From contig NC_087080.1 of the NCBI RefSeq assembly GCF_026151205.1, positions 15,261,337 through 15,325,336 of the forward strand: DNA of 64,000 bases. The letters are read 5' to 3'. The notes under the pieces are model-generated. The model was given only the letters and a program-made list of their open reading frames with translations, was not told the DNA's origin and ran no database searches. The translations under genes were made by a program, and so were the position numbers. Positions 1 through 64,000 of this stretch are shown here, one piece after another (the first letter of the stretch is position 1; every line of letters begins with the position of its first letter). The stretch comes from Bolinopsis microptera. Lineage: Eukaryota > Ctenophora > Tentaculata > Lobata > Bolinopsidae.

Positions 1-1247
1 TTTGAGCTGAAGAAGTGGATATGGGTTTTGGCAGCTGCACCGAAAAAAAACTGAAAATACAGCGTAATTGATTTTTGAACACACGGTAAACACGGTAAAC
101 CCTTTTTTTACAAAGAGAGATGCATAAATATTGGAATAATCGATTAATTCCTGGACGGCCAGAGTCAAACAGTCCTAGTGGCGTCTTTTTTTGCAATTGC
201 TTTTCAGATTACAGCAAATCGAACTTCGCTTGCTTTTCTCTTTTCCAGTTTTCAGGCCGGCTGCTAATTGTTCTCGAACAGACTTCATTTTATCGCTCAT
301 CACTTTGGTTCCAGTTAGTATTGGCCAATTTGGAGGCTCATGATAGGTTTAATTAAATGCTTCTTTGATAAAGCGATTCGTGTTTCACAGGCGAGAGATT
401 TCTCCCACGGCAGAGATTCACACTGAAATCGCTCTCACCCATGTATGAAAAGATTTGAAGCATACAATGATGCACTTAGAAGGCTTTTCAAAAATGTTTA
501 CTATTTGCGCTAACATCAAAATCCCAAATACCATGTTTAACTTTGAAAGCTTAAATTGCCAGAAATCCAGAAAATTGCAGCCCAACGGAAATCAGCAATC
601 ATTTACTGGAAGTCGAAGTATCGATGTATCGTTTCCGTTTAGTGCGACCGCTTCTCCCTGTTTAAATTAACTGCTTAACGATGGATGCTCACTGCTCAAC
701 CTGCAAAAATCGGATATTTCGTTGCAAAATCCATGGAATCCTTTTAAAAAGAAGCTTTAAAAGAGCTTTTTTATTTTAACTTATTTTGGTTCGATCAAAA
801 GGACAATTTCTTTTGATACTGGAGGAGGACAGAGAAAGATATAAAAAAGAATCTCCAGCTTTAAGGAATCTTTTAGAATTTCTCTTAAACCCTGACTGGC
901 AAGGATTCTAATTCCACAAAATGTGATACTCACAATGGAATTTAAGATCCTCAGAAGATCACGTTCAGATGTTACGTAAGCGAGCTTAGGGAAAGGGGTT
1001 TGAAAAAGCATAAGCTATCGTAATTTCTACACAAGAGCTGTGTATGGCTTACAGAAATGAGAAAGGGGAGGAGGGTCTAAAATAAATAAAACCTAGCTAA
1101 CCTAATAGTAATATGTGAACGACCCCTTACTAATGCAGGCGTAAGGCATGCATAACCAGTGAAGGATAGTTATATATGTACCAGTACATGTATTACGTAA
1201 TCAGCTGAGGGGGGCTGGGGGGTTTCCAAATGCTTACGGTTGATTAC

Positions 1248-1271
1248 GGGGGGGGGGGGGGGGGGGGGGGG
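1248..1271. repeat. poly-G homopolymer
   Basis: This is an uninterrupted run of about 24 G. Its length is likely to vary between alleles or be misassembled. Confidence 0.9.
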
Positions 1272-2362
1272 TTTGGTCGTTGATTACGTAATAAAAATTT
1301 ACTTTTTTACTTTTTTACCCTCTAGAATAATAACAATTTGACAATATTTTAATTCAAGGCCATAATTAGGTAATATTGCTGTTAGGAGGGGAGGGGGGGG
1401 GGGGTTGGGTCTGGATTACGGTCGATTACGGAGGGGTAAAAATTGCTAAAATATTGATTACGTAATATGTGAACGACCCCTAATATTACGTACGTATTCA
1501 CGATTATGCAGAAACATTTGGATGAGGCGGAGTGAGACTATTATCTTGAGCGAAAACAGGGATTAGCCCATAAAAACTACATAAACGACATAAGTACCGC
1601 AGTTAATCTTGAGTAAGCTGTCATGCATGTCAACAGAACCATGTCAGATCGGACCACCTCACCAATGCTTATAAGACAAATGTTCGATTGTAATGACTAA
1701 AAGTTTTTGAAGACCAGCTCGTTAGCTGGACAGTATGTGACAGAATGAGTTATCTTATTTACCTAGTAAACAAAACGTGAGATGGCATTGACTGTTCAAT
1801 TTGTCTACCTGATCTCCACGACCGAATCGTTCAATTCCGGAAAATATTTCACCAACAAAAATTCTTTGAGAAACCTTTGAGATGCCCTACGAGAATAATT
1901 CACGCCACTTGTATCACATTTAAAATCCATAAATCGAGTACATTGACCATGCCTCCACCGGCCCGGTTTAACAATAATTTGTCTACCGTTGTTTCCAAAT
2001 AACAGTGAGATTGAAAATTTAAACAGACGTTCCAGACAGGCCTGGTATTTGGTGTCCGCCTCTTTAGACAGTATAAGAATGGGATCTACCGGTTTGCTTG
2101 CAAGTTCGGGTATCTCCTCTACTTACACAGCTAGAGAGCTGTTTCCTTGTTCATTTTTACCAGTCTCAGAGGTTTGTAAGAGTAGGATTGTCTCTTTCGT
2201 GTTGTTGGAGACATTGTGAGTTACAACCGGGGAATTTCATGGTTAGAACCACCTTTGTTCGGGTCATTATAAGAAACGTTATTGGACATGAGTGTTATAA
2301 TTATTGCGAAATTAGGTAATAAGGTAATAGACATGCATCTGCCAATTGTAGGAGATTGTGAG

Positions 2363-2614
<252 letters not shown>

Positions 2615-2731
2615 AGATGGGAAAGTGCGATTTCGTGTTCAGTCCGTCGCTATATTTTGTCAGTAACACATATTAAACCGTGATCACGTTTTATTTTCTT
2701 CTCTTCGTTTAGCTGCTCTTTGTCAATCGCC

Positions 2732-5700
2732 ATGTTGAGGATTATGCCCGTGCCCAGTTCGAAATCGAACAGCAATCAACGCAACATCAACAATTCAGGT
2801 GACTTTATGAAGTTGCATGTAGGGGAATTTTATGGCTTGTTTGGTAATTTATAAATATAATACTAGTCGACACTTTTAATTAATAAAAACAGGAGTGGGG
2901 ACAAAGGATCAATTAATATAGGATTTTCCTGAAAGCTGGTGCTCAAGTCTAAACTCAATATGACACAGCGGTAATTGGATAATTACCATGGTAACAAGGT
3001 AATGGTCTCATTATCTTGGTGGTCTCATTATCTTGGTGCTCAGATAATCAGATCTCTCCCCAAAGAAACGATCAAGGATTTGATTTAACCGTGAACAAGA
3101 TGGTTCTGTAACGTAACTTATATTGAGGAACACGTCTATTCATGCGAAAATAAAGAGATAAAGAAGAATTTTCCGTAAAAATTGCAGCTGCTTATAGATT
3201 GAATAAACTAAAGTGATGAAGCTATGAATATATGACATGGTGCTTATGTACATATACATTAGCACCATGTCATCATTCTATACCCTGTATATATACAGGG
3301 TGTACCACAGAAAGTGTGATTTTTTGAGAAATGATACAAAATATTATGAAGGAGCAGTTGCTAAAGACTCTTCATCACACTGTGTCAATATATGTCGAAT
3401 TTATGCATACCAAATTTCAAGTCCCTATCAATTTTTGATTTCTCACAAATATATACTGTCACGTGTGTTATATCACGTGTATAATATCACGTGTTATACT
3501 GTCATGTGTTCAACGACAAATACAATAACACAATATTATAGCCTTCTTATTTGTGAAATTTAAATGTGACGAGTCAACGTATACCTGAAGTGGTTTGTAA
3601 TTAAATTTTTGTTGACGATGACTTTCAATTTCACCGTGGCAGTATGGGATTCTTCTTTTCTTTTTTGGGAAATGTTGTTGTTACCCGGTTTTCTTTTATT
3701 ATCTGGAGCTGGAAAATGCACGCTACCCCACTTTAAACTTGTACGATGCAGTAAACCATCTGAAATTCCGCACCTCTACCCAACCTTACATATTCAGTTC
3801 TAGTAAAATTGCAAGTTCCTGTTTCATTACAGCTTGAAGATTGTATTGCCAAGAGGTGAGAATACTAAATAATGGAAAATTTTAAGTCTACTTCAAAACA
3901 TGAAAGAGAATCTCATAAATTCATGGTTGAGGGTTAGTCTTGTCATGAACAATGACAGAGTTCTGGTCTGAATTCGGATGTTTCTACGTCAATATTTGTT
4001 TTTAAGTGTTTGCGAATGGCACTTTAACATGAATGGTTTCCAAGACCAGGGTTTTTGTATCTTGCCAAAAAGAAAAAAATAGAAGATTACAGGATACTGG
4101 TGGGGAGATGTTTTGTCGCATTTTGACAGTGATGTTTTTATAAGTCAATACTGAGTGTAGTGCATCCAGCCTCCACCTCTGCCTCTGCCGCTACCCCGCC
4201 CATCAATCATTCCAGCTCCGCTTATCCAAGATTGTACACCCTGAAGTCGAGAATGCAGTTGGAAACCTGCAGTCCTATGGTCACACTAGACCCGTGCTAT
4301 CACGTGCAAATATTGCACGTGCACTCTGTAGATATATGTGGAACTTCCTCCGGTTTTAAACCAGCTGATGCACATTGCACATATTCAACCGACCTGTAGT
4401 GATAATTTAAGACAATTACATTGATCCTCATTTTCCAAAGATTTCCCGACTTCTTCCACTTTCACTGTGATTAGCTGCAACGGTATTTAAACGATTTCGT
4501 TTAATGACGCCTAATCGAGCTTCTAGACAAATAGGCTAGCAGATGGCGTTTCCACCCCCAGGTTCAAACCCATTTTCATCATTAAGAATTTCTTTTGAGC
4601 ATGTAATTCAGGATTACTGCACAATCCCAGCTTTCCAGAATATTCTCATCAGATTTCTTCGGTAAGAATCATGACACGTTTTTGCTTCGATTATACAATG
4701 ATCTCAGAAGTCAAAAAGTCTTTTGATGCTTGAAAATAAATTTCTCCTCCTAAAATGGTAACGCAATTTTATGGGAAAACTTTTTATTGAATCCCTATCA
4801 GAAATGGAGCATCACGCCTCTTCGACCAACTTATGATAATGTTTTCAGTGGTCATGTTCATTTACACAGATTTGTCCTCTGAAACCTGCCAGGAACAATA
4901 CAACGGGTCTCCTAAATCGGGAGGTTTCAGAACCGAAAGTAAGTTTTATAAATTCTTGAGCATTCTTACCACGTGTCACAATTGTGAAAGTAAGCTCTTA
5001 ACGCAATCTCAGCCATCCTTCTCTACCTTAAACTATATGGGACATAATATTTATTGACATCCAAGCTCTTAGTCTTATAGTACGTTCGTCATCGTTGAAT
5101 TTCCGAAATAGATTGTGAAACTGTAACTGTAAAGCAAACTGTATTTCATCCATCGATGGCAAATAATACGGGCGGTTAGAATTAAGTCGTAGTTGCAATG
5201 TTGAATTTTGGTCAGATTACTGCCACAATTCCATAATTTATGTATGGGGTCCATGGATGCCCATCATATTTCATGGTTCTCAGAAAATACTGGTTTGTTA
5301 TCAAATATTAAAGTTTAAACCTAAAACCTGCAAGTCCTACTCCTAAAAGTCACGAAAATACTAATTTTGTGCGCGCACTAAACTTTTAGAAAAGTGTTGC
5401 CGGTTGGGCAAAATTATGGGAAGATAGGAATAAGTCAAGTTGACAATATTCATCGTTTGTGCGGTAGAGCAGTCGAGTTTTAGACATGGTAAAGTGCGTG
5501 GAAATTGAATAATGTCTCGATTTAATCACTGCACAGTTACTACAGCTAGGAACAGTACTATAGATCCCAGTTTTATCATGGTATATAATCAAATTAATCA
5601 TGGAACATTCTTGTAATCCTTCTGAATCACGAGAATCAATTGGCACGATTGTCTGTAACACACCTCTTCATAGATAAATGTAATAATTTTCCCAATCATC

Positions 5701-8700
5701 TTGGTTCCAGAAGTAACATTTTAGATCGCGTGGAAACTAGATTAACGAAAATCCGAAAATAGGGCTACTTAGTAGGGAATGTGGATCGGTAAAAACTCAC
5801 AAAAAATAGCATAATTATTGTAAAAGATAATGTCGGCTTCTCATCTTCTGGATTTCTGGACCAGGTAAAGTTAAACGCCGTTTAGCTTTTTTGCTAGTTG
5901 ATCCAGCTAGATCTTATAAACCAGGGCGATCTTGGGCTATTACAGTTCTTTGTTCCCCGATTTTACTGAGATCGTCTTCTCTCGAGTTTTGTAGTTTTTA
6001 ATGCGGGAAATCAGTAAAAGAGCAAAAGTGAGGGTTACAGGAACACCAGCAACAGTGAAGGTTACAGGAACAGCAGCAACGGGGGCCCACGGCAGCGCTA
6101 GAGGTTAGCAAAGTTAATCTTGCATGACAGTGGGATTACATTACTAAGAATCCAGAATTTAAAATTCTTTTAGTTTAATGAGTTTATAACTTGTTTTTGC
6201 AAGAAATTATTCGTTTTTACATTCGCAGTCTTACAGCGATCGTAGAGTAATACCCAGTCCGAGCTTCAATTGCAGTTTTGAATTATTCTAAATTCTAATC
6301 ACGCACGAATTTTCCCATGTGCTATTGATATGTGTGATGTGCAATGATCTTATGATGTATTATGCAACGAAATTGTTGACATATATCATCACATTTCCGT
6401 AATTCTGCTATTCATTGTCTCGCTTTAACTTAAACATTAATAAGATGGGCAAAAGTGAATTACAGTGTCCATCACTTAATAGAATAGGACATATTTTTCC
6501 ACACAATTTTACTCATAATTTTGTATTTACTTAGAAATTGAAGCAGGAAATCAAACTATCGACTCGCTTCCACAATAATTATCGACATTTTGGCTTGGGA
6601 TTAAAATCGGGCATTTTTCGTCCTTTCTTTACTCACGTCGTTTTCCTGAGAACATCAGCTAATTAGTATCTAATCATCGCTAAAACTAGTAATTATCGCG
6701 TTTCATATCGTTGTTTAGTGTTCATTGTTGTTTGTCGAAGTGCTTTTGGATGAAAATTTAACCTAGGCACGGATCAAGGCATCGTTCTAACTTCTAATTG
6801 TGGATTGAAAATCAAGGTGAGCGCCGGAAAACTGTTCCTTTAAAATTAAATTATGTTTGAAATATAATTATATGTAATGAAGTAAAACATTGTCGCTAAC
6901 AATACAAAGATTGTTTTGAAGAGACCTGTAAGAGGCAGGCTTACAAGAAGCCGTTAGAACACTCTTATCAATCACTAAAGTGTGATTATTTATCTCAAGT
7001 TGTCATTAATCAACTGCTATGATACTGGCAATACTGTCTCAACTTTTATATATTTTTACAGAGACAGTGCACCTTGCAATTTGCTATGTATTTGTAATAC
7101 TGCAGTGCGGAGTTGTGTGAAAGTATGAAGTTATCCATAGCAGCAATTATCAGCCAGACAACCAGCCTCCTAAAGACGTGGATCATTGCCGTCTGTTTGG
7201 AACAAATGAGTCCCGAGACAGACCGCTCCCCACCATATGTACATAGTATTATATCGAGATCTGGAGCACAGACTACACTCGTTTAGGCCGCACAAAGGGG
7301 CCCCATCAGCGCTATTATAGATTGTATTGTCATGGTAATGTACTGTCGTTTCTGAAGAGATTGTTATGGTGATGAACTGCATGATCGCTTCACAGTGATC
7401 TGGGAAAAGAGGTCGCCGGAATTGCCTCCTTACCGTTTGCGTACTCTCACTTTGCTCTTTGTAGGATTAGGATAAGTACATTCAGTCAGTATTACTTTGC
7501 TTAGTTATTTCAACTTTATCTCAACAACTTTTATATCTTAAGATGACTCACTTTGGCTAAGGTAGCAGAATATATTTGGACAAAGATTCCGGATTTCAGG
7601 ATTAGTCTGCCCAGAAACCAGAAAAAAAGGCATTGTCCCAGAAGTTACACACGTGTGGGAGAGCTCTTTACAAAGAATACAATTTTCTGGTGATATCGTT
7701 TTCGTCCCTTCCATCTCATAACTAAGCTGTTTTGATTTATTTTCCAGTTCTCAAGTGAATCCAGAGCAAACAGGAACCAGGAACACTCGCCATATCAGGT
7801 TAATATCGAAATTATCAGTATACCATTGTTACTTACTAAATAATAACTGATGATAATTATACGTGAACTATCCTATCTATCTAATTCTATGCCGATAAAT
7901 AAAGTTAAACCTAAAAATACTCTTACTTTATAACTTATTTCATTGTTTCTAAATATAAGCCAATGGAGGAAAGAAATCTATAATTTATTTCCACGACCGT
8001 TGCTGATGCTCCTTCCAAGAGAATCAATTACAATGTTGCTCAATGGCTAACTCTTGATTAGTGAAGTGGCGATCCCGGGTATATTTTATAATTACAGCTA
8101 CATAATTCGGTGTACATCGAGCCAGCCCTTTTCCGGACTGTTACTGAGAGTTTGGAGTTAGGACCAATATTATTTGGTTGTGTTTTTTACACCATTTGAT
8201 TCTTTTCCAGTTCTCGTACAGTTCTTTTCCAGTTTTCCCCATTCGTTTTATTTGTTCTACCCCATTCGCGTTCGGTTGATCGTTTCATTTTTGTGTAAGC
8301 GGCATGTTCATATATTTCACTAGATATCTCAACCTGCAGAGCACACATAAATCTACCTGTGATCAGCTAAAGATTGAAGGTGACAACGAAATCGTACCAC
8401 GTCACTCACCATGTTCAGATAGTCAATCTTCTTCAAGTTAGTTCGATCCAGCCAACTGTTCTTGGTTTTTTTAATGACGAAAATAGAAAAACAGAAAATG
8501 AAATTCTTGAAATTCTTGAATTAGTCGTCTCAATTGCAAAACAGGCACTTTTGATTCCTTTTTGGAGAATTATAACGTCGATAGATTTCCCGGTCATGGC
8601 AATAATCAAACAATTCCGGGGAAACAGTGAAGGGGGTGAATGATGTCACCCCACTGATCAAAGGATACACATCAGGTCCATTTATAAGACTTTAAAGATG

Positions 8701-11700
8701 GAGTTCCCTGAATTTCACTGGATACGCTCATGATCATGATTGTTCACTGATGTACCACGTACCATCACACTTTTACTTGATCGGCAATTATATTGATAGG
8801 AAATTGAGTTGATCCGAAGCATAATTTACTAACCTTATTAAGATGACCACCAATGGAAATTTGAACTGACTCCTTTTGGTCCCATTTGAGTATAGGATGC
8901 TGTCGATTTGGCCAGCAAGCTCATGGCTAATATCTTCAAATCTATTGTCTTTACCAATGGTCGATCCTGGCACAAAAATATTCGGGGGAATTTGCGTATC
9001 CGCGTCATGACTAAGGGCAACCACCAACTCCACCTCCTTGAGTAGGTAGTGAGTAGTTATGCATTAGTTATACCGGGAAGAATCTGCCCAATCGGCATAA
9101 TATTAGCTTATTATCAGCCGGTGAAATTACTGGAATAAATGCTCCCACTGACTGGCACAATGATTTCGAGTGACTTGGAGAAAGAAAACTGGTAACTGTG
9201 TGCTTGGAATGCTGGTGACACTTTTGGGGTGAAGCAGGACTGGATTGAGGAGCCACAATGCCTGATCCTCCTCTGTTTACCAACTGATAATTCCCAGGTT
9301 ACTCGTCCAGACTGGTCGGGGAAGTGCCCTGGTAATGGCAAACAAAGTCACTTCAGCGGCTCCATCAACATATCAAGTGTTGGCTGTTCAGCGCGATTCC
9401 GGACATATTCACTTTTGAACAGGCTATTGTCCAGTTGATCTGGAATCCTCCTAATTTATTCTGAGCAGTATTTCTCATTTTTCTCTGACATGGTCAGTTC
9501 ATCCTATCCAATCTTCATTTTGATCTGAGATCTATGCTGGCTCTTTAAAGGAAGTTGTGATCTCATCTGAGAAGTGTAATCTGTCTTCCTTCACATCTGT
9601 AATCCAATCAGTGGTCACTTTGGTCTTGATCCCATCTAGTGATCCTTGCAGTGGTCATTCTTTTTGGAATCTGAGCTGGTTTTCTTTTCGTTTGGCCTGT
9701 TTGCGTGATGAGCAACCAAATAACAGGTTGGTTGGTTGGTTTTAAGTTTATCCTTACAGTTTTCAGCATCACCAACGCTCACAAAAACTAAATACATATC
9801 AACATTCTCTTTAATATCAAAAATTTAAAAACAGCAAAGATTGGTTATTATTTTTTATCACAATCTGGTCATATTATACGTGTAGATGCGCTTATTCTCT
9901 CTGTACTTCGCGATCGTCTTCGTTTGAAGGTATTCGAACTGAGGTCAAGCAACATATGAACAATGAACTATCTGTGAGCCGTTATCGAAGTCTTATTATT
10001 GACAAAACATCACATTATGTACAATAAAAACTGGTCACCTTTAACGGACATAAACACATTGATAAACAGTATCCGCGAACGCGGATGGCTTAGTCCTATT
10101 AAAATTCAAACAACTATTATAGACTACCGATAGACAATTGTACGTGAATTGTGACAATTGTGAATTGTGACAATTGTCCTAATCGTGACAATTTACGTAA
10201 GGCCACAAAGTGAAGTGTGTAGGTCACAGGATCCCTGGCCAGGCCGGGTTATAGATACACTAGACAATGGTGATCCTCGTGTACACACAATAGGTACTAC
10301 AAGGCAAGGCTTATCAATATGAGCTGTATAGATTATAACAGTTTATTATTACCGTACCTTTACTTAGGTAACATTTCTGGGTTGATCAATATACCTCGTT
10401 TACTGCAGTTGTGCGGGCCGCTGCAGCAAACGTGAGACGGAAAACATCACTTGGGTGACGTCCAAATACACGAATTACCTATACAACTCAGCGTTACGTC
10501 ACGTCAATAAAATAAAATATACTCACAAGTTACAAAATTACTCACATTTATTAGGTTTGCATAAGTTGAGAAACGATTACTCGATTAGCCTACACTTAGG
10601 TTTGTGTTAAGGAATACTTGATATTTCTTTTTGGAATTCAGTTATATTAGTTTGACAACGTGGAAATTGCTCTCCGATAATTGAAAGCGGAGTATTTGAG
10701 ATGGCTCACACTCGATTGTATTTGAGATGGCTCACACTCGATTGTATTTGAGATGGCTCACACTCGATTGTATATGAGGAGTGAGGAAGCATATCAGTTA
10801 CCTAGCTTTAAAAATTTAAAGTTACTTGGCCTTCAATTCAGAAACCCTAGCCTTACCTTGATTTAAAAACGTAGCCATTAAATACAATAGGGATCGTATA
10901 GCCTTAAAATTTAGAAGCCAACAATTTCTTAAATTTTAAAAGAACTTGATCTTAACTTCCAAATGATTCTGACCTGCCTCACTTTTCAATTTCAATTACA
11001 GAAGGATTTTAGGCTCCAATGTTTAAGTCATCAGTATACATATAATAACCCTTTATAAAAAATATCGTAATCAAAATTGAGGTCGACTGTTAAACAGTAA
11101 ACATGATTAACCTTATAGCTAGGATTGGCATCCAGGGTTCATTGTGATTTCCAATGTCGATTGTCGTGTAACTAATGACTAATGCTTCATAACCCGAAAT
11201 TAATCTATAAGGAAACATAATATGCCTGAGGCAATATTATGCTTGCCTTCATCAGCCCACTTGAAGCTAGATTGTCGGAGGCAGTTGTTATTGTGTTGCG
11301 TATTATTAATTTCAGTAGTGCTCAAGTGATACCATTTCTCTGACCTATTGTATTCCTTGATAATTGTTGCTATATTGGTCTTCCCTGCCCCTTGCTTCGT
11401 TGCTGCTCCACGACTGAGAAGACACTATTCGCAGCTGGTTGACTGAAATACGTTTCATATACTGGTCTCTCATACCCGATGCATGTTTTCTGTCAAAGAT
11501 CAAAAGCAGTTGCCCGACCGCACATAAACTTCTTATAGTAAGTGGACATGATAACCTAATGAATGAAGTATAAGATATTCAAATTTGCTACAAGTTATTA
11601 TATACTATAAGTTATTATTATACAGCTTAATCGTAATACTAATAATAATATCATCAGAAACTGGGTGTGTCGATATTTGATAAGTATAACATACATAATG

Positions 11701-14700
11701 ACTCCGATAATTGGAGATATTATGTTTAGGGTATGGTACTAATGACACACACTAACTTAGTTTATAGTTGCTAATCATTTCCGGTTTATTTATTGCTGTT
11801 GTATTTTTACTTTTTTCTTGTCGTTTCTATATTGTACTTTTCTATTTTTGATGTTGCAACAGGACGTGCAGTGCTGTTTTTGTTGAAATCGTGTGTCGAG
11901 GATTCCCTGGGCCCGTTTCAGAATTGAAGCAGCACACTCTCTTGGATCATCCTCGTGACAAGTAGATAGAGTCAGTCTTAAAGGGTCACAGTTAGAAGCA
12001 GTGAAAAAATCAGCTTATAGCATAACTTTTAAGTGGGACTAGGGCAGTTAGAAGCGAACACAAAGTGGCTCTCTTGTCAACCACCGCGAGTGGTATAGGA
12101 AGTGGCTCAAGACGGAACTCGGACCATCTTTTAGCAAGTGGTGATGTCAACGGTATCCATAAGGCATTTCTCGTTCATAAGGCGGGCAATGCCTTTAAAA
12201 AGTCAAAAGGTAATTTTAGATTAGCACCACCCGTACACAAAATTAGGAGCGTTTATTTTTCCGTGAAATATGAAATGATATTAATTACGAACCCAAGTGA
12301 AAGGCTGGAAAGTACAGTGCAGAAGCCTCCAAATCACAAATTGTTCAATTCAGATCAGTTCGATTTAAATAATATTGTCCGTTACTGTGCCCACAGATTT
12401 ATTTATCCCTACGACACGCGATTTTCCTTTTATAAATCTTCGGCAGAATTAAAATACACACCGGTGGTAAACTATATGTGGAGGCGACTGTGATCAAAGC
12501 CGTTTTAAACAAATAGTTTTAGAATCTATCTAAGGGCGCTCCCATGCGCCGATAAGTTCTGGTGCTATAAACTTAGTTTATAGTTGCTAATCATTTCCGG
12601 TTTATTTATTGCTGTTGTATTTTTACTTTTTTCTTGTCGTTTCTATATTGTACTTTTCTATTTTTGATGTTGCAACAGGACGTGCAGTGCTGTTTTTGTT
12701 GAAATCGTGTGTCGAGGATTCCCTGGGCCCGTTTCAGAAGCGAAGCAGCACACTCTCTTGGATCATCCTCGTGACAAGTAGATAGAGTCAGTCTTAAAGG
12801 GTCACAGTTAGAAGCAGTGAATAAATCAGCTTATAGCATAACTTTTAAGTGGGACTAGGGTAGTTAGAAGCGATCACAAAGTGGCTCTCTGTTCAGCCAC
12901 CGCGAGTGGTATAGGAAGTGGCACAGGACGGAACTCGGAGCATCTTTTAGCAAGTGGTGATGTCAACGGTATCCATAAGGCATTTCTCGTTCATAAGGCG
13001 GGCAATGCCTTTAAAAAGTCAAAAGGTAATTTTAGATTAGCACCACCCGTACACAAAATTAAGAGCGTTTATTTTTCCGTGAAATATGGAATGATATTAA
13101 TTACGAACCCAAGTGAAAGGCTGGAGAGTACAGTGCAGAAGCCTCCAAATTGTTCAATTCAGATCAGTTCGATTTAAATATTGTCCGTTACTGTGCCCAC
13201 AGATTTATTTATCCCTACGACACGCGATTTTCCTTTTATAAATCTTCGGCAGAATTAAAATACACACCGGCGGTAAACTATATGTGGAGGCGACTGTAAT
13301 CAAAGCCGTTTTAAACAAATAATTTTAGAATCTATCTAAGGGCGCTCCCATGCGCCGATAAGTTCTGGTGCTATAAACTTAGTTTATAGTTGCTAATCAT
13401 TTCCGGTTTATTTATTGCTGTTGTATTTTTACTTTTTTCTTGTCGTTTCTATATTGTACTTTTCTATTTTTGATGTTGCAACAGGACGTGCAGTGCTGTT
13501 TTTGTTGAAATCGTGTGTCGAGGATTCCCTGGGCCCGTTTCAGAAGCGAAGCAGCACACTCTCTTGGATCATCCTCGTGACAAGTAGATAGAGTCAGTCT
13601 TAAAGGGTCACAGTTAGAAGCAGTGAATAAATCAGCTTATAGCATAACTTTTAAGTGGGACTAGGGCAGTTAGAAGCGAACACAAAGTGGCTCTCTTGTC
13701 AACCACCGCGAGTGGTATAGGAAGTGGCTCAAGACGGAACTCGGACCATCTTTTAGCAAGTGGTGATGTCAACGGTATCCATAAGGCATTTCTCGTTCAT
13801 AAGGCGGGCAATGCCTTTAAAAAGTCAAAAGGTAATTTTAGATTAGCACCACCCGTACACAAAATTAAGAGCGTTTATTTTTCCGTGAAATATGGAATGA
13901 TATTAATTACGAACCCAAGTGAAAGGCTGGAGAGTACAGTGCAGAAGCCTCCAAATTGTTCAATTCAGATCAGTTCGATTTAAATATTGTCCGTTACTGT
14001 GCCCACAGATTTATTTATCCCTACGACACGCGATTTTCCTTTTATAAATCTTCGGCAGAATTAAAATACACACCGGTGGTAAACTATATGTGGAGGCGAC
14101 TGTGATCAAAGCCGTTTTAAACAAATAATTTTAGAATCTATCTAAGGGCGCTCCCATGCGCCGATAATTTCTGGTATTGAAAATCGCGGAGAATTCTCTG
14201 CAGTCGCGGAGAATTCTCTGCTGGGTCGCACATATACAGGGTGAAAGCTATGTGTAGGATTTCAAACGGCTATAAGTATAAGTTCTGAACAAAATCACTC
14301 CATGTTTGCAAATGAAAAGGTAATTTAAATTCAATTGTGATTTGATTATAATTATCGAATCACTACCATATTTGCAAATAAAAAGATAATTTAAGTGTAT
14401 GATGATTATAATTACACAATTAAAATACTTGATTATGAAAAATCACTCAATTTTTGCAAATGAGAAAGTAATTAAAGTGAATGATGATCAGAATTGCACA
14501 ATGAAAATACTTAATAATTAATAATTTGTACTTAATAATTTAAACTTAATAATTAATAATAATTTATAATTCATAATTTAAATTAATAATTTATACTTAA
14601 TAATTTAATAATTTAAACTTAATTATTAATAATTTGTCCTTCAGACAATTGTTAAACGCCTAGTTTCGTTTTTCTTCCTTTGTGGTGTTTTATTTTTCAG

Positions 14701-17700
14701 TTCCCTAGTTGTTCAGAGGTTAGGATAACTGATCAGCATAATATACTTAACTCATTATGCGACCCCCAATCCCAAAGATAGTTATAACAAGACCCCCAAT
14801 CCCAAAGATAGTTATCACAGGACCAGGCGAGTATATGGTAGCAACAACTGTATTACATGATTGCTTGGTTATGTAGTCACATCTGCATGTCTACACTCTA
14901 CAAGCCTCAGAGCCCTCTTTTTACCGTAATTGCCTGAATATTAGCGATGAAATTAAAACTGCGTGCCAATTCCAGGTATTCTGTATATATATACAGAACT
15001 GCAGGTATATACTTGCCGTTTTTACGCCATTAAGGAAGCCAGAATAGCTGTTTAAATGCCCTATGAGTAACCCAGACACTGCACTGCATGGTCGTAATGA
15101 GACCTTATAAACACCTTGCCACGCAGACTGCAACACGCTATTAACACGCAACACTTTACAAGCACGTCTACCCCTTACAGTCACGGGTAATAAGGTAATA
15201 CCCAAACAATTTGCTCCAGTACAGTTACTCCTAGTCAGGCTGCAGATATGATACAGATGTACATCTCTATAGTATGATAGTATAACATTGATACGGTATG
15301 GTGTGGTAACATTGCCTTGAGGAACTCCTGAACTCTACAGACAATTGTCCGACAGTATCCAGCTGAGGCCCTGTCGTAGACGCTATCTCCTCAGTAAAGG
15401 TCGGCTGTTATTTACACTTTCAGATTATCACCTTTGAAGTGCTTGCTTATCTTATTTGTGCCCTAAAGGCTGGGATTTTGCTTTGTGTCTCTTCTGTTTT
15501 CTTTCTGTCCAGGTCAGAGGATTCGGCTGCACACTTTACTTGTGTGTACTGTTTAAGTTTGAGTTCCATTAAGATTGTTCCATTAAGCTATTAGTATTAC
15601 ACGAGGAAAACTTCTGGTCAATTTCACATCAGTATAAAACGCAGCAGAAACATTCAAATATTGCTGGACTGAAACCTAATTTCCTGCCACTGAAAGCTTT
15701 TAACCTCAATTAACAATCAATAGATATTAATGCGATCAGGAGAAACACTTAAACTATTCCATCTTTTCTGACAGGACAACGTCTGATGTTTATAGAAATA
15801 AGAATTACCTCAATGTTCCTCAATGGGTACTGACTACTGATTGTAATGACTCATGACATCCTTTTGTCCATTCATTTAATCATTAGCAGCAACGTCTTGG
15901 GCAGTAAGGACACGTTCATTTGAGCTATTCATCCTTGATTAGTAATGCATTAAATTTTAGATGTGGTACTTACTATAAGACCACAGATGTCTTTCACTTT
16001 TCAGAGGCCAGATTTGCTGTCTGTTCATTCTATATTTGTGGTGGTGTGGGTCTCAGATCGTTCAATAGCCTGATAGTTAGTGATTATTGAGGTGAACCCA
16101 CTGTACCGGGGGACTGGCTGATTACAAATACAAAGGGGCTCCCGATAATTGCTAATTAAGTGGTAAAAGTTGCTGATGACTCCGTTAACTTTGTTTGGAA
16201 TCTTAACTTAGTCGACTTTGAAGTAGCGAACATTTAAATGATAAAGGCTGGCTCGGTTTAACGGGGTTTCGTGACAATAGGGCATCGATACGAGCTAAAG
16301 CTCAGACGTGAGTTCTGACAAACTTGCGCATTGCCTCAGTATATTGTGAGCTTCTTCCTGTGCTAATATTTGGAGGTAGGGTATTGAATATAATATTTCT
16401 GACTTAAAATGGGTGTGGGGCTAGTAATAACTCATTAATTTAGCTAATGACTGTTAACCATTATGACACAGAATTGAATTCATTTTCACTTTTAACATTA
16501 ATTACCCACGATGCTCATTAACGTGTATTTTCAATTTTCATTGATTTCTAGCTATAAGAAGTTTACAGACAGGAATCTGAAAGAGGACGTATATCCGAGC
16601 CAACATTTGAATAAGAAATATTATGTAAATTGTACAAAGTACACGGATATTGATTCTTGAAGTATGCTTCAAGTGCCAATAATCACTACGACACGATATT
16701 CCACATTTCACGAAGAAACCATGGAATTGAATATAATAAGTAATAACTGTTAAAATAAAAAATTTGCATATTAGTTTGATGACAGTTTGCAAACCCTAGT
16801 TTTGCAATCTGTAAAATTTGTGACTTTACTGACAACTGTGATCAATGAAGATTTGTTTCAGGTGTGGTAATGGGGACCCAGGGCACTGTACTGGTGTCGT
16901 CAGCCCTCTACGGACAGAACGACGATGGAAGTCACGGCGCCCTCCTCCAAAACAAATACGAGGTCAGTCTTTTATTTTTTAATATCATTTTGTTGTAATT
17001 TTGTTTTTGAAATTTTGCGGGTTAAACTTAAAGTCAGCACTATATTTCATTATTTCATAGCTTGTCTTTATTTTTTGTTCCTTTTGTGTGCCGGATTTGT
17101 TTGTTGCTTAGTTCATATTCTGAATCTCCAATGACCCCAGAGTGTTAATTTGTTTCTTATTATGTTCAGAGTAGTGCAACTGCAGACAATATAAAATTTA
17201 GCCACAGCGGTCTCCTCCAGGAAAAATATGAGGTGCGTAAGCGTCCTTTTTTATTTTTTTATTTCTAAATTTAAATGTTTGTAGGAACTTGTCTTGTACG
17301 GCTCTATAGGGTCTGTGTTCTGATTTCTTTCAGAGTTTATATTTTTGATTTTGTACAATACGTGTTAATCGATTTCTTGTAAACTTCAGATTAGTCTAGA
17401 CCGATACCGAATTTAGAGTTCATTTTGTGACTGAACACAGAACCTAATGACATCCTCCACATGCCTAAAAGTGTATTTTAATTTAAGACATGGTAAGATG
17501 GTGGATTAAAAGGTTCCATCTTTTTGCTTATCTCGAAAGCTCTAAGTAAAAGCTGTACATGAATAAACCGCCTCCAGATTGTTCCATTAAGTTATTAACA
17601 TTACACGAGGAAAACCTCTGGTCAATTTCACATCAGTATTATAAAACGCAGGGGAAACATTCAAATATTGCTGGACTGAAACCTAATTTCCTGCCACTCA

Positions 17701-17956
17701 AAGCTTTTAACCTCAATTAACAATCGATAGATATTAATGCGATCAGAAGAAACACTTAAACAATTCCATCTTATTTCCGTTCAATTGCACCATTAATTGT
17801 TCCTTGCTCAACACCTTGATCTCGCATTTTTTGAAACCAACATCAGAACAGCTCCAGAAATCTCTTTCAAATATGCCTGATGTTGTCTCAATAAACGCAT
17901 CCCAGTCACAAGGTCAAGTCATGGACCAATGCAGGCTCATCAGTTTTGCGAGGGAG
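2732..17956 (+). CDS. candidate multi-exon gene, product unknown
   Basis: Nine short exons can be joined with matching splice phases throughout: 2732-2798 (start ATG, MLRIMPVPSSK), 4870-4938, 6041-6103, 6767-6816, 7748-7798, 8340-8379, 16862-16962, 17170-17232 and 17858-17956 (or 17852). Each has an AG acceptor and a GT donor, and exon composition is richer in GC than the surroundings. The joined product is about 201 residues, rich in S, N, T, G and Q, and looks disordered. It shows no signal peptide, membrane segment or known domain. Exons 7 and 8 both end in a related motif (HGALLQNKYE and HSGLLQEKYE), suggesting an old exon duplication. A possible last exon is 18439-18471, which continues in phase with DQEIKKTILS and a stop. 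Alternatively the gene may continue into candidate exons at 19083-19148 and 25257-25373, also phase 0. The consistent phases are the main argument; the function is unknown and some exons may be wrong. Confidence 0.45.
3232..3272. repeat. 13-bp inverted repeat (hairpin)
   Basis: ATGACATGGTGCT at 3232 is repeated as its exact reverse complement at 3260-3272, with a 15-base loop. It lies in intron 1 of the candidate gene, just before a truncated mariner-type MITE, and may be debris of another inverted-repeat element. Confidence 0.7.
3296..3405. mobile_element. truncated copy of mariner-type MITE
   Basis: From TA|CAGGGTGTACCACAG onward this matches the complete 151-bp element at 52943-53093 for about 105 bases, then diverges before any right terminal repeat. 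An inverted end (TACCCTGTATA) just before it suggests two elements abutting head to tail. Confidence 0.75.
6028..6085 (+). repeat. 27-bp duplication across an exon 3 acceptor
   Basis: Two adjacent 27-bp copies each contain GGTTACAG followed by the first bases of exon 3 of the candidate gene (splice points after 6040 and 6067). The spacing is a multiple of three and both acceptors are in phase, so alternative use would add or remove nine residues (TPATVKVTG). Confidence 0.55.
8374..8642 (+). pseudogene. possible hAT (DUF4371-like) transposase remnant
   Basis: An 89-codon frame contains ENRKTENEILEILEL, then AKQALLIPF and FRGNSEGGE. This vaguely recalls the ENRK...LAKQ-LPFRGHREG block of hAT transposases carrying a DUF4371 region, with an inserted stretch in the middle. 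No catalytic residues or terminal repeats are visible. The resemblance is from memory and weak. Confidence 0.25.
8660..10680. other. intronic or intergenic, no recognised gene
   Basis: Frames on both strands at 8788-9440 (about 60-80 codons) show no recognised motif and may be transposon debris. An internal TTGTGACAATTGT-like inverted motif repeats near 10138-10190. No convincing exon was found. Confidence 0.4.
10687..10772. repeat. 26-bp minisatellite, 3 copies
   Basis: GAGATGGCTCACACTCGATT is repeated three times with identical spacing. On the minus strand each unit contains GAGT|GTGAGC, a donor-like string, but I could not connect it to an exon. Confidence 0.85.
11756..14180 (+). repeat. 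three tandem copies of a ~0.81 kb unit
   Basis: The units start at about 11756, 12571 and 13378, each with CTTAGTTTATAGTTGCTAAT. Copies 2 and 3 are nearly identical; copy 1 differs by scattered substitutions and two small insertions (7 and 3 bases). Each unit ends with GGCGC-loop-GCGCC, a short hairpin. Within each is an open frame described separately. The function is unknown; candidates are a local gene or exon triplication, a satellite, or a small-RNA gene cluster. Confidence 0.9.
12027..12493 (+). CDS. hypothetical ORF in tandem unit copy 1
   Basis: Copy 1 is open for about 155 codons from a stop near 12026 to TGA at 12491. It has no ATG in its first third, so it could be only an exon or chance. 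The reading includes SGIGSGSRRNSDHLLASGD and ends near VVNYMWRRL. Copies 2 (12881-13177) and 3 (13687-13983) share the first 90 codons with few changes but are frameshifted by a 7-base difference and stop early. No family was recognised. Confidence 0.25.
14480..14640. repeat. AT-rich low-complexity tract
   Basis: Irregular repeats of ACTTAATAATTTA and AATTAATAATT run for about 150 bp. Nothing else is visible in it. Confidence 0.8.
14757..14818. repeat. 29-bp direct duplication
   Basis: GACCCCCAATCCCAAAGATA plus nine more bases occurs twice in tandem, with one or two differences. Confidence 0.85.
15572..15766. repeat. dispersed ~195-bp repeat, copy 1
   Basis: This matches 17576-17772 in direct orientation over about 195 bp with only scattered changes. 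Shared blocks include AGATTGTTCCATTAAG and TTAATGCGATCAG. No terminal inverted repeats were noticed. The two copies flank exons 7 and 8 of the candidate gene, so recombination between them would remove both exons. Confidence 0.85.
17576..17772. repeat. dispersed ~195-bp repeat, copy 2
   Basis: Direct-orientation partner of 15572-15766. It lies between exons 8 and 9 of the candidate gene. Confidence 0.85.
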
Positions 17957-18471
17957 GTAAGACCGTCCTGAAAAATTACTCCTCGTTTTGGTTTAATAGT
18001 TTATACCAGTGTGCATAATGAGAATGATTTTATATATTTATGTATACATATTATATGATTTTATAGTAATACCTGCAATAATGTTGGGCGGGGGTCGAAG
18101 AGAAGATAAATACTACTGTTCGCATGACAGCGGTTTCAATGACAAGGGTTTTCTGTTTGCTAGACGAGAGTCATGATTTTTTCTGCCATTAATTCCACGT
18201 GGAATGTCTATTGGGATTAATGTGACTGCAAGGTAAGTTTATTCTAATTTAAAGCTTTAACACGCTTTAAATGAGTGCTTAGATAGATTCATTTTGTGAA
18301 ATCAACACTAGAATCATGATTACAGTGTACTCAACTAATTTCACAATATGGATATAACATATATAATATATAATACACCAAAAATAAAAAGTTAATCATG
18401 ACTGATCATTTGTCTGGAGGCTTCGACTTTCAATACAGGACCAGGAAATCAAGAAGACTATCCTCTCGTAG

Positions 18472-20500
18472 TGTCTACTGAGTTGATTCTGCATAGAAGA
18501 GCTGTCTAGCTAATATTATGAGCTGGCAAACTAATTTTCAGGAAATGGACAAGCGACAAATGATGAGTTAAGTCGATAATAGAGAGAACCATTGATTTGA
18601 AATATTAACATTTATTTCCCTTTCTATCGGATACTCCCTCATTATCATGATATTTTGGAAAAAAATATAACCAATTATTTATAAGTGCGTGCAAAATTTG
18701 GTTGGTAAATGGAAAGATCTCGATACATAAGAAGAAGCTGTGATTTGAAGCTGTCGGTAAAGGTGAATGGCTCTAGACAGTAAATCAATGTTACTCGGTA
18801 CAATCTCCCTGATCTACAGTGAAATTAGTGGTGAACAAGCCACCACTGACTGGTCTCCACCTCGTCTCCAGTGAACTAATCATAGACCAAGGAGGGTCAT
18901 GATCAGGATAAAGCTAATTTTGCCGGATTTTCTTACGCTTTGATTGTCAACACTTAGAGGAGTATCAGGGTTATAAAGCCAACAGCTCTCTTTTTACTGT
19001 TGCATTGATCGTTTGGTCTTGAGTTGGCTGTTGCACTTTTTCTTGTGAAGAACAAAGGAGGAAGGCAGTTGATAAAATGCAGGGTTCTGCTCTCACGACT
19101 TGTCTGAGCCGGGCAACAACGGTCAGCACCAACCTCATCACCTGTATCGTAAGTGTTTTTACTTTTGAGTTGACCAAAACAGAACAATTTACTGTAGGAT
19201 GTAAAATAAGAGCGTGACAGGCGAAAAGAAAGGGCATGGTAGGAGCGTGGATTTTTTGGTCGATTTAGAATTTTTTGGTCGTTAATAAATCTAAGAGGAA
19301 CAGACAACTTTGATATTTAATCATTTGTCGATATCCTGGGTATGTGAATCATCCTCCCAATGTATAACAGGGTGGAATATTTGGCTGCCAGACTTTTGAG
19401 CTCGAGATCATGCTGCCTTCCACCAAGCAAATCTTATCTGAGTGGAACTTGAATTTGAAAATTAATCGGAAACTGAGTTTGCTCATGTTCATCTGACTGA
19501 TTCTAAAAAACTAACTCCTGGTAGAAAAAGCATCCGAATGGAAAAACTTGAGAACCAATAAATCTTGAGAACCTATAAATCATTGCTTTGCAGTAGAATT
19601 AGGACATTCACGTTGTAATCTTGGACATGCTGCATTTAATAAAATTGTTACGATCAGATTAATGTACCTCTCCAGTCTCATTCCTTAAATTTGTCTTATT
19701 TAATGAGTTTAAAGAGTCGACATCAAATTAATTTATTTAACTTGTTAATATCCTACCTTAATTCTATTTAAGATTTATTAAGCTTAAGAAATGCCAAGGA
19801 CCTCTTTAAATTTAGGGATTTTGCCTTGAAAAGGATCAAGTGGCGAGCACTAATTACTGTTATTTAGACGACTTATTGGTTCAAAATTTTACAATGTTTC
19901 CTAAATGTTAGAGTGGAGCAAGTTAATTATATTAAATTAGTACAAATATATTAAAATATCTTATGAGCAATTATTTGAACAAACTACAATCTCGAAATAA
20001 ACGGGTCTGGAATTTGTAGTTGCAATACTCAATAGTAGCAGGTGAGCGTATATTGTGTTCCTATTCCGATGCTACGATGGTTCGAATCTTCAAGAACAGA
20101 TTCATCAAAGTATAACATTGAGTAGATCCAACTATTATCACGGATCAACCCGTTCATTATGTTATTTCGTTGTTATGATTGTTCTAACTTCTTGGCTTAA
20201 CATGCGGGATTCGAGTTTCTTATATGTATTAAATTTTATGATTATTTGTGCAAATATCGTAAAATACCTTATCGGCAATTATTCGGACAAACTCAATTAT
20301 AATCGATGAGTCAATACTGTCCATTCGAAATAATCTACGAAAATAAAAAGTTAAACGACCAAGGACACCTGTCACCTTCACAGGTTTCAGCACACAACAG
20401 TTTTACTGCATCGTATTACTATAATTAATTATGCATGGCCACAATACAGTTTATATTCTGTCACACACACACACACTTCCACACAACCCCCACTCCTACA
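18472..20500. other. mostly non-coding; one candidate exon
   Basis: Apart from the possible exon at 19083-19148 (listed separately) I see no supported gene. A CA-rich patch lies near 20460. Confidence 0.4.
19083..19148 (+). CDS. candidate exon, product unknown
   Basis: Between an acceptor (ATGCAG|) and a good donor (|GTAAGT) lie 22 codons with coding-like composition (GSALTTCLSRATTVSTN...). It is phase 0 at both ends, compatible with following exon 9 of the 2732-17956 candidate. ATG at 19077 could instead start a separate gene. The acceptor lacks a strong pyrimidine tract. Confidence 0.3.
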
Positions 20501-20914
20501 ATCAATCACAGTGTCACTGCACTTGTCAACCCAGATCTCACTCACGGTATATCAACCTTCAATCATGACCAATTACCCTCCGAGGGAGCCTGTCACATGT
20601 AACCTGCTACTTGATTATTCATGTGCCTGCCCTCCCTGGACACAGGTCATGCAAAGTAGTACCTCAGTACCTGTGAGCTCGGTTCAATTTACATCTCAAC
20701 TATTTGTACATTTAGCATTACCTTGGAATTTCTCGCTTGGTAATTCGATTCTGTCTTCTCTGAAGCAGCCCGTTCCCTCTCGCTGCACTGGCTTCTGCTG
20801 TAATGACTGAGCAATATTTTATTAGAGTTGTGTTAACCGAGCGAAGGAGGCAGCGGATTTAGTCAAAGATGCAAATTGAAGATGCAAATCAGGATTATTA
20901 ACTTAATTCCCCCA

Positions 20915-20915
<1 letters not shown>

Positions 20916-20951
<36 letters not shown>
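20916..20951. repeat. poly-C homopolymer
   Basis: This is about 36 consecutive C and is likely unstable. It is read as a proline run in one frame, which is an artefact. Confidence 0.9.
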
Positions 20952-20952
<1 letters not shown>

Positions 20953-21045
20953 TGATCACCTGGAAGTAATTACCAAATCTACTGATAGTTATACCCTCGT
21001 TACCACCCCTCCTCACTTATCGAACAATACGGGTCTAATTAGCAT

Positions 21046-21585
21046 TTATCCCACTTCTTTATTGATTTTTACGGCTAGCCATGCCACATACCTCAGCGAA
21101 GGTACAAGAGCTGAAGTTTCATGCCTCATGGTGTTAACCTCTTGAATATAAACATGCGGTAACGCTGGGCAGTAAGCTCTGCCTAATGGAGGGAACACTT
21201 TAAAGTGAGGTGAGTATTCGGGCATTGTCCTCCCAGCGAGGAGAGCAGCTCGTTTACTCCTTCCCTTTCCTGTTACTCTGTTAATACATATGCTCGTTCT
21301 CACTGGAGACAATGATATGCTGGGGACTACTTTTTGAGGGACTAGGTTGCTTGTAGGCACTGAGCTGCTAGTTTCGGGCATGGTCCCGGCACCATATAGT
21401 GGGCCTTGTGCTCCCTTTTTGTCTTTTCTAGCTTGCCCCAGCTCACGTGCTGTGCCTTTGTTTATGCTTTTGCTTGCACCCTTGTAGGCTACTGCATACA
21501 ACTTATCACAAGCTGGTGTATCTTCATGTATTTCGTTCAGTGCCAACGATTTGTCAACAGATCGCTCCCTTGATAACCAAAACAT
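21046..21585 (-). CDS. hypothetical 179-codon open frame, possibly a last exon
   Basis: This is the longest open frame in the window outside simple repeats and known exons. The reading includes NEIHEDTPACDKLYAVAYKG, a Ser/Thr/Pro-rich middle and MPEYSPHFKVFPPLGRAY. No transmembrane segment is visible and no family was recognised. The composition would suit a cytoplasmic tail. It lies downstream, on the same strand, of the candidate exons at 23962-24017 and 22116-22180, so it may be the 3' exon of that gene, but I could not prove a splice path. Confidence 0.35.
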   Translation of the reverse strand: MFWLSRERSVDKSLALNEIHEDTPACDKLYAVAYKGASKSINKGTARELGQARKDKKGAQGPLYGAGTMPETSSSVPTSNLVPQKVVPSISLSPVRTSICINRVTGKGRSKRAALLAGRTMPEYSPHFKVFPPLGRAYCPALPHVYIQEVNTMRHETSALVPSLRYVAWLAVKINKEVG

Positions 21586-21908
21586 GTCATGTCACAGGTG
21601 TAACAGTGTGCTTGAAGCCTTATGACGTTTTATATGACTTCTTCTACTCGTTTTAACAGCTGTGTAAGTATACGGAGCCTAGAATTGAGTAGCGAATCCA
21701 GCAACCATGATCAAGGTACAGTAGGCGTGTTCCAAGAGTGCTTACTATAGTCATATCATAATATGTTGCTAATCTTTATTTCTTGAGGATTCTTAGTTGT
21801 GACCTTCTCTTGCATTTTCATGGTTATGTATCAGAACTGTACCAAATGTAGACGGTGCTTAATCTATATGATAACAAGTTCTTGCAGATCCCTCTCTCAC
21901 CATCTGCA

Positions 21909-22132
21909 ATACTTACGTAGTAGTTGCAATACTTATGTATAGTAGCAATACTTACGTAGTAGTTGCAATACTTACGTATTAGTTGCAATACTTACGTAGT
22001 AGTTGCAATACTTACGTATTAGTTGCAATACTTACGTAGTAATTGCAATACTTACGTAGTAGTTGCAATACTTACGTAGTAGTTGCAATACTTACGTAGT
22101 AGTTGCAATACTTACGTATAGTAGTAGTTGCA
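21909..22132 (-). repeat. 20-bp minisatellite of minus-strand donor motifs, 11 copies
   Basis: TTGCAATACTTACGTAGTAG is repeated with small changes. Read on the minus strand each unit is TTGCAACTACTAC|GTAAGTA, carrying a near-perfect 5' splice site; one of the eleven is altered to ACATAAGT. The first copy coincides with the end of candidate exon 22116-22180, so the unit equals the exon end plus donor. Confidence 0.85.
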
Positions 22133-22180
22133 ATTCAGAGTGACGTTTCTGTGCTTATCGGCTTGCATTTCCTCTAGTTC
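22116..22180 (-). CDS. candidate exon, Ig-like strand motif
   Basis: On the minus strand a good acceptor (CACTTTTTACTAG|) is followed by 21 open codons ending at |GTAAGT. The reading contains DKHRNVTLNCNYYY, resembling the B-strand region of immunoglobulin domains (VTLNC). The rest of an Ig fold was not found nearby, so the family call is tentative. The donor has been amplified into the 21909-22132 array. Confidence 0.35.
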
Positions 22181-22388
22181 CTAGTAAAAAGTGCTGCCAG
22201 GCGAGAGCCAGGAACACAGGGATTACGTAAACCATGAGCACTTAAGAGGTGGGGGGTAACAGTAGCATTGTCCACTTAACGGAGCATTCTTGGCATTCTT
22301 GGCAACACTTCTTTACTGTGTATTACACGTACACCTATTAGGATAGAGCATCTCTCTCCCTCGCGCCCTACACCCTTGTACTGGTACA

Positions 22389-22670
22389 TTAAGATAGTTT
22401 GAGGCCGATTAGTGGTTTTAGGACAGTAGAATCTCTCTCCGTTAAATTGCAAACCATAATTATCTCCCTTTGGTGGACCATGAGTTGCTCTTGCTTATGT
22501 GCACTTGTGATATTTTCATGAAGTCTGCTAATGCTACAGGTTATCGTATCATATTGATGAAGATTGGAAGCTTGGTTTCTGTAATATCGCGACTTTTCCA
22601 TCGTAACTTGTTCTGCACAGCTGTTTACGTACAACAGTAGCACCTGTATTTTTGTCTTGTGATATTTTCA
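22389..22670 (-). CDS. open frame of ~90 codons, product unknown
   Basis: After an acceptor-like AAATACAG| the minus strand is open for about 90 codons to a TAA near 22389. It has four Cys and two N-glycosylation motifs (NIT, NLT), suggesting a secreted or surface protein. Diverged partial copies of its middle (pattern RNQASNLHQYD) occur at about 22655-22770 and 22860-22925, both with stops, so the segment has been duplicated and decayed. No family was recognised. Confidence 0.3.
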
Positions 22671-23235
22671 TGAAGCTTAAGTCATCCACATGATCTTGTC
22701 ACATTGATTAAGATTGAAAGTTTGGTTAACGTTTCTCAGAACTCTCCAACTTTCCATCCTTATCCAGCTGTCAACATGAAGCATGTGCTAATCGAGTGCG
22801 CTAATCATGTGCTAATCGAGTGTTGTGATGAAATCTTAATTAAGCTCCAGTTGTCCGGCCATCATATCACTTGGATGAAGATTGGAAGCTTGGCTTCTCT
22901 GATCTCGTCAATTTTCTCACTGTCTCTTAAACTGGCTGGCCGTTAACGAATAAAGCTTGCTTAAATGCACTATAATGTAGTACGTAGTCACTATTCATGT
23001 GTATAGTAAACAATCACCACTTGTTTGCAGAGCATGGTTAGTGTTACTTATTATGCAACTCACGATACTTTGACAGTTGACAAATTAATAAGTTCTTTGA
23101 TTTGTGAGTCAACGGGGCTGATGAGTCACCATTGTAACGCTCGAGCTTTACTCGCTATCAACCCACGCGTTTAAGAAAATGATCTGTTTAGGATTTGACT
23201 GATTTACTAACTAGTCTAACATAAAACGGGTGCCC

Positions 23236-23985
23236 AATGTGACATATTCTCACGTAACATCGTGCTCGCGATGTGACATATTCTCACGTAACATCGTGCT
23301 CGCAATGTGACATATTCTCACGTATAGTAACATCGTGCTCGCGATGTGACATATTCTCACGTAACATCGTGCTCGCAATGTGACATATTCTCACGTAACA
23401 TCGTGCTCGCAATGTGACATATTCTCACGTATAGTAACATCGTGCTCGCGATGTGACATATTCTCACGTAACATCGTGCTCGCAATGTGACATATTCTCA
23501 CGTAACATCGTGCTCGCAACAATGTGACATATTCTCACGTAACATCGTGCTCGCAACAATGTGACATATTCTCACGTATAGTAACATCGTGCTCGCAACA
23601 ATGTGACATATTCTCACGTATAGTAACATCGTGCTCGCAACAATGTGACATATTCTCACGTATAGTAACATCGTGCTCGCAACAATGTGACATATTCTCA
23701 CGTATAGTAACATCGTGCTCGCAACAATGTGACATATTCTCACGTAACATCGTGCTCGCAACAATGTGACATATTCTCACGTAACATCGTGCTCGCAACA
23801 ATGTGACATATTCTCACGTATAGTAACATCGTGCTCGCAACAATGTGACATATTCTCACGTAACATCGTGCTCGCAATGTGACATATTCTCACGTAACAT
23901 CGTGCTCGCAATGTGACATATTCTCACGTAACATCGTACTCGCAATGTGACATATTCTCACGTATAGTAACATCGTGCTCGCGAG
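23236..23985 (-). repeat. 34-42 bp minisatellite, 20 copies
   Basis: The core GACATATTCTCACG is followed by TAACATCGTGCTCGC, with optional insertions TATAG and CAA giving units of 34, 37, 39 or 42 bp. On the minus strand each unit reads ...GATGTTAC|GTGAGAATATG and so contains a donor-like GTGAGA. The outermost copy coincides with the end of candidate exon 23962-24017. Open frames through it on both strands are repeat artefacts. Confidence 0.9.
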
Positions 23986-24017
23986 TTTATCGGATCGTTT
24001 TCATTATCTGAATTCAT
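23962..24017 (-). CDS. candidate exon ending at an amplified donor
   Basis: On the minus strand an ATG (24017) opens 18 codons plus two bases (MNSDNENDPINSRARCYY) ending at |GTGAGA. It ends in the same phase and with the same TACTATAC string as the candidate exon at 22116-22180. An internal acceptor (GAATTCAG|) is also possible. The two cannot be joined directly, because that gives a stop, so an intermediate exon would be needed. Confidence 0.25.
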
Positions 24018-24019
24018 GA

Positions 24020-25190
24020 GATTGAACGTGGTTAATGGCTTCAAAAGTACTGTATTTTTAATCCTGATAAATAATTTATTTAACGTTGCCATCAGTTGAA
24101 AAGAAACTCGTGGTGATTGGAAAAAATCATATAAAATTGCAAAGCATTTTCTATGATAGCTTACAATTGGTGCTCTTCAATTGATGGACGGTAACTCTTT
24201 TTTCCATAATGAACCACTTTCATCTGTGGATATTTGATAAATATCCGTGACATCAAAGGAAAAAGTAAAACCGGTATTAATTAACCGGGCGAAAAGCTAG
24301 CAGATTGAATAAATAATTACTGTAATGATAGTGTCATAATCGTAACTCCTAAAGATTTGCTCTCATACTCCAGTAGAACTGCTAATTGGCACTAACCCTC
24401 CCTCCAATCAGGCCATATGTAGCTGTCACAAATTTAAACTTTGAAAGTAGTAATTTTGTTCAAATTGCCGTGATCGGAACACGTCCGCTTTCCGCGTTTC
24501 CGTTCCCGGTTTTGTGTTGCTACCACCTTGAGTATCAGCACATTATAGCACACCCGAGTGATGTCATAACTAGACCACGCGTCAAAGTTTTCATTCTGCG
24601 TAATTAACAACAATCACATATTAATAAATTGATCTCACTAACTTGGTATTTGGGTTTGGTATAAGTATGGACGCTATTTTTCTCACCGATCTATGGGTTA
24701 TAAGTCTGTGCAGGATAATCCCGCCATACGAGCAGTTGGAATGGTTATAAAATCGTGTGAGAATCAGTTGAAATTTTCATCCGTAATTCTCATAATCTTA
24801 GAAACATGCATCAGTTGCCATACATCAATTGTGAATATGATGAAGCTATAATAATTTTTTTTTTAAGATAGACTCGTTACATGACATTTAAACCGTCACG
24901 CTCGCATATTGCTTACTGCTGATGACGATCTGCTGGTGAACTTGTTTAGCTTGACTACTTTGACATTACTTTCAAACGAATTTGTGCTGTCAATCCGGCA
25001 ATTTTTCTAGATTCAGTCTGTTTTAATGGCTGTTTTACTGGTCTTGATTTTTTAACGCCATGTTGCTCGTACAATGAGCAATCTGGGTCAGCTTCTAGTT
25101 TTTACACTCAACTAATGATTTAAAAGCTCTGCTCACACCTCTCTGACCCGCAATATCCTTAGCACGCTCCAACTCAATAGCTCTGTATAC
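24020..25190. other. no recognised gene
   Basis: The open frame at 24386-24607 has no splice support or known motif. Nothing else was seen. Confidence 0.4.
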
Positions 25191-25256
25191 GCAGTTACCA
25201 GATAGTTACCAGATACAGTTACCAGATAGGTAGTCATGTCATGACGGAGTAACCAG
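25190..25256 (+). repeat. acceptor-like AGTTACCAGAT repeats, 3 copies plus variant
   Basis: AGTTACCAGAT occurs three times, and the related AGTAACCAG|ATG forms the apparent acceptor of the candidate exon at 25257. The units therefore look like copies of that intron-exon junction. Confidence 0.6.
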
Positions 25257-25373
25257 ATGAGGTCAGCCACCAGCTCCAAACAGAATGTAGTAGGGGGATT
25301 TGGTAGACCCTTTTGTGGGTATGTCGTTCCGGACACCAAGGCTCAGATGCTGATCGTCACGGACGTCACCGAG
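25257..25373 (+). CDS. candidate exon, product unknown
   Basis: There are 39 codons from an AACCAG|ATG junction to |GTAACA, with markedly GC-richer, coding-like sequence (NVVGGFGRPFCGYVV, then TKAQMLIVTDVTE). It is phase 0 at both ends. It could be an internal exon or a first exon starting at this ATG. No family was recognised. Confidence 0.4.
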
Positions 25374-26389
25374 GTAACATATCAATCACGTGGTCTCGTA
25401 CAACCGGATTTTAGTTTTACATTATACTATTATATAACTTCAGATAACCTCACATTTCACTGCATCTCATGAACATTATAGCATTACCATAACATCATCA
25501 TGCCACTGCCATAACATCACCATGCCACTATCATAATAATTAAACCGTGGTATAACATGATGATAATATTTTGTAACACTTATAATATATAGGCAACAAT
25601 ATGGTTGATGATGAATCATGATGTTTGCTACTCAAGTACAATAACACAATGTTAGCTGAATGTATCACTGTAACACTGCATGTTACAGTGTTACAGTGAT
25701 ATCACTGTAACACTGTTAGGAAGAGTGCAAATGAGTACTGCAGCAGAAGGATAGAGAAATAATTATTTCGCTTTGCTGGAATATAGTTATAATTTGAGGA
25801 ATAAAGAAAGAAAAATAATAAATTAAAATTCATTAGACGCACAATTGCACTAATCGATCAGCTTAAGCTGCAGAGGAACAAACCAAACTGTAGACTTAAT
25901 CTCTCTCAATTTAGATTGCCGCTTTAACAGGGTAGTTCATTTTAACTAAAATCCAGGTCGACTTTAGAGCCAGTGTCCGTGTTTGACAGGTCCGTGTGGG
26001 TTCTTTGTTAGATCGAGCAGTGCTATACCTTTCAGTGTAATGATAAGAGATTTTAGTGCAATCTAAGGTCTGATCAGTGCTTTTTGAGATGTCGCGACGT
26101 AAAATGCAGGGTTTGCGTTTAAATCACGTAAGAAATCTATACTAAATGATCATTTTTTTGAACATTTAAAATATAATTTGGAACATTACAGTAACGTTAT
26201 TCAAATCTCAAACAGAAAAATGTAATATTATTGACTTAGCTTCAGGAGCCTGTTTGACACCAATAACATATTTCTGTTTACAAGTCATTCTTTAGTGAAT
26301 CATTTGCATCGTAAAACGTTAAAGTTCAAGTTTTACATTGTATCTTCCCACACCCAAGCAGACTTACCAACGATTAGAAGTAAGAGGTG
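25374..26389. other. no recognised gene
   Basis: There are repeated CATAACATCA motifs near 25490-25540 and an inverted TGTTACAGTGTTACAGTGA near 25670-25705. One 25-base possible micro-exon lies at 26363-26387 after a good acceptor (ACACCCAAGCAG|), unsupported otherwise. Confidence 0.35.
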
Positions 26390-26690
26390 ACAAACATGCT
26401 AAAGATCAACTCTTCCATCCGTAAAGTCGACCAACATTTTGGTATAGAGGCGACAACCGTGCGAGACATCAGCAAGATCGAAAAAAACCTCTATAGAAAC
26501 CATATAACATTCAGATTTCAGACCCCCCTGTACTTCAGTCTTGAAACCTTCATTGAGACGTCCAGTAACAGACAACTGGGATCAAGCCACTTACACCTGG
26601 TTCAAGTCTAAACGCGAGAAAGTTGGAGTATTCATCAAGATTCTTGGTAATGTCGCAAAAGAAGATTACATAAGAAACTTTTGGGGAGTA
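26390..26690 (+). pseudogene. broken pogo/Tigger-like transposase fragment
   Basis: One frame reads SSIRKVDQHFGIEATTVRDI followed by SKIEKNL, matching the helix-turn-helix of jerky/Tigger (pogo-group) transposases. After a frameshift the next frame reads WDQATYTWFKSKREKVGV, matching their CENP-B-type second DNA-binding block. The DDE catalytic domain is absent. This is a decayed, inactive remnant. Non-autonomous elements with pogo-type ends lie at 38025-38132 and 41595-42035. Confidence 0.6.
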
Positions 26691-26820
26691 TCACATGTTA
26701 GTTATCTCAATAATAGAGGGATAGTCTACCAGTCTACATTTAGTACAATTACATTGTTATAAACTGATTTAACTGAGGAATCGTAACTACTTAACATTTA
26801 CTGTAAGCAATTCGCACACA

Positions 26821-27165
26821 ATGACGATGGAAACAACCAACCAGCGCGTGAACCCACCATTATTCAACGTGAAGAGTGAAGAGTCTAATCAATTAACCCT
26901 ATTAGATTGCTGCCGATATCCATTACACAGCTGTTACATAGCTGTTACATACCTGTTGCATCCATGTTACATAACCGCCGGTATCAGTTTTAACAGCGCG
27001 GCTCAGACCACTGCACATAAAAGGCAGTGTGGACCGTGTGGTGCAGCTCTGTGCCACTTGTGCCATTCTGTACTACTCTGTGCCACTTGTGCCATTCTGT
27101 ACTACTCTGTGTCACTTGATCCTCCGGTGTTGTGGTTTTGTCCAACCAGCTTGCTTTTACCATAG
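26821..27165 (+). CDS. hypothetical ORF, 114 codons
   Basis: This is open from ATG to TAG. The second half is Cys-rich (KRQCGPCGAALCHLC, then a 29-bp tandem duplication encoding GTGCCACTTGTGCC strings), which may be repeat-driven. The first half (NPPLFNVKSEESNQLTLLD) looks protein-like but was not recognised. It could be transposon debris. Confidence 0.2.
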   Translation: MTMETTNQRVNPPLFNVKSEESNQLTLLDCCRYPLHSCYIAVTYLLHPCYITAGISFNSAAQTTAHKRQCGPCGAALCHLCHSVLLCATCAILYYSVSLDPPVLWFCPTSLLLP

Positions 27166-27900
27166 GATAATCGGCTCTGTGAGCTGGGAAACATTCTGTA
27201 AGAATGTTCTTTGGAGGAATTACTGTTGGTTTCTCGACAGGACAAGACTCAATATCTTCCAATTGACGCTTTAAGGCACTAGACTAAAAGCAGAGACTTT
27301 GTAGCTCGTCCTTTAATCACAGCCAAGATCATTTTATGAGAATGCTCATTGGCCTTTTCATTCCTCAAACGTGAGCTATTACGTTATTACTGGGTTATTA
27401 ACAAATCTTTCTGGTTAATAATGATTCAGTTGCAAGGTTGTTTTTCCCCGAATTTTCTTCTTTTTGATACTTTACTTTTGCATAAATTTTATCTTACTTT
27501 GCTTTAGCCTTGATCCCCCGATTTTGCAGATGTGACAGCTTTCTCGAATGTTGAATACAATATCTAAATCCTAAACTAGCTTGATAGTTTAGACAGTAGA
27601 GACTTACCATTTGATCACGTGATAATAGATCTGCTACCATCCCGCCTTTGATTTCGTGTTAATGCCATGGGAACCACTCCTCGTAACTAATGCTGCTGAT
27701 AACACAAGTAGTGAGCATAGAAATCCAACTATTGTTACTAACGCAACAGTGGTTAGGACTGAGAGTGTGTTGCCTAGTGACTGAGAGTGTGTTGCCTAGT
27801 GACTGAGTTACACCATCAGGGAACAGATCAGGGTGGTACAGACTCAGATCACCAGTGGAGAACAGTGGAGAAGCTCAGTTATATCTTAGTTAGGGTTGTT
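27166..27900. other. no recognised gene
   Basis: A 22-bp direct duplication (GACTGAGAGTGTGTTGCCTA...) lies near 27757-27803. Nothing else was seen. Confidence 0.4.
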
Positions 27901-27907
27901 AGTTTGA

Positions 27908-28148
<241 letters not shown>

Positions 28149-28736
28149 TAATGGCTTGGTGGGAGAGAGGATAATGGATTTAGGTGCATTTCACTGAATG
28201 TCTATGTGTAATTTTGGTGTTTTTGCTGAGAGGAGGTATGTAATAAGGTGAGTAAGGGGTAAGGACAGGTGTTTTGTACATAAATTATATGAAAATGGAC
28301 ATAACTCGACTTTTAAGTGGTGTTCTGATTTACATGTATTACCTGGAGATCCCTGATGGCTAACTAAACTCGAATAAGAGAGGGGAGGTGAATTTCTATG
28401 TGCCAAATTTGAGATATCACTTCAAACACATGAAAATAGTTCTATCGGGCAGGAGTCGTGTTACCGTGAACTTTAAACACTTTGATGGATTTCAACTGTT
28501 TAAATTAGTATCAGAAATGATTGGATGTTGGATAATGAACATGACTAACAAAATGTATTCTCCGAGAGGTCCTCTTTCTTTCTATTATCAAGGCACTGCC
28601 ATAAAGTGTTGATCACCAATAATCGCCTAATCGGCTCCGGTTTGCGCGGTTGGATTATCCGCACTTATGTCTTATCTGTGATTTTATCTGTGATGTTATG
28701 AATTATGCACAAATCGTGAAAAACATTCTGCAGCAC

Positions 28737-28881
28737 TCTTGGTGTACAATGTACTTGGTGTACAATGTACTTGGTGTACAATGTACTTGGTGTACAATGT
28801 ACAATGTACAATTTACAATGTACAATGTACAATGTACAATGTGCAATGTACAATATACAATGTACAATGTACAATGTATAA
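28737..28881. repeat. TGTACAATGTAC-type minisatellite
   Basis: Four 16-bp TTGGTGTACAATGTAC units are followed by about eight 8-10 bp ACAATGTAC units. The core TGTACA is self-complementary. The open frames here are repeat artefacts. Confidence 0.9.
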
Positions 28882-28889
28882 CATGTCCT

Positions 28890-30011
28890 TCTTTATCTCG
28901 GGCAGGGGGAGGGGCGTTAGTAAGGGTAGTGGCACTTTTCCATTATATTGGTCAATCTACTGGAGCCAGAAAGTCGGATAATAGTGAATAGTCTACACTC
29001 AAGGGACAATTTGTGAGGAAGAAGCGAAATTTAACAAATTTATTGGTTAGTGCAAAGAAGTTAGGTCAAGCATTTTAGAAGCGATGTAAACTTTTGACAT
29101 GCAACCTACAGGTTTGCTGGTGTTTCAAGATTTCATTGAAATTTCAATAAATGATTTATTCATATTATAAAGGATCTGGCATCTGTAGTCAAGAGAAAGA
29201 GAGCTGTACACCAATCAAATTTTGTGAAGGGTGCTCGGTTATGAAAATTTATCAAAATTAAGAAAACATTAGTTTCCGAAGTTCTACCAAACCAGTCGCT
29301 CGGAAAATAACGGAAAATAATAAGACTGAAATAGCTGAGCTCTCACCACAGAATCGACATTGTAATATAAGAATATTTCTTTCATACTTACAAGAAGACG
29401 GTGAGCCATTTTGTATCAAATGATTCGTTCCAACCGCAAAGTGCGATTATTACTTGAGAAAATTCCACACTTCTTTAGTCTTGTTTCAAGGAAGCCCTCC
29501 CTTGTTCTCTTCGAAAACTTGCAATGAGACCGATATATATTAACATTTCAGGCGATTTTCCATCGCAGAATAAATTATGACGGAGTGTTTTCTTCTTCGA
29601 GTTTTAACTGTCGCGTCAACAATCATCCCGATATCGCAGCCATTTTGGCATTTAAAAGTGTCAAATTGTGTCGGGAGTAAAATTTTTTACTGTTAGTCTT
29701 GCCGAGCCACGAGGAGTGCGGTCTTTTTGGAAAATTTGTTAAACGTAAAATTTTAAACATATCGAAAGACAGATTACCCCATGCCCATTGATAATCGACA
29801 TCTAATTGTAGTGAATCATGTCGAAAAGTTGAGATTCTGCAAGAAAGTTTCTTGTTTATGAACGATAAAATTTCCTTTGTTGCTTTTAGTTTTACTTGCA
29901 AACACGTGTAATTTACCCAATTTCTCAGTTTGAGGCACGTGAAGTGTAACTATATAATCACTGTCCACATGATCAGATAAAATAGGAATCCTGGATAAAT
30001 CTCACATTACC
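28890..30011. other. no recognised gene
   Basis: A 92-codon minus-strand frame at 29623-29901 shows no known motif. Nothing else could be supported. Confidence 0.4.
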
Positions 30012-30069
30012 GTGCTCTTTACATCTTTGCAGCTGAACAAAACCGTGAACGTATTGAGTCTAGCTCGCA

Positions 30070-30127
30070 GAAAAGTTACCAGAGTTACCAGACAAGTTAC
30101 CAGGGTTACCAGACAAGTTACCAGACT
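30070..30127. repeat. GTTACCAG direct repeats
   Basis: AAGTTACCAGRGTTACCAGAC-type units give five GTTACCAG copies, the same word as the acceptor-like repeats at 25190-25256. Whether an exon follows is unclear. Confidence 0.6.
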
Positions 30128-30854
30128 TTGTCACTTAGCATCAGTTGTCAGGTTCCTCCTCCTCTGTGAGGATCCGAAGCTTTCTAAACGCTTTCCAGCT
30201 AATTTCGTGTGTGTGTGTGTGTATATGTGAGGGTGTAACCGATGATTTGCGATTAGTGTCGCCGAGTTTGACTCGGTACTTTTATCTTTTTATAGACTAG
30301 ACAGGAAGGGCTCTAAATCTGCTTATGTGGTGCATCTTCATCATTATCCGCCTCCAAGTTTGAGATATAGCTGCATTCATAAGAATCATTAGATATTGAT
30401 CGAAAAATGTAATAATAATGTCTGATAATGAGCGGTAATGATGATGGAGATGAAAGTGAGGGGGCTTGTCTCGCCAGCGATCCTTATATGGGCTTATGAG
30501 AGTACAATAACATTATATCAGGCTTACATCTACACTTGTACCAGGGCATATTGTGCTACAACCGGGGTACTAAAGTACTAGTGCTGCTGCAATCTGCATG
30601 CTTATATGTCTCTTTATTATATACACCTCACACTGTCCCTCTATGCTTGTCCTAGACGGCATATCTAGTATTTATCGTACTTTTAATGGTGACAGAAGTT
30701 TGGTAAGTTTAGTGCTCCTTGGTGCAGCTAGTCGTTACCTGCAGTTGAACTTTCGGCAAATAAACCTTTTATCAATTAGGAATTTTATAGCCAGTTGTTA
30801 GTTATTATTACTGCATTTTATTCTTTTATCAATTTATGATTCTAGACGGTACCC

Positions 30855-31290
30855 CAGTGATGCACGCCGGTTCATTTTTCGCCAACCGGCGGCGGCGTGC
30901 CCAAAATGGCCCGGCGTGGCGGCGTTCGGCGGCGTGGAACATAATTTTGTCAAAATTTAGGTTTGAATTTCCAGGCCCACAAAAATTGTGGCGTACTTGC
31001 GATCATGAAATAATGATGTAATAAGTGTGGTTTTTACAGCATTTATGGCGAAAACGTGGCTGAATGTGATGATGAACGTAACGAAGTGGCCTCATAGCAG
31101 CGAGTAGCCCCATAAAATACGACATCCACCCGCTGAACTACAATTATCAATGCTACCATCAGAAAACTCTAGTTTGCCCGGCTGCGCGTGCCCTAAAATT
31201 ATATTTTTCTAAATTGCAATCGTCCAAAAAAATTTGCCTTGAAATTTTTTTTAATTTTCACGCGGCGTCCGGCGGCGGCGTGCATCACTG
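30855..31290. mobile_element. hAT-type MITE, 436 bp, 8-bp TSD
   Basis: The ends are CAGTGATGCACGCCG and its inverted counterpart CGGCGTGCATCACTG. Both flanks carry the identical 8-bp target duplication CGGTACCC (30847-30854 and 31291-31298), diagnostic for the hAT superfamily. The interior is GC-rich near the ends (GGCGGCGGCGTG) and has no transposase, so it is non-autonomous. Perfect duplications suggest recent insertion. Confidence 0.9.
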
Positions 31291-31299
31291 CGGTACCCA

Positions 31300-34060
31300 T
31301 AGTTGATAAGAAATGAGCAGCTATATTTTGATATCGAATCAGCCGTGTAAGTGAAGATTATTTAACATAAATCTGCACATCTATACCAAAGTACCTCCTC
31401 GCCATAGATCCACATTATGAGAAATCTGAATATTCTGATTGCTAGAGCGGAGTATTATTTAATAAAACGCCTGAATAGCACACGAGCCTGCATACAAGGA
31501 CGGCCCCCTAGGGTTAGATTAATGCATCATGCATGACCCCATGCCTCTGTTATATTTTACTAGAACAACTCCTGGTCGTAGAGCTGGCATCAGAATGAAT
31601 TGATTAATGATTATACATGGAGGACGGAGGTGTCATGGAGGACCTAACTACCAACTGTTTACCGGTGTGGTTGCTGGTGTTCAACAAATCACAAGTTCTA
31701 ATATTTGAAAGTTAGGAAAGATTGTTGTGTGGGTATTACTAATAGTTGCCATTAGCTCAATTACATTGACGTCATCCTGACATCTGACGTCTGACGTCAC
31801 GTCAGTTAGTGTTTCCCATTTGGTTTCAATTTGACTGCCTTAAGCTGCCTTGTGAATCGTCAGCTATTTTGTAATCCGGTTGATCAGTATACGTACAATT
31901 CGTCAGGCCGAAATTTGGAATCTTGTCATAGATCGACAAATTTACACTCAGTGTTTTAATAGGTCCCTGAACGATGGGTGAATTTAAAGGTTTTGTTATA
32001 AAGATGAGCATACTATTAGGCTAAACATAATAATATTACAATTTTCTCGACTGACTGACAATGTTTCTTCTTTTTCCCCATTTAGAATACAAAGATTAGT
32101 ACATTTTAGCTTATGATTAATATTATATTTTTACCTATAGTTTACTTAGATTAGGTTTACGTAAAACATTTTTGTTGCTTCTCACATCTTTACATCGCAT
32201 CGATAGGGACTGAACATATAATATGAATTAAAAATAGTCAGTGCCAGTCGATGAGTTAAACTCATTGAGTTTACACGATGTTTATACTTTATAACCGTGT
32301 AATTGTCAGGGACTATGGCTTAATCTATCATATTCCTAAAGTCAGGGATTTTAAAACGCATTAAACTAAGAACCTTGAATTAACACTTCAATGTGTTGCG
32401 GAAGTTTTAGAGTGATTCTTTACGTAGGTCATGACTCACTAGTCACTAGTTTCTGCCAAGAAATGGTAAGCATTATAAACTGTGGGAGTTTATTGCCTAC
32501 CGTTTTTTATCTGCACCAGAGGAAGAGTCGCCAGTTAACCCCTATGATCATGTTCAAGTGTCTCAATTTTTTTCCAGGGATATAGCACAGTTCACGAAAG
32601 AAATTTAGCTACATGGTTAATTTTAAGGTAACAATTTTCGGTCATTTGTCTAGGAGTAGATCGTTGATAACGAAATGAGTGACCAATTACGACAGAATAC
32701 TGAAATATGATGAGGTGGTGAGGTTGCCAATGAACTATCGGTGGAGCGATCAGAAATGACTGTTGAGTAACCCTAGACCGCCATTAGCTTTCCTCATTAT
32801 TCAGAGATGATAAGATAGGGGTATAGAGAGGAACAGTACTACTACTAGTTCTGGTCTGATTTCAATTCCGTTATTTGTTTGACTCTGACCCTCCCTGAAT
32901 TCGTTCCATGTAAGTATAATTTAAAATACTCCACGTCGTGATCGAAAGACAGAAGACGAATAATAGTTTAACGTCTTAAGAGCCAGAAGCGATGCATGCC
33001 AGAGGATTTCTTACAGTGTAACAGTATAACATTCCGCCCTGTCGATAATTAAGCGAAGAAGGCAATAAATTGAAGACGTGAAGGAGTGTTATTATGTAGC
33101 CGATGTCAGCTTGAATGGTACTCATTTTTAAATCAGGCAATATTTACAGCGTTATTACAAGCGAATATTAGCGTGGCGATTGCTTTAATTATCATCGGGC
33201 TATAATAATGTACTTTGATACATCGCTCAATTTACCTTTGTATCGATAATTGCAGATCACAATATTATTTGTATTTTCGTGTCTCCAGCGTTGTTATCAC
33301 TTACTCACAAAATTCAAAGTGTCTGGATCAAAGTGTCTGGATCCGAGTCTATTTAATTACCTGCACATAGTGTCATGTCATGAGTACTCAGTACATAGTA
33401 TCGATAGTATTGAGCTTATGGGCTAGTAAGTTTAACTAGGCTTGCACCCTGAGTCCTATAGCCCTCAGGTGAAGACTTTTGCGGTTTTCATCACAGTTTG
33501 GTGATTTTCCAATTGTAAGCTATTTTGTTATGGGTTTTATAATTGTGCGAATATATTTAGTATCACGATTTATGCTTTTTATTTTTTGCCCTTTGATTAA
33601 GTTCGAAACGCAGAGTTTAAGAATAAAGCTATAGAACTTAGAAGAGTATTTCTGTAAAAACTTCACGGTTTGACGTCTGAAAGTAACATCTAAATTGTAA
33701 AGCTGGAGAGTCATACTCACTTGCCAATTCACAGGAGTATCTCACAAGAAGACAATTTATAAGCTTTTAAACTTTTATAGCGATAACCGTCCACTGAAAA
33801 CATAAATCAGAGAGCGAACAGTTTTCTTACCCAAAAGGAGAGAGAGGAGCCATAGTCTAGCGATGCTAGAATGGTGTCAAACAGCAACGGACCAACGCAA
33901 ATTGCAGCAGCCGTGATCAGATGTTCACAGCAAATTACCCCTCAAGTTGCCTGGACGATGCCTCTCCAAGATGAGGTCTAGTACTTGTGCATGCCAGTAT
34001 CTGCTTTATAACTTAACTTTAGAATATACTTTATAACCACAGTAACAGACTTTTACACCC
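31300..34060. other. no recognised gene
   Basis: The only coding-like item is a 36-codon frame at 33871-33981 (MVSNSNGPTQIAAAVIRC...) that could end at a weak donor after 33960 and run in phase into the Kv first exon; this is unproven. Other frames lack support. Confidence 0.35.
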
Positions 34061-34074
34061 ATGTTGTAGTATTA

Positions 34075-34186
34075 CTGTGACAACTAACAATTATTACTGT
34101 AACAACTAACAATTATTACTGTAACAACTAACAATTATTACTGTAACAACTAACAATTATTACTGTAACAACTAACAATTAGTCTC
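34075..34186. repeat. 22-bp minisatellite, 5 copies
   Basis: TTACTGTAACAACTAACAAT plus two bases is repeated about five times. On the minus strand it contains acceptor-like TTGTTACAG and TTGTTAG words, but no adjoining exon was found. Confidence 0.85.
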
Positions 34187-34199
34187 TTATTGGACTAAT

Positions 34200-35048
34200 T
34201 TAAAGTATATTATTTCGTTCCAAAGACATCTTCACCGGCCACTAACTATCGAGGAGACCATTAACGGATCAGAAACAAACTATAGTAAGAAATGTTTGTA
34301 GATAAAAGTGACTACTGAAACTGAAAAGGATCAATGCTGAACTAGACGTCTTAAAAGGTGGAAGAATCCTTTAAAGACTGAAAGAGTGTCGGTTGTGAGA
34401 CCTTTCGTCCGGAAACGACAGAGGGATCTGTTATAGATTCAATCGAGTTTGTATCATACTGATCACTAACTGATCTTCTAGAACTTTTCATGGGACATCA
34501 AAGTCTTCTAAACAATTTTCAAAGTATCAGCTCCTGGCTCCTGTTCATTGCTCAATTTCCTGAAACCGGAGCTGAGTTAAAAGCAGTCATGAGCTATGCA
34601 GTACCGGGGTTTTGGACCGAATAAAATTGTTTGTCTTCTGAGACGTTCAAGTATTTCGTAATGTCGTTTAAATCATACTATTTTTACAGAATAACCTCAG
34701 TTGTACGCGTTGAGGTACGTTTAAATAGCTGCGATTATAATATGTAATCGGCATATTCCATAGCCAGACTTCGCTAGATGTTGGTCAAACTGATCAACCA
34801 TAATTCTGGCAGGCTGCAGTATTTTATGATGAAATTAAAAATGTCCTCTTCCCATTTATAACTTTATCTCTCTGTCAGTAATCCATGGATTCTGGATGAT
34901 GTGCGTAATTTAACTTATCTCCCCACCATCCTTCCACCCTGCTCTTTTACCGTATTTCCCCTCCATCCTATCAACTTCCAACTTTTCAGTCGATTCCTAC
35001 TCCTAATCTGTCTTCCGCTCATTACCTTCCTCGTTGCTGGCCCCTTCT

Positions 35049-35104
<56 letters not shown>

Positions 35105-36383
35105 TATTTATACTGCTTCAATCTTCTCTGTATATTCTTCAGTAGTGTTAACCCAGCCAACGACTCTTTTGGTTAAAAGCGTTATTAATTTGACTGATCA
35201 GAGAATTACTGAATAGTAATTACTGAACAGTAATTACAGTATAACGCTGTAACCACCGCTGTGAATTTTTAAATTTAGATTTAAGGATAATCCAAATCTA
35301 TCCGATACACTTGCTAAGGTGGGGTTTAACTTAAAATTGCTCTGTCCGCAGGTAGGACTATATTTAGGACTTATAATTGGGTAGATTTAAGGGGCACAGC
35401 TTGTACATTGATTTGGATCGATCAGGCGGGCAGCTTCATGAATTAATCCATCAAAATATGAATATAGCATTTAACTGGCTACACTCAGGCCACTGCCGTT
35501 TGAAATTATAAAGGATCTCCCCCCCCCCCCCCCCTACCCAGTGATATCTTAGCCCCGGTTATAATTGTAAGTGGAGCCTGGTATCACTAAGATACCGTGT
35601 GTATCATTACTATCTCGTTGACAATTTAGATGCCATCTTTAGTAGCCTCTTTTACAGCTATTATGATCGGGCTATAATGATTTGGCAACCTAAGTACTGA
35701 TATGTATTATTGTATAAATTTGTATTGGTCCCGTTTGATGCGACAAGGAAAAATGCTCTTATCAGGAAAGGATACCAATCCGGATTTTACATAAGTACTG
35801 ATACTTGGAATTACTTCATTTAATTGATCATAATATTAAATCATGATGGGTTCCAGATTAGTGTATGATTAGTTTATGATAATTAATAGGGCAATTAAAC
35901 ATTTTATTCGGGTCAAGAATAAGTATTTGTTAATTGATAAGTATTTGTTTTGTGATCAGTTTAACTTTAAGCGGTCTTAATGGGGAAATTATTTTCTACG
36001 AAAAATTTTCTTCGGGTAAAACATGGCGCGTCAGATTGTCCACATTTGGTTAGTTGATAATTCAATTCTTCTGTTGTTATTTTATTTTATGGTCAGAGGA
36101 GTAACATTTCATCACCGGATAACGTTTCCTGATGAAGAATACTCAGTCGACCTAATTGTTGTAATACCCTTTAATCTGCTCCTCCCAGTTTCTTCACTCA
36201 TCTTTACCATGTTTACTGTATTAAATAACTCTGCTAACACCGTGTATTAGACATTAGTTACAAACTTAATGTCTGTGAATAGCAATATAAATTTCACGAT
36301 TATTGGGTCTCAAAACCCCTTTAAAATTTAAACCTGTTTTTAAGAACCTCGTGCCGAGTTCAAATTTTTATCCCGTTTAAAAC
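34200..36383. other. no recognised gene; upstream of the Kv gene
   Basis: This holds a CT microsatellite (35049-35102) and a poly-C patch (35519-35535). The 75-codon frame at 36023 has no support. The Kv promoter presumably lies here, but no element could be identified. Confidence 0.4.
35049..35102. repeat. (CT)n microsatellite
   Basis: About 26 CT dinucleotides. Confidence 0.95.
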
Positions 36384-36390
36384 TTTCAGA
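36380..36390 (+). promoter_or_regulatory. acceptor-like site abutting the Kv start codon
   Basis: AACTTTCAG ends immediately before the ATG at 36390. This suggests a 5'-UTR intron or upstream exon, or a spliced-leader trans-splice site. The transporter gene has the same arrangement (TTTCAG|A-ATG at 47913-47922). Confidence 0.5.
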
Positions 36391-39300
36391 TGGATCCGGA
36401 AGAGGAGGAGCCCAACTTCGACACTATAACTATTAATATATCGGGCAAACGGTTCGAGACCTGCTTGAGAACCCTAGAAAGATTCCCTGAAACCAGACTT
36501 GGCAACCCCATGGTAATCATAGCAGAATTATTCGTTTGAAATTGAGATCTAAGACAATGTTAGATATATTATGTTACATTTTCACACTCGAATGATTTAA
36601 ACTCGTATCTGAAGCTTTCTGGCTGTCAATATTATTTTTGTTTATATCACGATTGTTACATACTGGTAACAACTTCAAAACAAGAACAATGAAATATTGT
36701 TGAAAATTAATAATTGCGTGTAAAAGTTTTCTTTTTACCTTTTTAACGTCAAAATTTCAGCTGAGAAAAAAGTACTACAACAAAACGAGAGAAGAATACT
36801 TCTTCGACCGAAACCAGGAAGCATTCCATGCGATATTGTACTATTACCAGTCGCGGGGATCGCTCTACATACCTCCTGCTATTCAGGAACAAGTCTTTTA
36901 TCAGGTTTGAGGATGAATCTTAAAGACATTATTCTTAATAACGATTGATCAGAAGCAAATAATCGTTACATGTGATCAGGTTATTTCTGGCGAAGTTTAG
37001 TTTTTTAGTTGTCGAGTACACGTCCAATTAGAGGACGTGAATCCAAATAATCCTTCATCAATTAAATTTGATTACGAATGAACGAATCACTACTCATATA
37101 TATACAGATTCGTTAATGACTAAAGAGTACTTTTTTATTGCTATTATCTCAACATATTTCCAGGAACTTGATTTCTGGGGGATAAACCCGGAGCCAAGGG
37201 GAGGAGAGAATGGCTTCGCACTGATAGACGACACGGATCATAAGAAGGTAAGATTTACACAACGAAAAAAAGTTAAGGTTAAAGTTTAACTTAAATGATC
37301 AACATGATGAATATATATATTCATTGATTACGAATGAACGAATCACTACTCGAATATATACCGGTAAGATCACTACTCGAATATATACACAACGAAAAGA
37401 AGTTAAGGTTAAAGTTTAACTTAAATGATCAACATGGTCAATAGCGGTTTAAACTAGTTATAGTTACTTAACTAACTTTACTACTACTAAAGTTATTAAC
37501 TTTAGAAACTTAAAACAACATCTCAATTAAAAACAACAACCATCTCAGCCACCTCACGAGTTTCGATGGGGCAAGTTACAGAAGACGACGTACGTGTTTC
37601 TGAACAAGCCCAAGTCTAGTTTTGGGGCTAGGATCTGGGCATCCGTCGACATTTTCGTTATTTTGTGTAGTGTCATCAACCTGGTAAGTGCAACAATCAA
37701 CATGTATCACGCTTATTACGAGGAATTGTGAGTCTCCTCAGATATTCATTTCAAATAAACCCAGATATCTGCATTAAAATCACACTGATTTAATTTTCTA
37801 ATGATCATGAAGAGCTTACATATCACTTTATCATCTCACTTTATCACTTCTCAGGTAGTGGAATCCTATGGTAACAAGAACAGAAGCCCGGGCGACACAG
37901 ACACACCTTACTTTGCTGTGGACGCCGCGTGCGTCTGCTTCTTTTCCGTGGATATAGTGTTGAGGTGCCTAGTAGCCCCAGTAAGTGTCATATTCTTGTG
38001 CCACTGGTCTTAAATACTTAAATACAGTAAAACCCCGATTTAAATTTACCGCAAACCCCGATTTACCGCGAACAACAATTTACCGCGGCTGTTTCCTTTC
38101 CTCAAACTCTGCGGTAAATCGGGGTTTTACTGTATGTGACTTATAAATTCTGAGCAACTTTCAATTTAAGATTGTTGTGCATGCTCACCTCTGTATTAAG
38201 GGGCGGGGCTCGCACCGCACGAAATTGCAGTGCTATACTTTGTAGGCTTGAAAGATAGGTCCATAAAAAGCCAAGAAAATTATTGATCGTTTGATCTGTT
38301 AGTTCACTGTACAATACATTGATGGCACGACTCACCGGTCACGTTTTGAGGCCCACCACCCGATCACTTATTTATGATAATCCGTGTGATAATTCCCAGT
38401 CATCATCATGTACACATGCTTCAATATTGAACCGCGTATTTAACGATGAACCGGAATTAAATCGGTCAATCCCCACGTTTAATGAATGAGCTTTCTTTCA
38501 GGACATGGCGAGGTTTTTCAAGAAGCCGTTAAATTGGTTCGATTTCCTGGCAATAATGCCCTTCTATTTGGAGCTCTCGCTGGGTGGGTTCATGAGAACG
38601 GGAGCAATGAACAACAACATCATTATGCCTTTCAAAATATTGAGGTAAACTTATATAATTATGCCTTTTGAAATGCTTAGGTAAACGCTTATCAGGTTCT
38701 AGAACTGGTGATCTGCAATTGATGTGTATTACGGCGTTTGTCTTAAATCATTGAATGCTCAACAATAATGAGGGCCAATCATCTCTACAAAGACAGCTGG
38801 AGTTAATTGCTTGAGTGCAGATTATCGTCGATTGTACACGATTTTCGAAAATTCCAGATGTTCTTTCTTTATCTAATCAGACTAAAATAGCTGGTTTAAA
38901 GAACTAGAAGGACTAGAAGAACTAAAACCGTTATTATATAAAGGGTTATAAAGGGTTTATATATACATATTATGTATTCAGAAAAGTTTACAAAATGGCC
39001 AACCGTTTTAAGGTATTCAGAATGACGGACAATATTATCTTTGGATATTTTAAGTGAAATGATGTTTCCAAGCTTCGGATTATCGAATATTCAAAGCCGA
39101 ATAAAATCACATTTGAGGATATTTAGATTACGGTAACAAAGATAAGTAAGACTCATCGTTATTATTATATTTCAGGATATTTAGAATAACGAGGGTATTG
39201 AAACTTATCAGACATAGTGGCAGATTGATTCTCATGATTCAGGTATTGTACTATTTTTAAAATGATAACTAAATATTTGACCCTTAAACTGTAAAAGTCG

Positions 39301-42300
39301 ATCTAGATTTCACCATGATCATTTACCATAAAAAACAAACATTAAATTAACAATAAATCCACAGAAGTTAAAATCCACAGAAGTTAAAATCTAGGAATTA
39401 TTGGAAGTATTGTCCCAGGTGCTGTTAGACTGCGTATACGAGTTAGCCATGTTGTTAGTTATATGGCTCATGGGGGTGTTCATCTTCGGGACAATCATGT
39501 TCTACATTGAGCACGAGCAAAAAGACACCAAGTTCGAATCAATCATGCATTCCTGTTGGTGGAGCGTCGTTTCCATGTCAACGGTAGGTTTATGTGTTGT
39601 TTTGAAAAGCAATTATTCGTTGCACGTGCGATGATTTTACTATTCGTCCTTTTTTTTACTACACGGATTTTTGGTGCACTATTATACGTATTGTGCACGG
39701 ATTGGTGCACTTCCCTATAATCGTTAAGCCGTTTGAACTATTATATGTTGAACTATGTTGTTCTCTTGAAGAACGTTGCGTTATTCTTGACTGGTGCTGA
39801 ATTTATTTATCCGAGGCCAGAGCAGAGAGTCTAAATTTTGAGTGCAAGGAGCAATCCTTACAACTAATTTCATGCACAGTGCACACCAGTGGCGTAACGT
39901 TGCCTGTTGGCGCCCCCTGCCGAAAAGGCGCCCTCCTGTTGGCGCCCCCTCCCCTTTTGGTGCCCCTCCCTAAAATTGAACAAATTAGGTGATTTTAGAG
40001 GATACGCCGGTAAAATCTCTAAAAAAGTGTGTATCTAGAGCAAAACGCGCAGTTTTGCTAGTACTTTAGTTAAGTTTTCGAAATTGTCCCACATTCAAAC
40101 GACGATTTGGCGCCCCCCTAAGACGGCGCCCCCCTGCACAGCGGGGTCAGCAGAGCCCTTCGTTACGCCACTGGTGCACACCACGACAACATCATCATAC
40201 GTGAACAATAACCTCGTGAATTACAAGCGCACGTGCATAGTACGTCTAGCGCACGTGCAAACGTCTAGCGAGTTCTGTTCAGACAACGTGAGGTCGGTGA
40301 GAAGAAACGAAAATATAAGTATGATAATCAACGTGATTAAGTTGAACAACGCCTGCTTTGCATCATAATAGAGGACATCCAAAGCATCCGGATATTATAA
40401 ATAGAAAACATGTTGAGTTAGCTGGAGTGAGTTAGCTGGAGTGAGTTAGCTGGACCAGTGACAGTCACCGAAGTGTGGGTGAAGTGAGGTGGTCACTGTG
40501 ATTTGTGAAGTATGAAAATATGACAGTTAGATGTGAGAGATGTATTAGCCGATCCAATTGTGAGGAAGCTAGTTGTGTCCAGTGTAACATATCAAACCGT
40601 GAACCCAGTAGTGAGGAATTGCTAGTTGTGTCCGATGTTACATACCAAACCGTGAACCCAGTAGTGAGGAAGTGTCCGATGTTACATACCAAACCGTGAA
40701 CCCAGTAGTGAGGAAGCTAGTTGTGTCCAGTGTAACATATCAAACCGTGAACCCAGTAGTGAGGAAGTGTCCGATGTTACATACCAAACCGTGAACCCAG
40801 TAGTGAGGAAGTGTCCGATGTTACATACCAAACCGTGAACCCAGTAGTGAGGAAGTGTCCAGTGTAACATACCAAACCGTGAACCCAGTAGTGAGGAAGT
40901 GTCCAGTGTAACATACCAAACCGTGAACCCAGTAGTGAGGAAGTGTCCGATGTTACATACCAAACCGTGAACCCAGTAGTGAGATAGCTAGTTGTGTCCA
41001 GTGTAACATACCAAACCGTGAACCCAGTAGTGAGGAAGTGTCCGACGTTACATACCAAACCGTGAACCCAGTAGTGAGGAAGCTAATTGTGTCCGACGTT
41101 ACATATCAGAGTGGAAAGCCCAGTGTTACATACCAAACCGTGCACCCATTAGGTTGGCTATGGGGACATGTATCCCGAGACAGCACTGGGGAAAGTTGTC
41201 ACAAGTGTCTTGGTATTCTGTTCAATGGTGTTCCTCGCCCTGCCCATGACTATCATTGTATCAAAATTCAACAAAGCGTTTGAAACCCTCAAGAAGCCCA
41301 GAAGGAAAACACCTAAGGAGGACAAGTAAACGGTACGAAGATCAGAAATTTGCTGACCTTAAAGTTAAACCGTGACCTTGTTCGTGACCTTGCTGTAACT
41401 GTGCCATATATATCCTGCTTAAATATCTTTCCGAATGCGCCTGATATCTGTTGCACTTCATTTATTATCATTTTCCTAACTAAACAATTCGTTTTGATCG
41501 CACGAAAGATGCTAAAATTAGGGAGTCTAGTATTGCGAGTAAAATGTACGTCGTACATATTACCCCATAGCCCCTATAATTTAATATTTGTAGTCAGTAA
41601 AACCCCGATTTAACCCTGATTTGGGGAAAGCAAACAGCCACGGTAAATTGGGTTTCGCGGTAAATCAGATTTTTGATTGTTCATAGTTTTTTTTTTTTTT
41701 TTGTTACGGCACCCACTGACTACCGTCACAAGGTATGAGGTAGCGACCCTCCATGCGGAGTATCCTACTGGGGTCCACCTGGTTAGCATTTATACCCCAT
41801 TCCCCTGGGCTTCCAGATGATAATGTCTTGATAGACAACAGCCAAGTCGGGGTTGCCGCTCCTTTGATCACTATCAGATGATAGCAATCAGGCGAGCGAC
41901 TAACATAGTCCCTAGGGATGATTGGATTAACTTGATTGTTCATAGTGTATGAAATGCTCTCAATTAGGAGAAGAAAACAATTGTGGTAATTTGGGGTTTG
42001 GGGTAAATCGGGCGCAGTAAGTTTAGGTTTTACTGACAAAACTTAAAGTTAATATATAATATATCTATTAAGCTACAAACATATATTATATCACCGAAGT
42101 TCTCTCCATGTAGCTTTGCTTTAATGTTCATGTTTACATGTGATTTTGCTTGACATTCATGTATCACCTGCGAGTGTTGCTGTTTCAAACATAATTAAGG
42201 CCTGTCGGTCAATGATAATAACTTGACTGTTGAATATTTAACAGTAAACTTACTATTGAAGTATTGATCACTTTGAAATTACAGTGCATGGAGTGTTGAT

Positions 42301-43055
42301 TTTTCGTTAAAAGTTTAAGACAGTCTTACTATCATGCTTAAATGTTGAGTTGAATTTTAATTTGCATGTCAGCCGACCCATTAAAAACATCTCAATCATA
42401 CGCTGATGAACAACAAGTGCGTTACAGTGACGCGTCACACGCTACAATTGCTCCAGCATCTTAATACTCATACTATCGTCTAGAGTATTGTCAGGAAGAG
42501 AATATGTTAAATATGCAAGCTCAATTTAAATCTGAATGAACAATCTATTTATGTACTAGACCAGTTATATATAAGGCAGCTGTGTGACCGGCATGGTCGT
42601 GGTATCACCATTACCCGCGAATACAATGCTAAAGTAGGAGTAAAAATAGAAGATTCATAGTTAAATTGATGAGAATCTTAGATTCTGATTGGACGACAAG
42701 GCACCTGTCCGGAACTGCTATTTTGAGATCTATAATAATAATTATAAATTGCAATAATCAATTGTTATAGACAAAGATACTCTCTCAGGTGGGATACGGG
42801 GACATGTATCCAGAAACTTGGGCCGGAAAGTTGGTCGCCAGCATACTCGTCTTCGTGTCCATGATCTTTCTAGCACTTCCCATGACTATCATAGTATCTA
42901 AGTTCAACAAAGCCTTCGAAAAGTTCAGTCCAGAAAACGAAAAAAGGCAGCAGGCTCAGCAGGCGGCTCAACAGGCGGCCAAGCAGGCTCAGGAGCAGAG
43001 AAATGCAGGTTACCAACAGGTGGAAAAAGACCAAATAACTAACACGCAAACGTAG
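36390..43055 (+). CDS. Shaker-type (Kv1-like) voltage-gated K+ channel
   Basis: The product is a pore-forming subunit of a tetrameric voltage-gated potassium channel of the plasma membrane. Exons: 36390-36512, 36761-36904, 37164-37247, 37549-37683, 37855-37980, 38502-38644, 39176-39242, 39395-39583, then either 41153-41329 (9a, 395 aa) or 42789-43055 (9b, 425 aa). All junctions are GT-AG and phases agree. Residues ~10-105 form the T1/BTB tetramerisation domain ([33 protein letters not shown]). It lacks the HxxxxxC...CC zinc site of Kv2-4, which favours the Shaker class. S1 is at ~145-162, S2 ~181-202, S3 ~216-230. S4 (~249-266) has basic residues every third position: K-R-R-R-K-R, then HS. 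S5 is ~286-310, followed by the pore helix (WWSVVSMST). The TVGYGD filter is split by the last intron. S6 reads [13 protein letters not shown], so the usual PxP hinge is P-M-T. The ATG chosen is the first in frame; an upstream exon is possible. Confidence 0.95.
37248..37440 (+). repeat. duplicated segments within Kv intron 3
   Basis: A ~55-bp block (AACGAAAA-AAGTTAAGGTTAAAG...) at about 37260-37313 recurs 130 bp downstream at 37390-37443, including a GGTAAGAT donor-like word at each 5' end. A second word (GATTACGAATGAACGAATCA) at 37070 in intron 2 recurs at 37327. The authentic exon 3 donor is at 37248, so this is another donor-proximal duplication. Confidence 0.75.
38025..38132. mobile_element. 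pogo/Tigger-type MITE, 108 bp, TA duplication
   Basis: CAGTAAAACCCCGATTTA at the left is matched by TAAATCGGGGTTTTACTG at the right, flanked by TA on both sides. Nearly the whole element is palindromic. It sits in Kv intron 5. The ends resemble pogo-group terminal repeats, with TA targets as expected. Confidence 0.85.
38622..38686 (+). repeat. 36-bp duplication of Kv exon 6 donor
   Basis: The end of exon 6 plus donor (ATTATGCCTTTCAAAATATT...GAG|GTAAAC) recurs, diverged, 36 bp later as ATTATGCCTTTTGAAATGCT...TAG|GTAAAC. The second donor (38681) would give an in-frame length change, but the added codons include stops (38669, then TAG at 38678). Confidence 0.75.
39113..39200 (+). repeat. possible 58-bp duplication of Kv exon 7 acceptor
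   Basis: AGGATATTTAGA and following bases occur at 39116 and again at the true exon 7 start (39174). Similarity fades after about 20 bases, so this is an older or chance copy. Confidence 0.4.
39887..40173. mobile_element. hAT-type MITE, 287 bp, 8-bp TSD
   Basis: The ends are CAGTGGCGTAACG and CGTTACGCCACTG. Identical 8-bp flanks GTGCACAC lie at 39879-39886 and 40174-40181. The GC-rich interior carries repeated GGCGCCCCC words. It is in Kv intron 8 and does not encode a transposase. The perfect flanks suggest recent insertion. Confidence 0.92.
40560..41152 (+). repeat. ~44-bp minisatellite derived from the exon 9a acceptor region
   Basis: Eleven intronic copies plus the junction copy share TACATACCAAACCGTG followed by AACCCAGTAG, with unit lengths 40-53 bp from an optional GCTAGTT insertion. 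The last copy reads CCGTGCACCCATTAG|GTTGGC and provides the real acceptor of exon 9a. The corresponding AG in each other copy (CCCAGTAG|TGAGG) would give an immediate in-frame TGA after exon 8. The long minus- and plus-strand frames through it are artefacts. Confidence 0.88.
41153..41329 (+). CDS. Kv alternative last exon 9a
   Basis: It begins [19 protein letters not shown], completing the TVGYGD filter after exon 8's final Thr. It continues through S6 ([20 protein letters not shown]) and a short basic tail ([12 protein letters not shown]) to TAA at 41327. The frame is intact and closely parallels exon 9b, so it is a duplicated terminal exon used as an alternative. No AATAAA was seen soon after it, so its 3' end is uncertain. 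The acceptor has a poor pyrimidine tract because it lies inside a repeat array. Confidence 0.82.
   Translation, partial: VGYGDMYPETALGKVVTSVLVFCSMVFLALPMTIIVSKFNKAFETLKKPRRKTPKEDK
41595..42035. mobile_element. non-autonomous pogo-type element, 441 bp
   Basis: The left end CAGTAAAACCCCGATTTA matches the MITE at 38025; the right end is GGTTTTACTG preceded by a diverged TAAATCGGGCGCAGTAAG. It lies between Kv exons 9a and 9b. The interior contains a 111-codon minus-strand frame with no recognised transposase motif. No TA duplication remains, so it is older than the 38025 copy. Confidence 0.75.
42036..42788. other. rest of Kv intron before exon 9b
   Basis: Nothing was recognised here except a good acceptor (ACTCTCTCAG|) at its end. 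Confidence 0.6.
42789..43055 (+). CDS. Kv alternative last exon 9b
   Basis: It begins [20 protein letters not shown]6 reads [20 protein letters not shown], and it ends in a Gln/Ala-rich, helix-prone tail ([17 protein letters not shown]) and TNTQT before TAG at 43053. It has a strong acceptor and a polyadenylation signal downstream (43825). The tail is about 30 residues longer than in exon 9a and different in charge, so the two isoforms would differ in pore-S6 sequence and cytoplasmic interactions. Confidence 0.93.
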   Translation: MGYGDMYPETWAGKLVASILVFVSMIFLALPMTIIVSKFNKAFEKFSPENEKRQQAQQAAQQAAKQAQEQRNAGYQQVEKDQITNTQT

Positions 43056-43824
43056 AACACATACACGCGAGCACATGTGCGTATTACATGTGCTCATGCG
43101 CATGTTACATGTACATGCGCTCGTTTGCCTCACGATGGTGTTTTTATCAGATTTTAGTAGATTGAGAAGCTAATATAGTTTATTGTGTATATTCGCAAGA
43201 CGCCACCTTGGATTCGGAAATATCCAAGTGACATTATGTCGACGTTCAGCCAAGATTTGGAAATTATATAGTTTAGGGGATGCGCTGCAACGAAGCTGGA
43301 AATAATCAAAAGCAAATTGATCTTGATCGTCCCTTATCCATCCCTTTGTACCTGAACTGAGGACTTAGGACAATCCTGAGATTTTTAAATTGTTGATTGT
43401 ATTTGGGAATTCTTTTAATCATGTGACGCTTTTTGATAAAGTGGTTAGCAAATTATTACATGTAACATGTTAGGAGGGGCCGTTCTATATCCATTTAATA
43501 GAAGGTGCCACTAATTAACCTTATATTTGCTGTCATATGAAATATATTATCCAATCAAACATTAAATTTTAAGGCTGTGAACAGAGAACTGAGGTACTTT
43601 TGATATTCATTATTTTCAACAAATCAAAAATTAACGGATATTCATTATTCAACTTAGTTTAGCTCACATATTTAATAATGTTGTTTAATACGAGTTGCCA
43701 TGGTTACTGTTGTTTGGATTTTTATAGATCATTCATAAATTATTGTACTAGAGTTTTCACAAAAGTTTTATTTCAACATTTTCAATTGTTTGCTTTTTAT
43801 AATGACAATGGTGTATCGATTGTT

Positions 43825-43838
43825 AATAAATGAATAAA
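43825..43838 (+). terminator. polyadenylation signals of the Kv gene
   Basis: Two AATAAA hexamers (43825 and 43833) lie about 770 bp after the exon 9b stop, a plausible 3'-UTR end. Confidence 0.6.
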
Positions 43839-43849
43839 ACAGAGATTTT

Positions 43850-45290
43850 CAATTGATCTAGAGAAGATGAGTGTGATAAAAAACAGACGAGGGTACCCAT
43901 TCCCGCATATTCACTTTTAATCATATGGTAATGGGATGGTAAATACCATAAAGAAGATACTAATGTATATGAATTCAATATGAGTACAACTACAAGCATT
44001 TTATAGAGAAATTTGTATCGCCATGCCTTGTCTGTGTCAGCTCTAACTCTTAAGTTTTTGAGTTAACGTTTTTGGCTTGAGAAAACAGTTATAGTGGCGG
44101 ATAGACAAATTACTAGTTCAGTCCTAGGAGCCGTCCTATTATATATATTATAGGCTAATTTCTGGTCTTGATTTTGGCTTAAACGTCTAAAAGTTTGAAC
44201 CAATTTGAAATAAAATCTAAATTTGATGCCTAATGTTCTAATGTCGTAATAGAAGTGCGTAATTAGACTTTTTTCGGTTCTAAATTGCTTCGGAAAATTG
44301 CTTATAATTGCAAATAATCTTAAATTAGCTCTGATTTCGTAAATGGTTTGGAATGTAAAACAGAGGCACTATAATTTATATCCAGAAAATAAAGGGGTGA
44401 TTAAAAACACTCACCCGACCAGTCGCTCATCTTCTGCTGTGGAATTGGAAAAATAGCAAAACGGACGAATGTTAGCTGAAACGCGTAAGCAAATAGCTTT
44501 TACTAATTTTAATCAATATTAGTTTAGCAAAAACCCTGGCTTATTCAGAGTATATAAATACCACAATCGTCATGATCACGGGGACCAGGCGACACTAACT
44601 TAACTGGCTACACCATGAGAGTAAACTGTAAAACTTATAGAACCATGATCCACATCAGATCGCTGAGAAAGGTCCATTGACAACGCGATGTTATATATTA
44701 AAAGAATGTTACTTCAAAACTTGAAAATCGCTGGCTTATTATAAAAGGTTGCCATGTGGCTGAGACGGAGGGTGAACTTAAAATACATATCCGGTGGCCT
44801 GTGCTATAATTACTGATTGTGTAATGTTTATATTCCATTGATTGAAGTGACAGCTCAAGAAACCGTTATAGTAGATATAAGTATAACTTAACGTAATTTA
44901 TGTTTCATGGATAATACAAATGAACGCGAACGGATGGAGGAATCAAAAAGTAAAAACAGACAACTTGAATTACATTTACCACGAACTCAAAAGTCTCGTA
45001 ACAACAAAAATGACTCGCCTTTCATAAATACATTTCTCGTGTAACTGTATGAAGTTTAAATTTGATCACTTTTGGTCAGCACCTTTAAGTTTATATGCAC
45101 TTTACGTGCCCACACGATTCAACTTCAATTGCGACAAGCCGCCCCAGCGCCGCGCATCTGAAAACAGTTCCAACTACGAAACATAAATAAACGATATAAT
45201 AATAAATGTGTGGGAACTTTCGAAAGACCCCTTAGCTTAGGGCTACCAGAGGTCACGTGTCATAAATTAACCTATTGGAGTATTGGAGCG
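43850..45290. other. intergenic, nothing recognised
   Basis: AT-rich sequence between the two large genes; no exon, repeat array or RNA gene was recognised. Confidence 0.5.
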
Positions 45291-45296
45291 CGTTAT

Positions 45297-45338
45297 CATC
45301 GCACGTGGGTGCGCGCGCGTAAAAAAACACGTGCGATG
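45297..45338. repeat. GC-rich hairpin
   Basis: CATCGCACGTG and its exact reverse complement CACGTGCGATG enclose a GCGCGCGCGTAAAAAAA-type loop. It is probably part of a repeat element that includes the next entries. Confidence 0.75.
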
Positions 45339-45569
45339 TGTCTGATGTACAATATTCGTTCAGTGAACGTTGTATATCGAGTGTAACTTTGTTCATGTTT
45401 ACGTGTTGTATGTCAGATAGCCTCGTTTGTACCAGCTGTTCACTGTTCAGTTCTATAAGTCGGCAGTCGCACCCGAGAGTCGATTGTGGCTTATAATGTA
45501 ATATGCATGTGCAAGGAAAATACTTGACCATTGTTAATGATCTGGCCCGGCGCGCGCTACTTCGTAGCA

Positions 45570-45637
45570 CTTGCCATTTTTCGAGAAGAAAGCGGCGCGC
45601 TACTTTGAAGAAATTTAGACGAGTAACATCCGTCAAG
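45570..45637. repeat. dispersed repeat shared with 63654-63716
   Basis: The shared string runs from TGCCAT through CGAGAAGAAAG to GACGAGTAACATCCGTCAA. The copies are in the same orientation 18 kb apart. Confidence 0.85.
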
Positions 45638-45675
45638 GAAAATACCAATTCCTATTTTTTGCAACTTTCTTGTTC

Positions 45676-45850
45676 TGACGATAACGTAACTTTGTACTTT
45701 GATAAGCGCCTATCGGCAGATCGGCTATCCTGAGTTCCCGATATTGATTCATTGGATCCAGGATCATGTTCCGTTATAATTTGGAGGTAATTGGTTAAAA
45801 TTGATTCAATTCTAAATTGTACGTTGTGAGTTGTCTCTCAGTGGGATTAC
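45676..45850. repeat. ~165-bp duplication, copy 1
   Basis: This matches 46849-47010 in direct orientation (GACGATAACGTAACTTTGTA, GATAAGCGCCTATCGGC, CAGTGGGATTACCT). Copy 1 has a small internal duplication (GCAGATCGGC). The two copies flank the reverse transcriptase fragment. Confidence 0.88.
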
Positions 45851-46024
45851 CTCACTTTCATCGCATTATAGTTTATACATTGTAAATTGTACATTTTATA
45901 GTGGCTTGGGTACATACTGAGCATTTTCTAAGTAAAATATTTTCTTACTTCAATAAATACAACATTTTATATTACTTTATACTACTACAGCTACTAAGTA
46001 CTACTATACTTTTTTATAATACTA

Positions 46025-46510
46025 TGTCGGAACTAAGTCCGATCTACGCCAGATAACCCCCTCCATATATATTATATCCCTGTCCCGCATCAGGGTTCGC
46101 AGTTCCTCTTTAGAGTTTGTCCCAACTTCCTTCAGTAACATAGACAAGTAGCTTTGTCTTGGTCGGCCTTGCTGTGCTCTACCAATCTACCATGCATAGG
46201 TTTCTATAAGACTAAATCACGGGCAAGTAGCTCAGGATTTCTGATGCAGTGTCCCGCCATTTTTAATCTCAGCTGCTTCGTAACTTGTTTGACAGCCTCG
46301 GTAGGCACTAGGCTACCATACAAAGTTATATTGCTGACCTTTCACCTTGTCTTTCCATGAGACCCAGCACCATACCCAGCATCTTTGTGTATGTCCCGTC
46401 CGAACTTTTCTCTTGAGCCTTTGTCAGTGTCCAGGTTTCTGATCCGTATTATTGCAGTACTGACTCACAAGCCGCTATGAACAATCTAATCTGAAGGCTC
46501 TTTGATAAAA
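46025..46510 (-). pseudogene. non-LTR retrotransposon reverse transcriptase, C-terminal fragment
   Basis: On the minus strand, three frames in succession give IRLFIAACESVL, YGSETWTLTK, then LRLKMAGHCIRNPELLARD, then RPRQSYLSML with LRTLMRDRD. These are the characteristic C-terminal blocks of LINE-type (RTE/CR1-like) reverse transcriptases: YGSETW, GH..R and GRPR. At least two frameshifts and an in-frame stop break it, and the catalytic YxDD palm is missing. It is a dead remnant. Confidence 0.82.
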
Positions 46511-46848
46511 AATTTTGAGAGGGTATCGTATTAACCTGTTACATACCTTCTAGCACCTACTGATATGACGTCTGACCTATTAGTATAATTAATGTTATCG
46601 TGGTTCATACTTTGCATGTTCGTCATGTTTCCAGTCTATTGATATTTGACACCAGCTGATTAACTTTTTCAGCTGAACAGAGACTTTATTCAATTTCGTC
46701 GGTTCATTAGTTAGTTGACGTTGATTACCTTACTCGGTAGAACATTGGTCACATTTTCCTGATTTTTTATGAATATGGTATTCAAATTTGAAATGCGATA
46801 GGATTAGAAAGAGCATACAATTATCAGTTTATATCTAGATACACTGCA

Positions 46849-47010
46849 GACGATAACATAACTTTGTACTTTGATAAGCGCCTATCGGCTATCCTGAGTT
46901 CCCGATATTGATTCATTGGATCCAGAATCATGTTCCGTTTCGGAGGTTGGTTAAAATTTATTCGATTCTCAATTTTAAATTGAATGTTGTCTCCCAGTGG
47001 GATTACCTTA
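46849..47010. repeat. ~165-bp duplication, copy 2
   Basis: Direct-orientation partner of 45676-45850. Confidence 0.88.
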
Positions 47011-47912
47011 CTATTGAGGAACAAAGAGAGCATGAATTTATTGGGAAAGATATGATGCGGACGCGATAAATAATTATAAATACGTGATATAAAGACCAAA
47101 TAGAGATAATGATATCACAATTCTCACTATGATAATCATCAATGCATAAAGATTGGAGAAACTTAATAATTTCTTATTTCAAATAAAATTCGACCCATTT
47201 TTATCTACAAGAATCGCAAATTTACGCTTTATCAGTATTTGCACATTTCGAATTCATTTTGCTCAGTTTAAATTTCAGCGTTAATTTCACCTCCTGCAAA
47301 ATTGGAAATGTAATATTTTATGATTTATCACATACTACTCATAATCACCACCGAGGTGTATTAAGATTACAGACATGCTTTAAAAAAAGATAAGACTGTA
47401 CGTTTTTAAAGATAAGACTGTACATTTTGCGAGACTGTATATCTTGAGAGATTGCGCCGTCTGGTCTAGTGACTCTATACGTGTAATTTGAACCCTCCTG
47501 CCACTTGACTACGTAAGGAGTACGTTTCCTGTTATCTTTTTCATGTATTAATTCCTTCCTTGTTCTGACTATATTAGTACATGGTGTGCGTATCGTTTCA
47601 AATCACAATTTTACTTATTCTAAGAATTGGTGCGTAATATTGTTAAGTCACAGAAATACTGTATGCCATTTATTCGAATGGTTGAAGTTTCTAACTTTAC
47701 TTATAAATTCCGTTTCCCTTTTTAATTTGTAGCTTGAAATTTTTCTTGTTGAGTTTTAGTTTATTGTTCTAATTAAGTCGTGGTTTGTATCGTTAATATT
47801 ACATCCAAGTCTTGTTTAAAGCAATTCGTTATCCAGCTGTTCATTGTACTTTTAGACCTTCTGTGGAAAATAAAATCAACCCGATTTCACATAAAATTTA
47901 CCTCACTCCAGC
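47011..47912. other. intergenic, upstream of the transporter
   Basis: A 20-base direct repeat (AAAGATAAGACTGTAC) occurs near 47388-47426. No exon is supported. The promoter presumably lies here but was not identified. Confidence 0.4.
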
Positions 47913-47919
47913 TTTCAGA

Positions 47920-50900
47920 ATGAACGAAGGAATCCCTGTCAGAACATTTAAACAGTCAATCAACTCTGAGGGGAGCGAGTATGAGGTAGGTCAACAGTGA
48001 ACAGAGTAATGAGAAGTTTCACTCCGCATACGTTCTCTCAGACTTGCAGTAACAAAATAATCCCTGTTATTCCAGTCGGAATCAGATTCTCCTTCATCAT
48101 TTTACATCCATACCATTATCAGAATTATACACAAAAGCTTTGTAAGTATCGGTGCTCAACGTAGGTTATTCAAACTCCCTCAATTCAAGCTTAACCAACC
48201 CTTACCATCCGCAGGAGGATGTACCGGAGATAGGGATGGTACCTGCTTTCATCATGTCCATAAACTTCATCATCGGAGCCGGGTTCTTCTCCATGCCCTA
48301 CGTGTTCTACCACGGGGGTATAATGTGGGGAGCTATGACTCTAATTTTAGTAACATTGACCCTTGTTATTACTAGTAATTGGACCCTGGAAACTTGCTCC
48401 AGAGCACAGGTAACTGCTATTTTTATAAACTTTTCTTATTTATTTGATATTCCAGCAACGTACAAAACATATTATGTACATTGTACAGTCAAAATTTTTC
48501 GAAGTTTTCGAACTGAGGATGTTTCGAATAAAAATTCGATCAGCGAGAATTTATCATTATTATAATTACATCCTCGTGATGGCTAGAAATTTATATGTAT
48601 CTATTAATGCTTTTCAAACAAAGTTACAACGAATTCTTCATGTAGTGCATCCTGGGTTTGGACAGGATATGTCCGTTTAAAATATTTCCATCACGTTACA
48701 TTACATAATTCTCAATAAATGTAATAGCTTTGTAGTGTTGTTATTAGTTTAAAACTGTGTTTTAAAACTGTGTTTTAACCACTGTGTTTTAACCAGGCTT
48801 TAGACACAGTGATCAGAGAATCGGATATTCCAGATCTCAACTTCCATGACGTCTCCATCGTTGGTAGAAGGTACGTCCTAACGTCTTAACAACTATTTAA
48901 TAACTAATCAGTACTCAGTAGGTCAAAAGTTTTAATTATAACTAATCCGTAATCAGTAGGTCAAATGATGGATAGTTGATGCCCCTACTTTCAAGTTTCA
49001 TAGTTCGAAATTTTTATACGGTCCAGTCTTTTAAAATGTTTTTTTTTGTAGGTTTACTCTGGCCATCAACTCAAACTGCCTATCGCGCGATATAACGAAT
49101 TCTATTTTCTTATTTAATTTAATTAATTGATTTATTCTGCTGAGTATATAAGTTTTATCTTAATAGTGGTGTTACTTAAACTTAGATTTTTATTATTCCT
49201 ACAGGAATAACACCTTTGGTAGTGTCAACTCAAGGACCAGACTGTTAAAGCCTAAATATGAGATAACAGCTGCCAGGAAGTTTGAGTTTACAGAGCTGAT
49301 GGAGGTATTCTTTGGGAAACCCGGCCGGATTATTACTGCTTCTTTGATTATTGTGAGTTTTCTGTATCGGTTGGATTATTACTGCTTCTTTGATTATTGT
49401 GAGTTTTCTGTATCGGTTGGAATATTACTGCTTCTTTGATTATTGTGAGTTTTCTGTATCGGTTGGAATATTACTGCTTCTTTGATTATTGTGAGTTTTC
49501 TGTATCGGTTGGGTTATCACTGCTTCTTTGATTATTGTAAGTTTTCTGTATCGGTTGGAATATTACTGCTTCTTTGATTATTGTGAGTTTTCTGTATCGG
49601 TTGGAATATTACTGCTTCTTTGATTATTGTGAGTTTTCTGTATCGGTTGGATTATTACTGCTTCTTTGATTATTGTGAGTTTTCTGTATCGGTTGGAATA
49701 TTACTGCTTCTTTGATTATTGTGAGTTTTCTGTATCGGTTGGAATATTACTGCTTCTTTGATTATTGTGAGTTTTCTGTATCGGTTGGAATATTACTGCT
49801 TCTTTGATTATTGTGAGTTTTCTGTATCGGTTGGAATATTACTGCTTCTTTGATTATTGTGAGTTTTCTGTATCGGTTGGAATATTACTGCTTCTTTGAT
49901 TATTGTAAGTTTTCTGTATCGGTTGGAATATTACTGCTTCTTTGATTATTGTGAGTTTTCTGTATCGGTTGGAATATTACTGCTTCTTTGATTATTGTGA
50001 GTTTTCTGTATCGGTTGGATTATTACTGCTTCTTTGATTATTGTGAGTTTTCTGTATCGGTTGGAATATTACTGCTTCTTTGATTATTGTGAGTTTTCTG
50101 TATCGGTTGGAATATTACTGCTTCTTTGATTATTGTGAGTTTTCTGTATCGGTTGGAATATTACTGCTTCTTTGATTATTGTAAGTTTTCTGTATCGGTT
50201 GGAATATTACTGCTTCTTTGATTATTGTAAGTTTTCTGTATCGGTTGGATTATTACTGCTTCTTTGATTATTGTGAGTTTTCTGTATCGGTTGGATTATT
50301 ACTGCTTCTTTGATTATTGTGAGTTTTCTGTATCGGTTGGAATATTACTGCTTCTTTGATTATTGTGAGTTTTCTGTATCGGTTGGAATATTACTGCTTC
50401 TTTGATTATTGTGAGTTTTCTGTATCGGTTGGAATATTACTGCTTCTTTGATTATTGTAAGTTTTCTGTATCGGTTGGAATATTACTGCTTCTTTGATTA
50501 TTGTAAGTTTTCTGTATCGGTTGGATTATTACTGCTTCTTTGATTATTGTGAGTTTTCTGTATCGGTTGGAATATTACTGCTTCTTTGATTATTGTGAGT
50601 TTTCTGTATCGGTTGGAATATTACTGCTTCTTTGATTATTGTAAGTTTTCAGTATCGGTTGGAATATTACTGCTTCTTTGATTATTGTGAGTTTTCTGTA
50701 TCGGTTGGAATATTACTGCTTCTTTGATTATTGTGAGTTTTCTGTATCGGTTGGAATATTACTGCTTCTTTGATTATTGTGAGTTTTCTGTATCGGTTGG
50801 ATTATTACTGCTTCTTTGATTATTGTGAGTTTTCTGTATCGGTTGGAATATTACTGCTTCTTTGATTATTGTGAGTTTTCTGTATCGGTTGGATTATCAC

Positions 50901-53900
50901 TGCTTCTTTGATTATTGTGAGTTTTCTGTATCGGTTGGAATATTACTGCTTCTTTGATTATTGTAAGTTTTCTGTATCGGTTGGATTATTACTGCTTCTT
51001 TGATTATTGTGAGTTTTCTGTATCGGTTGGATTATTACTGCTTCTTTGATTATTGTGAGTTTTCTGTATCGGTTGGATTATTACTGCTTCTTTGATTATT
51101 GTGAGTTTTCTGTATCGGTTGGATTATTACTGCTTCTTTGATTATTGTGAGTTTTCTGTATCGGTTGGATTATTACTGCTTCTTTGATTATTGTGAGTTT
51201 TCTGTATCGGTTGGATTATTACTGCTTCTTTGATTATTGTGAGTTTTCTGTATCGGTTGGATTATTACTGCTTCTTTGATTATTGTGAGTTTTCTGTATC
51301 GGTTGGATTATTACTGCTTCTTTGATTATTGTGAGTTTTCTGTATCGGTTGGATTATTACTGCTTCTTTGATTATTGTGAGTTTTCTGTATCGGTTGGAA
51401 TATTACTGCTTCTTTGATTATTGTGAGTTTTCTGTATCGGTTGGAATATTACTGCTTCTTTGATTATTGTGAGTTTTCTGTATCGGTTGGATTATTACTG
51501 CTTCTTTGATTATTGTGAGTTTTCTGTATCGGTTGGATTATTACTGCTTCTTTGATTATTGTGAGTTTTCTGTATCGGTTGGAATATTACTGCTTCTTTG
51601 ATTATTGTGAGTTTTCTGTATCGGTTGGATTATTACTGCTTCTTTGATTATTGTGAGTTTTCTGTATCGGTTGAGTTATTACTGCTTCTTTGATTATTGT
51701 GAGTTTTCTGTATCGGTTGAGTTAAGTTAGAAAGTGGACGAATCTCATTTGGAGCTCTGTTCCGCTGAGTAATTTTAATAAATTCACGTTTTTTCTGTAT
51801 CATGACGATTATTAATCGCAACTAAATGATTCATCAATAAATTATTGGTTTTACATAGTTAATTGTCTAAAACTAATTTTTCTTTAGGTATACCTGCTGG
51901 TTACGCTATGTGCATACGCTACAATATTCGCTTCTACCTGGTCTCTGGTAATACCGTACAATACCTCCATCCACTCTCTCGGCCTGTGTAATCTATCTGA
52001 CTACGAGGGGCTGCTACCTGGGGGAGACTGTCTCAACTCTTACAGGCAATTAAAACTAATTAATTAATTAAGTTAATTAATTAAATAAAGTAACTACTAA
52101 TTTACTAACTGACAGGCAAGTAATTACTTTCCATTTAAGTTATGACAGATCTTCTGAATCGCAGAGGGCTAAAGTGAATGAAGTACAACTACATGGTGAT
52201 AAGTTGTGCATGTTTTCTTTCTATTTCTGTATCAGACTACCAGAAATACTGCTGACACGCTTTGTCTCCTCAGATTTTCAGTCTTGATATTTGCGTGCAT
52301 AGTGATACCAATATCAGCCATGGACGTGAGCACTATGAAGCCCTTCCAGATAGCTCTTAGCTTTATCATGCAGGTAAAAAGTAAAATCTTCTTTAGAAAT
52401 AAGATTGATAGATCATAATAAAGGGTTCGCTGTACTTCATTGCACTTCTTTAGTGTTTAACAGCTTATATAAATATTATTATTATATTCGAATTAGAGAA
52501 TTAGAGGTTGGAGCTGTATATATCCTTGGAGAACCCGGTGGATGTCCTTGCTGTACGGCAGTGTTAAACAAGGAACTGAAACCGAGGGGTTCCGTTCAGG
52601 CCCTTCACACTTTGTTTCTGTCTAGTTCTTATGTACCGTCACAATAGTGACTTTAATATATTAAATTTTTTCAGTTCACAATAGGTGTAGGTATAATACA
52701 CTGTATATACGGGCTCGCTACGGGTAACATTGCCGACGGTGAGCATCAACCCCATCCTACACGCTTTTTCGCCTTTGATTTCACAAGTAAGATTTATTTT
52801 TTTCAATGTTTTAAAGTCGACGCTTGATAATATATATTATACATAAGTTTAAATAAATATCTTTGGTGTTCTACTATAAAATCTAACTCGATGAATATCC
52901 AATATTTAGCTTTTGCACCAAAACCTCGCACAATTACAACTATAGGGTGTACCACAGAAAGTGTGATTTTTTGAGAAATGATACAAAATATCATGAAGGA
53001 GCAGTTGCTAAAAACTCTTCATCACATTGTGTCAATATATTGTGTCGAAAAACTATTAAAGTGGAAGAAATTCACACTTTGTGGTACACCCTGTATACCC
53101 ACTACCCAGGTTTCGTGAACATGGTACCGATTGTGGTATACTCCCAAGTTCTACACGAGGGTATCCCCATGATAGCGCAACCTGCCCGGGACAAGAAAAA
53201 TCTACACAAGCTGTTCGCTGGTGCCCTGTCTTTCGCTTGTAAGTCTTAACTTTACTTGTCAGTTTGTTCGCTGGTGCCCTGTCTTTCGCTTGTAAGTCTT
53301 AACTTTACTTGTTTGCATGTTGTATCGCATTATTTCACGGGACCTGTGACTTTAATGATATCAGTGACTGATATATATTTGGCGTATGTTCTAAAATTAG
53401 ACCAAATTTCCTGATATCTCCTCAAGTATCACATTTGAGTTCAACGGAAAAAATAAAGTGAAAATTACATTACTCGTTATCTTATCTCTGCTATCATGAC
53501 AGGCTTTATGTAATTTATTGCTTTAAACTTCAAGCAGACTGTCATCACGCTTCACCTTACCAAGGGCTTTACTTTCATTTGAAATTCGGAAAAAGAAAAG
53601 AGTTCTCTTTAGATATTTGAAGTTCCATTTCTAATGATACTGGGTGCGCCATCGTGGATTTTCTAAACCTTTATCTGCTATGATGAAGCCTTGTGCCGTT
53701 GTTATTTTTTAAAATTTATTAAGATAAGACTAAAAAAGTACTAAAGTTCGTGTTGAAGTGCCATGCATCGCATTCCACGCCCTCGGCCTCATGTGAATAT
53801 TAAATAATCAACAAGGCCTTTTATCCTGTCGATTACGTGACACTGTCGCAAATAGAATTTAAGTCACACAAGCTGTTTCCAGTGCAAGTCAGTGACGATA

Positions 53901-56900
53901 TAACGTTATTATTGAGCCGGGACAAAATGCTGCCTTTTAGTTCGATACAATTTCGAATCGACCAGATATCTTGGTTAAGGATTTCCTTATTCTAAATCAT
54001 GCAGACTGTTGAATGCTCTACTTCTCGTCGCCAGGAACGCGCATTCAAAATCCTTGGTAGATGGCTGTTTTTCTGTTTTACACAGGAGAGCAATGGAACC
54101 GTCTTATGATACGATTTTACAACGGTTTTCGGACGACCACGCGCCAAACTCCTAACTAAGCCGTTTTGATTAAGCAACCACTAACCTCCACAATCAAGAT
54201 TTCTAGAGTAGACCCCGTGCGTTTCAGTCACTCTGTCCCCGTATCTCTTCCTTTTTAGGTAGCACTTTTGACCATAATTCTGCATTAAACCCACGGACTT
54301 ACAGTCGTCAGTTTCGCTGCATTTTGACAAGCAGTCCATCATGGAAGGTGAATTCGCTATCCAGGATATATCGTTTCCATAGAAATCAGTATCCTTCTTC
54401 GTGCATATATCTTGTGTAAAATATAAGTTATTTATCCAATTTTGAGCTATGATTGAACGAAATACCAATAAATTCTAATTTACATCAAATTAATATATTT
54501 TTTCCTTACCGTAAAACGGATCATTCGAAGATGGTGGCGGCATAAACACCAGCATGATGAATACATGACAAATTTTCTCCATCGTCTTGGGACTTGGTTG
54601 CTATTTGTAAGGAAGATAAATTAGAGTATTGTCTCTAAAAGCCATAAAAAGCCACTACAGAGAAATCTTGCATAGCTGAACGTATAAATTATATGATGGT
54701 TCACCATGACATTTCCGATTTTGATGTCAAAGTAAGATCTTCTTTAACAAGATCTTCTTGTTTAAGCCTGCATAACCAATTTAAACAAATGAGCAAGACT
54801 GTGTACTATAATAGGGGGAAGCCAAGGGGTATTTTGGGGTATTATGGGGATTGGGGAATGGCTTAATGGATTTTGGAAATCCCCCATAATAAAGTCCCCA
54901 TAATACCCCAAAAGTACCCAAAATTATTGTAAATATTCATCGTGGCCAACTGTTTATGTTTTTCACGAACCAGTTTCAGTCCATCGTTCAGTGCATGTTT
55001 TAGTTGAAATTTAAGTCTGCCTAGATTATAAATTAGAGCAAAAAAACATATTTTTTAGACTCAACAGCCAAATTTCTGAACTGTTCCTCTGCTCATGCTT
55101 ATGACTTATAGTTTTTAAATTATTATATTCCCCTTTATATCCACCAGCGGGCTATATTTTGTCTTCTGACCTCTCGCAGCCCGATGTAACAAGACACAGT
55201 GCGCGTCCAGCCCGCTTAAAATACAGCACGCGAGCAGATGATACTTAAAGTGACAAGTAACAATACAGCCCGGAGCACTTTCACTTTCAAACAAATTTTT
55301 GGGGCCTAAACTATTAAACTTTAACTATAACAAGACACGTACACCATATTTATGTCACTAACACTACATCTTAATGGTTCCCACGGCTCAAGGAATGCAC
55401 TACCTATATCACTTATCGGCCTCAGTCCCTATACCACGCAGTGCAATATGATTGGCTGACATTGAACACGTGACGTGTTACCATGGTTGCAACAATTAGT
55501 GGCGACTTTAAGTCTAGAGTTGATGTTTATACAGTATACACCATACACGCCCCATTGTTTATTTCAACTGATTTCCATTTCCATAATTGCTCAAGCTATT
55601 TCGAGTAATAATTCTTGAAATTTTAGGCCGGAATTTTACGTGTAATTCTATTGTGTTCCCGAAAGAAATTTTGCCCTGTTTTTTGTTTTGAAACTATACC
55701 GTCTACTACTAATATTGATGTGATGAATTTGATCTTTTACTCAACGTAAAATATATATAATATATATTCAATGTCCCTTCGTGCTTCGTTATCTTGAGCT
55801 CTCTTGGTAACTGCAGATGGCATTCAGTTTATAGTTACACAGTTGTTAAAGTTATGCCGAGCACTCTTTTTGATAGTTTAAGCTGAATTTATTGTTTGAC
55901 CGGCCCTACACACTGTGTACTGATTAACTCTCATTGTACATCTGACGTGTTGTCATGGTAACAGGAATTCTGTGTTACTCGTAGTATGGATTGACGGAGA
56001 TACACAATTTTTAATCTATGTTAATGATTAACATCCCGTTGACTGTTCATCAATTTGGTTGGTGTGTAATACCATTATAGTACGTGGGATTTCAATTCTT
56101 CTATTGTGTTATATAATCAGTAATGTTGCCCTGTTCTGCATCTTACACCAAAGGCTAAAGCATGATTTTCTATTAAATTTGCAGCTTTAGTTCGAAATCT
56201 TTTACTTCTATTTGCTATGATTGTTGAAAACTGTAAAGCGCCCGCTCATGGATATACACGATATCATTCCTCGCCATGAGGGCGGAACTATCGTATAGCA
56301 CTCGGGCCCGTTGGGCCCTCCGTGCTATACGAAAATATCTCCGCCTCGGGCTAGCGCCCTCGTGGAGATATAAAATATTGCACGCGCACGCGCGTGCAAT
56401 ATTTAGTACCGCCCTCAAGGCTGCGGTGATATCTATATATACTCATGGATCAGGTAACATTCCCGTCTAAAACATTTTAGCCCCGGGGCCGGGTTAAAGA
56501 ATTGGAATACCTCAAGGAACCGATCGGAAACAAATTTGGCTTGGGTAGAAATTGTAACTATGGAGTATGATGCAGTTTTGCGCAATCGACCACGCTTTTT
56601 TTGGCGCTTTTGCGACTTCGAAATAAAACTTTGGCCTCTGATTAAAGTCAAAAGCCACACTTGGGCATAAAGATATCCAGCATTATCACATTTAGGGGTG
56701 TACAGCATAATTAGGACATTTAGGGGTGTACAGCATAATTAGGACATTAGTTATGAGGCTGCACCTATTTGCACTCTCGTGATAATATTAATAGCAATTA
56801 CAGCACTTTAAATCAAAATAACTCGGTTTCTGATTGGAGTTAAGAGCTTAAATTGGGCAGTTAAATGATCATACTGAGTTTCAACGGGGTAAAGGCATCA

Positions 56901-59900
56901 GGCTGTCGAATTAATAGACCAAAAGCTTGTAAATAGACCAAAAGCTTGCAAATTTCATCATCTAGAAAAGCCAGTTTTTGTCAAGGCAACAGCTCCAAGT
57001 TGGCGTTTTCAATATTGCAACGCGAGTAATCTCGCTGCTAGGCCTAGGGTAGGCGAGGCTATGACATTATTGTGCTAATCCCCTGGGGCTCTTAAAAGGA
57101 TAGGGGGGGGGGGCTCATGTTTTGTGTCTGTTTTTGTACGTGCGGTACCCTATATTTTCAAGACGGACAAAAAATACGGCGGACAAAAATGGACAAAAAA
57201 TGTTATGGAAATAACATTTCGATGCTTCTTTTCTACACCGATTAGACTCATGCTTATCAGTTATCAGTACTAGCAGGAACCCGTCTAACTCTAAAGTGGT
57301 GTTCAGCAGATTAAGAGCAAATGGGAGGTGAATGACAGAGGAACCTATATCGATAGAACTAGAAGTAGAACAGGCAACTATGTAAAGAAGAGTTGACAGA
57401 TTTCGTTTTTTTGTGTGGACGAAATATCTCAAAGCTAGACAGTTTTCTGGCAGTCCGATCACAAAGCAGGCAAAGAACCCGAACGCTAGTCGCTAGCAAG
57501 CCATCATAAATTCTGTACTGAGTAGTTTCCAGGATCGAAGTCTCATTCATCCTAAAACTTATAATTAGCGTAGCTTGAATCAATATATGGAAAGTTTCTT
57601 GGACTACTTTATCACAAACGTATGTTAAGACCTTTAAGTACTGAATAAAACCGATAATTATTTAAAGCTGTGGCTCACTGGTAACTTTTCTGTATTTATA
57701 ACCTAAGACACCGGTATAAACGGTATAGTAATAAAATAATTAATGAGGGAACAACTCATAAGCCGGGGCAGGGTGCGCTAATAGACCGCGTTGTTAAGAT
57801 CTGTAATGTACGTGATTAAAGGCACGTGATTACAGTGATAACTGTTGATTGACCCTTTCAGATCGTAGAGGTCTGCAACACATGCTCGCTTTGCATATGC
57901 ATTGTTTTTATCTCGCTATGACTATAATAATAAAGTAATAAGAAATTTAAACTATTAAAGTCACTAGCAGGAACCCGTCTACCCTAAAGTGGTGTCAAGA
58001 CTCGAGAGAATAAAATAATTATTACCTATTTAATTCGCGTTTTTGACACCACTTGGGAGTCCAAATTTTGGGCACTAAAATTATTATTCCTTGGCCAATT
58101 TTTAATTTTTTCATGCTGATTTGAAGGCCATTAAGGCATTTGACCCAGTCAAAAAAGTTTCAGTTGTATATCTTTTACGGTTTTTGCGGAAAGTTGCGTT
58201 AAAGTTGATGCCGTGGTGTCAGTAAAATGGCACGGATATATACATACATATATATCGTCTCGCTTTATATATAGTAAGATGTCCGTAGCCCGCTCGTCGC
58301 ACGTGTATTGATTATGAGTAATTAAACCGATCACAAAGCAGGCAAAGAACCTGAACGCCAGCAAGCCATCAGAATTTCTGTACTGAGTAGTTTTAGGTGC
58401 ATTTTTACCGTTTAATGCTGTTTCCCTATAGGTAAGTGACAGTATTGTTTGTAAAATGAAGGATTATATGATTCATTAAAATTTGAAGGGAGTAACCGAG
58501 GATCTTATATAGCTGGTGTAGCGGCTAGCGATAACTTGCTATAACTTGCGATAACATTTGGCAATTGACTTATTCGACTGAAAACTGTGAAGGGTTAGGA
58601 GATTATTGTATGCTGTAAAGTAGTGTATTTATAACGTTATAACCATGTGTACCCACTAGGAGCGTTCCACATGCTCGGGAAGTAGCGCACTTGGATGATG
58701 CTACCATGACGTTGGTCATTGGTGGCCCTGTTAACGAGCGTTGCTAAGCACCGCGGACTTGTTAACGAGCGTTGCCAAGCACCGCATGCGCCTCAGATAA
58801 CAATTTGTAGTGCAGACCATTGTTTGTAGTGCAGACCATTGTAGAATGTAGATCTTATGTATAAGATCATTACAGAGGCTCTTATATGATTATGCTCTTA
58901 TCATAATCACGTGAACTGCAACTCACCATCAGCAAAAAGTATAGATCACTACGATATTGTACGTGATGACGCGTCATAGCAATACAAACAATCCAATGTC
59001 ACTAATCCAATGTCAGTTGAGCTATCTCGGGAAACTAGAAGAATTCACTAGTTAAGTATGACGTTACAGTTAGTCCAAATAGAAGAGACAAATAAAACCA
59101 CAAAAACCACAAAGATCATGCTTTGATGGCTGCTACTATAGTATTTCAGGTGCGTTCTAAGACAAGTGTGCAGCTACTGTAGTATTTCAGGTGCGTTCTA
59201 AGACAAGTGTGCTACTGTACTATTTCAGGTACGGTCTATCTGACCTTTTCAATCCTGACAGCTCTGAGATTCCGGGAGGATGTGGCAGCCACTGCTTCTC
59301 TTAACTGGGCAAGTTTTGAAAATTCACAATAATTATTAATTGTGATGGATGGTTATAATAAACAATCAAATGGTCTTTCTGTCCTTGAACACATTTAAGA
59401 GTAATCAGTAAATAGACTCATCGACGGATGGTTAACTAATAGTAATGATTATTTCAGAACGTCACCAGACAACCTGGAAATCCGATGCTGATCCGTATGA
59501 TCAGCTATCTTATCATGTTGACACCGAGTGTAGTTGTGTGCAGCGCCTACCCTCTGTGTGTCATCACCATGGTCGCCAACCTTGGTCTTCTTATCACCGG
59601 TTAGTAATATCTTGGATACCAAATTCCAACCTTCCCCTTATTACCTATATATCACCCTTGGAGCATATCACCCTTGGAGCCAGCCTCTTTCCCCACAATC
59701 ATTTATTTATTGCCCTGGCCCTGTTGCTATCAAACTATAGTGCTAATAACAGCATAACGAACTAATTTTCCAGGACGCGATTTGAGCACGGACCCGAAGT
59801 ACAAGAATAAACTGAAGCTTGTCGGTTGTTTCATTTCTATAATTCCTATCAGTGGTGCTCTTTTCATCTCAAATCTGAAGACTCTCTCAAAATATGCAGG

Positions 59901-61835
59901 TATCTAAATCTAATGAACTGTTGAATAATGGATTGTGAAATATTTTTAAATGGCAGCCATGTCCACATTCATCAGCAAAATTCCAAATCTCCAATGAAGG
60001 GTTTTACGGGTTTAAGTGAGTCTTCCGAACTCAAACACTAAAATAGTTAATCTACAGGTCTGATAGCATTCCTGTTAATAGGGTTCATCCCGATCATGCT
60101 TCAAGTTCAGAGCAGAAGGAAGTGCAGGAGAGTGTTCGGTAGAGTAGACGCGTGGATTGAGAAGAGCATTTCTGCTAGTTTGTCTTTCCGGGAAGAGGAC
60201 CGGATGCAGCTGCTGGACAAATACGCTAAGGTATTTGCAATTCTTTATTTAACTTTTATCACTTCTCATAAATGACATTTGCAATTAAACGGATGTCGAG
60301 CTTGGTGAAGCGATGGAGTATAGACATACGGGTAAATGCCTCACAGAATGGCTAGCCTCACAGAATGGCCAAATTTGTAAATGTTTTTGTAACTAATTTT
60401 TTATAAAAGACTGGTAGGTTTTGTGGATACCATATGAAACAAAAGTCTTCTGGCAACACTTCCTGTGGTGAAATCATTAACTAGGACCACATTTTCTGGC
60501 ATAAATATGACTGTTTATGTAGAAATTTTGAGCACTGAAAAATTTGTTTTCAAATTTTTGAACTAAGTTTACATTTTGGTGAGAACTTCTGGCACCAGTA
60601 TGACAGAAGATGTTCAAAGAATAGTATTCATCAAACAAAACGAACATTGTTCAATATAGGAAGAAAAAAATGCTAAAATGGCTACACGCCTCACAAAATG
60701 GCCAAAATATGCCTCACAAAATTTGTTTTCAAATTTTTGAACTAAGTTTGCATTTTGGTGAGAACTTCTGGCACCAGTATGACAGAAGATGTTTAAAGAA
60801 TAGTATTCATCAAACAAAACGAACATTGTTCAATTTAGGAAGAAACAAAATGTTAAAATGGCTAAACGCCTCACAAAATGGCCAAAATATGCCTCACAAA
60901 ATGGCCAAAATTTAAAACTCCTTTTATTCAATGAAACCATAAGTCTAAAGTATTCACAAGCTATTTATCATACAATAACACCCCAGATGGAGTGTTTTTA
61001 CAGCCGAATGAAGGTTATAAATCATGAAATCAGGGAATATGAACAACGCCACACAAAATGGCCATTTTTGGTGTAGGAAATTATGCCCTTTTTATTCAGT
61101 TCTAAGAAATTTCACCTATATAGGGGTGTTAACAAGGCATATTAATACCAGCAGCATGCCTGAAACAAGAGCCAAAGGTTTTAGAAAAATAAAATTTTCT
61201 CGTTTTCTTTTTTTTTTGCCATTTTGTCAGGCATTTTTTCTTTTTTGTGAAATAATTTTTCACAGCTCAGTTTTTTCGTGAGTTTTAGGTTATTACCCCA
61301 TTCCTTAATAGGTTTTCTAAGAACGTGTGGTGATAGAAATTTAAAAAGTATCTCCATCAACAAAATTATAGAAATTCAGATTTAGCCATTCTGTGAGGCA
61401 TGTTTTTTTGGAGGAAGATTTTCCGGCCAATTTTTCTCAAAGAAAAAATGGTTATGAGATTAAATGAACCCCCGGGAAGAAAAATATGAGTGTCAACTTA
61501 GCTTCTTATGAGATAAAAACTAGAATAAAGTGTGTTTTGTGACTTTGAGAGACCTTCCTTTTTTTTGGCCATTCTGTGAGGCAAATACCCGTAGTCTAAT
61601 TAATCTGTGTTAGTGTTACTATATTTTCTCGACCAATAATAGCAGTAACATGTATGCTATAATACTGATACAGTGTACGATTATTGAAAACCCCCCTCAG
61701 TTGCGTGACGTCATGACAATGACACCGTACTACAGTTCCTGGTGGAGCCGGACCTGGGTGGTTGCCGTGGTTACCGTCATTTGTACTCTCCTCTTCATTC
61801 TGGGAATCATATCTGCGTTCTCTGTTGCGCACTAA
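47920..61835 (+). CDS. AAAP-family amino acid transporter (Aa_trans)
   Basis: This is a multi-pass carrier of the amino acid/auxin permease family (SLC32/36/38- or TMEM104-like; substrate not predictable here). Exons: 47920-47985, 48076-48141, 48215-48409, 48797-48870, 49205-49352, 51888-52045, 52274-52373, 52675-52786, 53110-53238, 59229-59308, 59458-59599, 59774-59899, 60058-60230 and 61701-61835. Phases agree and give 567 residues. Two introns use GC donors (52046 GCAATT, 59309 GCAAGT). A hydrophilic N-terminus (~1-50) precedes TM1, FIIGAGFFSMPYVFYHGG, the family signature. About ten more hydrophobic segments follow, including PGRIITASLIIVYLLV (split by the repeat-filled intron 5), FACIVIPISAMDV, VPIVVYSQVLHEG and a C-terminal TWVVAVVTVICTLLFILG. 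A loop with Cys residues (GLCNLSDYEG...GGDC) lies after TM3. Intron 9 (6 kb) contains a PAN gene on the other strand. Confidence 0.93.
49327..51723 (+). repeat. 46-bp minisatellite built from exon 5 end plus 5' splice site, ~52 copies
   Basis: The unit is GGATTATTACTGCTTCTTTG ATTATT|GTGAGTTTTCTGTATCGGTT. The first copy is coding (residues ...RIITASLII) and ends at the real donor of exon 5; the rest fill most of intron 5. Variants are A/T (GGAATATT), GTAAGT in place of GTGAGT in several copies, and a few single changes. Read-through of the array meets a TGA in the second unit, and because 46 is not a multiple of three most downstream donors would shift the frame. Confidence 0.95.
52943..53093. 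mobile_element. mariner-type MITE, 151 bp
   Basis: The left end AGGGTGTACCACA and the right end TTTGTGGTACACCCT are inverted repeats of about 20 bp, flanked by TA. It ends only 16 bases before the start of transporter exon 9, so it supplies the branch-point region of that intron. A truncated relative is at 3296-3405. Confidence 0.85.
53212..53314 (+). repeat. 53-bp duplication of transporter exon 9 donor
   Basis: TGTTCGCTGGTGCCCTGTCT through TTCGCTT|GTAAGTCTTAAC occurs twice, 53 bp apart and virtually identical. The first copy is the end of exon 9 with the true donor (53239); the second donor is at 53292. Use of the second would run into a TAA (53247) in the retained sequence. Confidence 0.92.
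53320..54180. other. transporter intron 9, 5' part
   Basis: No exon was recognised on the plus strand. A 61-codon minus-strand frame (53992-54177) could only matter if the PAN gene continues past 54181, which I could not show. Confidence 0.4.
54181..54582 (-). CDS. small secreted PAN/apple-domain protein
   Basis: Two exons on the minus strand, 54582-54510 and 54410-54181, joined across a 99-base GT-AG intron, encode about 100 residues. The N-terminus MEKICHVFIMLVFMPPP looks like a short signal peptide. The second exon encodes one PAN/apple domain: CTKKDTDFYGNDI, then DCLSKC, DDCKSV, QKCYLK and a final LDC. The six Cys can make the three disulfides of an apple fold. PAN domains usually bind proteins or carbohydrates outside the cell. 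The frame stops at TAG 54181, but GGAG|GTTAGT there could also be a donor leading to a longer protein. The gene lies wholly inside intron 9 of the transporter. Confidence 0.75.
54826..54919. mobile_element. small fold-back element
   Basis: Arms of 25 bp (TTTTGGGGTATTATGGGGA and inverted TCCCCATAATACCCCAAAA) match at 23 positions around a 44-base centre that itself repeats AATCCCCCATAAT-like words. No clear target duplication was seen. Confidence 0.7.
54920..56238. other. transporter intron 9, middle part
   Basis: No exon, array or mobile-element ends were recognised. Confidence 0.4.
56239..56432. repeat. chain of four to five consecutive hairpins
   Basis: In order: CGCCCGCTCATGG/CCATGAGGGCGG (56239-56286); CGTATAGCAC/GTGCTATACG with a GGGCCC loop (56292-56331); ATATCTCC/GGAGATAT (56335-56371); AAATATTGCACGCG/CGCGTGCAATATTT (56373-56404); and ACCGC/GCGGT (about 56408-56427). 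The GC content is far above the surroundings, and a GCCCTC-type word recurs in most loops or stems. This may be a mobile fold-back element or a structured RNA. Confidence 0.75.
56433..57260. other. intron sequence, small duplications
   Basis: A direct duplication of ACATTTAGGGGTGTACAGCA lies at about 56689-56744, with smaller repeats near 56930. No gene was recognised. Confidence 0.45.
57268..58400. repeat. duplicated segments in intron 9
   Basis: Two words occur twice in the same order: TAGCAGGAACCCGTCTA..., at about 57268 and 57964, and CCGATCACAAAGCAGGCAAA... through TCTGTACTGAGTAGTTT, at about 57456-57530 and 58328-58393. The second copy lacks ten bases. This suggests an old segmental duplication of a few hundred bases. 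The minus-strand frames across them share LLA...CLLC/FACFVIG-type readings but no known domain. Confidence 0.75.
59131..59230 (+). repeat. three copies of the transporter exon 10 acceptor
   Basis: GCTACTRTAGTATTTCAG|GTGCGTTCTAAGAC occurs twice (AG ends at 59149 and 59190) upstream of the real TACTATTTCAG|GTACGGTCTA (59228). The upstream copies are diverged images of the intron end plus the first bases of exon 10. Either decoy AG would put a TAA within three codons. Confidence 0.85.
60329..61591. mobile_element. 1.26 kb non-autonomous TIR element, TA duplication
   Basis: The ends CGGGTAAATGCCTCACAGAA and inverted TTCTGTGAGGCAAATACCCG are flanked by TA. The internal sequence repeats the terminal word many times (GCCTCACAAAATGGCC) and contains a 178-bp tandem duplication (60542-60719 and 60720-60900). 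No transposase is present. It fills most of the last transporter intron and looks like a Tc1/mariner-type non-autonomous element. Confidence 0.85.
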
Positions 61836-62049
61836 AGAGCCAGGAGGAGGTCATTCGCCGGCCCGAAAGTACTTTTCAAGAATATCCAGAATTTAAACTG
61901 AGGACTTTATATTAGCAATTGGCGATAGTTGACAAAAATCCTAAAGGGCCGGTTCATATAACTGTCTCATTCTCAATGACCATGACACGTGAGCTGGGAA
62001 GTCTTTAAAGTGAGCTGGGAAGTCTTTAAAGTGTAAAGATAGCTGTTTT

Positions 62050-62055
62050 AATAAA
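62050..62055 (+). terminator. polyadenylation signal of the transporter
   Basis: AATAAA lies 215 bases after the stop codon at 61833-61835. A direct repeat (GTGAGCTGGGAAGTCTTTAA) lies just upstream. Confidence 0.65.
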
Positions 62056-62290
62056 AGAGCCACATTTAGTGGAGTATGTGCTGTTTTAGTTTAGGGTGTA
62101 TTGATTCAGTTTTGCTTGTGTCAAAGAGCTATGAATTACTGTACTTACAATCAAGTTATTTTCATTCAGGATTATATTACAATATAATAATCATGTTGTC
62201 AGAATTGTTAGATCGAGATTTAGAATTACTGTACGAACTCACGACAATTTAATTAATTTACGAGTTTTACTAAGTGCACCTTAGAAATTC

Positions 62291-62627
62291 TTGTCATACG
62301 TTGTATGACCCGCCGCGCACGAGTGCGCGGCTCCCCCTGTATCGTAGAAACTCTACAGGGGTGAAGCGACAGGGGTCACCGCGATAGTGGGGGTCACCGC
62401 GTGATACAAAGAAATTCATCTAGTCTCGATAAGTAGCCCAGAAATTGTTGTCAGACGGCCAGACGTTGCCCGACTCCTGACTCATCATCTCATCGGGCCG
62501 GCGGAGATGGAGGGTGCATTTGTATCACGTGGTGACCCCCACGGTCGCTTCACTATAGTGAAGCGTCTTCGACGCTACAGGGGGAGCCGCGCACTTCGTG
62601 CGCGGCGGGTCATACAACGTATGACAA
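62291..62627. mobile_element. 337-bp fold-back element composed of nested hairpins
   Basis: The left arm starts TTGTCATACGTTGTATGACC and the right arm ends with its inverse; arm similarity extends about 110 bp. Each arm is itself a row of palindromes: GTCATACGTTGTATGAC, GCCGCGCAC..GTGCGCGGC, CCCTGTA..TACAGGG, and in the right arm GCTTCACTATAGTGAAGC. The GC content is high. No obvious target duplication was found. The 91-codon frame at 62507 lies mostly in the element and is not believed. Confidence 0.85.
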
Positions 62628-62865
62628 GGGTGCATGCGAAGCCGAACAAAGAAATTGGAGAATGGAGATGGAGCATGAATTTACGACCCAGCAAATGGCA
62701 AACCTTACTGTTGCGTCTTCACAGCGTGTTCGAGCGCCCGCTTAAGCTTATTGCACGCGTAACGCATTCCAGCTTCACGTAACACAATTCAGCCAACCAG
62801 GGGACATGATTATGAATCTGCAAAGTTAAAGTTGCAAGCTTTTATTTAATTTTTTTAAATTGAAA

Positions 62866-62968
62866 TGAAACTTTTTTTTATTAAAATTAAACTTTTTTTT
62901 ATTAAAATGAAACTTTTTTTTATTAAAATGAAACTTTTTTTATTAAAATGAAACTTTTATTTATTGAA
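62866..62968. repeat. ~21-bp AT-rich repeats
   Basis: AATGAAACTTTTTTTTATTA occurs about five times. Confidence 0.85.
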
Positions 62969-62969
62969 A

Positions 62970-64000
62970 TAACTTATATAGTAATAAATTTCCCCTGAAA
63001 AAAAAATCATTTTTACGAGACGAAAATTTTGCAAAAAACCGGAAGTATCTATCGCTATCTCCAAACTCTTTTCCTTTTGGAATTAAGCCGCCCCACTGGC
63101 ACTACCCCAGCCAGTATTCAGTAGGGTTTCCTGGAGAGTAAAACTCTTAAAATATTCGTCCCAAACTTAAATGTTGGCCGTCGACGAGTCCAACTAGAAC
63201 TTCATGTTCAATATTAACTTTAGTTCAGGTTAAGGTTTGCCCTAACGTGTAACGGGTGATATAACTCGTAAAAGATTTGTTCCAAATATTACCGCGTCGA
63301 TGAGTCCAACTCGGCGCGCGTCCTGGTAGGTTATAAACCTACAAGGTTTGCCAGGCTTGCTAGTCTATTTTCGATTTTCTTACGTATATAAATGTATATA
63401 TGTAAGAAGCTCGAAAAAAGCGCCGCGCAAAGGGATTGGCGTACCGTATCCTTCACATCACACATGTCACAGCTAATTAGCAATGGATTGTGGATTGATT
63501 TACATAACTTGCTAGTTTATTGCTTTGCACTTATATGCAAGAAGCTCGAAAAGGGCAAATAAAGATAAATTAAACACGTCTGGTAACACATTGTTAAGAT
63601 TTTGCAAGGAAGAGGAGCATTTTGTATAATGCATAGCACAGCGCCGTAGCATGTGCCATCGAGAAGAAAGTGGCGCGGGCTAATTCGAAGAAATTTAGAC
63701 GAGTAACATCCGTCAACCCAGTAATGCATAGCTACAATCTTGCAAAGAATTAATTTACGAAAAAAAAATATTTGACGAAGAAGCATTAATTTGACGCGCA
63801 GCATGGCCCACTAGTGCATCGCGCTACAAGCGTATGCAGTATGATGGATCGAATATTAATAATTAAATAAAAATATTATTAAATTGACTTTGTATAATAT
63901 TGTTTGAATGAAAATTATGAACATGGAATTTTATAAATTTTATTTTATTATTTAATTTGAAATTAAAATATAATTAAACCTTTTTTTCCGGATATAAATT
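62970..64000. other. intergenic, dispersed repeat fragments
   Basis: This contains the second copy of the repeat shared with 45570-45637 (63654-63716), a twice-used AAGAAGCTCGAAAA word (63404 and 63540), and AT-rich sequence to the end. No gene was recognised. Confidence 0.5.

What the first reader, a model, noticed from the sequence alone, without database searches (positions are those of the whole stretch)
49327..51723. A 5' splice site amplified about 52 times inside a transporter gene
The 46-bp unit equals the last ~26 bases of exon 5 plus the first 20 bases of intron 5, so every copy carries exon end plus a good donor (GTGAGT or the stronger GTAAGT). Productive splicing seems to need the first, exon-proximal copy: read-through hits a TGA in the second unit and 46 is not divisible by three. 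The cell must either ignore about 51 equivalent donors or use them to lower expression. I know of no described gene where a donor junction itself has become a satellite of this size.
Basis: partly seen in the sequence, partly recalled or inferred. Interest (0 to 1): 0.88.

Follow-up and report, generated by a model that had tools for sequence, protein, structure and literature searches.

The report
Splice donor amplified into a minisatellite
In an unnamed animal genome, the end of one exon and the start of the next intron of a transporter gene have been copied head to tail 52 times, so the gene carries 52 near-identical splice donors; two human genes are known to be built this way, and other junctions in this genome show the same thing, which makes it a natural test of how cells choose a splice site.

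Summary
In detail: 52 complete 46-bp units at 49327-51718, each the last 26 nt of a coding exon plus 20 nt of intron, each with GTGAGT (44) or GTAAGT (8). The host is a 13-exon amino-acid-transporter gene with an open frame of 545 aa. Of the 52 donors only the exon-proximal one gives that frame. Without 51 units the intron would be 189 bp.

The claim that no such gene is described fails: human IFI6 has a minisatellite supplying several donors; human CBS has a 31-bp repeat (24 nt exon + 7 nt intron, 16-21 copies) reported to lower activity.

New: the pattern recurs in this genome. The same gene has a duplicated donor at exon 8 and a three-copy acceptor array at exon 9; in each, only the exon-proximal copy is productive. 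In 24 spaced 10-kb samples I found three more donor cases, among them an EDC4 array of 69 copies (9 in an inverted near-copy), and one acceptor array. The rate fits roughly random seeding in a minisatellite-rich genome (about 2% of sites), although three hits in one gene is more than expected (P 0.014, after the fact). No RNA evidence was available.

The parts
49327..51718 (+). Donor-junction minisatellite: 52 units of 46 bp, each 26 nt exon end + GTGAGT/GTAAGT + 14 nt of intron
49205..49352 (+). Coding exon 4 of the transporter gene; its last 26 nt are the exon part of unit 1
49353..49358 (+). Exon-proximal donor GTGAGT, the only one of 52 giving the full frame
49353..51887 (+). Host intron, 2535 bp; 189 bp without 51 units
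51888..52045 (+). Coding exon 5 (acceptor tttctttag|GTATAC)
53212..53312 (+). Second junction duplication of the same gene: 53 bp x 1.9, 100%; unit = last 27 nt of exon 8 + GTAAGT + following intron
59131..59238 (+). Third junction array of the same gene: 41 bp x 2.8, 86%, spanning the acceptor (TATTTCAG|GTRCG) and first bases of exon 9
47920..47985 (+). Coding exon 1 (first ATG found)
48215..48409 (+). Coding exon 2
48797..48870 (+). Coding exon 3
52274..52373 (+). Coding exon 6
52675..52786 (+). Coding exon 7
53110..53238 (+). Coding exon 8
59229..59308 (+). Coding exon 9 (GC-type donor TGG|GCAAGT)
59458..59599 (+). Coding exon 10
59774..59899 (+). Coding exon 11
60058..60230 (+). Coding exon 12
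61701..61835 (+). Coding exon 13 with stop

Best explanation
A short tandem duplication that happened to cover a 5' splice junction was expanded by unequal exchange or slippage into a 52-copy minisatellite. All copies but the exon-proximal one became intron. The working donor is most likely copy 1, because exon definition ties it to the 148-nt exon and because every other choice breaks the reading frame; the other copies are decoys whose accidental use yields frameshifted or stopped messages, probably removed by nonsense-mediated decay. The same process has hit other junctions, donors and acceptors, in this minisatellite-rich genome, apparently with little regard to gene structure. Shown from sequence: unit composition, array size, frame consequences, recurrence, and the copy-number difference between two EDC4 copies. 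Inferred: which donor is used, decay of mis-spliced messages, the expansion mechanism.
For: 52 of 52 units keep GTRAGT. All 52 donors tested: only donor 1 gives the full frame. The intron without 51 units is 189 bp; the six other introns between exons 1 and 8 are 228-387 bp. The exon 8 donor duplication and the exon 9 acceptor array follow the same rule: the second donor and both upstream acceptors lead to a stop at codon 331. Elsewhere: L028 EDC4 donor array, 69 of 69 copies CAG|GTRAAT (EDC4_C E 8.1e-18), 9.0 copies in an inverted near-copy; L014, 12 copies; L021 old duplication (flanking exons WSC E 1.4e-05, below its cut-off, and Sushi E 4.7e-06); L028 acceptor array 46 bp x 4. 157 arrays of period 15 or more in 304 kb, 11.5% of bases; summed periods give about 2.15% of unique sites seeded. 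Array units hold no more donor-like motifs than shuffled ones: 5 of 133 at 8 bits or more, 6.7 expected. In human CBS 844ins68, a duplicated intron 7/exon 8 junction, the more distal site is strongly favoured and the upstream duplicated piece removed (PMC2630376), which I read as use of the copy next to the intact exon.
Against: No transcript was seen. The exon 4 donor is weak (ATT|GTGAGT, 6.2 bits; the seven other donors of exons 1-8 score 1.9-9.6 on a matrix typed from recall) and the same in 44 copies, so nothing in the hexamer favours copy 1. In IFI6 two downstream repeat units are used as donors (PMC4526556), so later copies can work. Three of 24 junctions of this gene lie in arrays, P 0.014 at the 2.15% rate (computed after the fact), and the two arrays of 2 kb or more with 95% identity or better in the sample are both at donors (n = 2, one being the given finding): both hint at more than random seeding.
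Confidence: 0.7

Rival explanations
1. The array is a dosage dial: decoy donors capture U1 and a share of transcripts is mis-spliced and destroyed, so copy number sets expression, as reported for the CBS repeat.
For: A review states that more 31-bp repeats at the CBS exon 13-intron 13 boundary lower CBS activity (PMC5188458 passage). 51 of 52 donors here are unproductive. Copy number can change greatly: 9 versus 69 in the two EDC4 copies.
Against: No expression or population data. In EDC4 the 30-bp unit is in frame and open for the first 25 copies, so wrong choices there are not automatically lost.
Confidence: 0.25
2. Splice donors are preferred seeds or preferred survivors of tandem amplification in this genome.
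For: Five donor cases (two in this gene, L028, L014, L021) against two clear and one possible acceptor case in 304 kb; both young arrays of 2 kb or more are at donors.
Against: About 2.15% of sites are seeded anyway; with a guessed 130-170 donors per 304 kb about 3-4 are expected. Three of the seven clear cases lie in the window that prompted the search. Not every flagged array was looked at, so all counts are lower bounds. Lowered from 0.15 after exon 9's acceptor array was found.
Confidence: 0.12
3. The gene is a pseudogene, so the array is free of consequence.
For: Two GC-type donors (exons 5 and 9) and no transcript evidence.
Against: 13 exons with matching phases, one stop, at the end; Aa_trans match over residues 28-454. 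Lowered from 0.08 because the missing exon 9 was found.
Confidence: 0.04
4. Assembly artefact.
For: Arrays can be mis-sized in assemblies; no reads could be seen.
Against: Units differ at six columns in a mixed order; the window lies at 15.26 Mb of contig C9, so the assembly is chromosome-scale; 2.4 kb is short for long reads; independent arrays exist.
Confidence: 0.04

Closest known systems
IFI6 (G1P3, 6-16) minisatellite, human (Turri et al. 1995; paper not held, title and citing sentence seen in PMC4526556)
   Same: A minisatellite in a gene whose repeat units serve as splice donors.
   Different: Use of two downstream units, giving three mRNA species, is reported there; here no RNA is known. 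Unit length and copy number of IFI6 were not seen in any call.
CBS 31-bp VNTR, human (PMC2630376, PMC5188458 passages)
   Same: Unit spans exon end and donor (24 + 7 nt); unit length not divisible by three; many copies.
   Different: 16-21 copies there, 52 here; polymorphic and tied to lower activity there, untested here.
Tandem repeats at exon-intron boundaries in human segmental duplications (PMC2812944 passages)
   Same: Minisatellites at boundaries, differing in copy number between close paralogs, as in the two EDC4 copies here.
   Different: Variable repeats there average 30 bp x 4 and can form new introns; here the intron already existed.
Intron gain by tandem duplication (PMC2891723 passages)
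   Same: Tandem duplication around splice motifs.
   Different: There a duplicated exonic proto-splice site makes an intron; here a real junction was duplicated and only lengthened its intron.

Membership tests
Donor-spanning minisatellite (IFI6/CBS type) | Repeat unit contains exon end plus 5' splice site | tested here: met
   26 nt exon + GTRAGT in 52 of 52 units
Donor-spanning minisatellite (IFI6/CBS type) | Head-to-tail array starting in a coding exon of an intact gene | tested here: met
Donor-spanning minisatellite (IFI6/CBS type) | More than one unit used as donor in transcripts | not testable with these tools
   no RNA data
Donor-spanning minisatellite (IFI6/CBS type) | Copy number varies | tested here: inconclusive
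   one place only for this array; for the EDC4 array 9 versus 69 copies in two copies of the gene
Intron gain by tandem duplication | Intron arises from the duplication itself | tested here: not met
   189 bp of non-array intron remain
Dispersed satellite DNA | Same unit in many places of the genome | tested here: not met
   one place only, (counts are lower bounds)

The most novel reading that the evidence does not exclude
In this genome splice junctions of many genes, donors and acceptors, are repeatedly turned into fast-changing minisatellites, donors into the longest ones, and their copy numbers act as heritable dials on splicing and expression.
Probability: 0.13. Interest if true: 0.85.

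Novelty: new member of a known kind. Interest (0 to 1): 0.5.

Why it matters
It offers 52 near-identical donors, all in cis and evenly spaced, in a natural gene: a direct test of whether splicing chooses by exon proximity, order of synthesis or donor strength. The same gene adds a duplicated donor and a tripled acceptor at the two ends of one intron. The EDC4 pair (9 versus 69 copies in two nearly identical copies) is a ready comparison. If such arrays are as frequent as the sample suggests, one species would hold many natural replicates of the CBS/IFI6 situation.

Tried and rejected
Rejected: a donor-motif excess in array units overall (5 of 133 at 8 bits or more against 6.7 expected from single-base shuffles; no clear excess at any threshold from 4 to 8 bits). 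Rejected: RNA structure hiding the later donors (exon end and first four units fold no better than shuffles, z +1.21). Not accepted as junction arrays: L018 3901-5048 (intronic, about 20 bp from an acceptor); L023 7861-8141 (142 bp x 2 with the highest donor score, 12.0 bits, but inside an open frame of the other strand that looks mobile, my reading); L019 6601, L010 two arrays, L023 3823 and L031 4603, no clear exon beside them; window 21905-22122 and 26923-26973, donor-like minus-strand units without a visible exon. Flagged by the screens but not looked at by hand: L024 874 and 9605, L017 8280, L018 6628, L022 4345, L026 397, L023 5562, window 30068, several in L032 and L033, among others.

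Weak control: the codon score used in the screen does not by itself tell exons from random DNA (exon 4 scores 2.6, the L014 exon 5.1, against 3.9 and 7.0 for the 90th and 95th percentile of random 90-mers; the transporter exons were in the training set).

Led nowhere: the genome-wide pattern count of paired donors and the family and protein searches of the own genome, never answered. Paper searches brought nothing used.
Full report
WHAT IS THERE. The array is real and as described: 52 full 46-bp units from 49327 to 51718. The first unit is the last 26 nt of a coding exon ending at 49352 plus 20 nt of intron. All 52 units keep a GTRAGT hexamer: 44 GTGAGT, 8 GTAAGT. Six of 46 columns vary, so the array is young or homogenised. 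The last unit (52) begins GAGTT like the unique intron just after the array (GAGTTAAG), whereas unit 1 begins GGATT like the exon. I read this as the trace of the first duplication, whose breakpoints share TTA; that is inference.

THE GENE. Thirteen exons (47920-61835) join with matching phases into 545 codons and one stop, at the end. Pfam Aa_trans matches residues 28-454 (32.0 bits, cut-off 25.6, E 7e-08); the first 327 residues alone score higher (46.9 bits, E 2e-12), and a join without exons 9 and 13 matched only profile positions 3-226. Resemblance to TMEM104 is my recollection, not a call. Of twelve donors ten are GT and two GC (exon 5, CAG|GCAATT; exon 9, TGG|GCAAGT). The intron holding the array is 2535 bp; 51 units account for 2346 bp, leaving 189 bp, against 228-387 bp for the six other introns between exons 1 and 8.

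CONSEQUENCES OF DONOR CHOICE. Only donor 1 of 52 gives the full frame (all 52 tested). Donor 2 adds 46 nt, shifts the frame and stops about nt 101 after the acceptor; donors 3 and later include a TGA at 49437-49439, in unit 3 (which printed 15 of 52 cases). The only AG in the reference unit lies inside the donor, so units offer little as acceptors. Folding of the exon end and first four units is unremarkable.

TWO MORE CASES IN THE SAME GENE. At 53212-53312 a 53-bp unit (1.9 copies, 100%) covers the last 27 nt of exon 8, its GTAAGT donor and following intron. At 59131-59238 a 41-bp unit (2.8 copies, 86%) covers the acceptor TATTTCAG and the first bases of exon 9. So one intron has a duplicated junction at each end. 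The second donor and both upstream acceptors lead to a stop at codon 331: as with the big array, only the exon-proximal copy is productive. Each stretch occurs at one place in the genome.

OTHER GENES OF THE SAME GENOME. I fetched 24 ten-kb stretches at fixed spacing (20, 4) and screened them and the window for arrays at donors or acceptors, checking a part of the candidates by hand. Outside the window: (1) L028, minus strand 7099-5002: 30-bp unit, 69 donor copies, 69 of 69 CAG|GTRAAT, in a gene whose exons match EDC4_C (E 8.1e-18). (2) L014 6322-7330: exon end and donor 12 times in about 1 kb, ten GTAAGG, one GTAAGT, one GTTAGT; this short exon has no Pfam match, so its reading is mine. (3) L021, minus strand, exon end 9066: 37 bp x 1.9, 85%; the exon before it resembles WSC (25.6 bits, below the cut-off of 27.8) and the next one Sushi (27.3 bits, cut-off 20.7). 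(4) An acceptor array, 46 bp x 4, in the same EDC4 gene. In the window a potassium-channel exon (starts 41153; Ion_trans_2 E 3.2e-07) follows a 44/95-bp array whose degraded last copy runs up to the acceptor; I count that as possible only.

COPY-NUMBER CHANGE. The EDC4 stretch has an inverted near-copy about 28 kb away on the same contig (98% over the 241-base query; pieces of 403-755 bases at 97-98.5% and one of 1591 at 93% with gaps). Its donor array has 9.0 identical copies against 69, its acceptor array 3.2 against 4.0. These may be paralogs or two haplotypes kept in one assembly; in either case the donor array changed size.

IS IT MORE THAN RANDOM SEEDING? Arrays of period 15 or more: 157 in 304 kb, covering 11.5%; summing their periods, about 2.15% of unique sites have been seeded. 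If a donor occurs every 1.8-2.3 kb (a guess), 3-4 seeded donors are expected in 304 kb; five were seen, two in the prompting window, with two clear acceptor cases, one in that window. So no targeting is needed. Hints against pure chance: three of the 24 junctions of this gene (P 0.014, chosen after the fact), and the only two arrays of 2 kb or more with 95% identity or better are both at donors.

WHAT IS KNOWN. IFI6: PMC4526556 (passages) says two downstream repeat units act as splice donors, giving three mRNA species, and cites Turri et al. [quoted passage not shown] that paper is not held. The same title stands in the reference lists of PMC2572611 and PMC3618361 (passages). CBS: PMC2630376 (passages) names the repeat c.1444_1467+7 with 16-21 copies; PMC5188458 (passages) states that more copies lower CBS activity; PMC1395315 (passages) lists it at exon 13-intron 13; the original paper is not held. 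PMC2812944 (passages and outline) reports human repeats at exon-intron boundaries. That no case with as many as 52 or 69 copies is in print I cannot claim: the listings of my searches showed none, and most subscription papers are not held.

VERDICT. A real and striking member of a known kind. The new elements are the copy numbers, the recurrence at donors and acceptors in several genes of one genome, three times in this one, and the 9-versus-69 pair.

Noticed in passing
L028 7099-5002 (minus): EDC4 gene with a 69-copy, 30-bp donor-junction array whose first 25 units are in frame and free of stops: use of a later donor there would add ten-residue repeats to the protein.
   Followed up: yes
L035 (C5:8035467-8035937, minus): Inverted near-copy of the EDC4 stretch with only 9 donor copies.
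   Followed up: yes
L028 3990-3807 (minus): Acceptor-junction array, 46 bp x 4, in the same EDC4 gene.
   Followed up: partly
L014 6322-7330: Irregular array with 12 copies of an exon end plus donor, with other short repeats mixed in.
   Followed up: partly
window 40575-41152: 44/95-bp array, degraded towards its end, running up to the acceptor of a potassium-channel exon.
   Followed up: partly
L018 5048-3901 (minus): 52-bp x 22 intronic array in a gene that reads like a kinase (my reading), units with a pyrimidine tract plus CAG, ending about 20 bp before the real acceptor: many acceptor-like decoys.
   Followed up: no
window 52045 and 59308: Two likely GC-type donors (CAG|GCAATT, TGG|GCAAGT) in the transporter gene.
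   Followed up: partly
window 21905-22122 and 26923-26973: Minus-strand arrays with donor-like units (GTAAGT, CAGGTATGT) but no visible exon.
   Followed up: partly
L030 and L021: Kilobase-long CT-rich arrays with period 16 (TCCTCCTCCTCCTCAG) on two contigs.
   Followed up: no
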